64,000 nucleotides of DNA from Desulfosediminicola ganghwensis (GTDB taxonomy: Bacteria; Desulfobacterota; Desulfobulbia; Desulfobulbales; Desulfocapsaceae), in contig NZ_CP050699.1 of the NCBI RefSeq assembly GCF_005116675.2, positions 4,178,001 to 4,242,000 of the forward strand. The letters are read 5' to 3'. Position 1 is the stretch's first letter; every line of letters begins with the position of its first letter. The notes beneath the pieces were generated by a model. It did not search any database. It was not told where the DNA came from and was given only the letters and a program-made list of their open reading frames with translations. A program made the translations under genes and the position numbers. This document shows positions 1 through 64,000 of this stretch, in pieces.

Positions 1-944
1 ACCCGTTGATTGATCAGCTCCACCTTAGCAGCCTGCCGTTTGAGCCGTGCTTCAAGCAAAGAGGTTCGATAAGGTTTGCTCAACAATTCCTCATTGAGCA
101 TACCAATTTCTGTACTCAGCGCCACAAACCCTGTTTCATAGACCCAGCGCCGCGCTTCACCCACAGCACCCTCACCAGCAGATGCCTGCAGGGCAGCCTC
201 CACTTCATCCTGTTCCTGCTCAGCCTCCGCCAGCCGATTCGATATCACGACAGGACGTGTATTCATATAATTGAGGCGGCGGGACAGATCTGTGCTGGTG
301 GCATTTGCTGCTGCCAGCTCGGCCTGCTGGCTTTGCAGCAGCTGGACCAGCTCGTCCATCCGCCCGCTCAGCTCCTCCCCCATCCCCTCTACCGGTTCCT
401 GTTGCTGTTGCTCAAGCTCGAAGATATCTGCCTGTATCGACTTTATCTGCTCAGATACAGTCTGTGTTTCTTTGCGAAAAGCCTCTGTCGCTTCAAGGTT
501 CGATTTAATATTCTGCAGATTACTTAATGACTTACGGTACAGGTCAAGTAATTCTTTCTTTTGATCCTCAGTTAAATCCGTTGCTGACTCGACCTCATCA
601 ATGTTGGCCTTCAGGGTTTCTGCGGTAACCAATGCAGGGGGAAGCTGTGCCTCAATTTCCTCGGCTGCCAGTGCCGCGCACAAGATACCAGGTATTGAGG
701 GAGAATTTTCTGCTATGATATTCAGCGAACAGGAAAGAACGGTAAAAATAACAGCAAACAGCAGTGCCCTCGTACTTTTTACCTGTTTATAGGAAATGTT
801 AGCGGATGATGTGGATGATGAACAAAGGGACGGATCAATGTCATCTGAATCATCGGGTAGATGCGGAAGGTTCCTGTGAAGCGATGGCAGGATTTTTATG
901 GATTCTCTGCACTCTCTGCCACCACCGGGGTGAACATCCAGCAT
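1..944 (-). CDS. MscS/KefA-type mechanosensitive channel, N-terminal part (partial)
   Basis: The reading frame is open from about position 944 down to the window edge, so the membrane and channel domains lie outside. The visible part has a hydrophobic segment (ALLFAVIFTVLSC), then a long Q/E/L-rich helical region that resembles the periplasmic 'MscS porin' coiled coil of KefA/MscK. Such channels release solutes on hypo-osmotic shock. The start is uncertain: the ATG at 944 has a GGAG 8 nt upstream but leaves roughly 60 residues before the hydrophobic segment, which is long for a signal peptide. The coiled-coil pattern could also fit another envelope protein with a periplasmic helical domain. 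Confidence 0.6.
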   Translation of the reverse strand, partial: MLDVHPGGGRECRESIKILPSLHRNLPHLPDDSDDIDPSLCSSSTSSANISYKQVKSTRALLFAVIFTVLSCSLNIIAENSPSIPGILCAALAAEEIEAQLPPALVTAETLKANIDEVESATDLTEDQKKELLDLYRKSLSNLQNIKSNLEATEAFRKETQTVSEQIKSIQADIFELEQQQQEPVEGMGEELSGRMDELVQLLQSQQAELAAANATSTDLSRRLNYMNTRPVVISNRLAEAEQEQDEVEAALQASAGEGAVGEARRWVYETGFVALSTEIGMLNEELLSKPYRTSLLEARLKRQAAKVELINQR

Positions 945-1084
945 AGCTCCGGCTCCAACCGGTGATGAGGGAGTCTATCTCTAAAAACGCTTCCAGCTTA
1001 CTGAAAGAGGAGCTGCAGTTTTCTGCTTCCCCCTCTCCCCTTGGATTGCTTATGGACGTTTTGTCCTGAAACAGGACACTTCTC

Positions 1085-2395
1085 CTATTTTATCAAATAT
1101 CGGTCTTTGACTCTATCCTGCAGGAAAATCTGGCTGAAATTGCCATATTCACCGTGATCAAACCATTCGTTTGCCTGATCAATACAAGCCTGGCACGCCT
1201 TTCTGGGAATATGTATGCCGAGAATATTGGCGCCGTAACTTGAACTGCTCTCTATGCGTAAAGCACCGGCACAATCATCGCAGAATCTGATTGTTTCATA
1301 CTGATTTTCCAAGATATTGTCCGTATCATAAAATATCTGCCGACTGCGACTGTCGCTCCCGTCCCTGCTCCGCAGGGCTTGGGTCAGTTCATGCCTGTTA
1401 GCCCAGAGTTTGAGTGCATCTTCACACACTTTGTCAATCTCTGCCTTGATACTTGCCGGTTGTCTGAGATGATCAGGGTTATAATCAGGCTCGCGAAGGT
1501 ATGAGTAATCGATACCCGCCATCGCCATGATAATCCCGGCATTGACATATGGCAGCGCTCCCTCAATTGAATAACCACCCTCGAGCACGGCAATATCCGC
1601 TTTCAACATTTCAGTTAGTCTGGCATAGCCCTGGGCTGAAAAACTCATGTTGGTAATGGGATCAGAGTAGTGATTGTCCTGACCTGCGGAGTTGATGATC
1701 AGTTCCGGCTGAAATTCATCCAGGATCGGCAGCACCGCATGCTCCACCGCGTACAGGAAACCCTCGTCACAGGTCTCCGGCGGTAGCGGCAGATTAATGG
1801 TTGTGCCCACAGCGTTCGGTCCGCCAAATTCGTTGAGGAAACCAGAGCCGGGGTACAGGGTGCGGCCATCCTGATGAATTGAGATGAAAAGCGTGTCAGG
1901 GTCATGCCAGTAAATATCCTGGGTCCCGTCACCATGATGGCAATCGGTATCAACTATAGCTACCCTGTCGACACCATAGGTCGCACGCAGATATTCGATC
2001 ATCACTGCTTCAATGTTGATATTGCAAAATCCGCGGGCACCATGTACCACCCGGTTGGCGTGATGCCCGGGAGGACGCACCAGAGCAAAACCCCGCTCAA
2101 TTTTTTTATCGAGCACCGCTTTGCCAATGGTCTTGGCGCCACCGGCGCTGATGAAGTGAGACTCTGTAGTCACCGCTTCGGCATCAGGAACGCAGAAGTG
2201 AACCCGGTTGATGTCTTCAACTGTAACGATATCAGGTTTCAACTCCACTATCCCATCTATATCGAGCAACCCCTCCTCCAATACCTGATCCTGGGTATAG
2301 AGAAGACGCTCCTCACGCTCGGGGTGGGTCGGCGAAATCGCCCAGTCGAAGGCGGGAAAAAAAACGAGCCCTGTGGTATTTTTTGCTCGAAGCAT
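1085..2395 (-). CDS. Histone deacetylase-family (AcuC-like) hydrolase with C-terminal Cys motif
   Basis: This is a zinc-dependent deacetylase-fold hydrolase (arginase/deacetylase superfamily). Visible motifs in order are PPGHHA with the paired catalytic histidines, DTDCHHGDGTQ with Asp/His metal ligands, SAGQDNH where most members have SAGFDAH, and LEGGY with the catalytic Tyr. Bacterial relatives deacetylate proteins, acetylpolyamines or small amides; the substrate here is unknown. After the catalytic domain is an extension of about 100 residues with two Cys pairs (CDDC and CQAC), probably a small zinc-binding module. The start at 2395 is preferred because GGAGCG precedes it; an upstream in-frame ATG at 2458 has no ribosome-binding site. 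It lies downstream of the hydantoinase-like gene on the same strand, with about 250 nt between. Confidence 0.85.
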   Translation of the reverse strand: MLRAKNTTGLVFFPAFDWAISPTHPEREERLLYTQDQVLEEGLLDIDGIVELKPDIVTVEDINRVHFCVPDAEAVTTESHFISAGGAKTIGKAVLDKKIERGFALVRPPGHHANRVVHGARGFCNINIEAVMIEYLRATYGVDRVAIVDTDCHHGDGTQDIYWHDPDTLFISIHQDGRTLYPGSGFLNEFGGPNAVGTTINLPLPPETCDEGFLYAVEHAVLPILDEFQPELIINSAGQDNHYSDPITNMSFSAQGYARLTEMLKADIAVLEGGYSIEGALPYVNAGIIMAMAGIDYSYLREPDYNPDHLRQPASIKAEIDKVCEDALKLWANRHELTQALRSRDGSDSRSRQIFYDTDNILENQYETIRFCDDCAGALRIESSSSYGANILGIHIPRKACQACIDQANEWFDHGEYGNFSQIFLQDRVKDRYLIK

Positions 2396-2643
2396 AATTC
2401 GCGCTCCGTTTATGGTTGATGGTCTGCAAATGGCCTTGGCGGAAGTTCTCATCAGCATAATTTCTTAGTTGAGGAGAGCTTCACACGTGCTACTTAACTG
2501 ACTATAATTATAGATTAATTCTTATATTTTCCGTTTTTTATCCATAAGACTGATATTGGCAATAAAGTGTTGGGTACACCCTCATAGTCAGCTCGATGTA
2601 CCACCCTAATGCTGCTGAAAAAAGCGGTGGCGGACTGATAAAA

Positions 2644-4347
2644 TTACAAGTCGGGTCGGTTGAGCTGACCTGTCTCACAATCATAACCGTGTATAAGCCC
2701 CGGCTTGACCTGGGCCCTCACCCTGATATTCTTACCCGTGGTGTGAAAGCCGCGCACCATATTGAATTCAGATTGCTCGGTAATTTCAATCTGCAGGTAT
2801 TCGGGGTTCGCCCCCTGCCTGATGGCCTTTACCTTCACCAGATCCGTCGCAATCTCAAGCACATCTTCAAGAGTGGCAGTGGCTGATAGCGAGTGTTGGA
2901 ACTCCTCTCCCTGGGCGGTTAGAACTCGCCGGGCGGTGTCTGCATAGACTGTCACTTCACAGGTAGTACGCGCCAAGGCGCAGCCTTTGGCATTGGCCAC
3001 CTGCCAGACTGGGACCGGAATCGCTGCGCCATACTCCAACTCAGTCTCAATCACATCCAGCCGCGCGGCAAACTGTTTTGCCGGCCCCCCCAGTACCAGT
3101 ATTTGATCCGGCTGTACTTTCAGTCCCTCATACATTTCATGCACAGTATAGACCGGTCGGCTGTTTATTGTTTCAATCATCTCAGCTGCTGCCAAAAGAA
3201 TCCGTCTGCATGCGGTATCAAATATTTTCCCGGCCATCTCATGGGTAGTGAGACCCAGCTGTTCGGCAAGGCCTGCCACTCCTGCTTTGGCCAAATCTTT
3301 ATCACCAGCATCAAGCTGGCCAAGCACAGCAAGGGCATCGGTCGTGGTCACAACCGGGCCACCGAAGGCCATAGCCACTCCCTGCCTGTCCGGCCCTATG
3401 ACAATCTCGCCCTCTGCTATACGAACCACACTGTCACCGCCAACCCCGATCGACTCTGTGTGCAGCGCCCTGATCAAAGTTTTATGTTGCCCAAGCTCAA
3501 TACCATGTGGGGCGATGATCGGTGAATTGCCGAGTAGGATTGCCATATCTGTCGTTGTTCCACCTACATCAAGTACCAGGGATGTTTTTTCGCTGTCTGC
3601 TGAGGCCAACGCGCCCATCACACTGGCCGAAGGGCCACTGAGGATGGTCTGGGCCGGATATCCCTGAGATGACTTAATGTCCATGGTACCGCCATCCGGT
3701 TTCAAAATCCGAATCGGCACAGACAATCCCTGCGCTTTAAGAGACCGGTTGACCGCCTCAAAAAAATTCTTGTGAATTGGGTAGACTGCGGCATTCAGGT
3801 AGGTAGTGTTAATGCGCCGCGGAAAACTGAGTGCCCCCGAAAAAGTATGCCCCATGAATATGGTCTCGACATACGGGGTGAGAATCTCCACCATGCGCAG
3901 TTCATGGGCCGGGTTGCGTACAGAAAATTTGGAAACCACCCCCGCGCAACGTATGTTTTTAGCCTGCAGTTCTCTGCCTATGGAAGCCAACTCCAACTCA
4001 TCGAGCGGCTCTATTTCGCGACCGCGATGATCCAGCGCTCCGGAGACGACATGATATTCTTCACCAACACGAAAGCATTCCGGGTTCAGGCCAGGGCCTC
4101 CAGCCACTAGCACCCCCACCTCCGGCAGCCTGTTTTGCACAACCATATTGGTAGCTAGGGTTGTGCTGAGTACTATTCTGGCGACCTCAGCCTTATCCCT
4201 GTCTGCCATCAATGTATCGAGAGCAGCCATTACTGTGTCAAACAGATGCTCAGAATCAGTGGGCACCTTCACCTTGTGGAGTATGCCTTCTGCGCCCAGC
4301 AGCACTGCATCGGTATGGGTGCCCCCGGCATCAAGTCCGATTATCAT
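2644..4347 (-). CDS. Hydantoinase/oxoprolinase family protein (HyuA-like)
   Basis: The N-terminus (MIIGLDAGGTHTDAVLL) is the phosphate-binding strand-loop of the ASKHA ATPase fold in the Hydant_A_N domain. The hydantoinase_A core follows, with LDVGGTTTD near residue 265 and GVGGDSVVRI near 310. Family members couple ATP hydrolysis to opening of hydantoin, 5-oxoproline or ketone-type substrates, usually with a HyuB-type partner. No HyuB gene is adjacent and the protein is 567 residues, shorter than the roughly 690 of typical HyuA. The last 90 or so residues look unlike the usual C-terminal domain. The substrate cannot be told from sequence. Confidence 0.85.
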   Translation of the reverse strand: MIIGLDAGGTHTDAVLLGAEGILHKVKVPTDSEHLFDTVMAALDTLMADRDKAEVARIVLSTTLATNMVVQNRLPEVGVLVAGGPGLNPECFRVGEEYHVVSGALDHRGREIEPLDELELASIGRELQAKNIRCAGVVSKFSVRNPAHELRMVEILTPYVETIFMGHTFSGALSFPRRINTTYLNAAVYPIHKNFFEAVNRSLKAQGLSVPIRILKPDGGTMDIKSSQGYPAQTILSGPSASVMGALASADSEKTSLVLDVGGTTTDMAILLGNSPIIAPHGIELGQHKTLIRALHTESIGVGGDSVVRIAEGEIVIGPDRQGVAMAFGGPVVTTTDALAVLGQLDAGDKDLAKAGVAGLAEQLGLTTHEMAGKIFDTACRRILLAAAEMIETINSRPVYTVHEMYEGLKVQPDQILVLGGPAKQFAARLDVIETELEYGAAIPVPVWQVANAKGCALARTTCEVTVYADTARRVLTAQGEEFQHSLSATATLEDVLEIATDLVKVKAIRQGANPEYLQIEITEQSEFNMVRGFHTTGKNIRVRAQVKPGLIHGYDCETGQLNRPDL

Positions 4348-4534
4348 ATCGAAAATCCGTATTTTATTAGCAGCCTGCTTCTAAAGTTATTGCCAGGAAT
4401 CGGTCGGAGTTGAGTCATTTTTGCTTAGACCAGGGTATTGGTCAAAAAATAAACAGATCCATCTTTTTGATATTACATATAGTAATTTCAAATCAATAAC
4501 CAGGAGATGGTTAAAATGACTTTGAAGCCTGCTG

Positions 4535-5131
4535 TTATTTTGCTTTCATTTCATGAATCGCCTCCACCAGTTCCTTACCGGCTTCAAACGCTTCATCAAG
4601 ATAATCCTGCCTGCGGTCTATATCACCTTTTCGGTCAACCCCGCGGCAAAGCACTGACCGCCAGAGCCCCGCGTCAAGCACATCAAAAAAATATTTCACG
4701 GTGAGGATTGCACCATCAAAGAGTCGCTTCCCCTCAGTGGCCCCCGTTGAAATAAACAATGCCTTTCTGGTCTCCCGGGTCTTGCCCATCTCTTGTTTTT
4801 CAATCCAGTATTTACGGACCCAGAGCGACTGACAGCGATCCATAAAAATTTTGGTATGCGCGCTAACGGTATAAAAGAAAATAGGCGAGGCCAGCATAAT
4901 ACCGTCACTCGCCTCAAGCTTTTCCAGAATTTTCGGAAAGTCGTCTCGAATTGCACACTCTCCTGTCTTGATACACTGATAAATTTCCAGACAAGGTGAG
5001 ATCTTATAATCCCTAAGATAAATCTCATCGACTTCAGCCCCCTGCCGCCGCGCACCTTCAACAGCCTTCTTCAGCAAGGCAGCACTATTCCCATCGCGCC
5101 GGGGACTGCCATAAATTGCGACAATCTGCAT
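4535..5131 (-). CDS. Flavodoxin-fold NAD(P)H/iron-sulfur flavoprotein-type reductase
   Basis: The start MQIVAIYGSPRRDGNS is the FMN phosphate-binding loop of the NADPH-dependent FMN reductase/Isf family. ASPIFFYTVSAHTKIFMDR is the second flavin-contacting segment. Two cysteines (CLEIYQC then GEC) fall in the compact cluster region of Isf-type proteins, so a 4Fe-4S centre is possible but not proven. Such proteins transfer electrons between ferredoxin-like carriers and small acceptors in anaerobes. The ATG at 5131 is chosen because GGAG lies 8 nt upstream; a GTG three codons earlier overlaps that signal. It stands alone on the minus strand. Confidence 0.8.
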   Translation of the reverse strand: MQIVAIYGSPRRDGNSAALLKKAVEGARRQGAEVDEIYLRDYKISPCLEIYQCIKTGECAIRDDFPKILEKLEASDGIMLASPIFFYTVSAHTKIFMDRCQSLWVRKYWIEKQEMGKTRETRKALFISTGATEGKRLFDGAILTVKYFFDVLDAGLWRSVLCRGVDRKGDIDRRQDYLDEAFEAGKELVEAIHEMKAK

Positions 5132-5140
5132 CGTATACAC

Positions 5141-5520
5141 TCCAAAGAGTTTCTTGATACTTTAACCGCCTCTGCAGACAACGTTTTTCAGTCAACTCCT
5201 ACATAATATCAAGTTCCACAACATTCTCATACAACTGTTTATTTTGAGCTCATCCAACCGGAATATGCTAGCAAAACCAGTGAAGAATTATCCTTCAACC
5301 ACATCTGGTTTGGAAAGTGACCCTACATACCCTACAGTCACAGTCCTTTTTATCACCCAACAGGCGCAGCTGCCGATCTTCTTCCCAGTGTCATCAGCTG
5401 ACCGCAGCAAGTAGCAACGGTTATTCCCTTGATGTCGTGTTTAACGTTTCAACACATACCTGAAAGTCGGACTAGACATCACATCCCTTTATTGAACCAG
5501 AGGCACACCTTTTTTAAAAA
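5141..5520. other. Intergenic, nothing recognised
   Basis: These 380 bases separate the flavoprotein gene from the CBS-ACT gene. No supported reading frame, RNA gene or strong hairpin was seen. The part nearest 5141 should contain the flavoprotein promoter on the minus strand, but no clear -35/-10 pair stood out. Confidence 0.5.
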
Positions 5521-6198
5521 TCACTGTTTTTTAGGAAGCTGATCAAAGTACCACTGCATCGGGTCAGTCAGTTCAAACCCGGCCTCAATCAATCTGGTCT
5601 TGACCCGTGCCACATTATTGGTAAGCAGATAAGGGAAGACCGCTTTTCTATCCTGTTCCAGACTCTTGGAGACCAGCACGCTACCAAGTGAAATACGCTC
5701 TTCTGTCACAATATCAACTATTTTTTTCATCTGCCCCTGCCTGTCATCGGAAAGAATGCAGAGCAGCGCACCAGGCTCATCGATTCCCATCACGTCGACA
5801 AATGCCGAGAGCAGATCGCGGGTAGACAAAATTCCCTTGAGATACCCGTCATCGTCGACCACCGGCACTGCACCCACCTTATATTTACGCATGATAAGCA
5901 GCACATCCTGGATGGTATAGTATACAAATATCTTTACGGGCTCCCGGGTCATGATTTCAGCCAGAGTAAAGTTCATGACCTTTTTGAGTGTTGCTTCATA
6001 GCTATCAGAATCAAGAAGTTTTGACGGCATTGCGCTGCGCATATCCCTGTCTGATACCATGCCAACCAGCTTGCCCTCTCCGTCGCTGACAGGCAGATGA
6101 CGTATGCGCCGCTCTTTCATGAGATCATAGGCCTGACCGATTTTCATATCAGGCAAAGCAGTTATCAGGTCTGTTGACATCCTTTCAATGACAAACAT
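5521..6198 (-). CDS. CBS-pair and ACT domain protein, AcuB-like
   Basis: Two CBS domains occupy about residues 1-140, with RHLPVSDGEGKLVGMVSDRD in the first and VGAVPVVDDDGYLKGILSTRD in the second. An ACT-like domain follows (GALLCILSDDRQGQMKKIVDIV). CBS pairs bind adenosine nucleotides and ACT domains bind small ligands, so this is probably an energy- or ligand-sensing regulator. The CBS-CBS-ACT order matches AcuB of the Bacillus acuABC operon. It lies 73 nt downstream of an AcuC-like deacetylase on the same strand, which supports an acuCB-type pair. The start at 6198 has a G-rich ribosome-binding site; an upstream ATG at 6219 is less well placed. Confidence 0.85.
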   Translation of the reverse strand: MFVIERMSTDLITALPDMKIGQAYDLMKERRIRHLPVSDGEGKLVGMVSDRDMRSAMPSKLLDSDSYEATLKKVMNFTLAEIMTREPVKIFVYYTIQDVLLIMRKYKVGAVPVVDDDGYLKGILSTRDLLSAFVDVMGIDEPGALLCILSDDRQGQMKKIVDIVTEERISLGSVLVSKSLEQDRKAVFPYLLTNNVARVKTRLIEAGFELTDPMQWYFDQLPKKQ

Positions 6199-6271
6199 AA
6201 CACCCCCTATAGTCGGCACGGATTTTACACCCTCTGCCTTTCGTAATATTCCATTTTAAAATGATGGCCAA

Positions 6272-7231
6272 CTAAACCCCGCGCAAGCCAGCCAGATGTT
6301 TTATGTGGTTTTCAACCAGTAATGGCAGTAACTCGAGGTTATAACCTCCCTCAAGAATTGAGACGACCTTGCCGTCAGTGAGGGCATTGGCCAGATTCAT
6401 GATAAGCTCGGAGACAAAATCATAGCCATCTGTGGAAAGATTCACCCCGGACATCATATCAGCTGCATGGGCATCAAAGCCTGCTGAGACCAGAATCATA
6501 TCAGGTTGGAATTTTTTAAAGGCAGGGATAAGGTCTTCTGTTAATTTTCGCCGATAATCGTGATCTCCGCGGCCGGGTAAAATTACGGAATTTTTGGTTG
6601 TACCTTCACCGGCGGCAACTCCACACTCAAAGTCACGACCTGTACCAGGATAGGCAAATGATGGGTGTTCGTGGATGGAGTAATAGAAGACAGTCGGATC
6701 TGTTTCAAAAATGTGCTGAGTGCCGTTTCCATGATGAACGTCGAAATCGATGATCCCTACTCGCTTCATGCCCCACTGCCGTTGCGCATACCTGGCGCCA
6801 ATGGCAACATTGTTGAAGTAGCAGAAACCCATGGCCTTATCGACCTCTGCGTGGTGGCCCGGCGGGCGAACTGCACAGAATGCTGTCTCGACATCACCAA
6901 CCATGATCGAATCTATGGCTTTTATTACCCCACCAGCCGCCAACAGTGCAGCCTTGAAGGATTCCCTGCAGATACTGTTCTCCTGGTGATCGAAATCGGG
7001 CAATCCCATGGCGCAGGCATCATTAAATCGCATAATGTAATTTACATGATGTACCGCCTCCACCCAGCGCTGGTTCGCTGGTTCGGCCTCAATCCTTACC
7101 AGTTTTTCCAACAGACCTGACTCTTTCAAGCCATTGACGATGACTCTCAACCGCTCCGATGATTCAGGGTGCCAGTCTCCGGTGTTATGCTGCAGGTATG
7201 TATCGTCATAAATAAAACCGGTTTTCTTCAT
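6272..7231 (-). CDS. Histone deacetylase-family protein, AcuC-like
   Basis: All catalytic landmarks of the deacetylase fold are present: RPPGHHA, DFDVHHGNGTQ, SAGFDAH and LEGGY. The protein therefore should keep the zinc site and the transition-state Tyr. AcuC in Bacillus removes acetyl groups from acetyl-CoA synthetase, which AcuA acetylates. No acetyltransferase or acetyl-CoA synthetase gene lies nearby, so the substrate remains open. Two starts compete. The ATG at 7231 gives the normal N-terminus (KKTGFIYDDTYLQHNTG). The ATG at 7273 follows a perfect AGGAGG only 2 nt away, which is too close. Residues upstream of 7273 look non-coding. It is followed by the CBS-ACT gene. Confidence 0.88.
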   Translation of the reverse strand: MKKTGFIYDDTYLQHNTGDWHPESSERLRVIVNGLKESGLLEKLVRIEAEPANQRWVEAVHHVNYIMRFNDACAMGLPDFDHQENSICRESFKAALLAAGGVIKAIDSIMVGDVETAFCAVRPPGHHAEVDKAMGFCYFNNVAIGARYAQRQWGMKRVGIIDFDVHHGNGTQHIFETDPTVFYYSIHEHPSFAYPGTGRDFECGVAAGEGTTKNSVILPGRGDHDYRRKLTEDLIPAFKKFQPDMILVSAGFDAHAADMMSGVNLSTDGYDFVSELIMNLANALTDGKVVSILEGGYNLELLPLLVENHIKHLAGLRGV

Positions 7232-7414
7232 CTGTTCCGTTTCCTGTTCGCCTGTGAAATAGTTCAACTGCATTTCCTCCTGGCTTTTCAGGGCAACACG
7301 CCGCACCGAAACCAGGTTTCCATAACTACTTCTGCCACTTCTAAGCACATTCCAGTAATTGCAGCAGGTTCTGGCAAAAAACGCTTGAACGACACCCGCG
7401 GGGAGCTCCGCCAT

Positions 7415-8053
7415 GCAGAATACTGTTCCACTCCCCCCATGTCATTCCTATATGCCCCTACAATATATAAATTTTTTTCATTAACAAAGAAAAAAAGATT
7501 TACAACGAAGAAACCAGAGAGTAACATTGTTACCATACTGAACAGCAATCAGTTACTTCAAATTGTTTTGTATCGTTATTATATGCATTTAAGAGGCTAA
7601 CACCAAGATAACACGAATCAACATTTAACTTGTCATGGTGTATCTTTGACAGGCTGAATCTCAACCAAGATATTGTATTACCATAGCTATCAACGGATAA
7701 CACAATCCAAAAACTTCTCCAGGAACGAGATATGGTAACACTGTTAAACACAACATCAAGAGTATACAAATGCGCTGGAAGCCTTCAGGGCCGCCCCTTC
7801 CTCTCTTCTCCGGCGCAGCCCGGCCAGGGTCTTCCGTACCGCCCCAGCCACAATTTTCTGATACATACACACCATATATATGGAAGACAGTCCGGTATCC
7901 GCATCTCGCTGCGCATCTGTGGCTACCCCCTGCAACAGGGAAATGGACCTGAAGTCCCCCGTAACACCCCGCGCTTCTGCCGAAGTAGTGGGTAAGACAC
8001 AATTGCACTACCATTCCGGTCAATAAAAGTCAGAACTCAAGGGAGCATATATT
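7415..8053. other. Long leader region ahead of the methylmalonyl-CoA genes
   Basis: About 640 bases with no supported gene lie between the divergent deacetylase and carboxyltransferase genes. The part at 7440-7570 is AT-rich and could hold promoters for both directions. The frames that run through 7660-8020 have compositions unlike proteins. The ribosome-binding site GGGAG before 8054 is clear. No operator for the nearby TetR regulator was recognised. Confidence 0.5.
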
Positions 8054-9601
8054 ATGGCTTTTGAGAAAATTGAACAGCTGCGGAAGAAAAAAGAAAAACT
8101 TGCTCTTGGTGGTGGCCAGGCCCGCATAGACAAGCAGCATCAAAAAGGCAAAATGACGGCCAGGGAGCGACTCGACTATCTCTTTGACCCCGGTTCTTTC
8201 ATAGAACTGGACGCCTTCGTCCGTAACCGTTGCACGAATTTCGGTATGGACAAGATGGAATTTGAAGGCGAATCCGTTGTAACGGGCTACGGCATGGTCG
8301 ACGGAAGGCTGGTCTACGCTTTTTCACAGGATTTTACGGTTACAGGCGGTGCCCTGGGCGAAATGCACGCCACAAAGGTCGTTAAAGCCATGGATGCTGC
8401 GCTCAAAGTCGGCGCACCCATTATAGGATTAAACGACTCTGGCGGCGCCAGAATCCAGGAAGCGGTAGACGCGCTTTCCGGCTATGGCGACCTCTTTTTC
8501 AGAAACGCCACGTACTCTGGCGTCATCCCGCAAATTTCAGCAATAATGGGACCGTGTGCCGGTGGTGCAGTCTACTCACCTGCACTTACTGATTTCGTAT
8601 TTATGGTAAACAAATCGGCTCAGATGTTTATTACCGGCCCCCAGGTCATTAAGACGGTTACCGGTGAAGAAGTGAGCCCGGAAGAGCTTGGCGGAGCAAT
8701 GACCCATAACTCCATCAGCGGTAACGCCCATTTTATTTCTGAAACAGACCAGGACTGCATCAACGAGATTCGACGCCTGCTCAGCTATCTGCCCTCGAAC
8801 AATATGGAGCATGCCCCGATCTTTGAATCTGAAGATGACATCAACCGCATTATCCCCGAACTTGACACCCTGGTTCCTGAAAATCCAAATAAGCCGTATG
8901 ACATCATGGATGTCATCACCGCAATAGTTGATCAAGGCGAATTTCTCGAATACCAACCTTATTTCGCCAAGAACATCGTAACGGGCTACGCCAGGATAAA
9001 TGGCAGGTCTATAGGCATTATCGCCAATCAACCCAACATGATGGCAGGCTGTCTGGACATGAACGCCGGTGACAAAGCTGCACGTTTTATCCGCACCTGC
9101 AACGCGTACAATGTCCCACTGCTCACCTTTGTTGACGTACCCGGATTTCTGCCAGGAACCAATCAGGAGCATGGCGGAATTATCAGGCACGGCGCCAAGA
9201 TACTCTATGCCTACAGCGAGGCAACAGTTCCCAAGGTAACAGTGATCACCAGAAAGGCCTACGGCGGAGCCTACGTCGCCATGTGCTCCAAATCACTTGG
9301 TGCCGACATGGTCCTGGCCTGGCCAAGCGCAGAAATCGCCGTCATGGGTCCTGATGGTGCGGTAAACATCATTTTCCGTAACGAGATCAACAAAGCAGAA
9401 AACAAAGAAGAAACCCGGCAGCAGCTTCTGACAGACTACCGGGCTGAGTTCGCCACCCCGTACAAGGCGGCCGAACGCGGTTTTGTGGATGATGTCATAG
9501 AACCCGGCTCCAGTCGTCAGCGGATCATTGATGCCTTCAACATGCTCGAAGGCAAAAGGGAAACACGACCGCCGAAAAAGCACGGCAATATGCCTCTGTA
9601 A
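8054..9601 (+). CDS. mmdA: Methylmalonyl-CoA decarboxylase/carboxyltransferase alpha subunit
   Basis: This is the biotin-dependent carboxyltransferase (crotonase-like double domain) that moves CO2 between methylmalonyl-CoA or propionyl-CoA and biotin. Typical segments are KMTARERLDYLFDPGSF near residue 35, the acyl-CoA oxyanion region DSGGARIQE near 130, FVDVPGFLPG in the second half, and ITRKAYGGAYVAM near 400. The length of 515 residues is normal. The neighbours point to the alpha subunit of a Na+-pumping methylmalonyl-CoA decarboxylase rather than an ATP-driven propionyl-CoA carboxylase: an OadG-like, a biotin carrier and an OadB-like gene follow with short gaps, and no biotin carboxylase gene is near. 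The same chemistry run backwards would serve propionate oxidation. Confidence 0.93.
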   Translation: MAFEKIEQLRKKKEKLALGGGQARIDKQHQKGKMTARERLDYLFDPGSFIELDAFVRNRCTNFGMDKMEFEGESVVTGYGMVDGRLVYAFSQDFTVTGGALGEMHATKVVKAMDAALKVGAPIIGLNDSGGARIQEAVDALSGYGDLFFRNATYSGVIPQISAIMGPCAGGAVYSPALTDFVFMVNKSAQMFITGPQVIKTVTGEEVSPEELGGAMTHNSISGNAHFISETDQDCINEIRRLLSYLPSNNMEHAPIFESEDDINRIIPELDTLVPENPNKPYDIMDVITAIVDQGEFLEYQPYFAKNIVTGYARINGRSIGIIANQPNMMAGCLDMNAGDKAARFIRTCNAYNVPLLTFVDVPGFLPGTNQEHGGIIRHGAKILYAYSEATVPKVTVITRKAYGGAYVAMCSKSLGADMVLAWPSAEIAVMGPDGAVNIIFRNEINKAENKEETRQQLLTDYRAEFATPYKAAERGFVDDVIEPGSSRQRIIDAFNMLEGKRETRPPKKHGNMPL

Positions 9602-9616
9602 AACAAGGAGCATTAT

Positions 9617-10024
9617 ATGGACACTGTCGAATTGCTCACCAAATTTGCCGACCCGGAAGCCATGCGCGCCCTGACAGCCACTCAACGTCTGCTGGCAGGG
9701 CTTGCCACCACCATTCTTGGTATGGGCATTACCCTGGTATCACTGATCCTGGTACAGTTTGTCATCACTTTGATGGCGAAATTCACTGCGCCTCAACCTG
9801 TGACTACAGAACCGGTGGAGCCTACCGCCGAAACCGGAACGGATGCGACACAACCAGACCAGCATAAAGATGAAGAATTGGTAGCAGCAATAACCGTTGC
9901 GCTGGCCATGCAATTGCAGACCGCCACCAGCAATATCGTCATCAGGAACATCAAGCGGCGCGAAGATCGCACCCCTGCGTGGAGCAAAGCCGGTTTGGCT
10001 GAACAAATGAATATTAATTCTTAG
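9617..10024 (+). CDS. OadG-like delta subunit of the sodium-pump decarboxylase
   Basis: One membrane helix (about residues 28-53, LATTILGMGITLVSLILVQF) is followed by a linker rich in Thr, Pro and Glu and a conserved tail with ALAMQLQT. This layout is typical of the OadG/MmdD gamma-delta subunits that hold the alpha and beta parts of the pump together. The gene starts 15 nt after the alpha subunit and ends 12 nt before the biotin carrier, so the three are surely co-transcribed. The protein is small and poorly conserved, so the call rests on layout as much as on sequence. Confidence 0.85.
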   Translation: MDTVELLTKFADPEAMRALTATQRLLAGLATTILGMGITLVSLILVQFVITLMAKFTAPQPVTTEPVEPTAETGTDATQPDQHKDEELVAAITVALAMQLQTATSNIVIRNIKRREDRTPAWSKAGLAEQMNINS

Positions 10025-10036
10025 GAGTGGTCAATA

Positions 10037-10438
10037 ATGAGAACTTTTCGAGTAATTGTTGGTGGAAACGAGTACGAAGTTGCCATTGAGGAGATTACGG
10101 ATAAGGCTACAATTGCCGCTCCCACAGAGAGCCGAAGCACGCCGGCTCCCAAGGCGAATACTGCACCTTCATCAGGTAAGCCCGCTGCATCTCCAGCCAA
10201 AGCTGCACCCAAAGTGCCTGCAGGTGATGGGACTATTCTGGCAGCAATGCCCGGAACCATAACCGAAGTGCGGGTTAACACCGGTGATCAGGTTAAACGC
10301 GGTGACACTTTGATGATTCTTGAAGCAATGAAGATGGAAAACGAAATCAAAGCTCCCATAGACGGCACTGTCTCCACAATAGAAGTTAGTAAAGGTATGG
10401 CGGTGAACGCCGGGATGGCTCTTTTGGTTCTAGCCTGA
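10037..10438 (+). CDS. mmdC: Biotin carrier subunit of the decarboxylase
   Basis: The C-terminal half is a biotinyl/lipoyl domain with the biotin acceptor in EAMKMENEIKAP. Between it and an N-terminal stretch (MRTFRVIVGGNEYEV) is a Pro/Ala-rich flexible linker (about residues 40-65), as in MmdC and glutaconyl-CoA decarboxylase gamma chains. Biotin here would carry the carboxyl group from the alpha subunit to the membrane beta subunit. A biotin ligase must come from elsewhere in the genome. Confidence 0.93.
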   Translation: MRTFRVIVGGNEYEVAIEEITDKATIAAPTESRSTPAPKANTAPSSGKPAASPAKAAPKVPAGDGTILAAMPGTITEVRVNTGDQVKRGDTLMILEAMKMENEIKAPIDGTVSTIEVSKGMAVNAGMALLVLA

Positions 10439-10513
10439 GTTGCGCTTATGACGACCTGCTCCACCAAACAAATCGGTTCATCCGATTAACCCGATTAACA
10501 TTGGGGGTTCGCA

Positions 10514-11677
10514 ATGCTGAACGCACTACTGAATTTCGCACACAGTACAGGTTTCTACGGTCTTACCTTTGGCCATATCATCATGATCCTGATCTCTTTT
10601 GTGCTGCTCTATCTAGCTATTGTTAAAGGCTTTGAACCGCTGCTGCTGGTTCCCATCGCCTTTGGCGTGTTACTGACCAACCTGCCCTTTGCCGGCCTGA
10701 TGGCAGAACCGGTAATGGAGATTACCGAACATGCCGCCCATACCGTCGAGCCGGGAGGTTTGCTCTACTATCTGTTTCAGGGGGACCACCTTGGCATCTT
10801 CCCACCTCTTATATTTCTTGGAGTGGGCGCAATGACCGATTTCGGACCGCTTATCGCCAACCCCAAGTCTCTCCTGCTCGGTGCGGCTGCCCAGTTCGGA
10901 ATTTTCATCACCTTCATCGGCGCTATCGCATCCGGACTATTCACCGCCCAGGAAGCTGCTTCCATCGGTATTATCGGCGGTGCCGACGGACCGACAGCTA
11001 TCTTTTTATCATCCAAGCTAGCGCCGCATCTGCTCGGGGCCATCGCGATTGCAGCCTACTCATATATGGCGCTTGTCCCTATCATCCAGCCGCCCATTAT
11101 GCGCTGGCTCACCAGCAAGGATGAAAGAAAGATTCGCATGACCCAGCTTCGCGAGGTCACCAAGAAAGAGAAAATCCTCTTTCCAATCATCGTCACTCTG
11201 GTTGTATCGCTTATCGTGCCACCCGCTGCAACCCTGATCGGTATGCTTATGCTCGGCAACCTGTTCCGGGAATGCGGTGTGGTCAGCAGACTTGAGGATA
11301 CCTCCAAAAATGCACTGATCAATATCGTCACAATCTTTCTGGGGGTGACGGTTGGTGCAACCGCCACAGCAGAAGGTTTCCTGAACGTGAAGACTCTGGC
11401 GATCCTGGGTCTGGGCATCATAGCCTTCGGTATAGGCACCGCCTCAGGCGTATTGATCGCCAAATTAATGAACAAGTTTCTCGATGTGAAAATAAATCCG
11501 CTGATCGGCTCTGCCGGTGTCTCAGCCGTGCCAATGGCAGCGAGGGTTTCCCAGGTCGTGGGCCAGAAAGAAGAACCATCAAATTTCCTGCTCATGCACG
11601 CAATGGGTCCAAACGTTGCCGGCGTAATCGGTTCGGCAGTTTCCGCAGGCGTTCTGCTCTCCCTCTTTGGCGGCTGA
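10514..11677 (+). CDS. mmdB: Sodium-translocating decarboxylase beta subunit (OadB/MmdB)
   Basis: This polytopic membrane protein decarboxylates carboxybiotin and exports Na+. Family hallmarks are [15 protein letters not shown] near residue 105, the long segment [13 protein letters not shown] near 155 that holds the conserved Asp of the ion path, and [16 protein letters not shown] near 335. The length of 387 residues is normal. It follows the biotin carrier by 75 nt. Together with the three genes before it, all parts needed for a methylmalonyl-CoA-driven sodium pump are present. Confidence 0.93.
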
Positions 11678-11957
11678 AACCTGTGCAACCTAAGCCTTTA
11701 CAGCATTTAATGGTCGTTCTTTTTTGTTGCAGACCAAAAGTATATGCATTACAAGCAGGTAGAACTTTGTCTTATATTAAAGTCTTACATGATGTATCCT
11801 ACAGGTTTGGTCGTAAAATCAGCAAGTTAAAGCAACATCATTTCTTTACATACATACTCCGTAGACGCGATCGCCTTCCCCTCTTTCTCTTGTGCATTGT
11901 GCACCGGGCAAGCATCCCTATGGATCAGTTAATACAAGAAAAAGGACGGCAGTAACA
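11678..11957. other. Gap before the TetR gene
   Basis: These 280 bases hold no supported gene. They are AT-rich around 11730-11860 and are the likely place for a promoter of the regulator and epimerase. A weak AAAGGA lies 11 nt before the TetR start at 11958. Confidence 0.4.
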
Positions 11958-12554
11958 ATGGCAGAAGAACTCAATCCTGACATCCAACGAAGACTGGAAA
12001 AAGCTGTACTGGAGGTTTTCTCTCACTCCGATTTCCACAAGGCAAGCATCCGCGATATTGCGGAAAAAGCCGGTGTCAGCTTTACCACCATCTACAAACA
12101 CTACGATAGCAAGGAACGATTGGTCTTTGCTTTCGTAGACATCTGGATGGGCAAGCTGACAGACCGGATTGTCGATCACCTTCAGGGCATCGAAGACCTG
12201 AAGGAGAAGCTGCGCAAGGTTTTCTGGCTGCAGCTCGACTACTATGAACGTCACGAAGGTTTAGGCAGAATCGTCTTTATGACCCTGCCCATGAAAACCT
12301 GGATGGCGGATGAAACATTTGAGCAACGCAGGATGATGAACCTGTTGATCAATGTGCTGCAGGAAGGACAGAAAGAGGGTGTACTGAACAATGATGTTCG
12401 GGCGGGTACCTTACTCGACTTCCTCATGGGTTTTGTGCAGCGCAGCTTTTTCATGTGGATACTTCGCGGCAAAAAAGAGAGCCTGGCAGGTCAGGCCAAT
12501 GTGATGTTCGAAATGGTTTGGCGCGGAATGGCGAACCCACACGAAAAGAAATAG
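11958..12554 (+). CDS. TetR/AcrR-family transcriptional regulator
   Basis: The N-terminal helix-turn-helix is clear: ASIRDIAEKAGVSFTTIYKHY at about residues 29-49, preceded by a helix ending in FSHSDFHK. The rest is a helical ligand-binding domain. It sits inside the methylmalonyl-CoA gene group, so it probably controls these genes in response to an acyl-CoA or related ligand; this is inference from position. The start at 11958 puts the helix-turn-helix where the family has it. An extended upstream frame to 11892 has no ribosome-binding site. Confidence 0.88.
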   Translation: MAEELNPDIQRRLEKAVLEVFSHSDFHKASIRDIAEKAGVSFTTIYKHYDSKERLVFAFVDIWMGKLTDRIVDHLQGIEDLKEKLRKVFWLQLDYYERHEGLGRIVFMTLPMKTWMADETFEQRRMMNLLINVLQEGQKEGVLNNDVRAGTLLDFLMGFVQRSFFMWILRGKKESLAGQANVMFEMVWRGMANPHEKK

Positions 12555-12588
12555 GCTTCATCCTCCTTTCAAAACAAGCAATGATCGG

Positions 12589-12611
12589 GTTGTCCGTATT
12601 ATGCGGACAAC
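12589..12611 (+). promoter_or_regulatory. 8-bp inverted repeat between tetR and epimerase
   Basis: GTTGTCCG and CGGACAAC are separated by 7 nt, 29 nt before the epimerase start. There is no T run, so it is a poor terminator. It could be an operator of the TetR protein encoded just upstream, or a mRNA hairpin. A matching copy was not recognised ahead of mmdA. Confidence 0.3.
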
Positions 12612-12639
12612 AACACTGAACACTTTTGGGAGGCGCACC

Positions 12640-13044
12640 ATGAAAATTTTGAAGATTGATCATCTGGGAATTGCAGTCAATTCTATCGATGCCGGTAAAA
12701 CATTCTGGTCAGATGTTCTTGGACTCGAATTTGAGGGAGCGGAAACCGTAGAAGAGCAGAAAGTTACCACCGCATTTTTCCCTGTTGGGGATAGTGAAGT
12801 TGAACTTCTTGAATCCACCTCACCCGACGGCCCTGTGGCCAAATTTATCGAAAAGAAAGGCCAGGGATTTCAGCACATAGCCTTTCGCGTCGAAAATATC
12901 GAAGAAGCTCTCGAAGAACTGAAAGCTAAAGATATTCAGTTGATCGACCAGAAGCCAAGGATCGGCGCAGGTGGTGCTAAAATCGCCTTTTTGCACCCGA
13001 AAGCCACCGGCGGCGTACTGGTTGAACTCTGCCAGCGCGACTGA
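12640..13044 (+). CDS. mce: Methylmalonyl-CoA epimerase
   Basis: This 134-residue protein of the vicinal oxygen chelate fold interconverts the R and S forms of methylmalonyl-CoA. The N-terminus IDHLGIAV carries the first metal His, QHIAFRV a second His, and GVLVELCQ the metal Glu near the C-terminus. The start is set by GGGAGG 6 nt upstream. Its place between the decarboxylase and mutase genes matches the pathway order. Confidence 0.93.
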   Translation: MKILKIDHLGIAVNSIDAGKTFWSDVLGLEFEGAETVEEQKVTTAFFPVGDSEVELLESTSPDGPVAKFIEKKGQGFQHIAFRVENIEEALEELKAKDIQLIDQKPRIGAGGAKIAFLHPKATGGVLVELCQRD

Positions 13045-13229
13045 TAACTATATAATACATTTATTGAAGACAGTGAGAGAGTAGGGAGTGTCTTCAATCA
13101 GTATCTGAATTTTTCATCCTGAAACTGTTGCTGTCCGTTACCCATCCCACAAACACCGCACCTCAGTTTCAGGGTGAGAAGTTTTTGTTGCTTACATCGG
13201 CTTCAGCCGAACATATAAAGGAGCACACC

Positions 13230-15374
13230 ATGTCAGTACATCCCGATAAGGCCAAATGGGAAGAGGCGGCAACCAAGCTACTCAAAGGTAAGTCACCGGA
13301 CTCCCTGAACTGGGCAACACCTGAAGGAATTACCGTAAAACCACTTTACACGGCAGAAGACCTGGAAGGCGTCGAATCCGTCAATACGCTGCCGGGAATG
13401 GCACCATATGTGCGTGGGCCGATGGCCACCATGTATGCGGGACGCCCCTGGACTATCCGCCAGTATGCAGGCTTTTCCACTGCCAAAGAGTCCAACGAGT
13501 TCTACCGTAAAGCACTTGCGGCCGGCCAGAAGGGCCTTTCCGTGGCGTTTGACCTGGCCACCCACCGTGGCTATGACTCTGACCATCCCCGTGTTGCCGG
13601 TGATATCGGTAAAGCGGGCGTGGCCATCGACTCCGTTGAGGACATGAAGATCCTCTTTGATGGCATTCCGCTGGATAAGATGTCGGTATCCATGACCATG
13701 AACGGCGCGGTCATTCCAATTCTTGCCGGCTACATCGTCGCTGCCGAGGAACAGGGAGTGAAGCACGAGCAGCTTTCCGGTACCATCCAGAACGATATTT
13801 TAAAAGAGTACCTGACCAGAAACACTTATATTTATCCACCCGAGCCCTCCATGCGGATTATCTCCGACATCATGGAATTCTGCTCCAAGAATATGCCGCG
13901 CTACAATACCATCAGTATCTCCGGCTATCACATGATGGAAGCCGGTGCCAACTCGGTACTGCAAACCGCCTTCACCCTGGCGGATGGTGTTGAATATGTT
14001 CGCGCTGCCTTGAAATCCGGTATGGATGTAGACACCTTCGCTCCACGCCTGTCGTTTTTCTTCGGCATCGGCATGAACTTCTTCATGGACATCGCCATGC
14101 TGCGTGCCGCCCGCTTTCTCTGGCACCGGTTGATGAGCCAGTTCAACCCGACAAACCCGAAGTCTTCCATGCTGCGTACGCATTGCCAGACCTCCGGCTG
14201 GAGCCTCACCGAGCAGGACCCGTATAACAACGTAATCCGTACCACTCTCGAGGCAATGAGTGCGGTTCTGGGCGGTACCCAGTCACTGCATACCAACTCA
14301 TTTGATGAAGCTATCGGCCTGCCGACCGACTTCTCTGCCCGCATTGCCCGGAACACCCAGATTATCATCCAGGAAGAGTCCGAGGTAACGAAAGTTATCG
14401 ATCCCCTCGGCGGATCCTACTATATCGAATCCCTCACCGCCTCCATCGTCGAAGAAGCGCAGAAGATCATCGACGAGGTTGAAGAGCTCGGCGGCATGGC
14501 CAAGGCCATCGAATCCGGTATGCCGAAAATGCGTATTGAAGAATCTGCCGCCAGAAAGCAGGCACGTATCGATCAAGGCAATGATGTTATCGTGGGCGTA
14601 AATAAGTATAAACTGCCGAACGAAGAGATTGATTTCGAGGTACGTGAAGTACCGTCGACTGTTCGCGATGAGCAGGTAGAACGCCTCAAGCAGATCAAGG
14701 CAACCCGTGATTCCGCAGCTGTCGAAAAAGCTCTTGCACATCTCAAAGATGTCGCCCAAAATGGTGGCAACCTGCTTGAGGCCTCCTTGCCTGCGGTTCG
14801 CGCCCGAGCAACCCTGGGAGAGATCTCAGACGCCATGGAAAGCGTATTTGACCGTTTCACCGCCACCACCCGCTGCATCTCCGGCGCGTATGCCTCTGAA
14901 TACACAGACAACAACAAAGACGTGATCGACGCCCTTCGCAAACGTACAGAAACCTTCATGGAGAAAACCGGACGCCGGCCAAGAATGCTGGTCACCAAGA
15001 TGGGCCAGGACGGCCATGACCGCGGCATCAAGGTTATTGCCAGCTCCTACGCTGATCTCGGTTTCGATGTGGACATCAGCCCGATGTTCCAGACCCCTGA
15101 AGAGGCAGCCAAGATGGCAGTCGAGAACGATGTACACATCGTCGGCGCGTCAAGCCTTGCCGCAGGCCACAAGACCCTTGTTCCTGCTCTTATTGAAGAA
15201 CTCAAAAAACTCGATGCAGGCGATATTATCGTAGTCGCTGGCGGCGTTATTCCTCCAGGCGATTATGAGTATCTCTATGAAAAGGGCGTTCGCGCAGTAT
15301 TCGGTCCAGGTACCCCGATTCCTGAGTCTGCCGACAAGACCCTGCAGCTTCTTGAGAAAAAATATATACAATGA
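13230..15374 (+). CDS. Methylmalonyl-CoA mutase, single-chain
   Basis: A B12-dependent mutase converting succinyl-CoA and R-methylmalonyl-CoA, as one 714-residue chain with the catalytic barrel (to about residue 530) and the cobalamin-binding domain. In the latter, [11 protein letters not shown] near 590 gives the cobalt-ligating His, and [10 protein letters not shown] and FGPGTPI follow. The barrel has the substrate segment [11 protein letters not shown] and [19 protein letters not shown]. The start at 13230 has AAGGAG 8 nt upstream; the in-frame ATG-like extension to 13128 is not protein-like. Single-chain homodimeric enzymes of this kind are common in anaerobes. Confidence 0.95.
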
Positions 15375-15416
15375 TGTGGAGGAGGTTTATCATACCGGGA
15401 TAACCTGCTTTCCCTC

Positions 15417-15444
15417 AGGGCACGTACTTGTACGTGCCCTTTTT
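15417..15444 (+). terminator. Rho-independent terminator after the mutase gene
   Basis: An 11-bp perfect stem (AGGGCACGTAC paired with GTACGTGCCCT, 2-nt formal loop) runs into TTTTT. It begins 42 nt after the mutase stop and ends 26 nt before the MeaB start, so it should stop most transcripts between two genes that work together. Confidence 0.85.
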
Positions 15445-15470
15445 CTTCCAATTGCTGATTTGAGCACACT

Positions 15471-16451
15471 ATGCAGATAGACATTGAAGCCCACATAAAA
15501 GGCCTTGAGAGTGGAAATCGGCGAATGCTCGCCCGTACTATCACCCTGATTGAATCAGTATTGCCTGCCCATCAGCAGGCCGCCCGTACCATCATCGATC
15601 GGCTGCTGCCGCGTACCGGCAAAAGTGTTCGACTTGGGATTACAGGCGTGCCGGGTGCCGGGAAGTCTACTTTCATAGAATCTTTCGGGACAATGCTGAC
15701 CGGCATGGGCCACAAAGTCGCGGTGTTGGCCATCGATCCCAGTTCCACTCGCAGCGGCGGCTCCATATTAGGCGATAAAACCCGTATGGAAAAACTGTCT
15801 ATTGATCACAATGCCTTCATCCGGCCCTCGCCTTCCGGCGGTAATCTCGGTGGCGTGGCCCGTAAGACACGTGAAGTAATGCTGGCCTGCGAGGCGGCAG
15901 GATTTGATGTGATTATTATTGAGACAGTGGGAGTCGGCCAGTCAGAGACCACGGTCGCGTCCATGGTCGATTTTTTCATGGTACTGATGATCGCCGGGGC
16001 TGGAGACGAGTTACAGGGCATCAAAAAGGGTGTGCTTGAGGTGGCCGATACAATCGTCATCAATAAAGCAGACGGTGATAATATCAGTCGCGCGGAAGCT
16101 GCCCAGAAAGAATACCAGGCTGCCCTTCATCTCCTGATGCCGCACAGCCTTAACTGGAATCCACCAGTGCTCACCTGCAGTTCGCTGCGTTCAACCGGCC
16201 TGGATACGATCTGGCAGACCATCCTCGATCATAAAGAAAAGCTCACAGCCTGTGGTGAACTCGAGGAGAAGCGGAAAAACCAGACTCAGGACTGGCTCAC
16301 CTTCCTGCTCAATGAAGGACTTCGCGACTGGTTTTTCCAGCTTGACGAAGTGAAAAGCACTCTGCCGCAGTTGAGAAACGAGCTTGCAGAAGGCACCCTC
16401 TCCCCCACCGCGGCCGCCACGGAATTACTGCATCTTCTTCGAAGACATTGA
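15471..16451 (+). CDS. meaB: MeaB/ArgK-family GTPase, mutase chaperone
   Basis: This G3E-type GTPase protects and reloads methylmalonyl-CoA mutase with cobalamin. Motifs are the P loop GVPGAGKSTF near residue 58, LAIDPSSTRSGGSILGDKTRM, ETVGVGQSE with the switch region, and NKADGDN for guanine. The length of 326 residues is normal. The ribosome-binding site is weak and a terminator precedes it, so it may be expressed at a lower level than the mutase. Confidence 0.95.
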   Translation: MQIDIEAHIKGLESGNRRMLARTITLIESVLPAHQQAARTIIDRLLPRTGKSVRLGITGVPGAGKSTFIESFGTMLTGMGHKVAVLAIDPSSTRSGGSILGDKTRMEKLSIDHNAFIRPSPSGGNLGGVARKTREVMLACEAAGFDVIIIETVGVGQSETTVASMVDFFMVLMIAGAGDELQGIKKGVLEVADTIVINKADGDNISRAEAAQKEYQAALHLLMPHSLNWNPPVLTCSSLRSTGLDTIWQTILDHKEKLTACGELEEKRKNQTQDWLTFLLNEGLRDWFFQLDEVKSTLPQLRNELAEGTLSPTAAATELLHLLRRH

Positions 16452-16512
16452 AGAACTGCAGCAGCAGACCGATTTGGGCCGGAATATCCCCTTTATTCCG
16501 GCAGTAACATCC

Positions 16513-17586
16513 TTATTCCTGCTGAGATTCTCTTTTTTCGACCTCTTCCAGCCTCACCAGCACCTCTTTATTAGAACCCAGGAGTATACCGAGCCAGGAA
16601 GTGGATTCGTGTTCAGACAAGGCAATCTTTATCGCCATGGTCAGCGGCACAGACAACAGCATACCGATCGGCCCCAGCACCCAGCCCCAGAAAACCAGAG
16701 ACAGGAAAACCACCAGGGCAGAAAGGCCGACACCTCTTCCCATAACTCTCGGTTCGATGATCGAGCCGATTATGACATTGACGAGCAAAAAGCCGATACC
16801 AGTTGCCGCGGCATACCCTACCCCCAACTGCACCAGCGCCAACAGGATCGGTGGGATCGATGCGATCAGTGAACCGATATTCGGTATAAAATTGAGCAGA
16901 AAAGCCAGCAACGCCCAGAGCACCGGAAAATCCACCCCCAGGAACTGCAGCAAGATATAGACAAGAACTCCTGTCGCCAGGCTGGTGGTTGATTTTATCG
17001 CCAGATAGCGGTTCACCCCTTTGGTTATCGCGGTATAACTGTCCAGTGCACCATATTTCCCATTACGGATCAGGCGTATTTTTAAAGGGATTGCTGCGCC
17101 CTCAAGAATCAGAAAGGTGAACATTAACAGAATCATGAACGCATTTTTTAAAATACCGCCCACAGAATTCAAGGTACTGGCCACCAATCGCATCAACCTG
17201 CCGGGATCAAAGATATCGTCGAGGATAGATTTATCTACCGTGAGACCATAACCTTGCAGCCACACCCAGCCTTCCCCAACCATTGCGCGAAGTCTCTCCT
17301 GATAAAGTGGGACCGAGCGTGTAAAATCGGCAACAGCCGTGCCAACCAGAAGAGCAAGCGCCACCCAGGCACCGACCACCACTACCAGGATCAACAGTAA
17401 CCCAAGCAACTCGGGAACACCTTTTTTTTCCAGCCAGATGAGCAATGGCAAACAGACCACCGCCAGAAAAACTGCCAGCAAAAAAGGCACAACCAAGGCG
17501 CCTGCAGCCTTGATACCCGCTATGGTGACTACAAAAGCAGCAAAATTCAAAAGACCACGGCCGCCAGCCTGAGGTAAAGATGTCAT
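16513..17586 (-). CDS. AI-2E/PerM-family membrane transporter
   Basis: A 357-residue protein with about eight membrane helices and the family region FLLNFIPNIGSLIASIPP near residue 240. An N-terminal hydrophobic pair, a soluble middle part (about residues 85-150), then further helices ending in PIGMLLSVPLT fit the AI-2E exporter/PerM family. Members export autoinducer-2 or exchange Na+/H+; which is the case here is unknown. It is convergent with meaB, 61 nt apart. Confidence 0.88.
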   Translation of the reverse strand: MTSLPQAGGRGLLNFAAFVVTIAGIKAAGALVVPFLLAVFLAVVCLPLLIWLEKKGVPELLGLLLILVVVVGAWVALALLVGTAVADFTRSVPLYQERLRAMVGEGWVWLQGYGLTVDKSILDDIFDPGRLMRLVASTLNSVGGILKNAFMILLMFTFLILEGAAIPLKIRLIRNGKYGALDSYTAITKGVNRYLAIKSTTSLATGVLVYILLQFLGVDFPVLWALLAFLLNFIPNIGSLIASIPPILLALVQLGVGYAAATGIGFLLVNVIIGSIIEPRVMGRGVGLSALVVFLSLVFWGWVLGPIGMLLSVPLTMAIKIALSEHESTSWLGILLGSNKEVLVRLEEVEKRESQQE

Positions 17587-17698
17587 AAATTCAATCCGTT
17601 ATTTTGAGATAATCAGGCGCATAGAGTACCCTATCACCAGCTTGAGATCATTTTAGAATTGGTTAAATTTCGTTTTCCCCATTGCAAAGCCGTTTTTT

Positions 17699-19771
17699 TC
17701 AGTTACAGCCCGGTACCTGAATATCATCTCTCGCCTCGGCCCCTAACACCATATTACAGACGTCAGAGCCATCTTCCGGTATTTTTACGGTTACAATCTT
17801 TTTCAAGGGGGTAAACACCGGACTGGTTAAAAACCTGACAGCAGAACCCAGAACTCCTCCACCCGCTACACCAACTTTCACTTCGTCAAACCTTCCTTTA
17901 ATTTCTATTGGAGTGGCGACATTGAAGTACTCAGCTTTTTTGGGTGTTGGCTGGACGAGCAGATTGAGTGAATTGTTTGCGAAATCGATCGTACCGCTCC
18001 CGCATATGCGTATTTTCCCGGTGTCCACAAACAGAACATCAGAGGTTAGGATCCCATCCTGCACACTCCACCTGCCAACCGCGCAATTGACTTTTGAACT
18101 GCTATCCTTCGTGCTTGTCAACATGGCGGTAACCAGATTCACCGCCCAGAGATCCACTGCCCCTGCTTTGATATTTTTCATCTGACCCGAGAAATCAAAA
18201 TGCCCGGTGCCGCGCTCCAGAACCGTGTCCAGGGTGCTGGCAGTTGCCTGCAGATCAACATCCAGATTTACCAGCCCTCCCATCTCTGTCTCTGGGTCTT
18301 TTCTCCTGGCCAGTACTCCGATATCAAAATTGGCTATTTTCGCTGAAAGCGTCGCATCCGAATCCCGGTAGCCTGGTTTCAACGAGGCTTGCAAGGTTAT
18401 GCCTCCGCCTGGGACATTCAGTTGCAACGGTTCGATTGCCAGTCTTCCTTCTTTAATGGTCAGGCTCAAAACACCCTTACCAAGCTCATCACGACCTGAT
18501 CGTACGGACTGTGCCTGAATAATACCAAATGAGTCTATATTCTTCAGAACTTCCGGATCTATCAACCGCCTTAAAACCTCTGCGGATTCTTCCTTTTTTT
18601 GCTTTGGAACTTCTGAAGCATCATCTCCATTATCATCCCGTTCACTCCCACGGAACCACGACCAATCCTGAAAAATAAAATCATTGAGCTGTATCATAGG
18701 TGATTCAAGATTCACCCCCACCTCATACAATTCACCTCTTCTGGTTACCAATATATTCCCGCCAAGACTGCTGGAGCCGGTTTTTATCATGGCATCTGTC
18801 AAATGAAAGACATTATCGGCCAGACGCAGTGCGCCGGAGATTTCAAAGCTTGCGAAAGGTGGGAGGTCAAATTGCACAAGAGTATCCAAAGTACTCAGAT
18901 CTTCACCGGTAACTGTTGCCTCAACCGCCAGTTCCTTGTGGCTCTCTGACAGGTTCACCGCACCCCGCAGGTCGAAAACCGTCTCGGCTATAGCGAGCTG
19001 TAACTCCGTCCAGGTGAACTCATCTTCGATTAACTCTTCAAGTGAGGCAAAGGATACCTCAAGAGAGTAGGCCTGGCCAACCAACTCTCCATCCATCCGT
19101 AACTGGGCAGGCTCTCCGGCCAACATTGTTCCAACACATTGCTCTACACGAAATTTTGGCTCCATGTGATCGCTTTCTTTTGACCCCATCCCTGCTTCAT
19201 GGACAAAGAAGCTGATATCCTGCATCTTCAATTCCTTTACAACCAGGCTATCTTTTCGCAAACGTTCTGCCCTCGGTGGCCTTTGCTGATCTCCCACGCC
19301 GGCATCCTGGTCATTCACCTCTTTGCTCTGTTTTTCCTGTTTTTCACCTGTCTCCTCCTTAACCCAGTTGACTCGGCCATCGCTGGTTTCTTCGAGCGTT
19401 ACTGTCAGCTCGTCCACCAAAATCCTTGAAAAGTAGATTTTCCATTCCAGCAAAGGCAGCAGTTCAAGTTCCAATTCCGCTGAACCCAGATACATAAAAG
19501 TATCTGTTTCAAATACTTCAGGATTACCTATACGTAATCCTTTTATTGCAAACACGGGATGCAATGAGGTTTTGAGCTCTATCGTTTCCTCTATGGCGAC
19601 CGGACGCTCAAGCAGGTTCTCCACTGCAAGCTCAATTGGAGCCTTCACCGCCGTTAGCGGCAACGGAATCCTGAACAGGGCCAACACCACCAAACCTAAC
19701 AACAGGAACAAAACGGTAAAGAAAAACAAGTATATACTTAAGCGAATAAACCTCAGAACAAGTGAGCTCAT
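17699..19771 (-). CDS. AsmA-family protein
   Basis: A single N-terminal membrane helix (about residues 10-32) leads into a large, beta-rich periplasmic region. The C-terminal part has the AsmA_2-like pattern (FDFSGQMKNIKAGAVDLWAVNL, then GSGTIDFANNSLNLLVQPTPKK and a terminal VAGGGVLGSAVRFLT). An acidic linker with a run of Lys/Glu near residue 390 joins two halves. AsmA-type proteins are thought to move lipids between membranes or influence outer membrane assembly. The ATG at 19771 with GAGG upstream is chosen over a TTG seven codons earlier. Confidence 0.85.
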   Translation of the reverse strand: MSSLVLRFIRLSIYLFFFTVLFLLLGLVVLALFRIPLPLTAVKAPIELAVENLLERPVAIEETIELKTSLHPVFAIKGLRIGNPEVFETDTFMYLGSAELELELLPLLEWKIYFSRILVDELTVTLEETSDGRVNWVKEETGEKQEKQSKEVNDQDAGVGDQQRPPRAERLRKDSLVVKELKMQDISFFVHEAGMGSKESDHMEPKFRVEQCVGTMLAGEPAQLRMDGELVGQAYSLEVSFASLEELIEDEFTWTELQLAIAETVFDLRGAVNLSESHKELAVEATVTGEDLSTLDTLVQFDLPPFASFEISGALRLADNVFHLTDAMIKTGSSSLGGNILVTRRGELYEVGVNLESPMIQLNDFIFQDWSWFRGSERDDNGDDASEVPKQKKEESAEVLRRLIDPEVLKNIDSFGIIQAQSVRSGRDELGKGVLSLTIKEGRLAIEPLQLNVPGGGITLQASLKPGYRDSDATLSAKIANFDIGVLARRKDPETEMGGLVNLDVDLQATASTLDTVLERGTGHFDFSGQMKNIKAGAVDLWAVNLVTAMLTSTKDSSSKVNCAVGRWSVQDGILTSDVLFVDTGKIRICGSGTIDFANNSLNLLVQPTPKKAEYFNVATPIEIKGRFDEVKVGVAGGGVLGSAVRFLTSPVFTPLKKIVTVKIPEDGSDVCNMVLGAEARDDIQVPGCN

Positions 19772-19968
19772 ATTTGCCTCGCATGTGGTCAATATTCAAT
19801 ATATTAGAGATAGAGACCCTCTTCTTCACCAGCAACAAATTCACCAGAGAACCACATCTCACTCCCATTAAATCTTGTTTTCTCCAGCATGGTACGAAAT
19901 AATAGCAACAGCACCTAACCAATTCTAGCAGATTATAGTCAATCAGTTAACACGCAGGAATTAACAGA

Positions 19969-20499
19969 ATGACATCACTCTATGGAGAATCAGTGCTCTT
20001 CCTATTCAGCCCTGAGGGAGTCCTCTCTCTTATCATCTTCCTGTTTTTTAGCTGTCGCACTCGTCCATCTGCCAGTCACAACACATTGTGCATACTCGCT
20101 TTCTGCTGGCTTACAGGCAGTGCTATCGCGCTTTTTTCTCCTGTCGAACTGCTCCCTCCCCTTGACATCCTGTACCTGTTGCCTGCAATCTCCCTGCTTG
20201 TTATCGGTGCCCTGCTTGCCTTTGATGTGCAACTCTCTGTTCTGTCCATTACGTTTTTTGCTTTCAACTTCGGCTTCTTGCACGGATTTTCCCATGGCCT
20301 AATACTCGGCAATAACTTCACCCAACTGAGAGTCTTTGAGCTATTAGCCGTCCCCACCGCTATCTATGGTGCCGGTGCGCTTATAAACCGACTTATGCGG
20401 CATGTCGCGTCCCCAATTTTTCAAATCACATTTCGAATTTTTGGTGGATGGACTGCAACTACAGGAATACTGATGGGTTGTATCGTTATGTATGGATAA
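19969..20499 (+). CDS. Small polytopic membrane protein, weakly HupE/UreJ-like
   Basis: About five to six membrane helices in 176 residues. The segment FNFGFLHGFSHGLILG (about residues 100-115) has the His-rich helix pattern of HupE/UreJ nickel/cobalt permeases, but the N-terminal half does not clearly match. No hydrogenase or urease gene is near. The protein could transport a metal or be an unrelated membrane protein. Confidence 0.5.
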   Translation: MTSLYGESVLFLFSPEGVLSLIIFLFFSCRTRPSASHNTLCILAFCWLTGSAIALFSPVELLPPLDILYLLPAISLLVIGALLAFDVQLSVLSITFFAFNFGFLHGFSHGLILGNNFTQLRVFELLAVPTAIYGAGALINRLMRHVASPIFQITFRIFGGWTATTGILMGCIVMYG

Positions 20500-20816
20500 T
20501 GATTACAACGGCACCTGCCGATCATTGAAAAGATCTCGCAATACGATGTCAGCACCTGAATCATTGGACCTCACGCATTCATTACCTGGCAGCTTTTGAT
20601 CAGGATTTTGAATATTGGCAGGTTAAATAAAAAAACTATCAGGCCTAATTACCCAGGGGACTTCATTTCACACGACTAATCACAAGACACCTAACTTGCA
20701 CAGAGCTGTAATGTCTTTATTTCACTAGCTTTTAAAAGCATACAGAGTAATAACGACATAGTTGTAAGAAAATGTACAATTGCTTTTTATTACATATGTT
20801 TATCCAGGAGTTCGTG
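20500..20816. other. Intergenic, nothing recognised
   Basis: About 317 bases, AT-rich from 20610 on, with no supported gene. The end next to 20817 has a good ribosome-binding site (CAGGAG) for the lipoprotein gene. Confidence 0.45.
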
Positions 20817-21236
20817 ATGAAGAAATATATACTGCTATTAGGGTTGATTCTGTTTGGGAGTGGTTGCGTAAACCAGGCCAGAACGATGAAGGTGGAAATT
20901 GACAGTTCTCCGGTAGCCAACAGCACGGCAACAGTCATCCTTTACCACCAATCCAATTACCAGGAAGGATTTCTTAACGAATACCCGATAACGGTTGATG
21001 GCTCCCTGGAAGGAACAGTAATCGCGGAACAACCGCTAAAACTAAGTCTTAACGAAGGCATCCACACCCTGCTCACCAACAGCTTTGGCCTGAAATCTAA
21101 AGGGGTGACACAACGATTTAAAGCCGGGAAAGTCTATTTCTTTTCTGTTCAAAAGAAATACAGTACTTTTTACGACACCCTGGTAATCGCACCAAGTGAG
21201 GAAGTACAGTATTACGAAATTATCTCTCACCGGTAA
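20817..21236 (+). CDS. Putative lipoprotein, unknown function
   Basis: A signal peptide with a lipobox (LILFGSGC, acylated Cys near residue 19) starts this 139-residue protein. The mature part has alternating beta-type segments and no recognised motif. The start at 20817 has CAGGAG upstream; the in-frame codons before it (to 20772) would destroy the signal peptide. It lies between a membrane protein and a lipoprotein-type FAH-fold gene. Confidence 0.7.
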   Translation: MKKYILLLGLILFGSGCVNQARTMKVEIDSSPVANSTATVILYHQSNYQEGFLNEYPITVDGSLEGTVIAEQPLKLSLNEGIHTLLTNSFGLKSKGVTQRFKAGKVYFFSVQKKYSTFYDTLVIAPSEEVQYYEIISHR

Positions 21237-21483
21237 AGTTCACTTTCGCATGGTCTGCGACAAAGGCTCCGCAGCCTTGATCTAACCGGATCGTATACTC
21301 TTCGAGGCGATCTACAGGTTTTCATTGCTTACAATTAAAATTCCTCATAAGCTGAGATCCACTCCTGATGATCTGTTACAGCCATTTGACAGCCCAGTCA
21401 AGCTCGTATACCCTGTTACCATACCCCTGTAATATCAGACTCTCCAGCCGACCAGGCAACATACCCGATGCCCAGGAGACATC

Positions 21484-22551
21484 ATGACAGAAGCCCAATC
21501 CTGCCCTAACGATAAAACTCAGTATCAGCCCTGCCCGCCTGTACTGTTTTTCTGGTTTGCTCTGATAGCAATATCACTGACTACTCTACTGAGTGGCTGC
21601 AACACCCCTAAACCCTTTAACGGAGAACCAGTACAACTTGATGTATCAGATGGTCAGTGGCAAACACTGCAGCCTGAAAACATCACGGCAATATACGGTA
21701 TTGGACTCAGTTATGCTGAACATATCGTAGAAACAGGAAGAACCTGGGACCCCGACACCCCTGCACCGGTTTTTAAAAAATCATTGAATTCCCTGAATAC
21801 AGGCCAGACTATCGTATATCCCGATCGGGCATCATTTCTGACCATGGCAGAAACTGTCGAACCCGGCCTGGCACGTGTGCTTGAGGAGCGTTTCCCGTAT
21901 ATAAACCCACTTCTTGACTACGAAGTTGAGTTGGGTATGGTCTTGCTTGAGCCCTTCGACCGCAGCCGTATAAACGATTCGAATTATCTGCCAAGGCTCG
22001 GATTTGTCCTGGCTGCTGATATCACCGCACGCTCTTTTATGGTACTCGGTGAAGATAAACCGAACCAGAGTGAGTATTGGGGAGCCGCCAAGAGTTTCCC
22101 TGGATTTTCGGCTGTCGGTAGCAAGATGTGGATACCAAGTGCGTTTTCCAACGAAACAGTAGTAAATGTGTCACTTGAGACCTGGGTGAACGGGAAACAA
22201 CGACAGAATGGCAATACTTCAGACCGGGTCTACTCCGCCAAAGAGATGATTGAGTTTATTGCGGCCCAATACCCTGGTGATCCTTTACACGCCGGTACAG
22301 TTATAATGACAGGCACCCCTCCCGGTGTTGCCTTCAGGGTGCCGGGCTGGAAGCGTGCTCTCGCCAAAATGTTGGGTCTTAACAGGTTCACTCTGCTGGG
22401 AATGGTAATTGAAGCAAATGATAATAATCCCGACTTTCTCATGCCGGGAGACATTATAGGTTTCAACGTCGGTCAATACGACTCGTTGAATTACAAGGTC
22501 GTGGGCCAATCCGCCGCTGAGGAAATCACTGGATCAACTGGCAGCAACTGA
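21484..22551 (+). CDS. Fumarylacetoacetate hydrolase-fold enzyme with lipoprotein signal
   Basis: The C-terminal two thirds match the FAH fold: LLDYEVELGMVL with the metal-binding Glu pair near residue 140, AADITARSF, KSFPGFSAVG, and MTGTPPGV near 280. FAH-family members hydrolyse or decarboxylate beta-keto and hydroxyl acids with Mg2+ or Ca2+. Before this domain is a charged N-terminus, one hydrophobic segment and a lipobox-like LLSGC (Cys near residue 39). The enzyme would thus sit outside the cytoplasm, anchored by lipid, which is unusual for a family that is normally cytosolic. The substrate is unknown. Confidence 0.8.
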   Translation: MTEAQSCPNDKTQYQPCPPVLFFWFALIAISLTTLLSGCNTPKPFNGEPVQLDVSDGQWQTLQPENITAIYGIGLSYAEHIVETGRTWDPDTPAPVFKKSLNSLNTGQTIVYPDRASFLTMAETVEPGLARVLEERFPYINPLLDYEVELGMVLLEPFDRSRINDSNYLPRLGFVLAADITARSFMVLGEDKPNQSEYWGAAKSFPGFSAVGSKMWIPSAFSNETVVNVSLETWVNGKQRQNGNTSDRVYSAKEMIEFIAAQYPGDPLHAGTVIMTGTPPGVAFRVPGWKRALAKMLGLNRFTLLGMVIEANDNNPDFLMPGDIIGFNVGQYDSLNYKVVGQSAAEEITGSTGSN

Positions 22552-22608
22552 ACATTTACAGCACAAACCACTTTCCCGGCCCTTGCCGGTTTCGCGTCAC
22601 CAAAGAGG

Positions 22609-22757
22609 CATTTAGAAAAAATTAAGCGGAGGCATATACCCAATATTGCGAGCCTTAATTTTATCTAAATGACGAAGAGTTGGTTACAAAGGGCTTAGTC
22701 CGACAATGGCTTCCCCCCAAACTCTTCGGAATTTCCAAAAAACAATGCTCGCAATAT
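22609..22757. repeat. Cluster of overlapping inverted repeats
   Basis: Three long inverted repeats interlock. CATTTAGAAAAAATTAAG (22609-22626) pairs with 22654-22671 with one mismatch. ATATTGCGAGC (22643-22653), inside that loop, pairs perfectly with 22747-22757. CGAAGAGTT at 22673 pairs with AACTCTTCG near 22719. The first and second cannot nest fully. It lies between two convergent genes and has no gene in it. Confidence 0.7.
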
Positions 22758-22829
22758 CTAACATATGGTTGTGCTTATTTTTTGAAAATGTCTCGATTTT
22801 GACCAAAATCCCTATTATCGGACAATCTC

Positions 22830-23987
22830 CTAGAACGCCTCATTAATACTCAGATAAAATCCAGCGTCATCACGCCCGATACCGAGATCCGCCCTGAGAT
22901 TCATACGCTCCTGCAGCTCGAATCGGTACCCCACACCACCATTCGGCAGATCATTTCCATTAAAATCATCGTAGTCTTCACCAATGAATCCCATGCCGAC
23001 CCAGGCCACCATGCCATGTCTACCTAGCTCACCAACAGAATTTTGAAACTGATGCCGATACTCCAGCAGACCATACATCATAGTCTTATCCCGGAAGCGC
23101 CCCCAGGTGTACCCCCGTAAATCGAAAGGACTACCTACCTGGGACATCTCTCCCCATGGTACCTCACCGGTGGTATAACGAGTGCTGATATTCCAGGCCA
23201 GGGTTGTTCCCTCACGCCAGAGCGGCAGGTATTGCCGGTATTCCGCCTCAATCACATCATAGTCGTTATCCGAACCCAGTGCCTCCAGGTAATGGGTGGT
23301 CATAAAATTCAAATAGATTCCCCGCCAGGCATTCACCGTTACATCGCGCGTATCATAAGAGAGAACGATACCGGCTCCGACATTGGTGTTATCATCGCCG
23401 AACTCTTGAAAAGTAGGATCATCTATCATCCCCGGAGCCTCATCGTCTGATGAGGTATGGTTCAGATCAAAAACAGCTCCCAGGAACAGGTCACCGACTG
23501 TGCGGAAGGTTGCCACCGGTGTCAACTGGTACCATGTTCTGTCGTATTCGGTTGTCAGAGGGCCGTCATCCACATCAAGACCGTTATCATAGCCGACTCC
23601 CCAGTAGTTATCAGGCATATCCTTGAACCAGAATTCGACGTTTACCCGCAGGTTGTCATCGAGCCAGAAAGAGTCGAGAAATGAACTGATAGTCATAGAA
23701 CTGTTGGTACTGTAAATAAAAAAGGTAGAAAGTGATGACCGAGGCATATTGGGGTTATCCGGCTCCGTGGAAAATGTCAGTAAGCCACCAAGGGCTACTC
23801 CAAATTCCATTTCCGGGGTATACATTGGGCCAACTATAGGGGAAAGCACAAAATTGCCTGTCTCTCCTAGCGGGTAACGCAGAAAGTCACCTTCCTCCTT
23901 CTCCTCCCCGCCAAGGGCAACCCCCGTCAAACCAACAGTCAGCCACAGCGCCGCCGCTGCTACCGACCCGTTCCTGAAACTGGTCAT
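22830..23987 (-). CDS. Outer membrane beta-barrel, Omp85/BamA-type C-terminal barrel
   Basis: An N-terminal signal peptide ends in VALGG, followed by a chain of amphipathic strands to a C-terminal Phe (INEAF), the usual outer membrane insertion signal. DLRGYTWGRFRDK near residue 285 resembles the (V/I)RG(Y/F) motif of Omp85 barrels, and strands before it match the surface-antigen type. POTRA domains are absent, so this looks like a barrel-only member, as in patatin-linked or stand-alone proteins. Its cargo or role is unknown. Confidence 0.75.
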   Translation of the reverse strand: MTSFRNGSVAAAALWLTVGLTGVALGGEEKEEGDFLRYPLGETGNFVLSPIVGPMYTPEMEFGVALGGLLTFSTEPDNPNMPRSSLSTFFIYSTNSSMTISSFLDSFWLDDNLRVNVEFWFKDMPDNYWGVGYDNGLDVDDGPLTTEYDRTWYQLTPVATFRTVGDLFLGAVFDLNHTSSDDEAPGMIDDPTFQEFGDDNTNVGAGIVLSYDTRDVTVNAWRGIYLNFMTTHYLEALGSDNDYDVIEAEYRQYLPLWREGTTLAWNISTRYTTGEVPWGEMSQVGSPFDLRGYTWGRFRDKTMMYGLLEYRHQFQNSVGELGRHGMVAWVGMGFIGEDYDDFNGNDLPNGGVGYRFELQERMNLRADLGIGRDDAGFYLSINEAF

Positions 23988-24046
23988 AACTACCTCTCAA
24001 GTCGTTCAGTTAAATCCACTTTTATCTCTTACGCCCTGTCCTTGTA

Positions 24047-24724
24047 CTATTTTGCTACAGCTTTTACCGCTGCCCTGAGTTTATCGGCATGTCCGTTGAC
24101 AGCATCCCTGCGAATCAGGATATCGGTAGGACTCACTTTTCTGCCGTAATATGCACCATTCAAACCATCTCTGGTTTTAACCACTGCACCATCCAAAGAG
24201 ACCCCCGCAAATACCCCCTTGGCCCTGGCATACGATATGATGTCTGCAGTCTTGGCCTTGGCTCCAACCCCAACCGGGCCCGCAGCCAAAGTGACATCAG
24301 CGCCAAGTTTAAAAGAACTGGTGAGCATGCTCTCCATACCCCTCTCCGTCATGACCATCAGGATGATCTCTGACGACTCCGCCCCAGCCTGCAAACCAAT
24401 CGAAAGACTCCCCAGGGTATAGAATGCGGGATAACTCCATTGTCCTGTTTTTATATCCCGGGCCAGTAACACTCCGGAGCCGCCTGCACCACCCACCAGA
24501 AAGGCACCTTTCAGATTTTGTGGGATTATCAGAACTGCCTGCGCCCTGTATACATTTTTTCTAAACCAGTCCAAATCCGGATCAGCTGTAAAACTGGAGA
24601 CAACAGTTGTAGATTTTTCCACCAAGGCTTCTGCTTCAGCCTGTTCCTTTGGCTTCGCCTGGCACCAAACTGACACAAAACAATAAATTGTAATGACTGA
24701 CAATATTATGAAAAACTTTTTCAC
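24047..24724 (-). CDS. SYLF (Ysc84-like) lipid-binding domain protein, exported
   Basis: A signal peptide (residues 1-24, ending near VWCQA) precedes a SYLF domain with GGAGGSGVLLARD near residue 80, SYPAFYTLGSLSIGLQAG, and the family end GVFAGVSLDGAVV near 180. SYLF proteins bind phosphoinositide-like or other lipids; bacterial members are exported and of unsettled function. It lies close to the Omp85-like gene on the same strand, so both probably serve the envelope. Confidence 0.88.
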   Translation of the reverse strand: MKKFFIILSVITIYCFVSVWCQAKPKEQAEAEALVEKSTTVVSSFTADPDLDWFRKNVYRAQAVLIIPQNLKGAFLVGGAGGSGVLLARDIKTGQWSYPAFYTLGSLSIGLQAGAESSEIILMVMTERGMESMLTSSFKLGADVTLAAGPVGVGAKAKTADIISYARAKGVFAGVSLDGAVVKTRDGLNGAYYGRKVSPTDILIRRDAVNGHADKLRAAVKAVAK

Positions 24725-25201
24725 TGTGCACCTCCCTGAAAAATTGTTTCATAAACCAGCTCATTTTGGCACGTCCCAGGCTGCGCGATCAATCTTGCCT
24801 GAGCCATATGCCAAATTCATCACAAGAGCTGACAACCTATCCTCAATTTAAAAAATCTCAAAACACACCTCATTCATGATAGGTCAGCATTACATTTCAT
24901 GCAAATAACTGTCTCCACTGGTGATGTATCTCCGTCCTCTTTCGCTTTGCAACCATTTGATGGTACTTCGGCCATAAGCACCAGTCGCCGGTTCATGCGG
25001 TTGGCAATCAAGGGCAACCCAACCACAATTATCAGGCCATGCAGGAACTGTAAAGGCGCACCTTTTTTCAATTATTTCTTGCCCTAAACTTAACCGTTGC
25101 GATACCCTTTCCCTAGCGCAAAAATACAAGGTTCGGGATTTTTTCTGTCACCAATTCCAATATACTTTCGTAATATTTATAAACAGGTAGAGGAGTTATT
25201 C
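24725..25201. other. Intergenic between divergent SYLF and phosphatase genes
   Basis: About 480 bases without a supported gene. It must hold the promoters of both flanking genes. A small minus-strand frame ending at 24874 begins with TTG without a ribosome-binding site and is not called. Confidence 0.45.
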
Positions 25202-25231
25202 ATGGTGTTAGAGTTTACGGGTAGGCATTGA
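25202..25231 (+). promoter_or_regulatory. Nine-codon leader reading frame coupled to the phosphatase start
   Basis: ATG at 25202 is preceded by AGGAG at 6 nt spacing and encodes MVLEFTGRH, ending with TGA at 25229-25231. That stop overlaps the TTG start of the phosphatase (25228-25230) in a TTGA arrangement. Termination-reinitiation could set the phosphatase level. The other reading is that a frameshift separates the true start of the phosphatase from its body. Confidence 0.5.
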
Positions 25232-26166
25232 AACAATATATCGCATATGCGGATAAGCAGATAGAGGGTGCTCGTTTGCGGCAGGAAGATAGCCTGTTGG
25301 TGGTTGAGCACGTCAAACTTGCCGCTGAGCAACCAGGGACACTACTGTTAATCTGTGATGGAATGGGTGGTCACACCTCTGGAGGATTGGCCAGTAAACT
25401 GGTCACCTCGACCATAGCGCGAACGTTCCACCAAACCTATGGCACCATCCCACAGAGACTTAAGAGTGCAGCAGAATCGGCAAACGCTGCTATTGCCTCA
25501 CGTATTGTCGATGATCCCCGCCTCAATGGCATGGGAACCACACTTGTAGCCGCCTTTATCTCCGATTGGAATATCTACTGGTACAGTGTTGGTGACTCCC
25601 CTTTATGGTTGATTCGCAACAACCGGTTACGACGCCTCAACGAAGACCACTCCATGGCGGCAATGTTGGACAAACAGCACAACAGAGATGAATTATCTAC
25701 TGATACAGAATACTTTCATGGACGACATTTTCTCATGTCCGCCATCAACGGTAAAGTACCGGACATTGTAGATTGTCCGAGTCTCCCATTCACGTTGCAG
25801 GAGGGTGATCAGTTACTGCTTGCCACCGACGGCATTGAGACACTGAGTCTCTCACGTTTAAACGAAATACTCACCAAGACCTCTCAGCTACCAGTAGCCG
25901 GAAGCCTGGATGCTATTTTCGAGGAAATCAAACTTCAGAATCATCCACAACAGGATAATGCAAGCGCAATTCTGGTTCGCATTGGCTCAGGTGCCGACAT
26001 TGAAAAGCCCCAACTATCCAGACATAGCACTTTGTTACCCGGCAGACTCAAGACCATCCGCAGGACAATCATGCATGGAGTAAAATCGAAGAAAATCATG
26101 CGTATTTTTATGATCATAGCTATGATCATAATTGCGGCACTGATAATAATTCGCCTGATAACCTAG
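25228..26166 (+). CDS. PP2C-family serine/threonine phosphatase, membrane-anchored
   Basis: Motifs are REED-like RLRQEDS near residue 17, LLICDGMGGHTSGG near residue 45 with metal-binding Asp and Gly, GMGTTLVAAF, VGDSPLWL, ATDGIETL and DNASAILVRI with the final Asp. It dephosphorylates Ser/Thr-phosphorylated proteins with Mn2+/Mg2+. A C-terminal membrane helix (about residues 290-311) anchors it with the phosphatase on the cytosolic side. TTG is the only available start after the in-frame TAG at 25222. GH3 and kinase genes follow on the same strand, so it may reverse that kinase. Confidence 0.85.
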   Translation: MKQYIAYADKQIEGARLRQEDSLLVVEHVKLAAEQPGTLLLICDGMGGHTSGGLASKLVTSTIARTFHQTYGTIPQRLKSAAESANAAIASRIVDDPRLNGMGTTLVAAFISDWNIYWYSVGDSPLWLIRNNRLRRLNEDHSMAAMLDKQHNRDELSTDTEYFHGRHFLMSAINGKVPDIVDCPSLPFTLQEGDQLLLATDGIETLSLSRLNEILTKTSQLPVAGSLDAIFEEIKLQNHPQQDNASAILVRIGSGADIEKPQLSRHSTLLPGRLKTIRRTIMHGVKSKKIMRIFMIIAMIIIAALIIIRLIT

Positions 26167-26302
26167 CCTGCGAAGCAGTATCATATCATGTTTCAGATGT
26201 TGTTATTGAGTACCGGAAGTCTCATCTCCGGCAAGGCACTCATGAAGAGAGAAACGCTACGTGACCGACGAAGCTGTACAGTCAGGAAGTTGTAACAAGA
26301 AG

Positions 26303-26320
26303 TTCTCAAATATATGAGAA
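26303..26320. promoter_or_regulatory. Palindrome ahead of the GH3-like gene
   Basis: TTCTCA and TGAGAA flank a 6-nt AT-only centre 67 nt before the GH3-like start. It has the look of an operator for a dimeric regulator, but no partner is identified. Confidence 0.25.
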
Positions 26321-26387
26321 ATGTGACATAAAACACATTAACCAACGCAAAAACCACCTCATGATTTTAAGCAGGAGGATTTAATAT

Positions 26388-28091
26388 ATGTCTATCGCAA
26401 GTTTTTTAATCGGATTAACAATCAAAAGATCTGCACAAAGGTTTGAGCAGGCAACCGCTCAACCGATGGTTATGCAGGAGAACAAACTGTTCTCCATACT
26501 CACCAGAAATGCGAACACGGAGTATGGGAAAAGATACGGTTTCTCCTCTATCAAAACCATAGAAGAGTATCAAAAACAGGTTCCGGTAATGACATATGAG
26601 GATATCAAACATGATATGCAGAGAATCATAGTCGGAACCAAGAACATACTAACCGCTGAAGATCCGGTGATGTTTGCCCAAACCAGCGGTACAACGGGCG
26701 ATCCCAAATATATTCCCGTTACCCCTTCCTGCCAGGGCCAGGAAACCAGCGACCAGATGCGCGCCTGGACCTACCATTGCAAAAAGGATCACCCGGACAT
26801 ATTGGAGAAAAAAGTGCTCTCACTGGTCTCTCCCGCCGTGGAAGGTCACACACCTTCCGGGATGCCATACGGCTCCACCTCCGGGTTGATCTATAAAAAT
26901 ATGCCTGCACTTATTCGCTCCACCTACTCAATACCTTACGATGTTTTTGAGATCGAAGATTACGGAGCAAAGTATTTCTCCATTATGCGGATCTCCCTGG
27001 AGCATGATATCCGCTTTTTGGTCACCGCCAACCCATCATCGGTGATCAAGATGTGTGAAAAGGCCAACAGTCACAGTGAAGAGATTATTCGTGACATCCA
27101 TGACGGTACCCTCTCTGCATCCTTTCCCATTGGAGCCGCTCTTTTTGAGTCGATATCCAAACGACTCAAGCCCAACCCGAATCGCGCCAAGGAATTGGCT
27201 ACACTCCGTGATCTTCGCAACGGGGAACTACGCCCTGCTGATTACTGGCCGCAGCTCAGCCTGATAGGCTGCTGGAAAGGCGGTTCTGTTGGTCATTATC
27301 TGAACCGCTTCCCCCACTGGTTCAACCCGGAAGGCGGAAAAGAGATTCCTGTACGCGATATCGGCTACCTCTCCAGTGAGGCCAGAGGCTCCATTCCGCT
27401 CAGCGATGAAGGCAGCGCAGGCGTCCTTACAGTGGCGACCAATTTTGTTGAATTTGTTGAAGTGGAAAACCTGGAAAGCAACCGCAATAATCCCCAGGCT
27501 TGGAATTTCCTTACTCTGAAAGACGTTGAAATCGATCGGGAATACTACATATTCTTCACCACCACCGCAGGCCTCTACCGCTATGACATTAACGATGTGA
27601 TCAAAGTGGTTGGCTATTACAATGAAACCCCCCAGATCATCTTCTTGAGAAAAGGTCGGGGGATGACCAATATCACGGGTGAGAAGGTCAGCGTCAACCA
27701 AATCATCAGCTCCTTCCAGAAGGCCAGTGAGGCGACCGGCATCAGTGTAGACCACTTTAAAGCCGAGGCAGACCACAAGAACAGCCGCTACATTTTCCGG
27801 GTTGAGTTCACCACCAGAGTTCAACCGGAGCTCGAACAACAGTTTATCCGTCAACTCGATAATCAGCTCAAATCAGTCAATATCGAATATAAAGCGAAAC
27901 GGGACTCGCAGCGCCTTGACACACCTCTTATGCATGTAATGCGTGAAGGTTGGTATGAACGGAACCGCAAGCGCATGGTTGAAGGCGGTATGCGTGCCTT
28001 TCAGGCCAAAACAGAACTACTCAGCCCCAACGTTCTGGCTACCCAGCAGATCAAGCCGGAACTGGAACGAATAGTGGAAATCGAGCAGTAG
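26388..28091 (+). CDS. GH3-family acyl-adenylating enzyme
   Basis: The sequence matches the GH3 (auxin-responsive) family: TSGTTGDPKYIPVT near residue 100 is the ATP phosphate loop, YGSTSGLIYKN follows, GLYRYDINDVIKVVGYY near 400 holds the adenylate Asp, and FLRKGRGMTNITGEKVS near 425 is the hinge to the C-terminal domain. Plant GH3 enzymes link amino acids to carboxylic acids through acyl adenylates; bacterial homologues are mostly uncharacterised. The length of 567 residues is normal. It is 221 nt after the phosphatase and 20 nt before the kinase. Confidence 0.88.
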   Translation: MSIASFLIGLTIKRSAQRFEQATAQPMVMQENKLFSILTRNANTEYGKRYGFSSIKTIEEYQKQVPVMTYEDIKHDMQRIIVGTKNILTAEDPVMFAQTSGTTGDPKYIPVTPSCQGQETSDQMRAWTYHCKKDHPDILEKKVLSLVSPAVEGHTPSGMPYGSTSGLIYKNMPALIRSTYSIPYDVFEIEDYGAKYFSIMRISLEHDIRFLVTANPSSVIKMCEKANSHSEEIIRDIHDGTLSASFPIGAALFESISKRLKPNPNRAKELATLRDLRNGELRPADYWPQLSLIGCWKGGSVGHYLNRFPHWFNPEGGKEIPVRDIGYLSSEARGSIPLSDEGSAGVLTVATNFVEFVEVENLESNRNNPQAWNFLTLKDVEIDREYYIFFTTTAGLYRYDINDVIKVVGYYNETPQIIFLRKGRGMTNITGEKVSVNQIISSFQKASEATGISVDHFKAEADHKNSRYIFRVEFTTRVQPELEQQFIRQLDNQLKSVNIEYKAKRDSQRLDTPLMHVMREGWYERNRKRMVEGGMRAFQAKTELLSPNVLATQQIKPELERIVEIEQ

Positions 28092-28111
28092 GCGTAGCAG
28101 GTATTATTCTG

Positions 28112-30214
28112 ATGATCACTAATAAGAGAGTTTTACAGATAAAGGGTGGCACCTATACGCCACAACCAAGCAACTGGATCACTACCGCCAGAATTGTGGG
28201 AGTCTCCCTGTTTGTCTTATCCCTGCTGGCTGGCATCGGTTACTGGACCTCTCACGCCGTCCGTGAAGCAATCGTCAATGTTTATGCCGCAAACCTTACC
28301 ACCATTCTTGATGCGGACGTGGAAGCACTCGATATCTGGGTTCACAACGAAATGAGTTTTGCCAGATCTCATGCCCAGGACCCTCTCATTGCCAGAGAGA
28401 CCATGGGATTGATCGAGATTCACCAGAAACAGCCGGGGGACACAGACAAGCTCATTAACTCGGAAAGTTTTAAAACTCTGCAGAAACATACCCTGCCAAT
28501 CCTTGAAGAAAAAGAGTATTGGGGCTATTTCATCGTAGACCGGGCCGGTTACGTTTTAGCGGCAAGTATCCCGGTTCCGTTTACCGGCTTAACCATCAAC
28601 CCGGAAATGGCTGAAACAGTCGCCAGAGTTTTCAACGGGGAGACAATCGTGAGCAAGCCGCAACTCTCCGGCATTTACCTGCCTGAGATACAGTTAAACC
28701 AAAGCCAGCCGATCATGCTCTCCTCAACCCCCATTTTAGCTGCCGACGGAACGATCATCGCCGCCCTTGCACTCGCGCTCAACCCGGACAAAGACTTCAC
28801 CCGCATTCTCTCTGTAGCTCGAATGGGTGACTCCGGCGACACCTATGCCTTCGACAAAAACGGTTTCCTGATCTCCGATAGCAGGTTTGAAGACCAGTTA
28901 CGTGAAATCGGTCTACTCCGGGACCTGCCCGATGTCCGTTCAATTCTCGCAATTCAGATTCGCGACCCCGGCGGTAACATGACCAAAGGCTTTACCCCGG
29001 AATTGCCGATTGAAGAACTCCCGCTTACCCGCATGGCAGCTTCCGCAGTAGCGGGCAATTCTGGAGTCAATGTCAAAGGCTACCGGGATTACAGAGGAGT
29101 CGAGGTTATAGGTGCCTGGCGATGGCTGGATGAATATGGCTTCGGTGTGGCCACAGAAATCCCCAAATCCGATGCATTCAAAGGACATCGACCGGTAATA
29201 ATTGCTTTTTTCGGCCTATTTAGCCTGGTGATCATCAGTTGTCTCTGGTTTCTCTACTCCGCACGATCTATCCAGCGCCTGCAAAGCAAAATCGACTCCT
29301 TCCAACAACTGGGACAATACAGACTCATCAAAAAGATCGGTGAAGGCGGCATGGGCAAGGTCTATCAGGCACGGCATGCACTGCTGAAACGCCCCACCGC
29401 AGTGAAATTTTTAAAACCCGATGCCATGGATGATGAAACGGTTGAGCGATTTAAACAGGAAGTGCAGTTAACTGCCAGCCTGAGCCACCCGAACACTGTT
29501 CAGATATATGATTACGGTAAAACAGAGGAAGGTATTTTCTATTACGCCATGGAATACCTGAACGGCATCAACCTGGCCCAATTGCTTGAAATAGAGGGCA
29601 AAGTACCTCTTGAGCGAGTCATATACATCATTAAACATGTCTGCTATTCTCTGGAGGAAGCCCATAAAATAGGCTTGATCCACCGGGATATCAAACCGAT
29701 GAATATCATGCTCTGCATGCGAGGCGGCAGATATGATTCACTCAAGGTTCTCGACTTCGGCCTGGCCAAAGAGCTAAACCGGCAAAGTGATCTGACCCTG
29801 ACCACCCGTCAGGGAATTATCGGAACTCCCGCCTACATTGCCCCGGAACGCTTGAAAGGGACCAGAGAGATTGATATTCGCTCAGACTTCTACTCACTTG
29901 GTTCAGTAGCCTACAACCTGCTGTCTGGTAAAGACGTCTTTGACACCGAATCGCCGGTTGAGATCTGTTACCATATTATTAATACCGAAGCTCCCAGTCT
30001 CAGCGAGAGATTGGATTATGAGATACCCGCTGAATTTGAACAGCTTATCGCCACTTGCCTCGCAAAAAACCCGGATGAGAGACCAGCCAATGCGGCAGCC
30101 ATAATCGCCGCTTTGAAATCACTTGAAGAGAAATACTGCTGGAGTGAGGATGACGCCCGACAGTGGTGGCAGGCGAATGAGAAGAGAATTAACGAGTTGC
30201 TTCCACCGGGGTAG
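28112..30214 (+). CDS. Membrane Ser/Thr protein kinase with extracellular Cache sensor
   Basis: A first membrane helix (about residues 31-50), a roughly 300-residue periplasmic double-Cache domain (with the TYAFDKNGFLISD segment near 245), a second helix (about 366-388), then a cytosolic kinase. Kinase motifs are GEGGMGKVYQ near 410, AVKFLKP, IHRDIKPMNIM near 525, DFGLAKE, GTPAYIAPERL. All catalytic residues are present. The layout suggests that a small ligand outside the membrane controls Ser/Thr phosphorylation inside. The neighbours are the GH3-like gene (20 nt before) and the PP2C phosphatase. Confidence 0.93.
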   Translation: MITNKRVLQIKGGTYTPQPSNWITTARIVGVSLFVLSLLAGIGYWTSHAVREAIVNVYAANLTTILDADVEALDIWVHNEMSFARSHAQDPLIARETMGLIEIHQKQPGDTDKLINSESFKTLQKHTLPILEEKEYWGYFIVDRAGYVLAASIPVPFTGLTINPEMAETVARVFNGETIVSKPQLSGIYLPEIQLNQSQPIMLSSTPILAADGTIIAALALALNPDKDFTRILSVARMGDSGDTYAFDKNGFLISDSRFEDQLREIGLLRDLPDVRSILAIQIRDPGGNMTKGFTPELPIEELPLTRMAASAVAGNSGVNVKGYRDYRGVEVIGAWRWLDEYGFGVATEIPKSDAFKGHRPVIIAFFGLFSLVIISCLWFLYSARSIQRLQSKIDSFQQLGQYRLIKKIGEGGMGKVYQARHALLKRPTAVKFLKPDAMDDETVERFKQEVQLTASLSHPNTVQIYDYGKTEEGIFYYAMEYLNGINLAQLLEIEGKVPLERVIYIIKHVCYSLEEAHKIGLIHRDIKPMNIMLCMRGGRYDSLKVLDFGLAKELNRQSDLTLTTRQGIIGTPAYIAPERLKGTREIDIRSDFYSLGSVAYNLLSGKDVFDTESPVEICYHIINTEAPSLSERLDYEIPAEFEQLIATCLAKNPDERPANAAAIIAALKSLEEKYCWSEDDARQWWQANEKRINELLPPG

Positions 30215-30556
30215 CTCGTTTGTGAAAGATTCTGAACCGAGATCGTGCTCGGGCGGGCGTGCATACGACAAGACAACCGTTTTAGGTTTTCACTCAATGA
30301 GTCGAAAGGATTACATCCGGCACAAATCGTTTCGGATGAGATACGATCTGCCAACCTCAATGCTTGACTGGAAAGTACAATCCTCCACATCCTATGACTG
30401 AAATGGAGCAATTTTCGCTTGTATTGGGCTGAAGCTAAACAGGAAGAGTGTTAAATTGTAGGTCTGCTCAAATTGTTAAGACTTGCACGAAAAGTATTCT
30501 ACGTGTACCAACTCGCAGAGAGTTGGCTCAAGATTTCATCTCCACCCATTTATTCT
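30215..30556. other. Intergenic, nothing recognised
   Basis: About 340 bases between convergent genes with no supported gene and no T-tailed hairpin that I could see. Confidence 0.4.
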
Positions 30557-32251
30557 CTAATCATCATAAAGCTTAATATCAGGGTAAAGTTTTTTGGCGC
30601 ACACCGGGCAAATTCCGTGACTAAATTGTGCATCAGAGTGCTTTGAGATATATGACTCAATCTGATTCCAGTACCCTCTGTCGTCACGTATTTTCTTACA
30701 AGAGGCACAAATAGGTAATAACCCGCTTAAGGCTTTAACCTCTGAGAGGGCTTTTTCCAGTCCTTTTATCAATTTCTCACGTTCTGCTTCTGCCTGCTTA
30801 CGACTGGTAATATCTTGGTGGATACCTACCATGCATAAGGGTTTCCCCTCTTTGGTCCGTTCAACGACCCTGCCGATTCCATGAAGCCACCTTTCTCCGG
30901 TTAGCGGATGTCGGAACCTGACTTGGTTTTCTGATCGATCCAATTTCCCGACGGAAAGATCTTTAATGATACTCCGAACCTTTTCTTTTTCATCAGGATG
31001 GATTCTACTCAGCCACATATCAAGGGAAAAATTGTCCGCTTCCTTTCTGGTAAGACCGGTTATTTCAAAGAATTTCTGATTAGCCAAAAGCGTATTCTCA
31101 TCGACGCGCCATTCCCACACGCCCAGATTTGCGATTTCAGCTGCGATTGAGATTCTTTCCTCTCTTTCCTTTAACGCATTTTCAGTTCGTCTTCTTTTGA
31201 TACTCTTCCACATACCATCCATGAGCAACGTCAGTTGACGAACATCTGATTCATCGTATTCAGAGTTTTTATTTCCAACACCTGCAACAACCACAATATT
31301 CTGACCATCAAAGACCGGGATGTTCATGTGGCGCCTTATCACAACATGACCTTCTGGATATCCTTTTTTGTACGGGTTTGGTGCTTGATAATCATTAGTG
31401 ACCACGGGTTTCCTCTGACGAACCGCTTCCCCCCACAGCCCGATATCTTTAGTTACGTACTCTATGGGTTTATCGATTATCTCACATTGCTTCATCGCCT
31501 CTCTCGACCATGCATACATTGTAAGAGTCGTTTCACTTTCATTCATGAAGGCAAGATAGCCAATTTTACTTTTTGTTAGCCTGATCGCTTCTTCTAAAGA
31601 GAAGTCAGCCAATTCCTGCATAGAGACTCCATACATCTGGCTGAGCTCCAAGAGCGCTTCGAGTCTTGATTCGTTCAGGCTCAATGCCTCTTCTATGATT
31701 TTTCGCTCTTCGATCTCACTTTTCAGGTTGATAGTTCGCTCTTCGACCTGTTTCTCAAGTTCAGTCTGTGCTTGTAGCAAAGACTCTTCAGCGCGCTTAC
31801 GATCAGTAATGTCAATATTAACATTTACTCCACAGATTACCGATCCATCGGGCCCCATGAGTGGAAATGTATTGCCCATGCGCCATCCGACCTCTCCTTC
31901 CTTGTTGCGGTCATGCCATTCAGATCCAGTAACAATTTCCCCTTTAAAGACCCTTTCAATAATTTGATCAGTGGCTTCCCGGGTCTCTGGAGTTACAATT
32001 AATTCATAGGCGGTAGCACCGATAGCTTCAGATTCGGTATAACCATACATGTGCTCTGCGGCATTATTCCAGCTCAAAAATCGACCTTTCTGATCAAATG
32101 TGAAACAGGCAATGGGCATGTGTTGAAACAATACCTGATATTGTTTTTCATCTTCATCTGCAGGCTGGTCTACACCCATATGAACAGCAATTTTTTTCTC
32201 TAATTCCTTTACCTTTTGTTCCAATTCTTCATATGTCGGTTTTTGGTTCAT
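30557..32251 (-). CDS. PAS-GAF-PAS signalling protein with Cys-rich tail and no output domain
   Basis: An N-terminal coiled coil (residues 1-25) leads to a PAS domain (about 35-150), a second coiled coil (about 155-195), a GAF domain (about 200-370) and a second PAS/PAC domain (about 380-500). No histidine kinase, GGDEF or regulator domain follows. The tail has CASCKKIRDD near residue 520 and GICPVCAKKLYP near 550, a CxxC...CxxC pair that may bind zinc or act as a redox-sensitive site. Tails like this occur on PAS proteins of sulfate reducers. GGAG 9 nt upstream supports the ATG at 32251. Confidence 0.85.
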   Translation of the reverse strand: MNQKPTYEELEQKVKELEKKIAVHMGVDQPADEDEKQYQVLFQHMPIACFTFDQKGRFLSWNNAAEHMYGYTESEAIGATAYELIVTPETREATDQIIERVFKGEIVTGSEWHDRNKEGEVGWRMGNTFPLMGPDGSVICGVNVNIDITDRKRAEESLLQAQTELEKQVEERTINLKSEIEERKIIEEALSLNESRLEALLELSQMYGVSMQELADFSLEEAIRLTKSKIGYLAFMNESETTLTMYAWSREAMKQCEIIDKPIEYVTKDIGLWGEAVRQRKPVVTNDYQAPNPYKKGYPEGHVVIRRHMNIPVFDGQNIVVVAGVGNKNSEYDESDVRQLTLLMDGMWKSIKRRRTENALKEREERISIAAEIANLGVWEWRVDENTLLANQKFFEITGLTRKEADNFSLDMWLSRIHPDEKEKVRSIIKDLSVGKLDRSENQVRFRHPLTGERWLHGIGRVVERTKEGKPLCMVGIHQDITSRKQAEAEREKLIKGLEKALSEVKALSGLLPICASCKKIRDDRGYWNQIESYISKHSDAQFSHGICPVCAKKLYPDIKLYDD

Positions 32252-33132
32252 CAGAACTTTCTCCAGAACAACATGTGAAAACGTCAATAACCACACAAAT
32301 CCTCGAAACTGAATGTCGTTGTTGTTAAGTATAGCACCTTATCACACAATCAGTGATATCCCAGAAATTCCCTGGATATTTCAGCCAAGTTTATTTGCTG
32401 GATACGTCAAAGACATAATTGAAGAGCTGAATCCAATTAAGGCAGCCGACAGGGATGTTTAGACCAGGAAGGGCAGCAGATTGCCAAGTGTAACCTTCAC
32501 GAGGACTAGAAGAATATAGCGTGATAACTCTCAGAGTAGAGATCTTCAGTTCGTGGAGTACCCCCGTAAGGGTTTCCTCAAACTTGCTAAACAAGACTTT
32601 TAACACCACTCCATTTCGTTCCGCTCGGACTCGCTGAAACTCGCCATTTATGCCAACGTTAATATTGCCAACTCCAATGTCTGTCTTTATTCAATATTCC
32701 AATCTATTACCTTCTCCCTGTGAAGTTACCGCTTGACAGGGGGTGGTGATTTGCTGAAAGGAATCTGAAGAAATTCAGGAATAATCATCAGTTACTGCGT
32801 TCTTCTACCACGTCAGATTGCTAATGAGAATATTTAATGTCGCCTTGCTTGAGAGCTGAGTGGAAAACATTGTAAAAAATACTTGATGATTAAGTCCTTC
32901 ATCAAGCTAGAAACACTATCCTCATTGACCATCACATCGTCATTCGTATAGGCCATCCGAGATACACGTTGACATCCTAAGTTGATCGAAGTTAACATGC
33001 TGACTTCGCACACATTAATGAGTGGAAAAGTTCATGGACTCACGGGCAATCTTTCTGTATAACATCCGCTTTGTCATGTTATATAGATCTGTATAATTAC
33101 TTGTTATGCCCTCATATAAATAGGAGATATTA
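32252..33132. other. Long gene-poor stretch at the left edge of the accessory region
   Basis: About 880 bases with no supported gene. A sequence at 32597-32652 has the GC-rich, TCGC-repeating look of a degenerate attC site but its core does not fit well, so I do not call it. A good ribosome-binding site (AGGAG) ends the stretch before the lipoprotein gene. Confidence 0.4.
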
Positions 33133-33633
33133 ATGACGAACACTTTACTAAGAGCCATGCTAGCCCTTTTATTAACAACTCTTGTAGCATGTTCTGGGAC
33201 CATGCATATTACTCCACCAGAATACAGGCAAGTCAAGAATAGCTATTCTTATGAAGCCTCATACGATCAGGCGTGGCTTTTGGCTGTTGATTGGTTTGCT
33301 GAAAACAATATTACTATTGATAAAATTGAGAAAACATCCGGTTTTATTAGCGCCAAATATAATATTCGTCTCCACCCTAATGCGCTCGATTGCGGTGAAA
33401 TCAAAACATCCACACTAGCAACTCTGCAGCACTATGAAGAGACAGCAAATGTAAATGTCACTGTGAGATCTGTAGGCGATAACAGGACTAAAGTTAGCGT
33501 TAATATTGCAGGTAGTTACGAAGGAATGGGGCATGATAATGGCTGGGGTAAAAAACTACCCTTCTCAGGGGCTTGTGTATCAACCGGAGTATTTGAGCAG
33601 TCCGTTGCAAATTTCATATCGACAAGGCTATAG
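33133..33633 (+). CDS. Putative lipoprotein in an integron-like cassette
   Basis: The signal peptide has a lipobox (TTLVACSG, Cys near residue 20). The mature part of about 145 residues begins with a YSYEASYDQAWLLAVDWFAEN helix, a pattern shared by small envelope proteins of unknown role. It has SD AGGAG 8 nt before its ATG. The stop is followed at once by an attC-like hairpin, so it is probably the cargo of a gene cassette. Function unknown. Confidence 0.7.
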   Translation: MTNTLLRAMLALLLTTLVACSGTMHITPPEYRQVKNSYSYEASYDQAWLLAVDWFAENNITIDKIEKTSGFISAKYNIRLHPNALDCGEIKTSTLATLQHYEETANVNVTVRSVGDNRTKVSVNIAGSYEGMGHDNGWGKKLPFSGACVSTGVFEQSVANFISTRL

Positions 33634-33695
33634 ATATAACGAATAAGGATAGATTGTGATCGCAAAGCGATCCACAATCTTATCCGTGGTTGAAC
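33634..33695 (+). repeat. attC-like site 1
   Basis: It starts 1 nt after the lipoprotein stop. The arms at 33647-33663 and 33667-33685 pair over 17 bp with two single unpaired bases on one side, and the right end is GTTGAAC, which fits the attC core GTTRRRY. Unpaired bases are a normal sign of attC hairpins. The left box is ATATAAC, a poor match to RYYYAAC. An ordinary terminator hairpin is the alternative, but there is no T run. Confidence 0.55.
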
Positions 33696-33883
33696 AAGCC
33701 CGGCTTTTCTCCTAAGGAAATATCTTTTGAAAGTAATTACCCTGGAAGGGGGCCTTGAATTCTAGCTGTAATTATAGAGCATAGTTATCCCTTCACCTGA
33801 CAAGGTGTGAAAGAAACAGATTGTTTTCATAGACTGCATTACCTCCTGCTGAATTTATGTGAGAGCAGCGTCCAGGCTAATCA

Positions 33884-34936
33884 TTATCCTGATCTGCCGT
33901 AGTCGAATCGAAAGCGTATCACCAGCATAGCCGCCTTGCATTTTGGGCAGGAATACTTTGGCCTTTGCCGCTGTTTTGGCACTATTGGGGTAAAGACATG
34001 CAGTATAAGCTGAATGAGGGTTCTGATTTTTCTGGCATTGGCGTGCAGAAAACCGTAATCCCGCACGCGTCTGAAGCCTCTCGGCAGGACATGCTTGACC
34101 AGGATGTTCAGGAAATCCTCTGCTTTTACTGTGGAATATCTTAGCTCATCAGTCCTACTGTCACGGTACTTGAAAGTGACATTTCCGTTGTGACTTGCCA
34201 CAATATTTTTCTCGCTGATGACGCCTCGATAGAGATATCTGGCCAGATATTTCAGGGCCGGGAAGCCATTGCCCACGCATTCACAATGGGCAACCCACTT
34301 TTCAGGCAGATTTTGAGGCAGGGACAGGCCTGTTGATTTCAGCATGTCGAGGAATTTGCCGCGGAAGGTTTTGGCCAGGGCAAATCCATTGAAGAGATAG
34401 TCATTTTTCACCTTTCTCCACTTGCCGAATCGTTTATCTATACCGCCGCCAGGGATGAGTACATGAATGTGGGGGTGAAACGAGAGGTCTCGCGCGTGGG
34501 TGTGCAGGATCATGGTCATGCCGATCTCCGCTCCAAGATGTTTTGGGTTCGCAGCAAAGGATCTAAGGACTTCAGCGACGCATTTGAACATCAGGGAATA
34601 GACAGTTTTCTGGTGCCCGTATGCCAGGTATCGCAGTTCATATGGTAAGGTAAAGGTGGCCAGGAAGTAGGGGACCGGCATGAGCTTCGCCTGCTGTTTA
34701 TCAAGCCAGGAACTGGTCTGGTGATTGAGGCAGGTTGGGCAGTGGCGGTTGCCGCACGAGAGGGGGCGCCATTCTCCATGCTGGCAATCAGGGCATCGTG
34801 CATAGAGTTCGCCAGATTGAGGGGTTCGACACTGCTGTATGTCCCTCAAAGCCCTCAGTTGCTCTGGGATGGCATTGCCGCCATGACGAATCATGTACAG
34901 GTCGAAGTATTTGTTGATGAGTGATTTAATGTCCAT
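33884..34936 (-). CDS. IS91-family HUH transposase (element C)
   Basis: An N-terminal zinc finger (CPDC, then CGNRHCPTC near residue 60) and the HUH motif [10 protein letters not shown] near residue 150 are clear. YLARYLYRG near 235 holds the catalytic Tyr, and FKYRD with [16 protein letters not shown] follow. It should nick single-stranded DNA and drive rolling-circle transposition. Its start ATG overlaps the end of the recombinase gene by 11 nt. At 350 residues it is normal length. Confidence 0.9.
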
Positions 34937-35842
34937 GTTGCTTCCTCGTTGGGTTCAGCTCCATGGAATTGATCAGCTCGTTTATGGTGGCAATGCTATC
35001 CTTTTCCGCGGTGTAGGTGAGCTGGGCGTAACGGGCAGTGGTTGTGGGGCTTGAATGCCCGAGAAGTTCCTGGATGTGGCGAAGGCTTAAACCCGCTTCG
35101 AGGAGGTGGGTGGCAAAGCTGTGTCTGAGGGAGTGGATGGAGACTTTTTTTTAATGTTACAGGCTGCAACCACCGCTTTCATGGCCTGCTGGGTGGAACC
35201 GATGTTCATGTGAGAGGTTGCCCTGATGATGGTTTCAGCAGAGCCTCTATAGTTTGGGAAAAGCAGCTTGGGATGGCGATGATCCTGCCAGAGAATGCGT
35301 AATGCCTTCAGGGTTCGATCAGGCAGTGGAACCAGACGATCTTTATGTCCTTTGCCTCTGCGGATATGTACCCGTCTGCGATTGGCATCGATATCTCCGA
35401 TCTGTAAAGAAAGTGCTTCCTGTAAACGCAACCCCATGGAGTAAGTAGTAAAGAGAAAGACCCGGTAACGGAGTTTGCGCGTGTTGTGAACAAGTAAGGC
35501 AACTTCTTCTCTAGTAAGGATATCCGGGATTGTTTTCACAGTTGGTGGCTTGACGATATTGAGCCATTGCCAGTCCTGCTCCAGGACGTGCTTCCAGAAG
35601 AACATCAGGCCGAGCCTGTCGAGCTTTACCGTACTCCAGGAATAGTTTTCTACCAGACGGGTAAAATAATCTTCGAGCTGCTCCACCGACAGTTGATCTG
35701 GGCAACAATCAAAATGTTCGGTAAGACGACGAACAGCCCGGGCATAGGCGCTGATAGTTGCCTGACTCTTGCCTTGAAGCGTAAGCTTTTTCAGGTGCCG
35801 ATCGTAAAGGATTTCAAAACGTTTGGAATCTTTTGCCTTCAT
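34926..35842 (-). CDS. Tyrosine recombinase of element C, needing a -1 frameshift
   Basis: The first frame gives 251 residues: a SAM-like core-binding domain then the start of the catalytic domain ([10 protein letters not shown] holds the first Arg). It runs out just after a run of eight A on the coding strand (T run at 35145-35152), where A AAA AAG forms a standard slippery heptamer. A -1 shift there continues with [19 protein letters not shown] and the Tyr (ARYAQLTY), giving about 305 residues. The shifted frame ends 11 nt inside the transposase start. The total length fits one -1 shift exactly. Confidence 0.8.
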
Positions 35843-35923
35843 GGTATACTCCTTTTTCTGTAAGTGTCCGGAATTGGACTCTTTACTGAAGTATACTCAA
35901 GACCTCTGCCGCGTAGCGGCTTC

Positions 35924-35994
35924 GTTCAACAAGGCGCTCAAAATGGACACAAAAAGCCTAGCGGTTTTTCGGTCCATTTAGCTTAGCGTTATGT
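35924..35994 (+). repeat. attC-like site 2
   Basis: The left box GTTCAAC is a perfect match to RYYYAAC, and the right core is GTTATGT. Between them AAATGGAC and GTCCATTT pair, with weaker outer pairing and an inner AAAAAGCC/GGTTTTT hairpin. It is 71 bp long, normal for attC. The IS91-like element C abuts the left box, and its GTTC belongs to both. Confidence 0.7.
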
Positions 35995-36029
35995 GTTAAT
36001 GCATCAACAATCACCATCGAGAGAATTTA

Positions 36030-36491
36030 ATGGGAAACTATGCCAATTTCGAACCAGATTTTATTCATAGAACTGTTGCTCTGATTGAACAATATTATCA
36101 GTTTATTGAGAGTGATAACATCGAGTTTGGAAGGCAGTACAATTACACTCTGGTAATTAATTGCTTTCTTGGTTTAGTCGTCATGCCAAAAGAACGAATT
36201 GTTGACAACATACCAAACGATCAATTGTCTCTTGAGTTTAGGTCACAACTTGGCTTAGAGAACACTGAAATTCATGAAACCATAAACACATTGAGACATT
36301 TAATTCACCAGCTTCGAAATAGTGTTGCACATTTCAACATTGAAGTCTTATCCGCAGACGCTAACTTCAGAGTCGACTATTTAAAATTTAAGCACCGCAA
36401 CGGAAATACGGTTGCAAAAATTCCAGCGAATGAAATGGTTACATTTTTAAAAGCATATTCTGAAATATTATTGAACAATATTCACAATTAA
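36030..36491 (+). CDS. HEPN-domain protein in a cassette
   Basis: A small all-helical protein of 153 residues. RNSVAH (R96 to H101) is the R-x4-H motif of HEPN proteins, in the context HQLRNSVAHFN, most like the pEK499-p136 type. HEPN proteins are often RNases in toxin-antitoxin and antiphage systems. It begins 36 nt after the attC core. A second small gene follows after 12 nt in the same cassette and may be its partner. The gene is AT-rich compared with the chromosome. Confidence 0.75.
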   Translation: MGNYANFEPDFIHRTVALIEQYYQFIESDNIEFGRQYNYTLVINCFLGLVVMPKERIVDNIPNDQLSLEFRSQLGLENTEIHETINTLRHLIHQLRNSVAHFNIEVLSADANFRVDYLKFKHRNGNTVAKIPANEMVTFLKAYSEILLNNIHN

Positions 36492-36503
36492 CTCGGGATC
36501 ACA

Positions 36504-36782
36504 ATGAACAGAAAAGATGTAATGCATAATCTTATTGAGATTCTTGCATTTGAGTTACTCCAAGAAATAAAGGACCGTGAACCTCAACACAAAGACCGCT
36601 GGGTTCCTATTGCCTCAATAAATACCGAGCTTGAGCTTAAATTCCTAGCTGTACCCAAGTCAAACACTCAATACGGAGAAAAAGGTTGGCTCGTTGCAAT
36701 ATTAGTTCGCATTCTTGAAGAGAAAGATCTTGTTCAATTCAATAAGATTGGTAACAACTCATTTTATCGAACATACACATAA
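36504..36782 (+). CDS. Small protein, winged-helix-like, partner of the HEPN gene
   Basis: A 92-residue protein, 12 nt after the HEPN gene and ending inside the next attC-like site. The middle (RWVPIASINTELELKF) and the end (ILEEKDLVQFNKIGNNSFYRTY) suggest a winged helix with a final beta hairpin, but no DNA-binding motif is certain. In a two-gene HEPN cassette it could be an antitoxin or a regulator. Function is inferred. Confidence 0.6.
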   Translation: MNRKDVMHNLIEILAFELLQEIKDREPQHKDRWVPIASINTELELKFLAVPKSNTQYGEKGWLVAILVRILEEKDLVQFNKIGNNSFYRTYT

Positions 36783-36829
36783 CGCCTAAATCCAGGTAAC
36801 GCACGGCGCTCCTGATTTAGGCGTTATGC
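36777..36829 (+). repeat. attC-like site 3
   Basis: AACGCCTAAATC (36781-36792) pairs perfectly with GATTTAGGCGTT (36814-36825). Continuing inward, AGG pairs with CCT after one unpaired C. The core is GTTATGC at 36823-36829. This is the clearest attC-like site of the array, 53 bp long, and its left part overlaps the stop of the preceding gene. Confidence 0.8.
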
Positions 36830-36853
36830 TTTTTAATCAACTTAAGGAGTTTT

Positions 36854-37960
36854 ATGCCTAATCATAATCGAGATAATTTTACCCCAACAATAAAACGAAT
36901 TATGGCAGAGCGTGTTGGGTGGAAATGCTCTTTCCCAGGCTGCAACATAAACACTGTTGGTCCTGATTCAGATGATCCTACAAAGAGAATCAATAATGGA
37001 ATTGCAGCTCATATCTATGCTGCTGCACCAAATGGACCAAGATATAATCCTGAAATGACAAAGGATGAAAGACGACATATCACAAATGGTATTTGGATGT
37101 GTAGGCATCATGGGAGTCTTATTGATGCAGATTACACTGAATATTCTGCAGCAACACTGATGAAATGGAAGGAACAGGCAGAAAGAAAAACAGCTGATTC
37201 TCTTAAATATCCATCTTTAGAAGAGGACTTAAAAGAAAGTTCATTAATTCAAGTAGGCAGTAACAATATATTTCATGCTCGTTGGCAATCAATACACCAA
37301 CACAAATGGACTTTTGAAATAATTAAAACAGAAATAGGGAATATTGATACTCTCAATGAATATGTATTATCTTTCAGCACTTTTTCACAGAGCGAGCAGT
37401 ATGTAGTTTTAGAATCTCAAGGTGACGCTAGAAAAATAAAAGATATAAAGCTAACCATTACACCAGAAAACAAAAAGCAGTTAACTATTAATGTTGAAGA
37501 TAAAATAGCACCTACTGATCCTAGAGAATCTGGCTCCGATATGAAGCTTGGGCCTGATGGAGATATTTTTGTTGAAAATGGTAGCTTTGTCCATGTTTCT
37601 GGTATCGAAAATGCCAAACAAATGATCTCTGTTTGCATGAGCACCTTGAAAGGCGAAATTGAAAGCCAAAAAGAGTTAGGCTCGCTCGCAACTGAGTACT
37701 ACCATAAACACTCGGGCGATCTTCCATTATTCTCTCGACTCATAAAACTTGAGTTAATCAGACTATCTTTGATTCCAATAGAAAGGCAATACAATAAAGA
37801 GCTAAGAGCTTCGCTTCATTTTGTTAAAAGATTTATAGACGTAAAAATAGAGAGCAAAGAATTAATCCATAGCAGATTTCAAGCATCGGTTAAGCTGGAA
37901 TGGGGGCATGGTGACCAATGGAGCGGAACTATCCCAATTTTCGTGCTAACACAAACATAA
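36854..37960 (+). CDS. HNH-type protein with a gp25-like C-terminal region
   Basis: The N-terminal 110 residues form an HNH nuclease: CSFPGCNINTVG (Cys pair near residues 25 and 30), AHIYAAAPNGPRY with the first His, HITNGIWMCRHHGSLID with Asn, Cys and His near 75-90. The C-terminal half (from about residue 220) has GDIFVENGSFVHVSG, then a segment with ENAKQMISV and LKGEIESQKELGS. That order resembles gp25-type phage baseplate proteins, which is a weak, pattern-level match. It is the cargo of the next cassette. Defence or nuclease function is a guess. Confidence 0.7.
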   Translation: MPNHNRDNFTPTIKRIMAERVGWKCSFPGCNINTVGPDSDDPTKRINNGIAAHIYAAAPNGPRYNPEMTKDERRHITNGIWMCRHHGSLIDADYTEYSAATLMKWKEQAERKTADSLKYPSLEEDLKESSLIQVGSNNIFHARWQSIHQHKWTFEIIKTEIGNIDTLNEYVLSFSTFSQSEQYVVLESQGDARKIKDIKLTITPENKKQLTINVEDKIAPTDPRESGSDMKLGPDGDIFVENGSFVHVSGIENAKQMISVCMSTLKGEIESQKELGSLATEYYHKHSGDLPLFSRLIKLELIRLSLIPIERQYNKELRASLHFVKRFIDVKIESKELIHSRFQASVKLEWGHGDQWSGTIPIFVLTQT

Positions 37961-38015
37961 CAAATGTTTCACCACGTTCATTACGCTCACTGCTCGCTGA
38001 GGCTCGCCGTTGAAC
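37955..38015 (+). repeat. Possible degenerate attC site 4
   Basis: It overlaps the HNH gene stop and begins with ACATAAC, the same box as site 3. GTTGAAC at 38009-38015 fits the core. The arms pair poorly, so the site may be decayed or not an attC. Confidence 0.35.
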
Positions 38016-38476
38016 TTGCCACTTCTATTCTCTATTAACTACTATTAAGCCAAAACTTAAGATGCCTACTGTACTTCAAAGGTTGAGGAGGTGCAATATT
38101 ACCTGACCCACCAGATAGCCTCTTTGGAACATCAGCCGTTTTTGGTATTCAAGATTCATAGTAGTTCCTTTTTCAGCTAAGGCCGCTGGTTCTCTTTTGT
38201 TATTTCCCCGTTCTCGCCTGCTGTCAGGGACTTAGTCAGTAAGAGTTTGATTGCTTTGAAGTAGACCAGTTGGGCCTTATTTATGTACATGCTGTGACAA
38301 CGCCCTGCACTTTTTCTTGAAGATCTCATACGAGTTTGAGGTTAAACACACCAATGGCTACGGAGTTAATGGATAATCACTCCACGTTTATCCTTATTTG
38401 GATCAGAGTTAACTGCTTGAGTTTCATTTATAATAGAGGCTATCTGAAATTTTTCTATATCTGAAAGAGGTCCTGA
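38016..38476. other. Gene-poor stretch, nothing recognised
   Basis: About 460 bases without a supported gene. Frames on the minus strand around 38200-38340 look like a decayed coding sequence with stops, but it could not be named. Confidence 0.4.
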
Positions 38477-39247
38477 TTGGATTCTGTAAAAATAATAAAA
38501 CAAAAAGTTAATATTGCTCAAATTGTGATGGAATCTGGTGTGGAACTTAACCAAATTGGTTCTACTGGTCGATATATTGGTATTTGCCCATTTCATGAAG
38601 ATAAAAATACACTATTCAATGTGGATAGCGTTCAACAACAATTTCATTGTTTTGGATGTGGTGCGCATGGAGATGTTTATACTTTTTTAATGAAGTATAA
38701 AAATATTATGTTCAAGGATGCATTAAAAGAACTTGCAATTCGAGTTGGCGAATCTTTAGTTGGGCAGAGGCCAAAAGGTAAAAAAGAATATGAGAAAGAA
38801 CAATGTTATAAATTTATGTTACGGGCGGTAGAATATTATCATAACACATTATTTGACAAGTTCATTGGTATGGAAATTCTTGATTATCTCGAAAAAAACA
38901 ATATCACAAGAAAAATGTGCGTAAAACATAAGATTGGATATGCACCAACTCCTGAAAAATATGGATACAAATATTTGTATAATAAACTGAATTCTAGTCA
39001 ACAAATGATTGCGCTTAAAGTTGGATTAATTGCAAGAAGTAATGGTAAGGTCTACGATACATTCAGAAACAGAATCATTATCCCTATTAAACATAAAACC
39101 GGTCAATATGTTGGATTAACATCTAAAAATACTGGAAATGAGGGGCCGAAATATTTAGTGTCAAAAGAGTCCATGATTTTTAAAAAAGATCAGCAAAACG
39201 TTAAATTTTCGGAGAAATTAGCCTATATACTTTCCTGCCACGAATAA
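38477..39247 (+). pseudogene. DnaG-type primase N-terminal stub
   Basis: The N-terminus has a CHC2 zinc finger (CPFHEDKNTLF with later CFGCGAHGDV) and the start of the primase core (RNRIIIPIKHKTGQYVGLTSKN, then GPKYLVSKES). It stops at 256 residues, before the Toprim catalytic domain, and the last 15 or so residues do not look like primase. The start is a TTG with GAGG upstream. Low GC and loss of the catalytic part suggest a fragment of a mobile-element primase. A stand-alone regulatory protein is less likely. Confidence 0.6.
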
Positions 39248-39603
39248 TCCCAAAAAGTGACAAATAAGTATATAGGATCAGATCAAAAAGGAGCAACTTG
39301 AATAATAGAATTCCTAATCAAGTCTTATTGCATTTTTTGGAGTACGCGTCACAGTTTATTCATTTTATATGACTGAGCCTTAACCGTTAACTGATTGAGA
39401 TGTTCGCAGCAAAGCTCTTAGCAGTTAAATATCCTCTTAATTAAAGATATCTACTGTGAACTGAACCGCTACGCGGAAAAACCGACCAACCAGCCTCCCT
39501 TTTGTCCCACCTCTTCCAGCATGAAATTCATTTCTACCATTACTTCCTTGATTGATAAGATACTGTAGTAGCGTCCTTATCAACTCAACCAAGGAGGTGC
39601 GTC

Positions 39604-40475
39604 ATGAGTAGTCCGATCCGAGACGAGTTCGTCGAACACATGAATTTTCACGGTCTCACCCATGAGACCCAGCGTGGGTACATCAGTGGGGTCAGATGCC
39701 TGGCAAAGTACTACAATCAGTCCCCGGAGAAGCTGAGCAATGACCAGGTGCGGGGCTATTTCCGCCATCTGCTGCTGGAGAAAAAACTGGCATGGAGTTC
39801 ATGCAAGACCTATCTCTCAGGCATCACCTATTTCTACCGTCATATTTGCGACCGGGAGGTTGATGACCGCTTTGGCCTGCCGCCGAAACCACGGAGCAAG
39901 AAACTACCGGCCGTACTGTCAATGGAAGAAGTAGGCCGTCTTCTGGGCTGCATTGATAACCTTAAACACCGGGTTCTGCTCAAGACCATCTACAGCGCAG
40001 GGCTTAGAGTCGGGGAAGCTATTCGCCTCAAGCCGGAGCATATTGAAAGCGATCCGTCCAGGATGGTAATCAGGGTCCAACAGGGCAAGGGACGCAAGGA
40101 TCGCTATACGGTTCTGTCCAGACAGTTGCTCCCTGAACTGCGGGCCTATTGGCAGGAGTACAAGCCCAAGCTGTGGTTGTTTCCCGGCCAGAAGCCCGGA
40201 ACCCATATCAGAAGTGCTTCCGTCTCGATGATGCTCTACGCAGCTAAAAAAAAATCGGCTTAACCAGGGAATGCAGTCTCCATACTCTCAGACACAGCTT
40301 TGCCACCCACCTCCTCTATAAAGGCTACGACCTTTATACCATCAGCCAACTGCTCGGCCACAGCAACATAGAAACAACGACGATCTATCTGCATCTGGTT
40401 CCAGCCAGGTATGTCCAACTCAAGAGTCCGCTTGATCTGCTGGACGAGACGAAGGAGGGAGCAGATGAAAGATAA
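39604..40475 (+). CDS. Tyrosine recombinase of element A, needing a -1 frameshift
   Basis: The first frame gives 219 residues ending at TAA 40261-40263, shortly after a run of nine A at 40246-40254. It contains the core-binding domain and [11 protein letters not shown] with the first Arg. A -1 shift on the run continues as [15 protein letters not shown], then [16 protein letters not shown] with the catalytic Tyr, and stops at 40475. The sum of 872 nt fits one -1 shift exactly. The start has AAGGAGG upstream. Transcript slippage is an alternative mechanism. Confidence 0.8.
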
Positions 40476-41649
40476 TGGCAACACACCGGAGATTGCCGAT
40501 ATCTTTCGCAGATATGGTAAGAAATACCGGGATATGCATGTGGTGGGATCGCAGCAATATAAGGTCATGAGACGCATCGAAATATGTCGGACCGCTGCCC
40601 TTGGAGGCCATGTCGAAGCCTGTAATCATTGCGGTTATAGCCGCAACGCATATAACTCCTGCCGGGACAGACACTGTCCGAAATGCCAGACCATGGTCAA
40701 GGAGAAATGGCTCAGTGACAGAAGGACAGAACTGCTGCCTTGCCCCTATTTTCACAACGTTTTCACTTTGCCGCATGAGCTCAACCCCCTGGTTATGGGC
40801 AATAAACACATTATGCTGACTCTGCTGTTTACCGCAGTCAAAGAAACATTGCAGGTCTTCGCCCGTGATCCGCAGTGGCGCCTTGGGGGCCAACTCGGCT
40901 TCATTTCCGTGCTTCACACATGGAATCAGAAACTCATGGACCACTACCACCTGCACTGCATCATCCCGGCAGGAGTTCTTTCATTTGATCGTACAAGCTG
41001 GACCGGCACCAGAAGAAAATATTTATTCCGGGTTCAGTCATTGGCGAAGGAGTTCAAAAAACGCTATCTGGACAAGCTAGAAAGGGCACATAAGAAAAAC
41101 CTCCTTTCTTTCCCTGGCAAGGTTGCAGGGCTGCAAGAGAAAAAACAGTTCCTGACGTTCATAGAAACGTTGCGTGGCAAGCAGTGGATCACTTATGCCA
41201 AACAGCCCTTTGGTGGACCGGAACAGGTACTCGAATATCTCGGTCGCTATACCCACCGGGTGGCAATAACCAACAACCGGATCATTGCTATCGATGATGG
41301 CAAGGTTAGCTTCAGGTATCGGGACCGCAGCGACGACAATAAGGAAAAAGAACTTACCCTCAGTGCTGAAGAATTTATCAGGCGATTTCTCCTGCACGTG
41401 CTGCCGAGCGGCTTTACCAAAATCCGCTATTACGGCTTCCTGGCTCATGCTAACAAGAAAACCTGCATCGCTTTAATCCGCACCCTGATCGGTTCAGACG
41501 TCAAATATACACAGAAAACAGTGGAGACCGTTCAGGAGATGATGCTGCGCTTGACCGGCATCGACATCTGCTGCTGCCCGCAGTGCGGCAAGGGAAAGCT
41601 GGTCTATCTCAGGCCGATTACCGACCTGGCTTATGATGATAGCTCCTGA
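40465..41649 (+). CDS. IS91-family HUH transposase (element A)
   Basis: Starting at ATG 40465 after AAGGAGG, the protein has 394 residues. It has a zinc finger ([16 protein letters not shown]), the HUH motif [10 protein letters not shown] near residue 165, YLGRYTHRV near 265 with the Tyr, and [16 protein letters not shown]. It overlaps the recombinase end by 11 nt. A C-terminal [10 protein letters not shown] may be another zinc site. In-frame codons before 40465 belong to the recombinase region. Confidence 0.9.
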
Positions 41650-42011
41650 TCAGGTTTCTGTATCAGGATTTATCTAATTTCCAGATATACCGATGTTGGA
41701 TTCAACAGGATAGCTGCATCTTGCACAGGTGAAAATTGCGAGCAAATACGTGGGTGCCATGAAAAAATATACATTTTGTCGCAAAACCAGCGTCATCAAA
41801 GACCAGTTTCGCCGGCTATGCTCGAAAGACCCGCTTCTCAATCTTGCACCACGACCGATAAACAGTAATCAGGAACCGCAATTAATCCCCATAGCATAAC
41901 GTTTCCGGCCACAACTCCCCCGCAGTTCAGTTCTCAAGGTTTATCAATAATTGCAGCATGTTTTGTTGTGAATTCAAGGACTGCCAGAGCGCAACTATTG
42001 ATAAACCTATT

Positions 42012-42093
42012 CTGTGAAGATGAGGTTGCCCCTGTCTGGTGAGTGAGGTTGCCCGCTGCTGAGGCGGCTCTGAAGGGCTTCAGGAAGAAGCTC
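42012..42093. repeat. 82-bp repeat, copy 1
   Basis: This segment matches 49444-49525 with about four mismatches. It contains GAGGTTGCCC twice, 13 nt apart, so it looks like a multi-repeat end of an insertion sequence (IS21-type ends have such repeats, but the family is not proven). It separates IS91-like elements A and B. Confidence 0.55.
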
Positions 42094-42279
42094 AACTATG
42101 ACCTCTCACCACTGAGGTAAAGGTGTTCATGGAGAACTGAACCGCTACGCGGAAAAACCGACCAACCAGCCTCCCTTTTGTCCCACCTCTTCCAGCATGA
42201 AATTCATTTCTACCATTACTTTCTTGATTGATAAGATACTGTAGTAGCGTCCTTATCAACTCAACCAAGGAGGTGCGTC

Positions 42280-43151
42280 ATGAGTAGTCCGATCCGAGAC
42301 GAGTTCGTCGAACACATGAATTTTCACGGTCTCACCCATGAGACCCAGCGTGGGTACATCAGTGGGGTCAGATGCCTGGCAAAGTACTACAATAAGTCCC
42401 CGGAGAAGCTGAGCAATGACCAGGTGCGGGGCTATTTCCGCCATCTGCTGCTGGAGAAAAAACTGGCATGGAGTTCATGCAAGACCTATCTCTCAGGCAT
42501 CACCTATTTCTACCGTCATATTTGCGACCGGGAGGTTGATGACCGCTTTGGCCTGCCGCCGAAACCACGGAGCAAGAAACTACCGGCCGTACTGTCAATG
42601 GAAGAAGTAGGCCGTCTTCTGGGCTGCATTGATAACCTTAAACACCGGGTTCTGCTCAAGACCATCTACAGCGCAGGGCTTAGAGTCGGGGAAGCTATTC
42701 GCCTCAAGCCGGAGCATATTGAAAGCGATCCGTCCAGGATGGTAATCAGGGTCCAACAGGGCAAGGGACGCAAGGATCGCTATACGGTTCTGTCCAGACA
42801 GTTGCTCCCTGAACTGCGGGCCTATTGGCAGGAGTACAAGCCCAAGCTGTGGTTGTTTCCCGGCCAGAAGCCCGGAACCCATATCAGAAGTGCTTCCGTC
42901 TCGATGATGCTCTACGCAGCTAAAAAAAAATCGGCTTAACCAGGGAATGCAGTCTCCATACTCTCAGACACAGCTTTGCCACCCACCTCCTCTATAAAGG
43001 CTACGACCTTTATACCATCAGCCAACTGCTCGGCCACAGCAACATAGAAACAACGACGATCTATCTGCATCTGGTTCCAGCCAGGTATGTCCAACTCAAG
43101 AGTCCGCTTGATCTGCTGGACGAGACGAAGGAGGGAGCAGATGAAAGATAA
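42280..43151 (+). CDS. Tyrosine recombinase of element B, needing a -1 frameshift
   Basis: It has the same organisation as in element A: a first frame of 219 residues, a run of nine A at 42922-42930, and a -1 frame carrying the C-terminal RHSFAT and LLGHSN catalytic motifs to the stop at 43149-43151. One residue differs from element A within the first frame. The conservation of the run in both copies is expected from the recent copy event; the more diverged element C has an independent version of the same arrangement. Confidence 0.8.
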
Positions 43152-44325
43152 TGGCAACACACCGGAGATTGCCGATATCTTTCGCAGATATGGTAAGAAA
43201 TACCGGGATATGCATGTGGTGGGATCGCAGCAATATAAGGTCATGAGACGCATCGAAATATGTCGGACCGCTGCCCTTGGAGGCCATGTCGAAGCCTGTA
43301 ATCATTGCGGTTATAGCCGCAACGCATATAACTCCTGCCGGGACAGACACTGTCCGAAATGCCAGACCATGGTCAAGGAGAAATGGCTCAGTGACAGAAG
43401 GACAGAACTGCTGCCTTGCCCCTATTTTCACAACGTTTTCACTTTGCCGCATGAGCTTAATCCCCTGGTTATGGGCAATAAACACATTATGCTGACTCTG
43501 CTGTTTACCGCAGTCAAAGAAACATTGCAGGTCTTCGCCCGTGATCCGCAGTGGCGCCTTGGGGGCCAACTCGGCTTCATTTCCGTGCTTCACACATGGA
43601 ATCAGAAACTCATGGACCACTACCACCTGCACTGCATCATCCCGGCAGGAGTTCTTTCATTTGATCGTACAAGCTGGACCGGCACCAGAAGAAAATATTT
43701 ATTCCGGGTTCAGTCATTGGCGAAGGAGTTCAAAAAACGCTATCTGGACAAGCTAGAAAGGGCACATAAGAAAAACCTCCTTTCTTTCCCTGGCAAGGTT
43801 GCAGGGCTGCAAGAGAAAAAACAGTTCCTGACGTTCATAGAAACGTTGCGTGGCAAGCAGTGGATCACTTATGCCAAACAGCCCTTTGGTGGACCGGAAC
43901 AGGTACTCGAATATCTCGGTCGCTATACCCACCGGGTGGCAATAACCAACAACCGGATCATTGCTATCGATGATGGCAAGGTTAGCTTCAGGTATCGGGA
44001 CCGCAGCGACGACAATAAGGAAAAAGAACTTACCCTCAGTGCTGAAGAATTTATCAGGCGATTTCTCCTGCACGTGCTGCCGAGCGGCTTTACCAAAATC
44101 CGCTATTACGGCTTCCTGGCTCATGCTAACAAGAAAACCTGCATCGCTTTAATCCGCACCCTGATCGGTTCAGACGTCAAATATACACAGAAAACAGTGG
44201 AGACCGTTCAGGAGATGATGCTGCGCTTGACCGGCATCGACATCTGCTGCTGCCCGCAGTGCGGCAAGGGAAAGCTGGTCTATCTCAGGCCGATTACCGA
44301 CCTGGCTTATGATGATAGCTCCTGA
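43141..44325 (+). CDS. IS91-family HUH transposase (element B)
   Basis: Starting at ATG 43141, it encodes the same 394-residue protein as element A, with the zinc finger, HUH and Tyr motifs intact. It overlaps the recombinase by 11 nt. Both copies look functional as proteins. Confidence 0.9.
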
Positions 44326-44844
44326 TCAGGTTTCTGTATCAGGATTTATCTAATTTCCAGATATACCGATGTTGGATTCAACAGGATAGCTGCGTCTTGC
44401 ACAGGTGAAAATTGCGAGCAAATACGTGGGTGCCATGAAAAAATATACATTTTGTCGCAAAACCAGCGTCATCAAAGACCAGTTTCGCCGGCTATGCTCG
44501 AAAGCCCCCCTTCTCAATATTGCACCACGACCGTTAAACAGTAATCAGGAACCGCAATTAATCCCCATAGCATAACGTTTCCGGCCACAACTCCCCCGCA
44601 GTTCAGTTCTCAAGGTTTATCAATAATTGCAGCATGTTTTGTTGTGAATTCAAGGACTGCCAGAGCGCAACTATTGATAAACCTATTCTGTTTATCTCAA
44701 CTTTCAGACTTCTCATTTCATGTTAGGGTTAAAGAAAATTCGAACCTTCAAAATACAGAAATAACGTAATAATTAAGTAGAAGGTGTGAGCTGTATCTTT
44801 GGTAAAATTGGGCTCTTAGATATACTCTTTACGCTCGACAGAAT

Positions 44845-46126
44845 AGGCGACATCACTGCTGTCTCACAAATAATAACGTGATTACGGATAAATAAAGGCT
44901 CGGAGAGCTTCTTGTGTTATAGTGAATTTGCGAAAAACAATATAATAACAAGGAGATCCGAGCCATGGCTCATTCTAGCACAATCCTAAATCAGATTGCT
45001 TCATTTTTCCCAAGACATGATTTTGAGAAACTGGCAAGAAAGCATCATCATGGACAAAAGTTTCGCTCCTTCAACAGATGGAGCCAGTTTCTCGCCATGA
45101 CTATAGCCCAACTCACTTCCAGAAAGAGCCTTCGTGACTTAGTCAGCAACCTGGCCGTTCAAAAGTCTCGTTTGTATCATTTGGGTATGAGGCCAACTAG
45201 TCGGGCCACCTTGGCTCGTGTCAATGAGCAACAGCCTTATGAGACTTTCAAAGCCATGTTCTTTCAGCTTTTGCATAAGTGCCAGGCGAATGCTCCGAAG
45301 CATAGGTTCAAGTTCAAGGGTAAAATTTATTTACTCGATGCAACGATGGTCAATCTCTGTCTCTCAGTGTTTCCGTGGGCTAACTACCGCAAAACCAAGG
45401 GTGCCATGAAATTGCATTTTGGCCTTGATGCAAGTGGCTATCTTCCAGTCTTCATGGATATGACGGAGGGCAAAAAACATGAAATCGAATGGGCACGATC
45501 TCTTAACCTGCCTGCCGGTTCTTGTGTAGTTTTTGACCGAGGGTTCACCGATTACACTTGGTACGAGACCCTCGACAAACGCAAAATAACGTTCGTAACA
45601 CGGCTTAAAAGTAATGCAAAAGTCTATCGCTACGGCAACCGACGTAAACCCGATTCTCCTGATGTTCTTGAAGACCAAAAGATAAAAATTCCAGGATATC
45701 AGTTCACTTTTCGACGGATTATCTATGTTGATCCAGAAACGGGCATTGAGTATCAGTTTGTGACAAATTCGAGGAAACTCAAAGCATCAGAGGTTGCTGC
45801 AATTTATAAAGAACGCTGGCAAATCGAACTGTTCTTTAAGTGGATCAAGCAACAACTAAAAGTGAAGACGTTTCTTGGAACATCTGAAAACGCAGTACTT
45901 ACACAGCTATGGATTGCCCTCTGTGTCTATCTAATGCTGTCGTATTTTAAATTCATGGCCAAATTCAAAGGATCGCTCACGCAACTGCTCAGGCTATTGC
46001 AATTGAACATTTTTGAAAGAAGACCGTTGGCTGACTTGTTAAAGCCGCCTGACAAACCAGGAAAAACACAATTTTCGCCACAACTTGCATTGTGGAATTA
46101 ACTATGAGACAGCAGTGAGGCGACAT
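44845..46126. mobile_element. IS4-family insertion sequence with 9-bp target duplication
   Basis: The element spans 44854-46117 (1264 bp). Its ends are the 13-bp perfect inverted repeats CACTGCTGTCTCA (left) and TGAGACAGCAGTG (right). The flanking direct repeat AGGCGACAT occurs at 44845-44853 and 46118-46126. Perfect ends and duplication indicate a recent insertion. Confidence 0.95.
44965..46101 (+). CDS. IS4-family DDE transposase
   Basis: The 378-residue protein has the N-terminal DUF4372-like region (SFNRWSQFLAMTIAQLTSR) and the DDE core: LLDATMVNL, VVFDRGFTDY, and YKERWQIELFFKWIKQQL with the YREK-like Glu near residue 290. It is preceded by AAGGAG. The frame is intact, so the element could be active. 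Confidence 0.93.
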   Translation: MAHSSTILNQIASFFPRHDFEKLARKHHHGQKFRSFNRWSQFLAMTIAQLTSRKSLRDLVSNLAVQKSRLYHLGMRPTSRATLARVNEQQPYETFKAMFFQLLHKCQANAPKHRFKFKGKIYLLDATMVNLCLSVFPWANYRKTKGAMKLHFGLDASGYLPVFMDMTEGKKHEIEWARSLNLPAGSCVVFDRGFTDYTWYETLDKRKITFVTRLKSNAKVYRYGNRRKPDSPDVLEDQKIKIPGYQFTFRRIIYVDPETGIEYQFVTNSRKLKASEVAAIYKERWQIELFFKWIKQQLKVKTFLGTSENAVLTQLWIALCVYLMLSYFKFMAKFKGSLTQLLRLLQLNIFERRPLADLLKPPDKPGKTQFSPQLALWN

Positions 46127-46165
46127 ATTCAACAAGCGAGTTGATATCGTAGACTGGCAGCCTGG

Positions 46166-46640
46166 TTACTGCCTAATTCTGCTTTGAAACGCGCAAAGAT
46201 CTGTGCATTCGAGTAGCAAGGCGTTTAAGCTATGCTCTGTCGCGAGTTTGAAGGCTGAATCACAGATCTCTTCTTCTAACTTCACCATATCAAAGTCGTT
46301 ACGCTTACCTTCGACAATGGTTTCCCAGAATTCCGAACAGCCTTCCATTCCACGAATATGAAAATCCTCAATACTAAGACTAATGTCTTTGAAATGATCA
46401 GAGTTTAAAGCTGCTGATGAACTTGCTGTGAGTATGCCGATGTTTGCTTCACCACCATGCATAATGCATAATAAGGGAAGCTGTAAAAGACTGGATGAAA
46501 AGACAGGGATGGATACCGCTTCTGATAGTTCAGCTTGAAATCTTGCCAGAAAACCGCAGCTGCCGGTGATAGCTTTTACGCCTTCCTTTTCAAGAGAAAT
46601 TGCTGCATCTAGAAAAGGTCGGAGAAGCTCCGGTCCTGAT
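46166..46640 (-). pseudogene. Remnant of an aspartate/glutamate racemase-family gene
   Basis: On the minus strand, the frame from about 46640 reads GVKAITGSCGFLARFQ, then SIPVFSSSLLQLPL, IGILTASSSAAL and ALLLECTDL near its end. This is the pattern of the Asp/Glu/hydantoin racemase fold, with the catalytic Cys context in ITGSCG and LECTD. The N-terminal third is missing, cut by the junction with the NtrC remnant, so this is a fragment. Its stop near 46166 appears native. Confidence 0.7.
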
Positions 46641-46641
46641 C

Positions 46642-46764
46642 ACCCCTGTCAATAATCTGAACGGGAATATTCGGCAGGCCGCAACAAAGCTAGATATTAG
46701 TCGGCCAACTATTTACAGGAAGCTTAAACAATATGGATTTTCAAATAGAGACTGTAAACAATGA
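46642..46764 (+). pseudogene. Remnant of a sigma-54-dependent regulator (Fis-type HTH)
   Basis: The frame reads NNLNGNIRQAATKLDISRP, then TIYRKLKQYGF and stops at 46762-46764. This is the C-terminal DNA-binding helix-turn-helix of NtrC-type activators. Nothing remains of the AAA+ and sensor domains. It abuts the racemase remnant head to head, a rearrangement scar. Confidence 0.75.
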
Positions 46765-46806
46765 TTTGTTCTTTATCATCTGTTCTCAAGGTTCGATTGA
46801 TGGATT

Positions 46807-47670
46807 TCAGACTAATCCCTTCTCTTTTAACAGCGGCACTGGGTCCACAAGATGGCGTTTGAACCATTTTTTATGATCATCGACACCAAAGGCAATACAA
46901 AGGAGCTCAGAAAAATGGAATGTTGGGATTTGTTGTTTTAATGAACATCGAATTTCAAGGTTCAGGTGGCACATTGCACAGGCTGTTACCAGACATTCGG
47001 CTTCCGATTCTATTGCGTTATCCATGATCTGGTTGACCACCTTGGTAGTAACCTCTGGCTTGGCAACCGACAAATACGTTCCGCAACACTTGGAAAAGTT
47101 TTGCCAGGAAACAGGTTCTGCACCAAGCATTTTTAGGGTTTTCTCCATAATTCCTGTATGCCGTTTGTCTTTTCTAAGGATTGGAGGCTTTGCCAGCATG
47201 CACCCGTAATATGAAGCGAAGCGAATACCGTTGAGCGGTTTGGTCATGTTCTTATCAATAACAGTCTGATCAAGTTTCGTTAACAGGTCAAAGAAATGGA
47301 TTATTTCCAGATCCTGATCAAAATTTCGCTCCCATCGGTTTTTGTACATCTCCTTTGCCTGGTCATCGCTTTTCAGCTCTTCATGGGTTGAGCGCATCCT
47401 GATGTAGCAACTTGGGCAGGCAACCAGCAGGGGAAGTCCTTGTTGAGCAAGGGAGATGTTTCTTTGTGGAAGAAGGGCGGCAGCCTCAGAATCTATGCTG
47501 TGGGCAGAGGAGGAACCACAGCAGTTCCAGTCATCTAATTCCTCAAGATGTATCCCGACCTTTTCGCAGAATTTATAAATTGAGCGATTGTTTTCGTGAC
47601 CGGAAGCAGCCAGGGAACACCCTGGAAAATAGGCGTAGGTGTTTTCTTTACTTTTTAAAGATGCTTTCAA
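46807..47670 (-). CDS. HdrB-like protein with two CCG domains
   Basis: A 287-residue protein with YFPGCSLAASG near residue 15, WNCCGSSSAH near 50 and SKCCGTYLS near 195. ACPSCYIRM and TACAMCHLNL complete the two CX(n)CCGX(n)CXXC cysteine-rich domains. In HdrB these bind non-cubane 4Fe-4S clusters that reduce disulfides. Partner HdrA is absent here, so the electron source and the disulfide substrate are unknown. It overlaps the HdrC-like gene by 23 nt. Confidence 0.88.
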   Translation of the reverse strand: MKASLKSKENTYAYFPGCSLAASGHENNRSIYKFCEKVGIHLEELDDWNCCGSSSAHSIDSEAAALLPQRNISLAQQGLPLLVACPSCYIRMRSTHEELKSDDQAKEMYKNRWERNFDQDLEIIHFFDLLTKLDQTVIDKNMTKPLNGIRFASYYGCMLAKPPILRKDKRHTGIMEKTLKMLGAEPVSWQNFSKCCGTYLSVAKPEVTTKVVNQIMDNAIESEAECLVTACAMCHLNLEIRCSLKQQIPTFHFSELLCIAFGVDDHKKWFKRHLVDPVPLLKEKGLV

Positions 47671-48181
47671 TGGACTGTATATCCTTAACTTTTTTGGCTC
47701 TAAGATCGAGCTTTCGTTTAGCGAGCATGGTTAAACCAAGGCCGATATCTTGAAAAAGATCCTTTTTCTTCAGCTTATACCGCATCATGATTTCAAGTTT
47801 ATGGGCCCGTCCATATTTCTTGACGGACTTAAGCATCTGTTCATGAAAGTTCAAAATATCCGGTTCACCTATAGCAACCCCTTTTTCCATTGCCAATTGT
47901 CGCAGGGCATCCATAACCGTTGGGATATCGATAGCCATCGGACAACTATCACAACAGGTATTGCAACCAACACAGACCCAGATTGTGGATGATTTGAGTA
48001 CGGGCTCGCCCATCCCAAACTGGAGCATTCGCATAATCACATTGGGATGAATGTCCATTGCATCTAAAAAGGGACAAGCATTGGCGCAGGTTCTGCACTG
48101 GAAACAGAGATTGAAGTTAACTTCGGAGTGGCCACGGACATCTTCTAAAACACGCTTCATCTCTTGGCTTGACAGTTTCAT
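47648..48181 (-). CDS. HdrC-like 4Fe-4S protein
   Basis: A 177-residue protein with two ferredoxin-type cysteine clusters: CFQCRTCANACPF near residue 25 and CVGCNTCCDSCPM near 70. The rest is mostly helical. This is the HdrC type, which passes electrons to HdrB. Upstream of HdrB and overlapping it, the pair is one transcription unit. The nearest upstream gene is on the opposite strand. Confidence 0.88.
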   Translation of the reverse strand: MKLSSQEMKRVLEDVRGHSEVNFNLCFQCRTCANACPFLDAMDIHPNVIMRMLQFGMGEPVLKSSTIWVCVGCNTCCDSCPMAIDIPTVMDALRQLAMEKGVAIGEPDILNFHEQMLKSVKKYGRAHKLEIMMRYKLKKKDLFQDIGLGLTMLAKRKLDLRAKKVKDIQSIESIFKK

Positions 48182-48506
48182 CAGGAATCCTTTTGGTCAT
48201 ACTTGATGCTGCTTATTCTCCTAATCCAAGAAAGAATATCGAATTTACAACTACTACATTGTAACCATTCAATAGGAGAAGGCCATTGACCTATGTCAAA
48301 TTGATGTTTCTATTTTAGGTACTTCTTCAGACGCTTATCCTGTTCGATATATTGGAGAGTTGAATTGTACTGCTGGTGTTTTGCTGCTTAATGGTGAAAT
48401 ATGGTCAAGTGCATATATTTACTGCATAAAATGTTATGTGAATTCACCAAAAGAACTCTTCCTTTATAACAACATTGACAAATCAATCCTGAAGTATGAA
48501 GAAAAA
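48182..48506. other. Gene-poor stretch, nothing recognised
   Basis: About 325 bases with no supported gene. Frames here lead into the carboxymuconolactone decarboxylase remnant but have no protein-like pattern until about 48480. Confidence 0.35.
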
Positions 48507-48824
48507 ATGTGGCAACTGTTCGATATCTCCAAACAGGAGATGCCAGAACTGACAGACGCTTAAAATGGTCCTGTGAAAGGTGCTGATTAAAGTGAAGGTC
48601 CCATCGATCTGAAAACAAAACGGTTGATTTCATTAGCTGTTGCTATTCAAGCAGGATGTAAGGATTGCATGATTTCTCAGACGTCACATGCAATTGAACT
48701 TGGGGCAACACCAGCAGAGATTTTTGAGACCTGCTCTGTAGCAATCAGTATGGGTGGAACGTTGGCCTGGAGTAAAGCGTTAATCATTGCCGAATACTTA
48801 AGAGAGCGGGAGATAATGAAATAA
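48507..48824 (+). pseudogene. Carboxymuconolactone decarboxylase/AhpD-like, two in-frame stops
   Basis: One continuous frame from ATG 48507 reads MWQLFDISKQEMPELTDA, TAA (48561-48563), eight codons, TAA (48588-48590), then GPIDLKTKRLISLAVA and GCKDCMISQTSHAIELGAT. The last part is the CMD domain with its redox CxxC (CKDC). The frame is the same before and after both stops, so only nonsense changes separate the parts. The gene is likely dead, or the second part restarts at TTG 48615. The domain works as a small reductase or decarboxylase. Confidence 0.7.
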
Positions 48825-48919
48825 ACCATAATCTGATTACCACTCATCCTCAGCACGTAATCCGAGGGATGATGTACCTGTTATTGCGGGACGATTTAAA
48901 CCCGTCCATGGGGACTTGA

Positions 48920-49126
48920 TTGTGGCCGTCCAGGCTCCGACATACCATGGTGACCCAACTCCTCAATGCCAATGCTGATCTGGTGAGTATCCAGGAAATA
49001 CTGGGGCACACGAAGATCAAGATAACCCAGGGTTATAGCAAATTATCGAATCTGAAAGCGCAGAAAGATTATTTTCAGGCAATGGAAATAGTGGTAGCGA
49101 AGACCACAATCAGGCAGCTGGAATGA
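48920..49126 (+). pseudogene. Tyrosine recombinase, C-terminal fragment
   Basis: The 68 codons begin with RLRHTMVTQLLNANADL and have IQEILGHTKIKITQGYSK, the C-terminal RH...LGH...Y catalytic part of tyrosine recombinases. No start codon or N-terminal domain is linked. It is unlike the recombinases of the IS91-like elements here, so it belongs to another lost integrating element. Confidence 0.75.
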
Positions 49127-49443
49127 CCACAGACGTCCAGGGGGCTCTGCCCCCTACCCCCCGAGGTTTAAAGCATTATGACCATAAGGATGGATGAAAA
49201 AAAGGAAGACCGGGTAATACAACCCGGCCGCCACCCTTACGGTGCTCATCTCGGCGCTCGGGTCGCTCCTCAGCGTTGCCCTATCCTCCGGATGAGTATT
49301 AAAAGAATAGCAGTTGATTGATCCCAGGGCAAGCGAGCACAGTCTAGTGATAGACTTGACATCGGACGCAAAGAGGCATGAAAATAGAGTATAGCTAACA
49401 GATCAATCTAAAAAGAAAAAACAGGATCTGTTACGTATATAGA
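49127..49443. other. Gene-poor stretch with G/C hairpins
   Basis: The stretch holds two short hairpins: GGGGGC/GCCCCC (49140-49154) and CCGGGT/ACCCGG near 49209. There is no supported gene. They look like the edge of a mobile element or a terminator without a T run. Confidence 0.4.
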
Positions 49444-49448
49444 CTGTG
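49421..49448. repeat. 28-bp direct repeat, copy 1
   Basis: This sequence ends in GTTACGTATATAGACTGTG and recurs at 50423-50450 with two mismatches. The copies bracket the YgjV-like gene, 1 kb apart. They could be target duplications or element ends. Confidence 0.5.
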
Positions 49449-49525
49449 AAGATGAGGTTGCCCCTGTCTGGTGAGTGAGGTTGCTCGCGGCTGAGGCGGG
49501 TCTGAAGGGCTTCAGGAAGAATCTC
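49444..49525. repeat. 82-bp repeat, copy 2
   Basis: It matches 42012-42093 with about four mismatches and contains GAGGTTGC twice. It joins directly to the 28-bp repeat. It suggests a solo insertion-sequence end. Confidence 0.5.
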
Positions 49526-49761
49526 TACTGGTGAAAGGTAGAAGTAGGCTATAGCTGCCATTTCTAACCTCCAAAGTAGATACAGGGACGGAGAGCTGTA
49601 GCCTTGCCTGTCACATACAAGGAAGAGAAGATAGTTCTTCTCCCTTTGTATCCTTACTTTTTTCTACCAGAACGGAAAAGGCTTGCAACCAGATGGTTAT
49701 TCCGTGTAAATGCGTACCTGATGCTTTCGTTTTTACTCCTTTATCTCTATAGGCAGTTGCC

Positions 49762-50271
49762 ATGTCACTCTACACTTTATCCCAAATCCTCATTGGCTTT
49801 GCCATCATAACCGATCTGGCATCATTTCAGTTCAAGCAAAAGAAACATATCGTCTACTGTTTTCTTATCTCCTGTACCCTGATTGGCCTTCATTTCATGT
49901 GTCTTGGCCACTGGACAGCCGCAGGGCTAGCCCTGCTCTCCCTTGCTCGATTCACCGCCTGCCTATATACGACCTCTACCCGGGTACTCATTTCTTTCCT
50001 GGTGTCCGTAGCACTTATCGGTCTGTTCACCTATGACGGATACCTCACCCTGCTTGGATGCGCAGCCACGACATTCGGCACCATTGCCTCCTTTTGCAAA
50101 GACGACAAGCCACTTCGTCAGTTCATGGCCGTATGCGCCGGGCTCTGGATCATTCATAACTATCTTGCTGGCTCTCCTGGTGCCGTACTTCTGGAGACGA
50201 TTTTCCTATCATCCAACTTGGTCGGGTATTTCAGATATTATATACGGCCTCGTAGGACAGCGGTGAACTAA
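49762..50271 (+). CDS. YgjV-family inner membrane protein
   Basis: A 169-residue protein with about six membrane helices and the YgjV pattern of a QFKQKKHIVYCF segment after the first helix and ALLSLARFTACLY in the middle. The function of the family is unknown. It is bracketed by 28-bp repeats, so it may have moved as a unit. A 68-codon frame that starts at 49604 in another frame is not supported. Confidence 0.75.
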   Translation: MSLYTLSQILIGFAIITDLASFQFKQKKHIVYCFLISCTLIGLHFMCLGHWTAAGLALLSLARFTACLYTTSTRVLISFLVSVALIGLFTYDGYLTLLGCAATTFGTIASFCKDDKPLRQFMAVCAGLWIIHNYLAGSPGAVLLETIFLSSNLVGYFRYYIRPRRTAVN

Positions 50272-51230
50272 GAGCCCTTTCCTGATCCTGAAAACTCAGA
50301 ACACTTACGCCGTAGTTCCATACATTTAATCGTAACGGTTTCACCTATCGGGTAAAACTTTTCCGGTTATAGGGTACCGCCCAGATTCATGCGAAAATGC
50401 ACGCTAAGGGATTTGACGGTAAACAGGTTTTGTTACGTATATAGACTGTGCATCGCCGGTTCTGATCCGCAAAAGCTTGGGATCGGCTTTCCACCTCCGT
50501 CTACCTGAAGAGCATCAGGAACAAGGTAAACCGAGGTGAAGAATCCACGGCAATGTATTGCCAGGATAAATCTGTTGCTGTCTCCATCGAGGATGGCTGC
50601 CCCATCTCCTTCAATCGTTCCGGGGTGGTTCGAGCTGATGATACTGCTCCAAAGCCAACGAGACACACCCTGTTGTGCAGGGGATATACATCACTTTTCA
50701 AGCTTGAGTCTACTTCAAACTGTTTGAAGATGGTCAGGATCGGCACCCCCCATCTCTTTGGTCGTACGCAGCTAATAGCTTTAGCAAACTGTCTTAGCAG
50801 TCCTAATGCAGCAGGGCTGTTGGTCGAGTTTTCACCCAATGGCCAACTTTTATTAAAGCCTAGAAATCAGAATTTTTCTTTGAGAACATACAGAAGAGGC
50901 TATATAATTTTAACGACTGTGGTGTATTAGGCCGAAGGGTAATTAGCGAACATTGCTCGAAAGTGCATCTATCCGATAATACGATATTTACCCAACTAGA
51001 AATCATCGATTCATGTCCGCCAATCAGGTTTCGGCTTAATAATTGCAAAAGGCCGAAAAGGTGGCTCTAAAAATTCAATATCCCAGATAGTGAATGCTGG
51101 TGCACAACATGTTCGTGGTGGACGCATATGACTACACATGACTCGCATGCAGGCCAGGATCAACTGACAGAGTGAAAGCTCAATATCCCAAAATCTTGAA
51201 TTCTTATCTCCTGGATCAGGGGAGCCAATT
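50272..51230. other. Long gene-poor stretch, nothing named
   Basis: Nearly 960 bases contain the second 28-bp repeat (50423-50450) and frames at 50500-50930 on both strands that do not match any family I know. A strong ribosome-binding site (GGGGAG) precedes 51231. It may be decayed coding DNA. Confidence 0.4.
50423..50450. repeat. 28-bp direct repeat, copy 2
   Basis: It pairs with the copy at 49421-49448 (26 of 28 bases the same). After it the sequences differ completely. Confidence 0.5.
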
Positions 51231-51827
51231 ATGGAGAGCAGGCACAAACTTGTACTCCTGCGGCACGGGTTAAGTGACTGGAACCAGCAGAACCGCTTTA
51301 CCGGTTGGCAAGACGTAGACCTTGCCGAAGCCGGAATCGCCGAGGCACATAAGGCTGGTGCTGCCTTGCGCGAGGCGGGATACCGGTTCGATGTCGCCTA
51401 CACCTCTTTACTCAAGCGAGCTATTCGAACGCTATGGATCGTTTTGGACGAACTCGATCGGCAGGTCCTGGTCGACCGACCGGATATCCATGGACGTGAA
51501 GCCATCCTGAAGATCCATTCCAGAAATGTGATTTTTGGTCCCGATGTCGACCTCGGCAAAATCGCCGGTCGCACACCGGGTTTTGTCGGGGCGGACCTGG
51601 CCAACATTATCAATGAAGCTTCTCTCAGAGCGCAGGGTGTCTTGAATGATCTGGCCCATATCCTTTTTGAAAAGGAAAGCGTGCAGGGAGAGGAGCTGAG
51701 GAAGATGCTGTCAGTAGCCCCATCGGGAATGGCGAACATATCTCCCGAGCAGCCATCCTCGAACAGCGCCGGAAAAAGCGATAATGAAAATGTTGACCAT
51801 TCTGGAAACACAGAGAAATCCACGTAA
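51231..51827 (+). pseudogene. Chimera of phosphoglycerate mutase N-terminus and FtsH pieces
   Basis: The first 78 or so residues are the start of 2,3-bisphosphoglycerate-dependent phosphoglycerate mutase ([12 protein letters not shown] with the catalytic [33 protein letters not shown]). From about residue 79 it is Fts[36 protein letters not shown], then a jump to the FtsH tail ([17 protein letters not shown]). The M41 protease domain with its HEXXH is missing. Both junctions keep the frame, the first near 51465 and the second near 51641. Neither parent activity is expected, though it could still be expressed from its good ribosome-binding site. Confidence 0.85.
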
Positions 51828-51897
51828 CCCCCTGATGGGCTGAATGCGGGAATCGTCCAGTTGGGAAAACAAATGCCCGCAAATATGGAGGTTCATT

Positions 51898-52338
51898 ATG
51901 GCAATAGTACGATGGGATCCATGGCGAGAAATTGAGGATATGGTCGAACGCTACACGAGAGCTGTAGGGCAACCTCGAGCGGGAAGCCAAGAGGTTATTG
52001 CTGCAGGGGATTGGGCTCCCCGTGTAGACATCATTGAGACCGATAAGGCATTCGTAATCAAAGCAGAAATTCCCGAGGTAAATAGAGAAGATGTCAAGGT
52101 TACAGTAGACAATGGTATCTTGACGATTCGGGGGGAGAGAAAACAGGAGATAGAGGAGAAAGGAAAAAAAATCCATCGAATCGAACGATCTTTCGGAATC
52201 TTCACCCGGAGTTTTACCTTGCCCGACAATGTCGATGAAAAGAACATCAAGGCTTCGTTCAAGGATGGCATGCTGAACCTGCAGATTCTGAAGACTGAGG
52301 AGGTAAAGCAAAAAGCCATTGAGATTAAAGTAGAGTAA
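51898..52338 (+). CDS. Small heat shock protein, Hsp20 family
   Basis: A 146-residue alpha-crystallin chaperone: N-terminal RWDPWREIEDM, the crystallin domain (about residues 38-135) with VDIIETDKAFVIKAEIPEV and the GILTIRGER strand, and FKDGMLNLQI near the end; the short tail contains IEIK. It binds unfolding proteins without ATP. The start at 51898 has GGAGG 6 nt upstream. It follows the GpmA/FtsH chimera, as in heat-resistance islands where FtsH and Hsp20 genes sit side by side. Confidence 0.93.
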   Translation: MAIVRWDPWREIEDMVERYTRAVGQPRAGSQEVIAAGDWAPRVDIIETDKAFVIKAEIPEVNREDVKVTVDNGILTIRGERKQEIEEKGKKIHRIERSFGIFTRSFTLPDNVDEKNIKASFKDGMLNLQILKTEEVKQKAIEIKVE

Positions 52339-52976
52339 CAAGAAATGAATTCTAACTATCAATAGGACCTGGGAAAAGCACTTGCTTTTCCCAGCCGGTT
52401 CACTGCTGAACGTTTACAAGCCGATAACGTAAGATCATATAAACTCTCTTGTCCAGCTATCAGGATGGCCAACCAACTCAAAACAATGGATTCTCCATTT
52501 CCAACTGAAGCATTACAGGACAGCCATGACATTGTCAGCTTTTCGCATATTTTATTCCCTTTGCGAGAGCTTGAAGTGAAGCACAACAGTGAGCACTAAG
52601 CATTGCGTCGCATACAAGATGCTCCAATAAAATGGGAATGGCTGCATCGACAGTGAGGGTCTAAAGGTCATATTTGCCCAAGTGGTTAAATATGACCTTT
52701 AGCCTGTGGGTGACGACACACATTCAGAGGAGGCGGCATAAGTGAATTATACTAAAAATGCAGAGTGATGGGGTGTAGAGAGAGCTGGTATCGGGCACTT
52801 AGCATGGGAATTGCTGAACTAAGATTATAGGTACACTTCTGCTGCATCTCATGTGGAAGACAGGTTCTGCCATGAGTATTCAGATGAGTCCTCTGCACGA
52901 CAGCCTGATCGTGCGAAGATGGGGTGCTGCTGAACGCATACGATCGTCTCACCTTTCTTTATTTGAGGAGAATACA
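52339..52976. other. Gene-poor stretch with a strong hairpin
   Basis: About 640 bases between Hsp20 and the coiled-coil gene with no supported gene. It contains the 15-bp inverted repeat at 52661-52702. Confidence 0.45.
52661..52702. repeat. 15-bp perfect inverted repeat
   Basis: CTAAAGGTCATATTT (52661-52675) pairs with AAATATGACCTTTAG (52688-52702) over a 12-nt loop. There is no T run after it. It is as strong as a terminator stem and could also be an operator or a remnant of a mobile element. Confidence 0.6.
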
Positions 52977-53273
52977 ATGAGTGATAAAAAAAAATTACAG
53001 GAAAAGCTTAAAAACGATGTTGAACTGGCACAAGTCAAACTTGCTGAGTTCAAAGCTAACATCAAAAGCGTAGCAGGTAGTGTTTGATCCGAAAATGTCG
53101 GACGTATTGATTTGCTGGAACAGAGAATTGAAGAAGCAAAGCAGCGGTTGCTCGAATTGAATCGGACTCAGGACAGTGTGTCGGAGCAAATTATGGAAGG
53201 GGTTGAGGATACCTGGAAAGCATTGCAGGATTCCCTTCAAGATGTCATCTCCACTTTTGAAGGGCATCATTAA
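52977..53273 (+). pseudogene. Small coiled-coil protein gene with an in-frame TGA
   Basis: ATG 52977 follows GAGGAG. The frame reads MSDKKKLQEKLKNDVELAQ onward for 36 codons, meets TGA at 53085-53087, and then continues in the same frame as RIDLLEQRIEEAKQRLLEL to TAA at 53271-53273 (99 codons in all). Both halves are helical with heptad spacing, the second clearly a coiled coil, so they look like one gene. Small coiled-coil proteins of this kind occur in stress islands. A nonsense mutation is the simplest reading; selenocysteine insertion is possible but no hairpin was recognised. Confidence 0.65.
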
Positions 53274-53487
53274 TGCTGCCCGTGAATGCCGAAAATATCA
53301 CATAATTGTGGTAGCTGGTGATATTGTCAGTGAAATTCTCACCCATGCAGAGAGCCAGAAGGCCGATATGATCATTGTCGGGACCCATGGCCAACAGACA
53401 CAGGGTGAAATTGTTCTCGGCAGTATCTCCGAACAATTTCTCAGAAAGGCTCCATGCCCGGTATTGGTTATAAATCCATATAGGTAG
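53274..53487 (+). pseudogene. Universal stress protein (UspA), C-terminal fragment
   Basis: The frame ends with GDIVSEILTHAESQKADMII, VGTHGQQTQGEIVLGSISEQ and a final PCPVLVI, the nucleotide-binding end of UspA proteins (G-x2-G-x9-G type loop in GTHGQ...GEIVLGS). The first half of the fold is missing. The frame continues upstream into the coiled-coil gene without a start of its own, so it appears truncated by the same rearrangement. Confidence 0.7.
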
Positions 53488-53650
53488 TCAAGTGCTGAGA
53501 GAGCAAGAGCTGCCTTGAATGTCACTCAGGACAAACTACAAGTAATCCAGCTAACCGTAAACGGATGCGGATCCAGAAACTGAAAACTAGCTTTTTGAAA
53601 GACTATGAGATGATAACTGGAGTATTCAAACTGACTGAAGGAGGCGGACC

Positions 53651-56176
53651 ATGAACCCCGAACGATACCTGCCCCGGTCTCTACCAGCTTCGCTTAAAGG
53701 GCTGACGGACTTGGCGCTGGATCTGCGATGGAACTGGAATCATTGTGCCGATGTTCTATGGCGGGCAATTGATCCGGAGATCTGGGAAGGTACGGAAGAT
53801 CCATGGCTGATTCTGGAAAGTGTTTCGAGAATGCGGTTGGAAACGTTGGCTGCCGATCCAGCCTTTATGGAGGAACTTCGGAACCAGCTGGCGTATCGAC
53901 AGGCGTATATGAGACAGCCCACATGGTATGATGAGAGGTATGGAAGTGATCGCCTGGGATCTGTGGTCTACTTCAGCATGGAATTCGGTTTAAGTGATGC
54001 ACTGCCCATCTATTCGGGCGGTTTGGGTGTGCTCGCAGGGGATTTCCTCAAGACTGCAAGTGATCTGGGTATTCCCGTGGTGGGTATTGGACTGCTCTAT
54101 CAGCAGGGGTATTTTCGTCAGGCGCTTGACACCAATGGGGTACAGCTGGCATTTTTTCCGTTCAACAATCCCACCATGCTGCCGGTGCTCCCTCTCCAGG
54201 GCCCGGATGGCGAATGGCTACGGGTCAGTGTCGAACTGCCCGGCCGGACACTGCATTTACGTGGCTGGCTGGCGCAGGTTGGAAGAGTTCCTCTGTATTT
54301 GCTCGACAGTAACGATCTGCTCAATGCGCCGGGCGACCGTGGCATCACCGGTGAATTGTATGGTGGCGGAACCGAAATGCGCCTGCGACAGGAAATCGTT
54401 TTGGGTATCGGCGGCTGGCGGTTGCTGGACGCACTGAAGATATCACCTTCGGTATGTCATCTCAATGAAGGGCATGCCGCTTTCGTCGTGCTGGAGCGAG
54501 CCCGCCGGTTTATGGATCAGCATGATCGTTCATTCAGTATTTCTTTTCAGGCAACCAGGGCTGGCAATATATTTACAACCCATACGCCCGTAGCAGCAGG
54601 TTTTGATCGTTTCCCACCAGGGCTTATGACGCAATATTTTTCCGAATATACGAAGACGCTCGGCATATCCATGGAAGCTCTACTCTCGTTGGGATGTTCA
54701 CGGGAGGCCGAGAACCATGATTCCTTTAACATGGCATATCTCGCACTCCGGGGCTGCGGTAGGACAAACGGCGTCAGTCGCTTGCACGGAGAGGTGAGCC
54801 GTCAAATTTTTCGTCCCCTCTTTCCCCGTTGGCCCCAACAGGAAATCCCCATAGGACATGTCACAAACGGTGTGCACGTGCCATCGTGGGATTCTGCGGC
54901 TGCCGATACGCTCTGGACTGAACGGTGCGGCAAGGGCAGCTGGTTCAGCACCCTGGAAACCGTCGAGTATGCCTTGAAAAACGTTGACGATGAAAAATTG
55001 TGGACTATGCGCAATGAGGCACGCCAACCGCTCATTACAGCGGTGCGCCGTCGTCTAATTTGCCAGCAGGAAGCTTGCCGCCTGTCTGAAAAAGATCTTC
55101 GGCAATGCCGTGAGACGCTTGATCCGCATGTGCTGACAATCGGCTTCGCTCGCCGCTTTGCCAGTTACAAGAGACCAGGGTTGCTACTTACCGACCCGGA
55201 ACGATTGACCCACCTACTCACGCACCCACAGCATCCTGTTCAGCTTATTATTGCCGGTAAGGCACATCCTCAGGATGAAGAAGGAAAAAGGCTGGTCCGC
55301 GAATGGAGTGAGTATTTGCGCCGACCGGAAGTGCGTGAGCATGGAGTTTTCCTTGAGGATTATGATATGGGCCTTGCTGCTGAACTGGTCCAGGGTGTTG
55401 ATCTGTGGTTGAATACACCTCGCCGGCCCTGGGAAGCCTGCGGTACCAGTGGAATGAAGGTGCTGGTTAACGGAGGGCTCAACTTGTCCGAACTTGATGG
55501 CTGGTGGGCCGAGGCCTATGAACCTGGAGTAGGTTGGTCACTTGGTGATGGAAAGGAGCACGATCACGATCCCGCCTGGGATGCCAAAGAGGCTGAAGAA
55601 TTGTATATGCTGCTGGAGGAGGAAGTGGTACCGGCATTCTACACCCGCGACGAACGCGGCATTCCCACGGCATGGGTGACCAGAATGCGGCATAGCATGG
55701 CACGACTGACGCCACTATTTTCCTGCAATCGGATGGTGCGAGAGTACACCAGCGATTACTATGTGCCGGCAGCAGCGGCGTATCAACGGAGGGCCGCAGA
55801 CAATGGTAGTCTTGCAACCGCCCTGGATGAGTGGCATCTTACTCTTCTTAGTCACTGGCAGCAGCTGCGTTTTGGGCAATGCACTGTCGATGAGTCTTCC
55901 GTGCGAAACCTGTTTCTCGTTGAAGTCTATCTGGGTGAGGTGCATCCGTCAGCAGTTAGGGTTGAATTGTATGCTGACCCGCTGTCACCTGATTCGAATC
56001 CCGTCCGCATAACCATGGATCGTGGTGAGAGGCTATCAGGGTCTGTTATCGGCTATCAATATCATGCAGTTGTATCAAAAGGGCGATCTGCACAAGACTA
56101 CACTCCGAGAGTGATACCATATCATGCGGATGCCTCAGTGCCTGTAGAAATCAATTTTATTCTCTGGCGGGAATGA
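53651..56176 (+). CDS. glgP: Alpha-glucan (glycogen/maltodextrin) phosphorylase
   Basis: An 841-residue enzyme of the short bacterial type with an N-terminal DUF3417 domain (LALDLRWNWNHCADVLW). It cleaves alpha-1,4-glucans with phosphate to glucose-1-phosphate. Motifs are YFSMEFGLSDALPIYSGGLG near residue 105, CHLNEGHAAF near 275, FTTHTPVAAGFD, IGFARRFASYKRPGLL near 500 and RRPWEACGTSGMK near 600 with the PLP-binding Lys. The protein runs about 150 residues beyond the catalytic end. The frame is intact in an otherwise decayed island. Confidence 0.92.
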   Translation: MNPERYLPRSLPASLKGLTDLALDLRWNWNHCADVLWRAIDPEIWEGTEDPWLILESVSRMRLETLAADPAFMEELRNQLAYRQAYMRQPTWYDERYGSDRLGSVVYFSMEFGLSDALPIYSGGLGVLAGDFLKTASDLGIPVVGIGLLYQQGYFRQALDTNGVQLAFFPFNNPTMLPVLPLQGPDGEWLRVSVELPGRTLHLRGWLAQVGRVPLYLLDSNDLLNAPGDRGITGELYGGGTEMRLRQEIVLGIGGWRLLDALKISPSVCHLNEGHAAFVVLERARRFMDQHDRSFSISFQATRAGNIFTTHTPVAAGFDRFPPGLMTQYFSEYTKTLGISMEALLSLGCSREAENHDSFNMAYLALRGCGRTNGVSRLHGEVSRQIFRPLFPRWPQQEIPIGHVTNGVHVPSWDSAAADTLWTERCGKGSWFSTLETVEYALKNVDDEKLWTMRNEARQPLITAVRRRLICQQEACRLSEKDLRQCRETLDPHVLTIGFARRFASYKRPGLLLTDPERLTHLLTHPQHPVQLIIAGKAHPQDEEGKRLVREWSEYLRRPEVREHGVFLEDYDMGLAAELVQGVDLWLNTPRRPWEACGTSGMKVLVNGGLNLSELDGWWAEAYEPGVGWSLGDGKEHDHDPAWDAKEAEELYMLLEEEVVPAFYTRDERGIPTAWVTRMRHSMARLTPLFSCNRMVREYTSDYYVPAAAAYQRRAADNGSLATALDEWHLTLLSHWQQLRFGQCTVDESSVRNLFLVEVYLGEVHPSAVRVELYADPLSPDSNPVRITMDRGERLSGSVIGYQYHAVVSKGRSAQDYTPRVIPYHADASVPVEINFILWRE

Positions 56177-56805
56177 CGCTTCCATAAGAAATTGAATACT
56201 GGGGCCATTCTGGGTGCAGCATTGCTTGCTTCAATATGACATACTGTGGGCATGCTAAGGATGCCTAAATTATCGGTTAAATAGTGGCCGATAATGGCTG
56301 TACTGACATCGTTATTACCCCTGTTCCAAGTGGCTTGTGCTGGGACAAGATGCTCCATCCAATAACGCGATTAATATAGCCATTCCGAATGACTGAAGAT
56401 TCCACCGAATCTTGAAGTTGAGATGTCTACTGTTCATTTATAGTCGAGCCTTCCCAGATTTTGGTCTCCAATAGTCTTAGGCAGCTTGGAAGGTAACGAC
56501 ACAATCGTGCAAGGCGAGATTGAAGATGTTCATCGGCTATCTGATGTGATTGGCAGATAGGACAACTGAAGACGATTCCTGATGTTTTTCAGAGCCAGGA
56601 TGCTTGAAATCAAACCGACCCAAAATTTCGGGATCAGCGATGCACAGTAGGTAGAGACTATTCTAAACCATCAAGAATTTGCTGAAACACTATTTGGCAA
56701 TTATTATATTTTTTGGGTTAGATTTTTCTAGTACCGAGAAAACAAATCTGTTCCATTTTCCATCCATGCCGTCGTTGTTTACGTCGCGCCGCATAAAATG
56801 CCTGA
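56177..56805. other. Gene-poor stretch, nothing recognised
   Basis: About 630 bases between convergent genes. No reading frame, RNA or hairpin with a T run was seen. GC content falls sharply from about 56660 on, marking the start of the AT-rich island. Confidence 0.4.
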
Positions 56806-57399
56806 TTACGTCATTCTATCGAGTTGTTTATCATGTACTCGGGCAAGAAGAATTACACTACAGATAGAACCCAATAACGCTAGTGCCATATCTGACTGAG
56901 TATCCCAAACGTAACCTTGGGTTCCCAGAAAGGCTTCTGCAGACTCACCTGTAGAAACGGCTACCCACCACTCTATGAGTTCATAAAATGCACTGAAAGC
57001 TAAACAAAAGCATACGATGAAAAAATTCATCCATGTTTTGCCGTTGATTATATTTTTTCTGATCAGGATCTCTCTGGCAACAAGTGCGGGGATAAATCCT
57101 TGAGCAAAGTGACCAACTTTATCGTAATTATTTCTATCTAGATCAAACACTTCTTTTAACCAGTCAAAGAAAGGCACTTGAGCATACGTATAATGACCAC
57201 CAATCATTAAAATAATGCAATGAATTAGAATTAAAGAATAAGCAAGATACGTGAATTTGAATTTTATATATGTCAGTATTAAAACGATACAAGCTACCAT
57301 TGCGGGTAACACTTCAAGAAGCCAAGTGAAGTAATCACTTGGCTTAATTGCAGACCAGAGCAAAGAAAGAAAAAATATTGTTACCCAGATATATTTCAT
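56806..57399 (-). CDS. DUF2238/YjdF-family membrane protein
   Basis: A 197-residue protein with six membrane helices. NNYDKVGHFAQGF near residue 90 and AFYELIEWWVA near 140 are the family's conserved Asp/His and Glu-rich signatures, and the loop DTQSDMALALLG follows. Function of the family is unknown. GC is low compared with the chromosome. Confidence 0.85.
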   Translation of the reverse strand: MKYIWVTIFFLSLLWSAIKPSDYFTWLLEVLPAMVACIVLILTYIKFKFTYLAYSLILIHCIILMIGGHYTYAQVPFFDWLKEVFDLDRNNYDKVGHFAQGFIPALVAREILIRKNIINGKTWMNFFIVCFCLAFSAFYELIEWWVAVSTGESAEAFLGTQGYVWDTQSDMALALLGSICSVILLARVHDKQLDRMT

Positions 57400-57500
57400 A
57401 GATTGACCTGATCACCCTTGAAACTCAGTCAAAGCTCAAATATTGAAGAATAAATCCTGATTATATCTTCCCTTGATAATTCAGGAGACATCTGGTCAGC

Positions 57501-57971
57501 TTACAGCAGACTTTTAAGTACATTTACCACAGATTCCTTTCTATTCAGCAGAATAGCTTTCACCTGCTTGTCCTTTAGACCAAGGATACTTCCCATCAAT
57601 ATGGAATCAATATCCAGACGGCAAATCAGCACTCTCCCTCCCTGCTTCTGCTGAAGGAACTCTAATTGGCGATAAAAGCGAGGCGTTCCGTCATTTGTTA
57701 CAATCAACAACCTTGACACACGGTCGCTCTTGTTATTGACCTTTTGCAATCCGTGCTGTTCATTTTCTAACGTCTTTTCTACAGACCTTGAACCAATTAT
57801 CAATTCACCACGAAATTTCGCAGAGAAAATCTGCTTACGCAACTCTTGGTTGAGTTGCAAAACAGGAATATACATTTTCGAATCGCTACAAAGTTGGATG
57901 CTCTCTGTTTCTAGTGCTGCTCGAACTTCTGATTCGATTTCTTCCTTCGCTAACTGTTTGGGTAATTTCAT
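57501..57971 (-). CDS. Unknown protein
   Basis: A 156-residue protein without a signal peptide or membrane helix. The N-terminal half is helical, and VSRLLIVTNDGTPRFYRQL near residue 90 resembles a Rossmann-like strand-loop with DGTPR. GRVLICRLDID follows. The family was not recognised. It is in an AT-rich minus-strand group with YjdF-like and SpoIIM-like genes. Confidence 0.55.
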   Translation of the reverse strand: MKLPKQLAKEEIESEVRAALETESIQLCSDSKMYIPVLQLNQELRKQIFSAKFRGELIIGSRSVEKTLENEQHGLQKVNNKSDRVSRLLIVTNDGTPRFYRQLEFLQQKQGGRVLICRLDIDSILMGSILGLKDKQVKAILLNRKESVVNVLKSLL

Positions 57972-58036
57972 TCGATTCCTATATTGCAGCTACGCACACA
58001 ATGTTAAATCTAGGGGTGCGTGCCTGTTATGTTTTT

Positions 58037-58636
58037 TTAATTTCTGCTTATCTCTATAAGTGCTACTTCGATCAAACCTGCCACGATTAATAACGGGATT
58101 ATTATTAATATATAGTTGTGGGCAGCTCTTTTGAGGGTGGTTTTAATGTATTCAATTTTATTTGTATTAAAAGGCCATAGCCCCAATTTTACTCCTAGTG
58201 CTATTGCAAGCACAAAAGCTGGAATTTCAAAGATACCATGGGGTATTAACCGCAATATACTTTCAAGACTACTTATGCCGATATTACTTTTTGAAGTAGA
58301 AACAACACAACCTATTATCAATCCATTAGTTATAGCAGCAAAGACAGGAAAGATGGAAAAAATAATTCCAGCTAGTATTACAATCAATGCCGCTCTCGCA
58401 TTTTGATAAAAAATCTTGGTAAACAGTTCAATTCCATGAAATTTTTGAAATTGAGCTACAAAAGTTAAAACCATTTTGTTTACTTCTTCGTTAATCCCCA
58501 GAACATCAGCAAATCCCGTGATACCGCCGACAATTAACATTAATACCGTAAAAAGGGTGTATTTTTTTTGCTCTTCAAATGAAGCCGCAACATATTGTAT
58601 ATAGATTTGAATGATTTGGTTACTGTTAAATTTCAT
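58037..58636 (-). CDS. SpoIIM-like (DUF95) membrane protein
   Basis: A 199-residue protein with about five membrane helices. IFYQNARAALIVILAGI, then VFAAITNGLIIGCVV and IPHGIFEIPAFVLAIALG near residue 135 match the Stage II sporulation M/DUF95 family. Outside sporulating bacteria its role is unknown. The gene is 65 nt upstream of the unknown gene at 57501-57971 and in the same direction. Confidence 0.85.
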   Translation of the reverse strand: MKFNSNQIIQIYIQYVAASFEEQKKYTLFTVLMLIVGGITGFADVLGINEEVNKMVLTFVAQFQKFHGIELFTKIFYQNARAALIVILAGIIFSIFPVFAAITNGLIIGCVVSTSKSNIGISSLESILRLIPHGIFEIPAFVLAIALGVKLGLWPFNTNKIEYIKTTLKRAAHNYILIIIPLLIVAGLIEVALIEISRN

Positions 58637-58740
58637 TTATTTCAACGTATTTCATTGGGGGCTGGCCTACTTTTCTTAGAGTGCGTGCGTAGCCGGCACT
58701 TTGCCACTAAATTTTGCCTTTAGGCACACTTAGAACAGTA

Positions 58741-59115
58741 TCATCTGTTTGTTTCCTGTTTGCTCGCATAATAATAGCTGTACGTCATAAGAATAATCAG
58801 AGCAATTGCAAAAAGAAACAGTGCCAAATTAAATTCAATAGTTTCGCCCAGAGAAAATATGGTTCTTACCATGGTGATCAATGTAACAACGATAATAGTT
58901 GGAATCAGCACCCACTTTCGTTCAATTGGTTTTCTGTCAGCCATTAGCAACATTAAGGTCCAAGAGAATGCAATGACAGAAAAGAGCCCCATCGGATAAG
59001 CAATTTCCTCTAAACCCATCCTTTCCGGTATCCAGGCAAGGATGGCAATAACGAAATCTGCTATTGCGGCGATCCAGTAACTCAACCTCAATAATAGTAT
59101 CGTTTTTTTCATCAT
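58741..59115 (-). CDS. Small four-helix membrane protein, unknown
   Basis: A 124-residue protein with four membrane helices (about residues 6-28, 40-60, 70-90, 95-117). No family was recognised. Two adjacent ATG codons (59115 and 59112) are both possible starts. The upstream context CGGAACAG is weak as a ribosome-binding site. Confidence 0.6.
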   Translation of the reverse strand: MMKKTILLLRLSYWIAAIADFVIAILAWIPERMGLEEIAYPMGLFSVIAFSWTLMLLMADRKPIERKWVLIPTIIVVTLITMVRTIFSLGETIEFNLALFLFAIALIILMTYSYYYASKQETNR

Positions 59116-59491
59116 CTGTTCCGTTAGAAGACCTCAAATTCAGAGGCTGTCATGGTGGGATGAAATGAGTAAGTGACTAACACCCCACTCTCCGGAATTT
59201 CGAGAGCGAAGCGAGTTAAACTTCCAAGTTCGGTGCTTTACCAGTATGTTTATGTTTTAAATTTATAATATTTTTTAGAATAAATTGATTTTCCTTTGAT
59301 TTTTTAAAGCCCAATTCCTCCAAGAAAAACACCAAAAAGATAGGCTCCATAGCACTCATTCTGGGTCCGTCCCGAATATTTATTGCATATAATTTTTCAA
59401 GGACAAAAGACCTTTTATCTATAAGATTGGAGACGAGGTACGTTCTTAGTGAGTAAACGAAGAACGAGTGTGCCAGCTAAAAATGACACTA
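59116..59491. other. AT-rich stretch, nothing recognised
   Basis: About 375 bases with no supported gene. GTTCTT and AAGAAC pair near 59450, a weak hairpin downstream of the unknown minus-strand gene. Confidence 0.35.
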
Positions 59492-59833
59492 TCAATTAAC
59501 ACATTCTAACTTCTCATATATTGTTTCATAGCCTTGAGATATAGTATACTCAAGACCTGGATACTTTGCAGCAAAGTAATCAATAATAATTCCCTTAACT
59601 TTGTTATAGTTACGAACTTCTAAAAAATTTACTTCTAACTGATAGGCGCCGCTACTATGTCCATCGAATTCACCCAATTTCTTATTTTCTATTATTTCAG
59701 CAAGTTCATCAACTATAGCAAGGTGGCTGTTATCCCTAAAGAATGAATTTTCTTGTATCATTACCCATAATTCATTCTCGCCATCTTCTATACCATCTGA
59801 TTTTCGAAATAATTTTCCAAATATTGTAAACAT
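59492..59833 (-). CDS. Unknown small protein
   Basis: A 113-residue acidic protein with a helix-strand alternation (ELWVMIQENSFF, then YQLEVNFLEVRNYNKVKGI). It has no signal peptide or membrane helix. The family was not recognised; size and composition are like immunity proteins of toxin systems, which is only a guess. It starts with ATG 59833 after a weak AGAG. Confidence 0.55.
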   Translation of the reverse strand: MFTIFGKLFRKSDGIEDGENELWVMIQENSFFRDNSHLAIVDELAEIIENKKLGEFDGHSSGAYQLEVNFLEVRNYNKVKGIIIDYFAAKYPGLEYTISQGYETIYEKLECVN

Positions 59834-59892
59834 ATTATTCTCTTTAACTATGACGTATGCAAGATTTAAGTAATAAGTGCAACACTCTTACC

Positions 59893-60690
59893 TTAAAAGG
59901 CTTCCAAGGGAGTTAGCCCTCCAAGTACCTTTCTCGGTGTTAGGTTTAACAATAAAATCCTATCCTCTATTTTCTGCTCCGACAGAGATGAGATATCAAA
60001 TCCCTTGGGCCAGAAGCGCCTGATCCTGCCATTTGTGTTTTCATTGGTTCCACGCTGCCAACTCGCATCTGGCTTGGCAGATTAAATCTCCGCCCCTGTC
60101 GCTTCAGAAACTGTTAAATGATCGGCAATTTTCGAACCGTTAGCCAAGGGTAATTGTTCGGACCTCAGGCACTTTCTCAACAACGCTGTCATTACTGAGG
60201 CCACCTGATCTTTTGTTTTCTTAGAACTTCGTCGAACCAGTGTGAACCTGCTCATTCGAGCAACAAGTGTCATCAGGTAACCCTTTCTTGCCGTGGACAG
60301 CCTCCCTTTCCCAGTCACCAATGCGACTGCGCCTGGCTACAATTGCAGGTCTTTTTGAAATATCCTGTCGCTGAGGTATCAAACGAAGCTCCCGCCAGAT
60401 GTCTTCTCTTGCCACCTTTCCAACGTTTTTTACCATGCCTTGGCAGTCGACTGAATAACATCCATCCACACGCTTTATCGTTATAAGTTCGTGTGTAGCC
60501 AGTACTAGGCATGGGGCCGATTCAGGCGGCAATTCAACTTTCATCCTCTGACTTATTGCTTCAGGAGACCAGCCAGGTGCTAAAGATTCAGAAATAATAC
60601 GATCAGTTTCCGGAGATCGTTTGTTATGTTTATGGCTTCCTGAGCGTCTTTTGTCGGTAGTTTTTGTGTTGTTTCATACAGTGCAGACCT
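59893..60690 (-). pseudogene. IS30-family transposase, frameshifted
   Basis: Pieces in two frames together make an IS30-type transposase. PGWSPEAISQRMKVELP near 60560 is the central part, RPAIVARRSRIGDWERE comes near 60330, a frame change follows near 60280, then LMTLVARMSRFTLVRR, and the end RKVLGGLTPLEAF stops at 59893-59895. The N-terminal helix-turn-helix is broken by stops before 60690. At least one further stop lies between 60082 and 59990. The element is dead. No clear terminal repeats were found. Confidence 0.8.
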
Positions 60691-60967
60691 TGGTTAAGTG
60701 TAGGAGCTGACACCATGGACAACTCTCTCGCTTTTCCATCTTCAGTCTGTTGCACCTATTGTACGAATCCAGCACCTTTCGTCATAATAAATTAGCATAA
60801 ATTATTATAGAGTTATACACTACTATGTAGTGGCTGTTATCGTCAGAGAACTGCAGTTCGTTTATCAGAATGTGAGTATTTCGTTTCTTCACTCTTCAAG
60901 ATCTCCTTGTATGCCATAATCGCAGATTATGATGAATGCCTTAAAAGGCCAAACCTGAGGAGGACCT

Positions 60968-61807
60968 ATGCCGGTCATAACAATTTCCAGAGGTTCATAC
61001 AGTCGTGGTAAAGAAGTGGCGGAAAGACTTGCCGGGGAACTCAATTATGAGTGTATATCCCGCGAGATTCTGGTAAGTGCTTCAGACCAGTTTAACACCC
61101 CGGAAATTAAGCTAAAAAATGCTCTTCACAATGCTCCCTCAGTGCTGGATCGTTTCAGTAATGGACGGGAGAGATACATAAGCTTTTTCAAGACCTCCTT
61201 TCTTTCCTGTATGTCGAGAGGAAATATAATTTACCACGGCTTAGCAGGTCATTTCTTCCTTCAGGATATCCCCCATGTTCTCAAAATCCGGATAAACGCG
61301 AAAATGGAAGACCGGATTCAGGAGGAAATGAGAAGGGAGAAAAACAGTTCACCTGAAAAAGTTCTCTACAACCTGAAGAAAGATGATGAAGAACGACGGA
61401 AATGGGGGCTTAGCCTCTATGGGAAGGACACATGGGACAGCCGTCTTTATGATATGGTTTTCTGTGTAGATTCGCTAACAGTCGATGACATCGTAGATAT
61501 TATTATTAAAACAATAGGGAAAAAGCAATTCCAGGAAACACCTGATTCAACAGCTCAATTAAGGATAAAAGCTATGCTCGCCGAGATTGAGTCACAGGTT
61601 GTTCAATTGTCTCCCAAAACAAAAGTAACATTATCTGATGACTTTACCATTCAGCTTAGCGCAGTTAATGGGAAGCTGAAAGACTCTGATACCCGTGAAC
61701 ACTTTTTCAGACGGATGAAGGAGCAGTTCAATATTCAGCAGATAGTCTACCAGGAACCCTCTTCAAAAGGACATGTAAACAATTTCCATAATATTGATGC
61801 AGGCTAA
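60968..61807 (+). CDS. Cytidylate kinase-like protein
   Basis: The N-terminus MPVITISRGSYSRGKEVAE is the P loop variant of the cytidylate-kinase-like family 2, and the NMP-binding region and LYDMVFCVDSLTVDDIV follow. The last 80 or so residues form an extra domain with an unknown role. Such proteins are common in Desulfobacterota and usually are not the main CMP kinase. It starts 7 nt after GAGGAGG. Confidence 0.8.
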   Translation: MPVITISRGSYSRGKEVAERLAGELNYECISREILVSASDQFNTPEIKLKNALHNAPSVLDRFSNGRERYISFFKTSFLSCMSRGNIIYHGLAGHFFLQDIPHVLKIRINAKMEDRIQEEMRREKNSSPEKVLYNLKKDDEERRKWGLSLYGKDTWDSRLYDMVFCVDSLTVDDIVDIIIKTIGKKQFQETPDSTAQLRIKAMLAEIESQVVQLSPKTKVTLSDDFTIQLSAVNGKLKDSDTREHFFRRMKEQFNIQQIVYQEPSSKGHVNNFHNIDAG

Positions 61808-61938
61808 ACCACAAAGACCTGCCTGACAACCGTAACACTCTTACAGGAAGAGCCCCAGCAACTTGATATAATGAATCGATTCAAGGAGGGCCACTTGCCA
61901 ATCTGCCACGTCTCACACCTGCCTCCTCTCACTTCACA

Positions 61939-61975
61939 CCCCTGATCTTCTCCTTTTCAAGCCGAAGATCAGGGG
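61939..61975. terminator. 12-bp hairpin between convergent genes
   Basis: CCCCTGATCTTC (61939-61950) pairs perfectly with GAAGATCAGGGG (61964-61975) over 13 nt. It lies between the kinase-like gene and the epimerase gene, which face each other, so a two-way terminator is the best reading. Neither side has a long T run. Confidence 0.6.
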
Positions 61976-61993
61976 TAATCAGAAATCAATACA

Positions 61994-63172
61994 TCATTTC
62001 ACTTCAACCGTTTTACGACTATAGCGCCTGAGCATTCCCTCATCCACCTCAATCCCGAATCCCGGACCGGCCGGCATTGGCGGCAGACTTCCGCCGTAAC
62101 CAAACTGTTTGAGTGGGCTGACCGGATCCTCATGCAAAAGATGCAGGCCGAAACACCCTTCGGCATACCGAACCTCGGGCACAGCCGCCAATAAAATGAG
62201 CTGGGCCGAAGACAGAAGAGAAGTTTCACCAACCTGAGCGCCTACCTGGATGATCATACCAGCCTCTATTGCGCGTTTGCAGCGGTTAAACGCGGCAACC
62301 AGCCCACCACACTTGGAAATCCGCACATTGACCGAAGTACAGGCCTCCTGCTCGATAAGTTTTTCCAGCGATTCAGCATCATTAAGGCTTTCATCCACCA
62401 TTACTTCAAGCCCCGTTTCATTAACGAGCCGCGCCAGACCACCAATATCATCTGCCGCTGTCGGTTGTTCGAACGAGCGAATACCAAACTTTGCCAGCTC
62501 CTGCATAACCTCGACCGCCTCATCAATTTCCCAGGCCATATTGGCATCCACCCGGATATCGAACTTGCTGCCCAGAAGCTTTCGGCAAAATCCGGCTGCT
62601 TCGACCGCATCTCTTTTTTCTACTTTTAGCTTGGCCTGACGAAAACCATACAATCTATAGACAAGCGCCATTTTTACCGCCTTCCACCCCTTCTCGGCAG
62701 AAAGCACAGCACTATAGCGGATGTTATCAGCAGGTAATGCGTTGTTGGTCAGCTTGACCGGTTCAGCAAAAGCTCTACCAAACCCATCGAGCAGGGCAAG
62801 ATCCACAGCGGCCCAGGCTGCAGTCTGAGGAGTCTCCGGATCAAGCCAATCAACCGGCGCTTTGCCATTGCATTCGGACAGGAAAGGAATCAACTGGGAA
62901 AGCGAATCAAACTCCATGCCCAGCAATGCAGGGAGAAGAGTGTCTTGTAACAGTTTAAACGCTCCATCGCGTGTTTCGCCGGTGACATAGGATCTTGGCA
63001 GACATTCGCCATAACCGTAGTGCACTCCGGGGGAATCAGCCCCATCACCACTTTCGACAGTACACTTGAGGAAAATACTGGAACTGGTTTTCCTGCTTGC
63101 TGCCGCATGCTTGAAAGAGTGTTTAAACGGGATGTCCAGTAAAAACAGTTCGAATGATCGTATTGCAGCCAT
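61994..63172 (-). CDS. Enolase-superfamily epimerase (mandelate racemase/MLE type)
   Basis: The barrel carries KLKVEK near residue 200 with the acid-base Lys, RVDANMAW with the first metal Asp near 220, FEQPT with Glu near 250, VDES with Asp near 270, and RISKCGG with the second Lys near 300. This KxK/D/E/D/K set is that of the muconate-lactonizing subgroup, which includes dipeptide epimerases and o-succinylbenzoate synthases. The substrate is not settled. It follows the alpha/beta hydrolase on the same strand, 47 nt apart. Confidence 0.88.
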   Translation of the reverse strand: MAAIRSFELFLLDIPFKHSFKHAAASRKTSSSIFLKCTVESGDGADSPGVHYGYGECLPRSYVTGETRDGAFKLLQDTLLPALLGMEFDSLSQLIPFLSECNGKAPVDWLDPETPQTAAWAAVDLALLDGFGRAFAEPVKLTNNALPADNIRYSAVLSAEKGWKAVKMALVYRLYGFRQAKLKVEKRDAVEAAGFCRKLLGSKFDIRVDANMAWEIDEAVEVMQELAKFGIRSFEQPTAADDIGGLARLVNETGLEVMVDESLNDAESLEKLIEQEACTSVNVRISKCGGLVAAFNRCKRAIEAGMIIQVGAQVGETSLLSSAQLILLAAVPEVRYAEGCFGLHLLHEDPVSPLKQFGYGGSLPPMPAGPGFGIEVDEGMLRRYSRKTVEVK

Positions 63173-63219
63173 AATAGTCTTTACGCTAAATTGGAATAAC
63201 TACTCGCCCACCCTTCCAT

Positions 63220-64000
63220 TCAATGGTGGACAAATTCATCCCGTTCATTCAGCCAGTTGAGAAGGTCTGTAAAAAACCGTTGTCTCTCAGGGCTGTATTC
63301 CAGAATGTGCCGGGCATCCTCGTATGTTACCAGCGTCTTATCCGGGTATGGTATCTTGTCGAAGAATTTTTCATTTTTCCGGTTATCACCAATGCGATCT
63401 TCACCGGCCAGGGCGACAAAGAGAGGTACTTTGAGCAAGTCTACCTGACGGGTGATAAATTTTCTCGCTTCATTTACCTGATAATAAAAATCTCCCGTTG
63501 CTGCCCGCAAGGCAAGGGTGTCACTTTCAATAAACACTTCGTATTCATCCAACTCAGAGAAGAGTTCCGGCTGTAGCATTACCGGCACCAGAAAATCCCG
63601 TTCTCCGGATTTACTGAAACCGATCCTCAGGATATCGCTGAAAGGAATACTGGTCCTGGTGTAGAACGCCGGTGTAGTAAGTACCAGCGCCTGCACTTTA
63701 CCAGGATAAAGATATGCATACACCGTCGCCGGTATCGCACCGAAGCAGTGCCCGACCAGCAAATGTCGATCATAACCATGTCTGGCAAGCGCATATTCGG
63801 CGACTTCACTGATTTCTTTCGCCCATAATTTGAAATCTTTGATATCACCACGTGGAGCGGCACTTAGCCCGGAACCGCTTCGATCAAACACATAAACCGG
63901 ATGGCCACGTTCAGCCAGTAAAGACGCTGATAAAGAAAACCATGCAGAATGACTTTGCAGACCATGGGTAAAAACAACAGGATAGTTTTCTCCCTCTTCA
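63220..64000 (-). CDS. Alpha/beta hydrolase, partial at window edge, Cys nucleophile
   Basis: The frame is open through the window end (64000), so the N-terminus is missing. HGLQSHSAW near the edge is the oxyanion His-Gly, and LLVGHCFGAIPA is the nucleophile elbow. The elbow has Cys where the family normally has Ser. ALAGEDRIGDN holds the acid Asp and EDARHILEYSPERQRFF the His. The Cys-His-Asp set recalls dienelactone hydrolase. It probably works with the epimerase downstream, but the substrate is unknown. Confidence 0.85.
   Translation of the reverse strand, partial: EEGENYPVVFTHGLQSHSAWFSLSASLLAERGHPVYVFDRSGSGLSAAPRGDIKDFKLWAKEISEVAEYALARHGYDRHLLVGHCFGAIPATVYAYLYPGKVQALVLTTPAFYTRTSIPFSDILRIGFSKSGERDFLVPVMLQPELFSELDEYEVFIESDTLALRAATGDFYYQVNEARKFITRQVDLLKVPLFVALAGEDRIGDNRKNEKFFDKIPYPDKTLVTYEDARHILEYSPERQRFFTDLLNWLNERDEFVHH

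Follow-up and report, generated by a model that had tools for sequence, protein, structure and literature searches.

Production of the upstream tyrosine recombinase of a group of IS91-family elements probably involves programmed recoding where eight or nine A residues follow one another, most likely through slippage of RNA polymerase; from the gene sequences, we put the chance of this reading at roughly three in four. The polymerase would slip on the A run and yield an mRNA pool in which some molecules have gained or lost A's. Unslipped mRNA would encode a short protein that joins a SAM-like DNA-binding domain to the beginning of the catalytic domain and lacks HxxR and the tyrosine. Slipped mRNA would encode the full recombinase, and its stop codon coincides with the start of the transposase. 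That start would be reached only by ribosomes translating the second frame, which could then re-initiate on the transposase. We infer that slippage occurs in the RNA in some share, that translation of the transposase may be coupled to that of the recombinase, and that the short protein may serve as a DNA-binding brake or as a partner instead of arising as a by-product.

The window, a 64,000-nucleotide stretch of the Desulfosediminicola ganghwensis genome (NZ_CP050699.1, positions 4,178,001 to 4,242,000), carries three such elements, whose ends were fixed by comparing copies at unrelated sites (six of the seven copies for element C). Element A (39458-42015, forward strand, 2558 bp) has left end GAACTGAACCGCTACGCGG and right end TTGATAAACCTATTCTGT. 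The first frame of its recombinase (39604-40263, 219 aa) covers the SAM-like domain (PF13495, 1.3e-17) and the first part of the catalytic domain (PF00589, 1.1e-11, profile positions 3-120 of 172) and terminates GCT AAA AAA AAA TCG GCT TAA by direct reading, the A9 run at 40246-40254 being the proposed slippage site. The second, -1 frame (40254-40475) includes HTLRH...Y and stops at 40473-40475, inside the transposase gene (40465-41649; Zn_Tnp_IS91 and Y2_Tnp; NF033538, 435.5 bits, cut-off 125). Element B (42134-44691, forward strand, 2558 bp) is a second copy, identical to A at 2549 of 2558 positions. Its recombinase (first frame 42280-42939, 219 aa; A9 run 42922-42930; second frame 42930-43151) differs from that of A at one of the 897 bases compared, counting from the start codon, and its transposase frame (43141-44325) is open and translates to the same protein as in A. 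Element C (33637-35930, reverse strand, 2294 bp, left end GTTGAACGAAGCCGCTACGCGGC, right end CAATCTATCCTTATTCGTTA) is diverged from A, with a recombinase 31% identical over the matched part. Its first frame (35087-35842, 251 aa) contains an A8 run followed by G (35145-35152), its -1 frame (34926-35144) again holds HTLRH...Y, and its transposase (33884-34936) scores 376.2 bits against the same cut-off.

Reading these genes directly, we confirmed what had been proposed from the sequence: the first frame is broken at A9 in A and B and at A8G in C, the HxLRH...Y catalytic end can be reached only in the other, -1 frame, and the recombinases span 872, 872, and 917 nt, each 3n-1. In each case the recombinase extends 11 nt into the transposase, counted from its ATG (ATGAAAGATAA, ATGGACATTAA). 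This exact overlap is not universal: it holds within the window and varies elsewhere. A survey of 43 loci, 7 of which gave no long open reading frame, left 36 interrupted loci with such a frame behind the gene; in 35 of them a start codon falls no more than 14 nt ahead of the end of the stop and no more than 2 nt beyond it.

The elements belong to the IS91 family, since the transposases of A and C exceed the NF033538 cut-off in a profile search; PF04986 and PF14319 are matched by the transposases of A, C, and one element of a further clade, D. They have in common with the HUH, rolling-circle IS91 family and ISCR elements the Zn_Tnp_IS91 and Y2_Tnp domains and a GC-rich left hairpin, the stem-loop CCGCTACGCGG, with which A, B, and C each begin on the left and which, by eye, recurs in loop variants upstream of many relatives. 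Classical IS91 carries ORF121 in place of the upstream recombinase, whereas the elements here have that recombinase in recoded form. A GC-rich left-end stem-loop is a stated feature of the family in PMC3189936. The recombinase itself has the full set R...K...HxxR...Y across both frames, GLR and KG.KDR in the first, where they are invariant in 14 relatives, and HTLRH...Y in the second; in tyrosine recombinases these residues have catalytic roles. Among the closest known systems are the integron integrase IntI4 (PDB 2a3v), the top solved-structure match of the first frame at 2.5e-17, and XerA, XerC, and XerD. The best NCBIfam profile is also integron integrase, but at 100.4 bits for the first frame only against a cut-off of 265.

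Thirty-six genomes or records share the frame break at one homologous position; five of them are single contigs (G000, the genome that holds the window, and G055, G056, G078, and G128). We compared 152 distinct related loci, of which 108 are in frame and 44 require a change of frame; a run of at least eight A's stands at the same place in 40 of the 44 interrupted loci versus 2 of the 108 in-frame ones. For the tree, the 152 rows were reduced to 141 by dropping one by name (L006), one as too short (L208), and those scoring below 165 (including L014 and L238). The run is then found in 38 of 42 interrupted rows versus 0 of 99 in-frame rows, a figure that leaves out both in-frame rows with a run of at least eight, L006 and L238. 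Well-supported branches offer only five independent pairs, of which on average 3.3 went with the association, 0 against it, and 1.7 showed no difference (sign test p 0.125-0.5). Uninterrupted homologues lacking the run, which the sequence-only reading had named as refuting, do occur (106 of 108 in-frame loci have no run of at least eight). They lie in other lineages or sister subclades where run and break are absent together, so the link between the two is supported rather than refuted.

Some in-frame relatives are found on plasmids and viral contigs. Five of seven plasmid relatives of C were fetched, and those on the E. coli IncC plasmid RCS41 and on Photobacterium and Salinivibrio plasmids encode an in-frame recombinase of 293-296 aa with no A run of at least eight. 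Four of them (L209-L212) are in-frame rows; the fifth (L213) is in frame at the site without the run, but a stop splits its first part and it falls below the score cut. These have the same gene order as the elements here; ISfinder, too, contains examples of IS91-like elements whose upstream tyrosine recombinase is in frame. As annotated in four of the five plasmid records that were fetched, the end of the recombinase gene and the start of the transposase gene share 4 nt. The 222 plasmid records listed as relatives of A are all below 60% identity. Viral relatives with a scored recombinase are in frame, except L129, for which 0 and +1 readings are both weak, leaving it ambiguous.

As judged from coding comparisons, the out-of-frame half of the interrupted genes is under purifying selection. 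Its median pN/pS is 0.26-0.31, versus 0.21-0.35 for the first half, and across 39 genes it has 0 stops in its own frame, whereas reading it in the first frame gives 98. Between more closely related genes (dS 0.1-1.2), constraint is weaker on the second half, with dN/dS of 0.12, 0.21, and 0.18 in the A, C, and D clades versus 0.06, 0.08, and 0.09 for the first half, which we count against our best explanation.

The shift had been proposed as always -1, and this did not hold: 31 of the 44 interrupted loci need -1 and 13 need +1. A sister clade with 13 interrupted rows supplies 10 of the +1 loci, and the A and C clades contribute single members; direction changes seven times among interrupted rows on the tree. 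Because of these 13 loci that need +1, we regard the A run as what is conserved, rather than the direction, which flips within clades while the run stays. Some flips could be single decayed copies (L020 and L228). Mixed direction within a family is given as a criterion for transcriptional realignment in PMC3711429.

The full recombinase could also come from a programmed -1 shift of the ribosome on A_AAA_AAG or A_AAA_AAA, the mechanism of dnaX and IS3-family elements; we consider this alternative improbable. In its favor are the 31 loci needing -1 and the A_AAA_AAA/G heptamer, which is in phase in 27 of the 29 such loci with a run of at least seven; at those loci ribosomal shifting could act alone or as well. 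The C clade fits too: its run is mostly A8G (8 of 12 genes), no longer than three lysine codons with an in-phase heptamer need, and in 11 of 12 genes it is preceded by ATT, a codon that adds no A to it. Elsewhere, however, synonymous choice appears to lengthen the run in two of the three clades, with ATA as the preceding codon in 11 of 13 D-clade genes versus 9 of 168 Ile codons elsewhere, and GCA in 8 of 14 A-clade Ala codons before the run versus 30 of 127, both uncorrected for relatedness. The same kind of run also serves loci needing +1, and the stimulators searched for, an SD-like motif upstream and a local fold in the 60 nt downstream, are mostly missing: the motif occurs in only 4 of 41 interrupted loci (absent from 37) versus 2 of 99 in-frame controls, and a folded downstream stretch (z < -2) in 0 of 41 versus 4 of 99. 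Transcriptional slippage is therefore favored over a dedicated -1 ribosomal frameshift, because direction flips, the run is kept, and stimulators are mostly missing.

Replication slippage might instead alter the run and turn the recombinase on or off between cells. Homopolymer runs are mutable, run length varies from 7 to 9, and one in-frame A8 copy (L238), in a clade rich in +1 loci, is a relative of A9 copies, with a TAA elsewhere. Such a switch is expected to leave mixed states, yet the single-contig genome G000 has a single run length per type among its six A-type copies (one of them decayed) and seven C copies, and in the multi-copy genome G225 the six distinct places fetched, of eight full-length matches, share one site; we find phase variation distinctly improbable. 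There is still less to recommend a two-piece recombinase, with the second half translated separately from a non-canonical start (AUC or AUU, for example) coupled to the first stop. The first stop in A lies near the opening of the second frame (13-nt overlap), and an AUU start is named for IS911 in the title of a cited reference, but in most C- and D-clade loci the second frame has already run for some 60 nt or more, past HxLRH, where the first stop occurs, and 38 of 43 second frames have no ATG, GTG, or TTG ahead of HxLRH. Decay or sequencing error, making the recombinase a pseudogene, is very unlikely despite the error-proneness of homopolymers and two loci interrupted without a long run (L059 and L100, which may be pseudogenes or sequencing errors), because all six A-type and seven C copies found in G000 share the site, the break is at one homologous place across 36 genomes or records, five of them single contigs, the transposase overlap is kept, the two-frame layout holds across clades, and the second frame is under purifying selection and free of stops, much as the sequence-only reading had argued against random decay.

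Slippage at A9 or A8 is known in IS elements, with a conserved run in a two-frame overlap and a short and a fused product (Baranov 2005, PMC1088944), and the A9 run of IS1447 slips both ways at about 16% each (PMC6211511). The run and the predicted short and fused products here resemble those systems. There the gene that is split is the transposase (orfA/orfB); in the present elements the split falls in a distinct gene, that of the tyrosine recombinase, and the HUH transposase stays in one piece. The suggestion that this mode is unreported for the family stands, in that the open-licence literature searched showed no report of a slippage-dependent IS91 recombinase. Slippage genes in general can be mistaken for pseudogenes or two ORFs (PMC1088944), and genes of the present layout can be taken for the same, so a regulated class of IS91 recombinases could be overlooked. 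If the switch is real, it would extend slippage control from IS transposases to an accessory recombinase of rolling-circle elements and give a compact setting in which to study the part that such recombinases play in IS91-type transposition. With its repeated appearance at one codon, the A run is a natural experiment in the evolution of recoding.

A single hairpin conserved before the recombinase in all three clades was considered and rejected: an alignment of 10 D-clade elements gave no consensus structure ahead of the recombinase, and those in A and C are weak. The A dyad, TTGATAAG-16 nt-CTTATCAA (39552-39583), lies directly ahead of the recombinase A ribosome site. Aligned over 8 of 13 listed elements (leaving out L026, L027, L029, L030, and L050), its 9 predicted pairs include 6 changed on both sides, with 14 of 72 cells broken and an unfavorable covariation term of +0.36. 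The C dyad, GTCC-AATTCC-GGAC (35866-35879), upstream of recombinase C, has 5 pairs over 9 C-clade elements, 4 of them changed on both sides; 5 of 45 cells are broken, and the covariation term is -0.6. Both may be recombinase sites or operators.

A broader scenario, which we offer tentatively and think rather doubtful, is that several IS91-type lineages acquired a slippage switch at the same codon that sets the ratio of a DNA-binding but catalytically dead half-recombinase to full integron-integrase-like recombinase. The short form, on the dyad of its own gene, would be a brake; the rare full form would act on the folded strand of the rolling-circle intermediate and bring the transposase by translational coupling, one slip setting both enzymes.

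Insertion at GAAC/CAAG without target duplication is a trait of the IS91 family. Element flanks show no common target duplication by eye, and the GAAC/CAAG tetranucleotide fits some C copies only. In G078, an element broken in both genes gives four equal-score matches, one of which was fetched, so an element probably can multiply even when its own recombinase is defective, a point that we also count against our best explanation.

The tyrosine recombinase genes of three IS91-family elements in the window, A, B and C, are each broken at a run of A. The first frame, which begins at the recombinase start, reads GCT AAA AAA AAA TCG GCT TAA at the break in A and B and ATT AAA AAA AAG followed by about 20 more codons in C. 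In all three, the HxLRH...Y end sits one base back from it, in an overlapping second frame that stops 11 nt inside the transposase start. On re-reading the sequence, we found all statements of the sequence-only reading on the runs, frames, -1 offset and 11-nt overlap to be correct.

All three elements are complete: A (39458-42015, 2558 bp) and B (42134-44691, 2558 bp, 2549 positions alike with A) on the plus strand, and C (33637-35930, 2294 bp) on the minus strand. Their ends were set by comparing six A-type copies and six of seven C copies at unrelated sites; one of the A-type copies, at 1.54 Mb, is interrupted. In each element the recombinase is followed by an IS91 transposase, and the transposases of A and C, the two tested by profile search, match NF033538 together with Zn_Tnp_IS91 and Y2_Tnp of Pfam. 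An upstream integrase is present in some ISfinder members of the IS91 family. The left ends of A, B and C have CCGCTACGCGG in common, which fits the GC-rich stem-loop that passages of PMC3189936 describe at the left end of family members; a transposition model for IS91 is outlined in passages of PMC5714925. A and B lie in tandem in the same orientation, 118 bp apart (42016-42133), and an ORF at 38477-39247, ending about 210 nt before A, resembles by eye the N-terminal zinc-binding part of DnaG-type primases. The left end of C (35930) adjoins CAAGGCGCTC...GCGTTATG, which by eye resembles a disrupted integron attC site; another attC-like palindrome, likewise judged by eye, lies between small ORFs at 36777-36828, and 35930-36828 is perhaps an integron cassette array.

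We searched 257 genomes of the class with A, C and a third type, D, and 395 genomes of the phylum with A and C. Single scans of genome_contigs (best 80 of at least 510 relatives taken in) and viral_contigs (46 loci) were added, as were five of seven relatives of C from a plasmid search. These relatives, from at most 30 places per genome search and many of them in fragmented draft assemblies, are a sample and not a census. Of 152 distinct recombinase loci scored, 108 are in frame, 31 need a -1 and 13 a +1 change, a split, mixed within clades, under which the -1 shift proposed from the sequence alone is not conserved across the wider family. At least eight A stand before HxLRH in 40/44 interrupted loci, and such a run is absent from 106/108 in-frame ones, which supports the link between run and break; the two exceptions are a decayed copy from the host genome (L006) and an A8 copy with TAA elsewhere (L238). 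Long runs are A8 in 12 and A9 in 16 of the -1 loci, and A8 in one and A9 in 11 of the +1 loci. Among the remaining interrupted loci, L180 and L228 have A7, and L059 and L100 have no long run and may have decayed. In all, 36 genomes or records contain an interrupted locus with at least seven A in the run. Desulfopila sp. IMCC35006 (L049), outside the scored loci, has A9 and the same break on a contig that ends soon after. The placement of L048, on a 3.4-kb contig labelled Flavobacteriaceae, may be wrong. An in-frame relative of C lies on an E. coli IncC plasmid (L209, NZ_LT985243.1) between sul1/qacE-delta-1 and aadA1.

Decay or sequencing error of the window recombinases is very unlikely given copy agreement, selection on the second half and its stop-free frame, as the sequence-only reading had argued against random decay. 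The host genome is one contig of 5.65 Mb, in which five near-identical A-type copies, one decayed A-type copy and seven C copies carry the same run, with no other run length found among these six and seven; L014, another decayed copy resembling C, has A9. Because 38 of 43 interrupted loci lack ATG, GTG or TTG between the second-frame opening and HxLRH (five have one), the catalytic end would normally be reached only by frame change. Across 39 interrupted genes, median pN/pS in the three clades around A, C and D is 0.31, 0.30 and 0.26 for the second half and 0.35, 0.27 and 0.21 for the first, and the second half contains no stops in its own frame versus 98 in the first frame. Among closer pairs, constraint is weaker on the second half than on the first (dN/dS of 0.12, 0.21 and 0.18 versus 0.06, 0.08 and 0.09), yet with dN/dS still well under 1.

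For the frame change itself we favor transcriptional slippage, in which RNA polymerase would slip on the A run to give the full-length frame, because direction is mixed, stimulators are mostly missing, the run is lengthened in two clades, and A8-A9 slippage has precedents. The D clade is mostly +1 (10/13 interrupted rows, the others, L180, L183 and L248, needing -1) and has another three rows that are in frame; isolated +1 members also turn up among A-clade (L020, L029) and C-clade (L228) genes. Some of the +1 loci rest on one sequence each. PMC3711429 (passages) treats variation of direction inside one family as the mark of transcriptional realignment. An SD-like motif upstream of the run is mostly absent (4/41 interrupted loci versus 2/99 in-frame controls), and stable downstream structure (z under -2) was found in 0/41 versus 4/99. 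In raw counts that ignore kinship, ATA precedes the run in 11/13 D-clade genes versus 9/168 Ile codons elsewhere, and GCA makes up 8/14 Ala codons before the run in the A-clade set versus 30/127, pointing to runs made longer by synonymous choice; ATT precedes it in 11/12 C-clade genes, where, in the same raw counts, the run is not lengthened. According to parts of PMC1088944, nine is the slippage-prone length in a large share of genomes, slippage on eight is suggested in some, and IS genes are the largest user group. The A9 of IS1447, a run length also found in A and B, slips about 16% in each direction, and seven A's are enough (excerpts of PMC6211511). Ribosomal -1 shifting possibly acts in addition to slippage, above all for C-clade genes with their in-phase heptamer; overall, the heptamer is in phase in 27/29 -1 loci with a run of at least seven.

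We found no report of recombinase recoding in IS91 elements among the open-licence papers searched, in agreement with the sequence-only reading, which knew of no such mode for the family. None of the words IS91, integrase and recombinase appears in the first 300,000 of 475,107 characters of PMC5009743. Integrase and recombinase are likewise absent from PMC3711429, whose sole IS91 word-start match is IS911 in a table passage, and IS91 as a whole word is absent from PMC4066793.

The short product of A keeps a SAM-like DNA-binding domain and Phage_integrase profile positions 3-120 of 172 and lacks HxxR and the Tyr; it would therefore be expected to bind DNA without cutting it. The closest solved structure to this recombinase is the integron integrase IntI4. 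Of 36 loci in which a long ORF follows the recombinase, 35 have a start codon between 14 nt upstream and 2 nt downstream of where the recombinase stop ends, and an SD-like string of at least 4 nt accompanies 34 of these 35. Ribosomes in the full recombinase frame would end on the transposase start, and coupling would favor slipped messages, since the early first-frame stop in A leaves ribosomes about 200 nt short of the transposase. In A and C a dyad lies upstream of the recombinase; it is weakly supported by some paired changes in alignments and may be the recombinase's site or an operator. No consensus structure formed there in the D-clade alignment. One D-clade element (L237, G078:C1:1796593-1800309) has both recombinase and transposase broken in the copy read and four equal-score matches in its genome; it was probably moved in trans, and copies can thus probably move without their own recombinase.

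A quick tree of 141 rows, built from first-frame parts alone, places most interrupted genes in three clades, A, C and D, the last being sister to C; isolated ones lie elsewhere (L031, L059, L093, L100; L093, from Ignavibacteriota, and L100 are on long branches). The in-frame label switches eight times, at least five forced by well-supported branches, and several gains or losses are therefore needed. Five independent pairs on supported branches gave a mean of 3.3 with the run-break link, 0 against and 1.7 without difference, a number of pairs at which a sign test cannot reach significance. In-frame relatives keep the Lys-rich spot without a long run, such as AAG AAA AAA (L033) and ATC AAA AAA CAG in G128, a genome of the same genus as the host. 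In G128 the D-clade element (L190, L202, L226, L236, L243; four matches) has an uninterrupted frame and lacks a long A run, and the A-clade copy of that genome (L022) has A9 and needs -1; the pair is a natural control.
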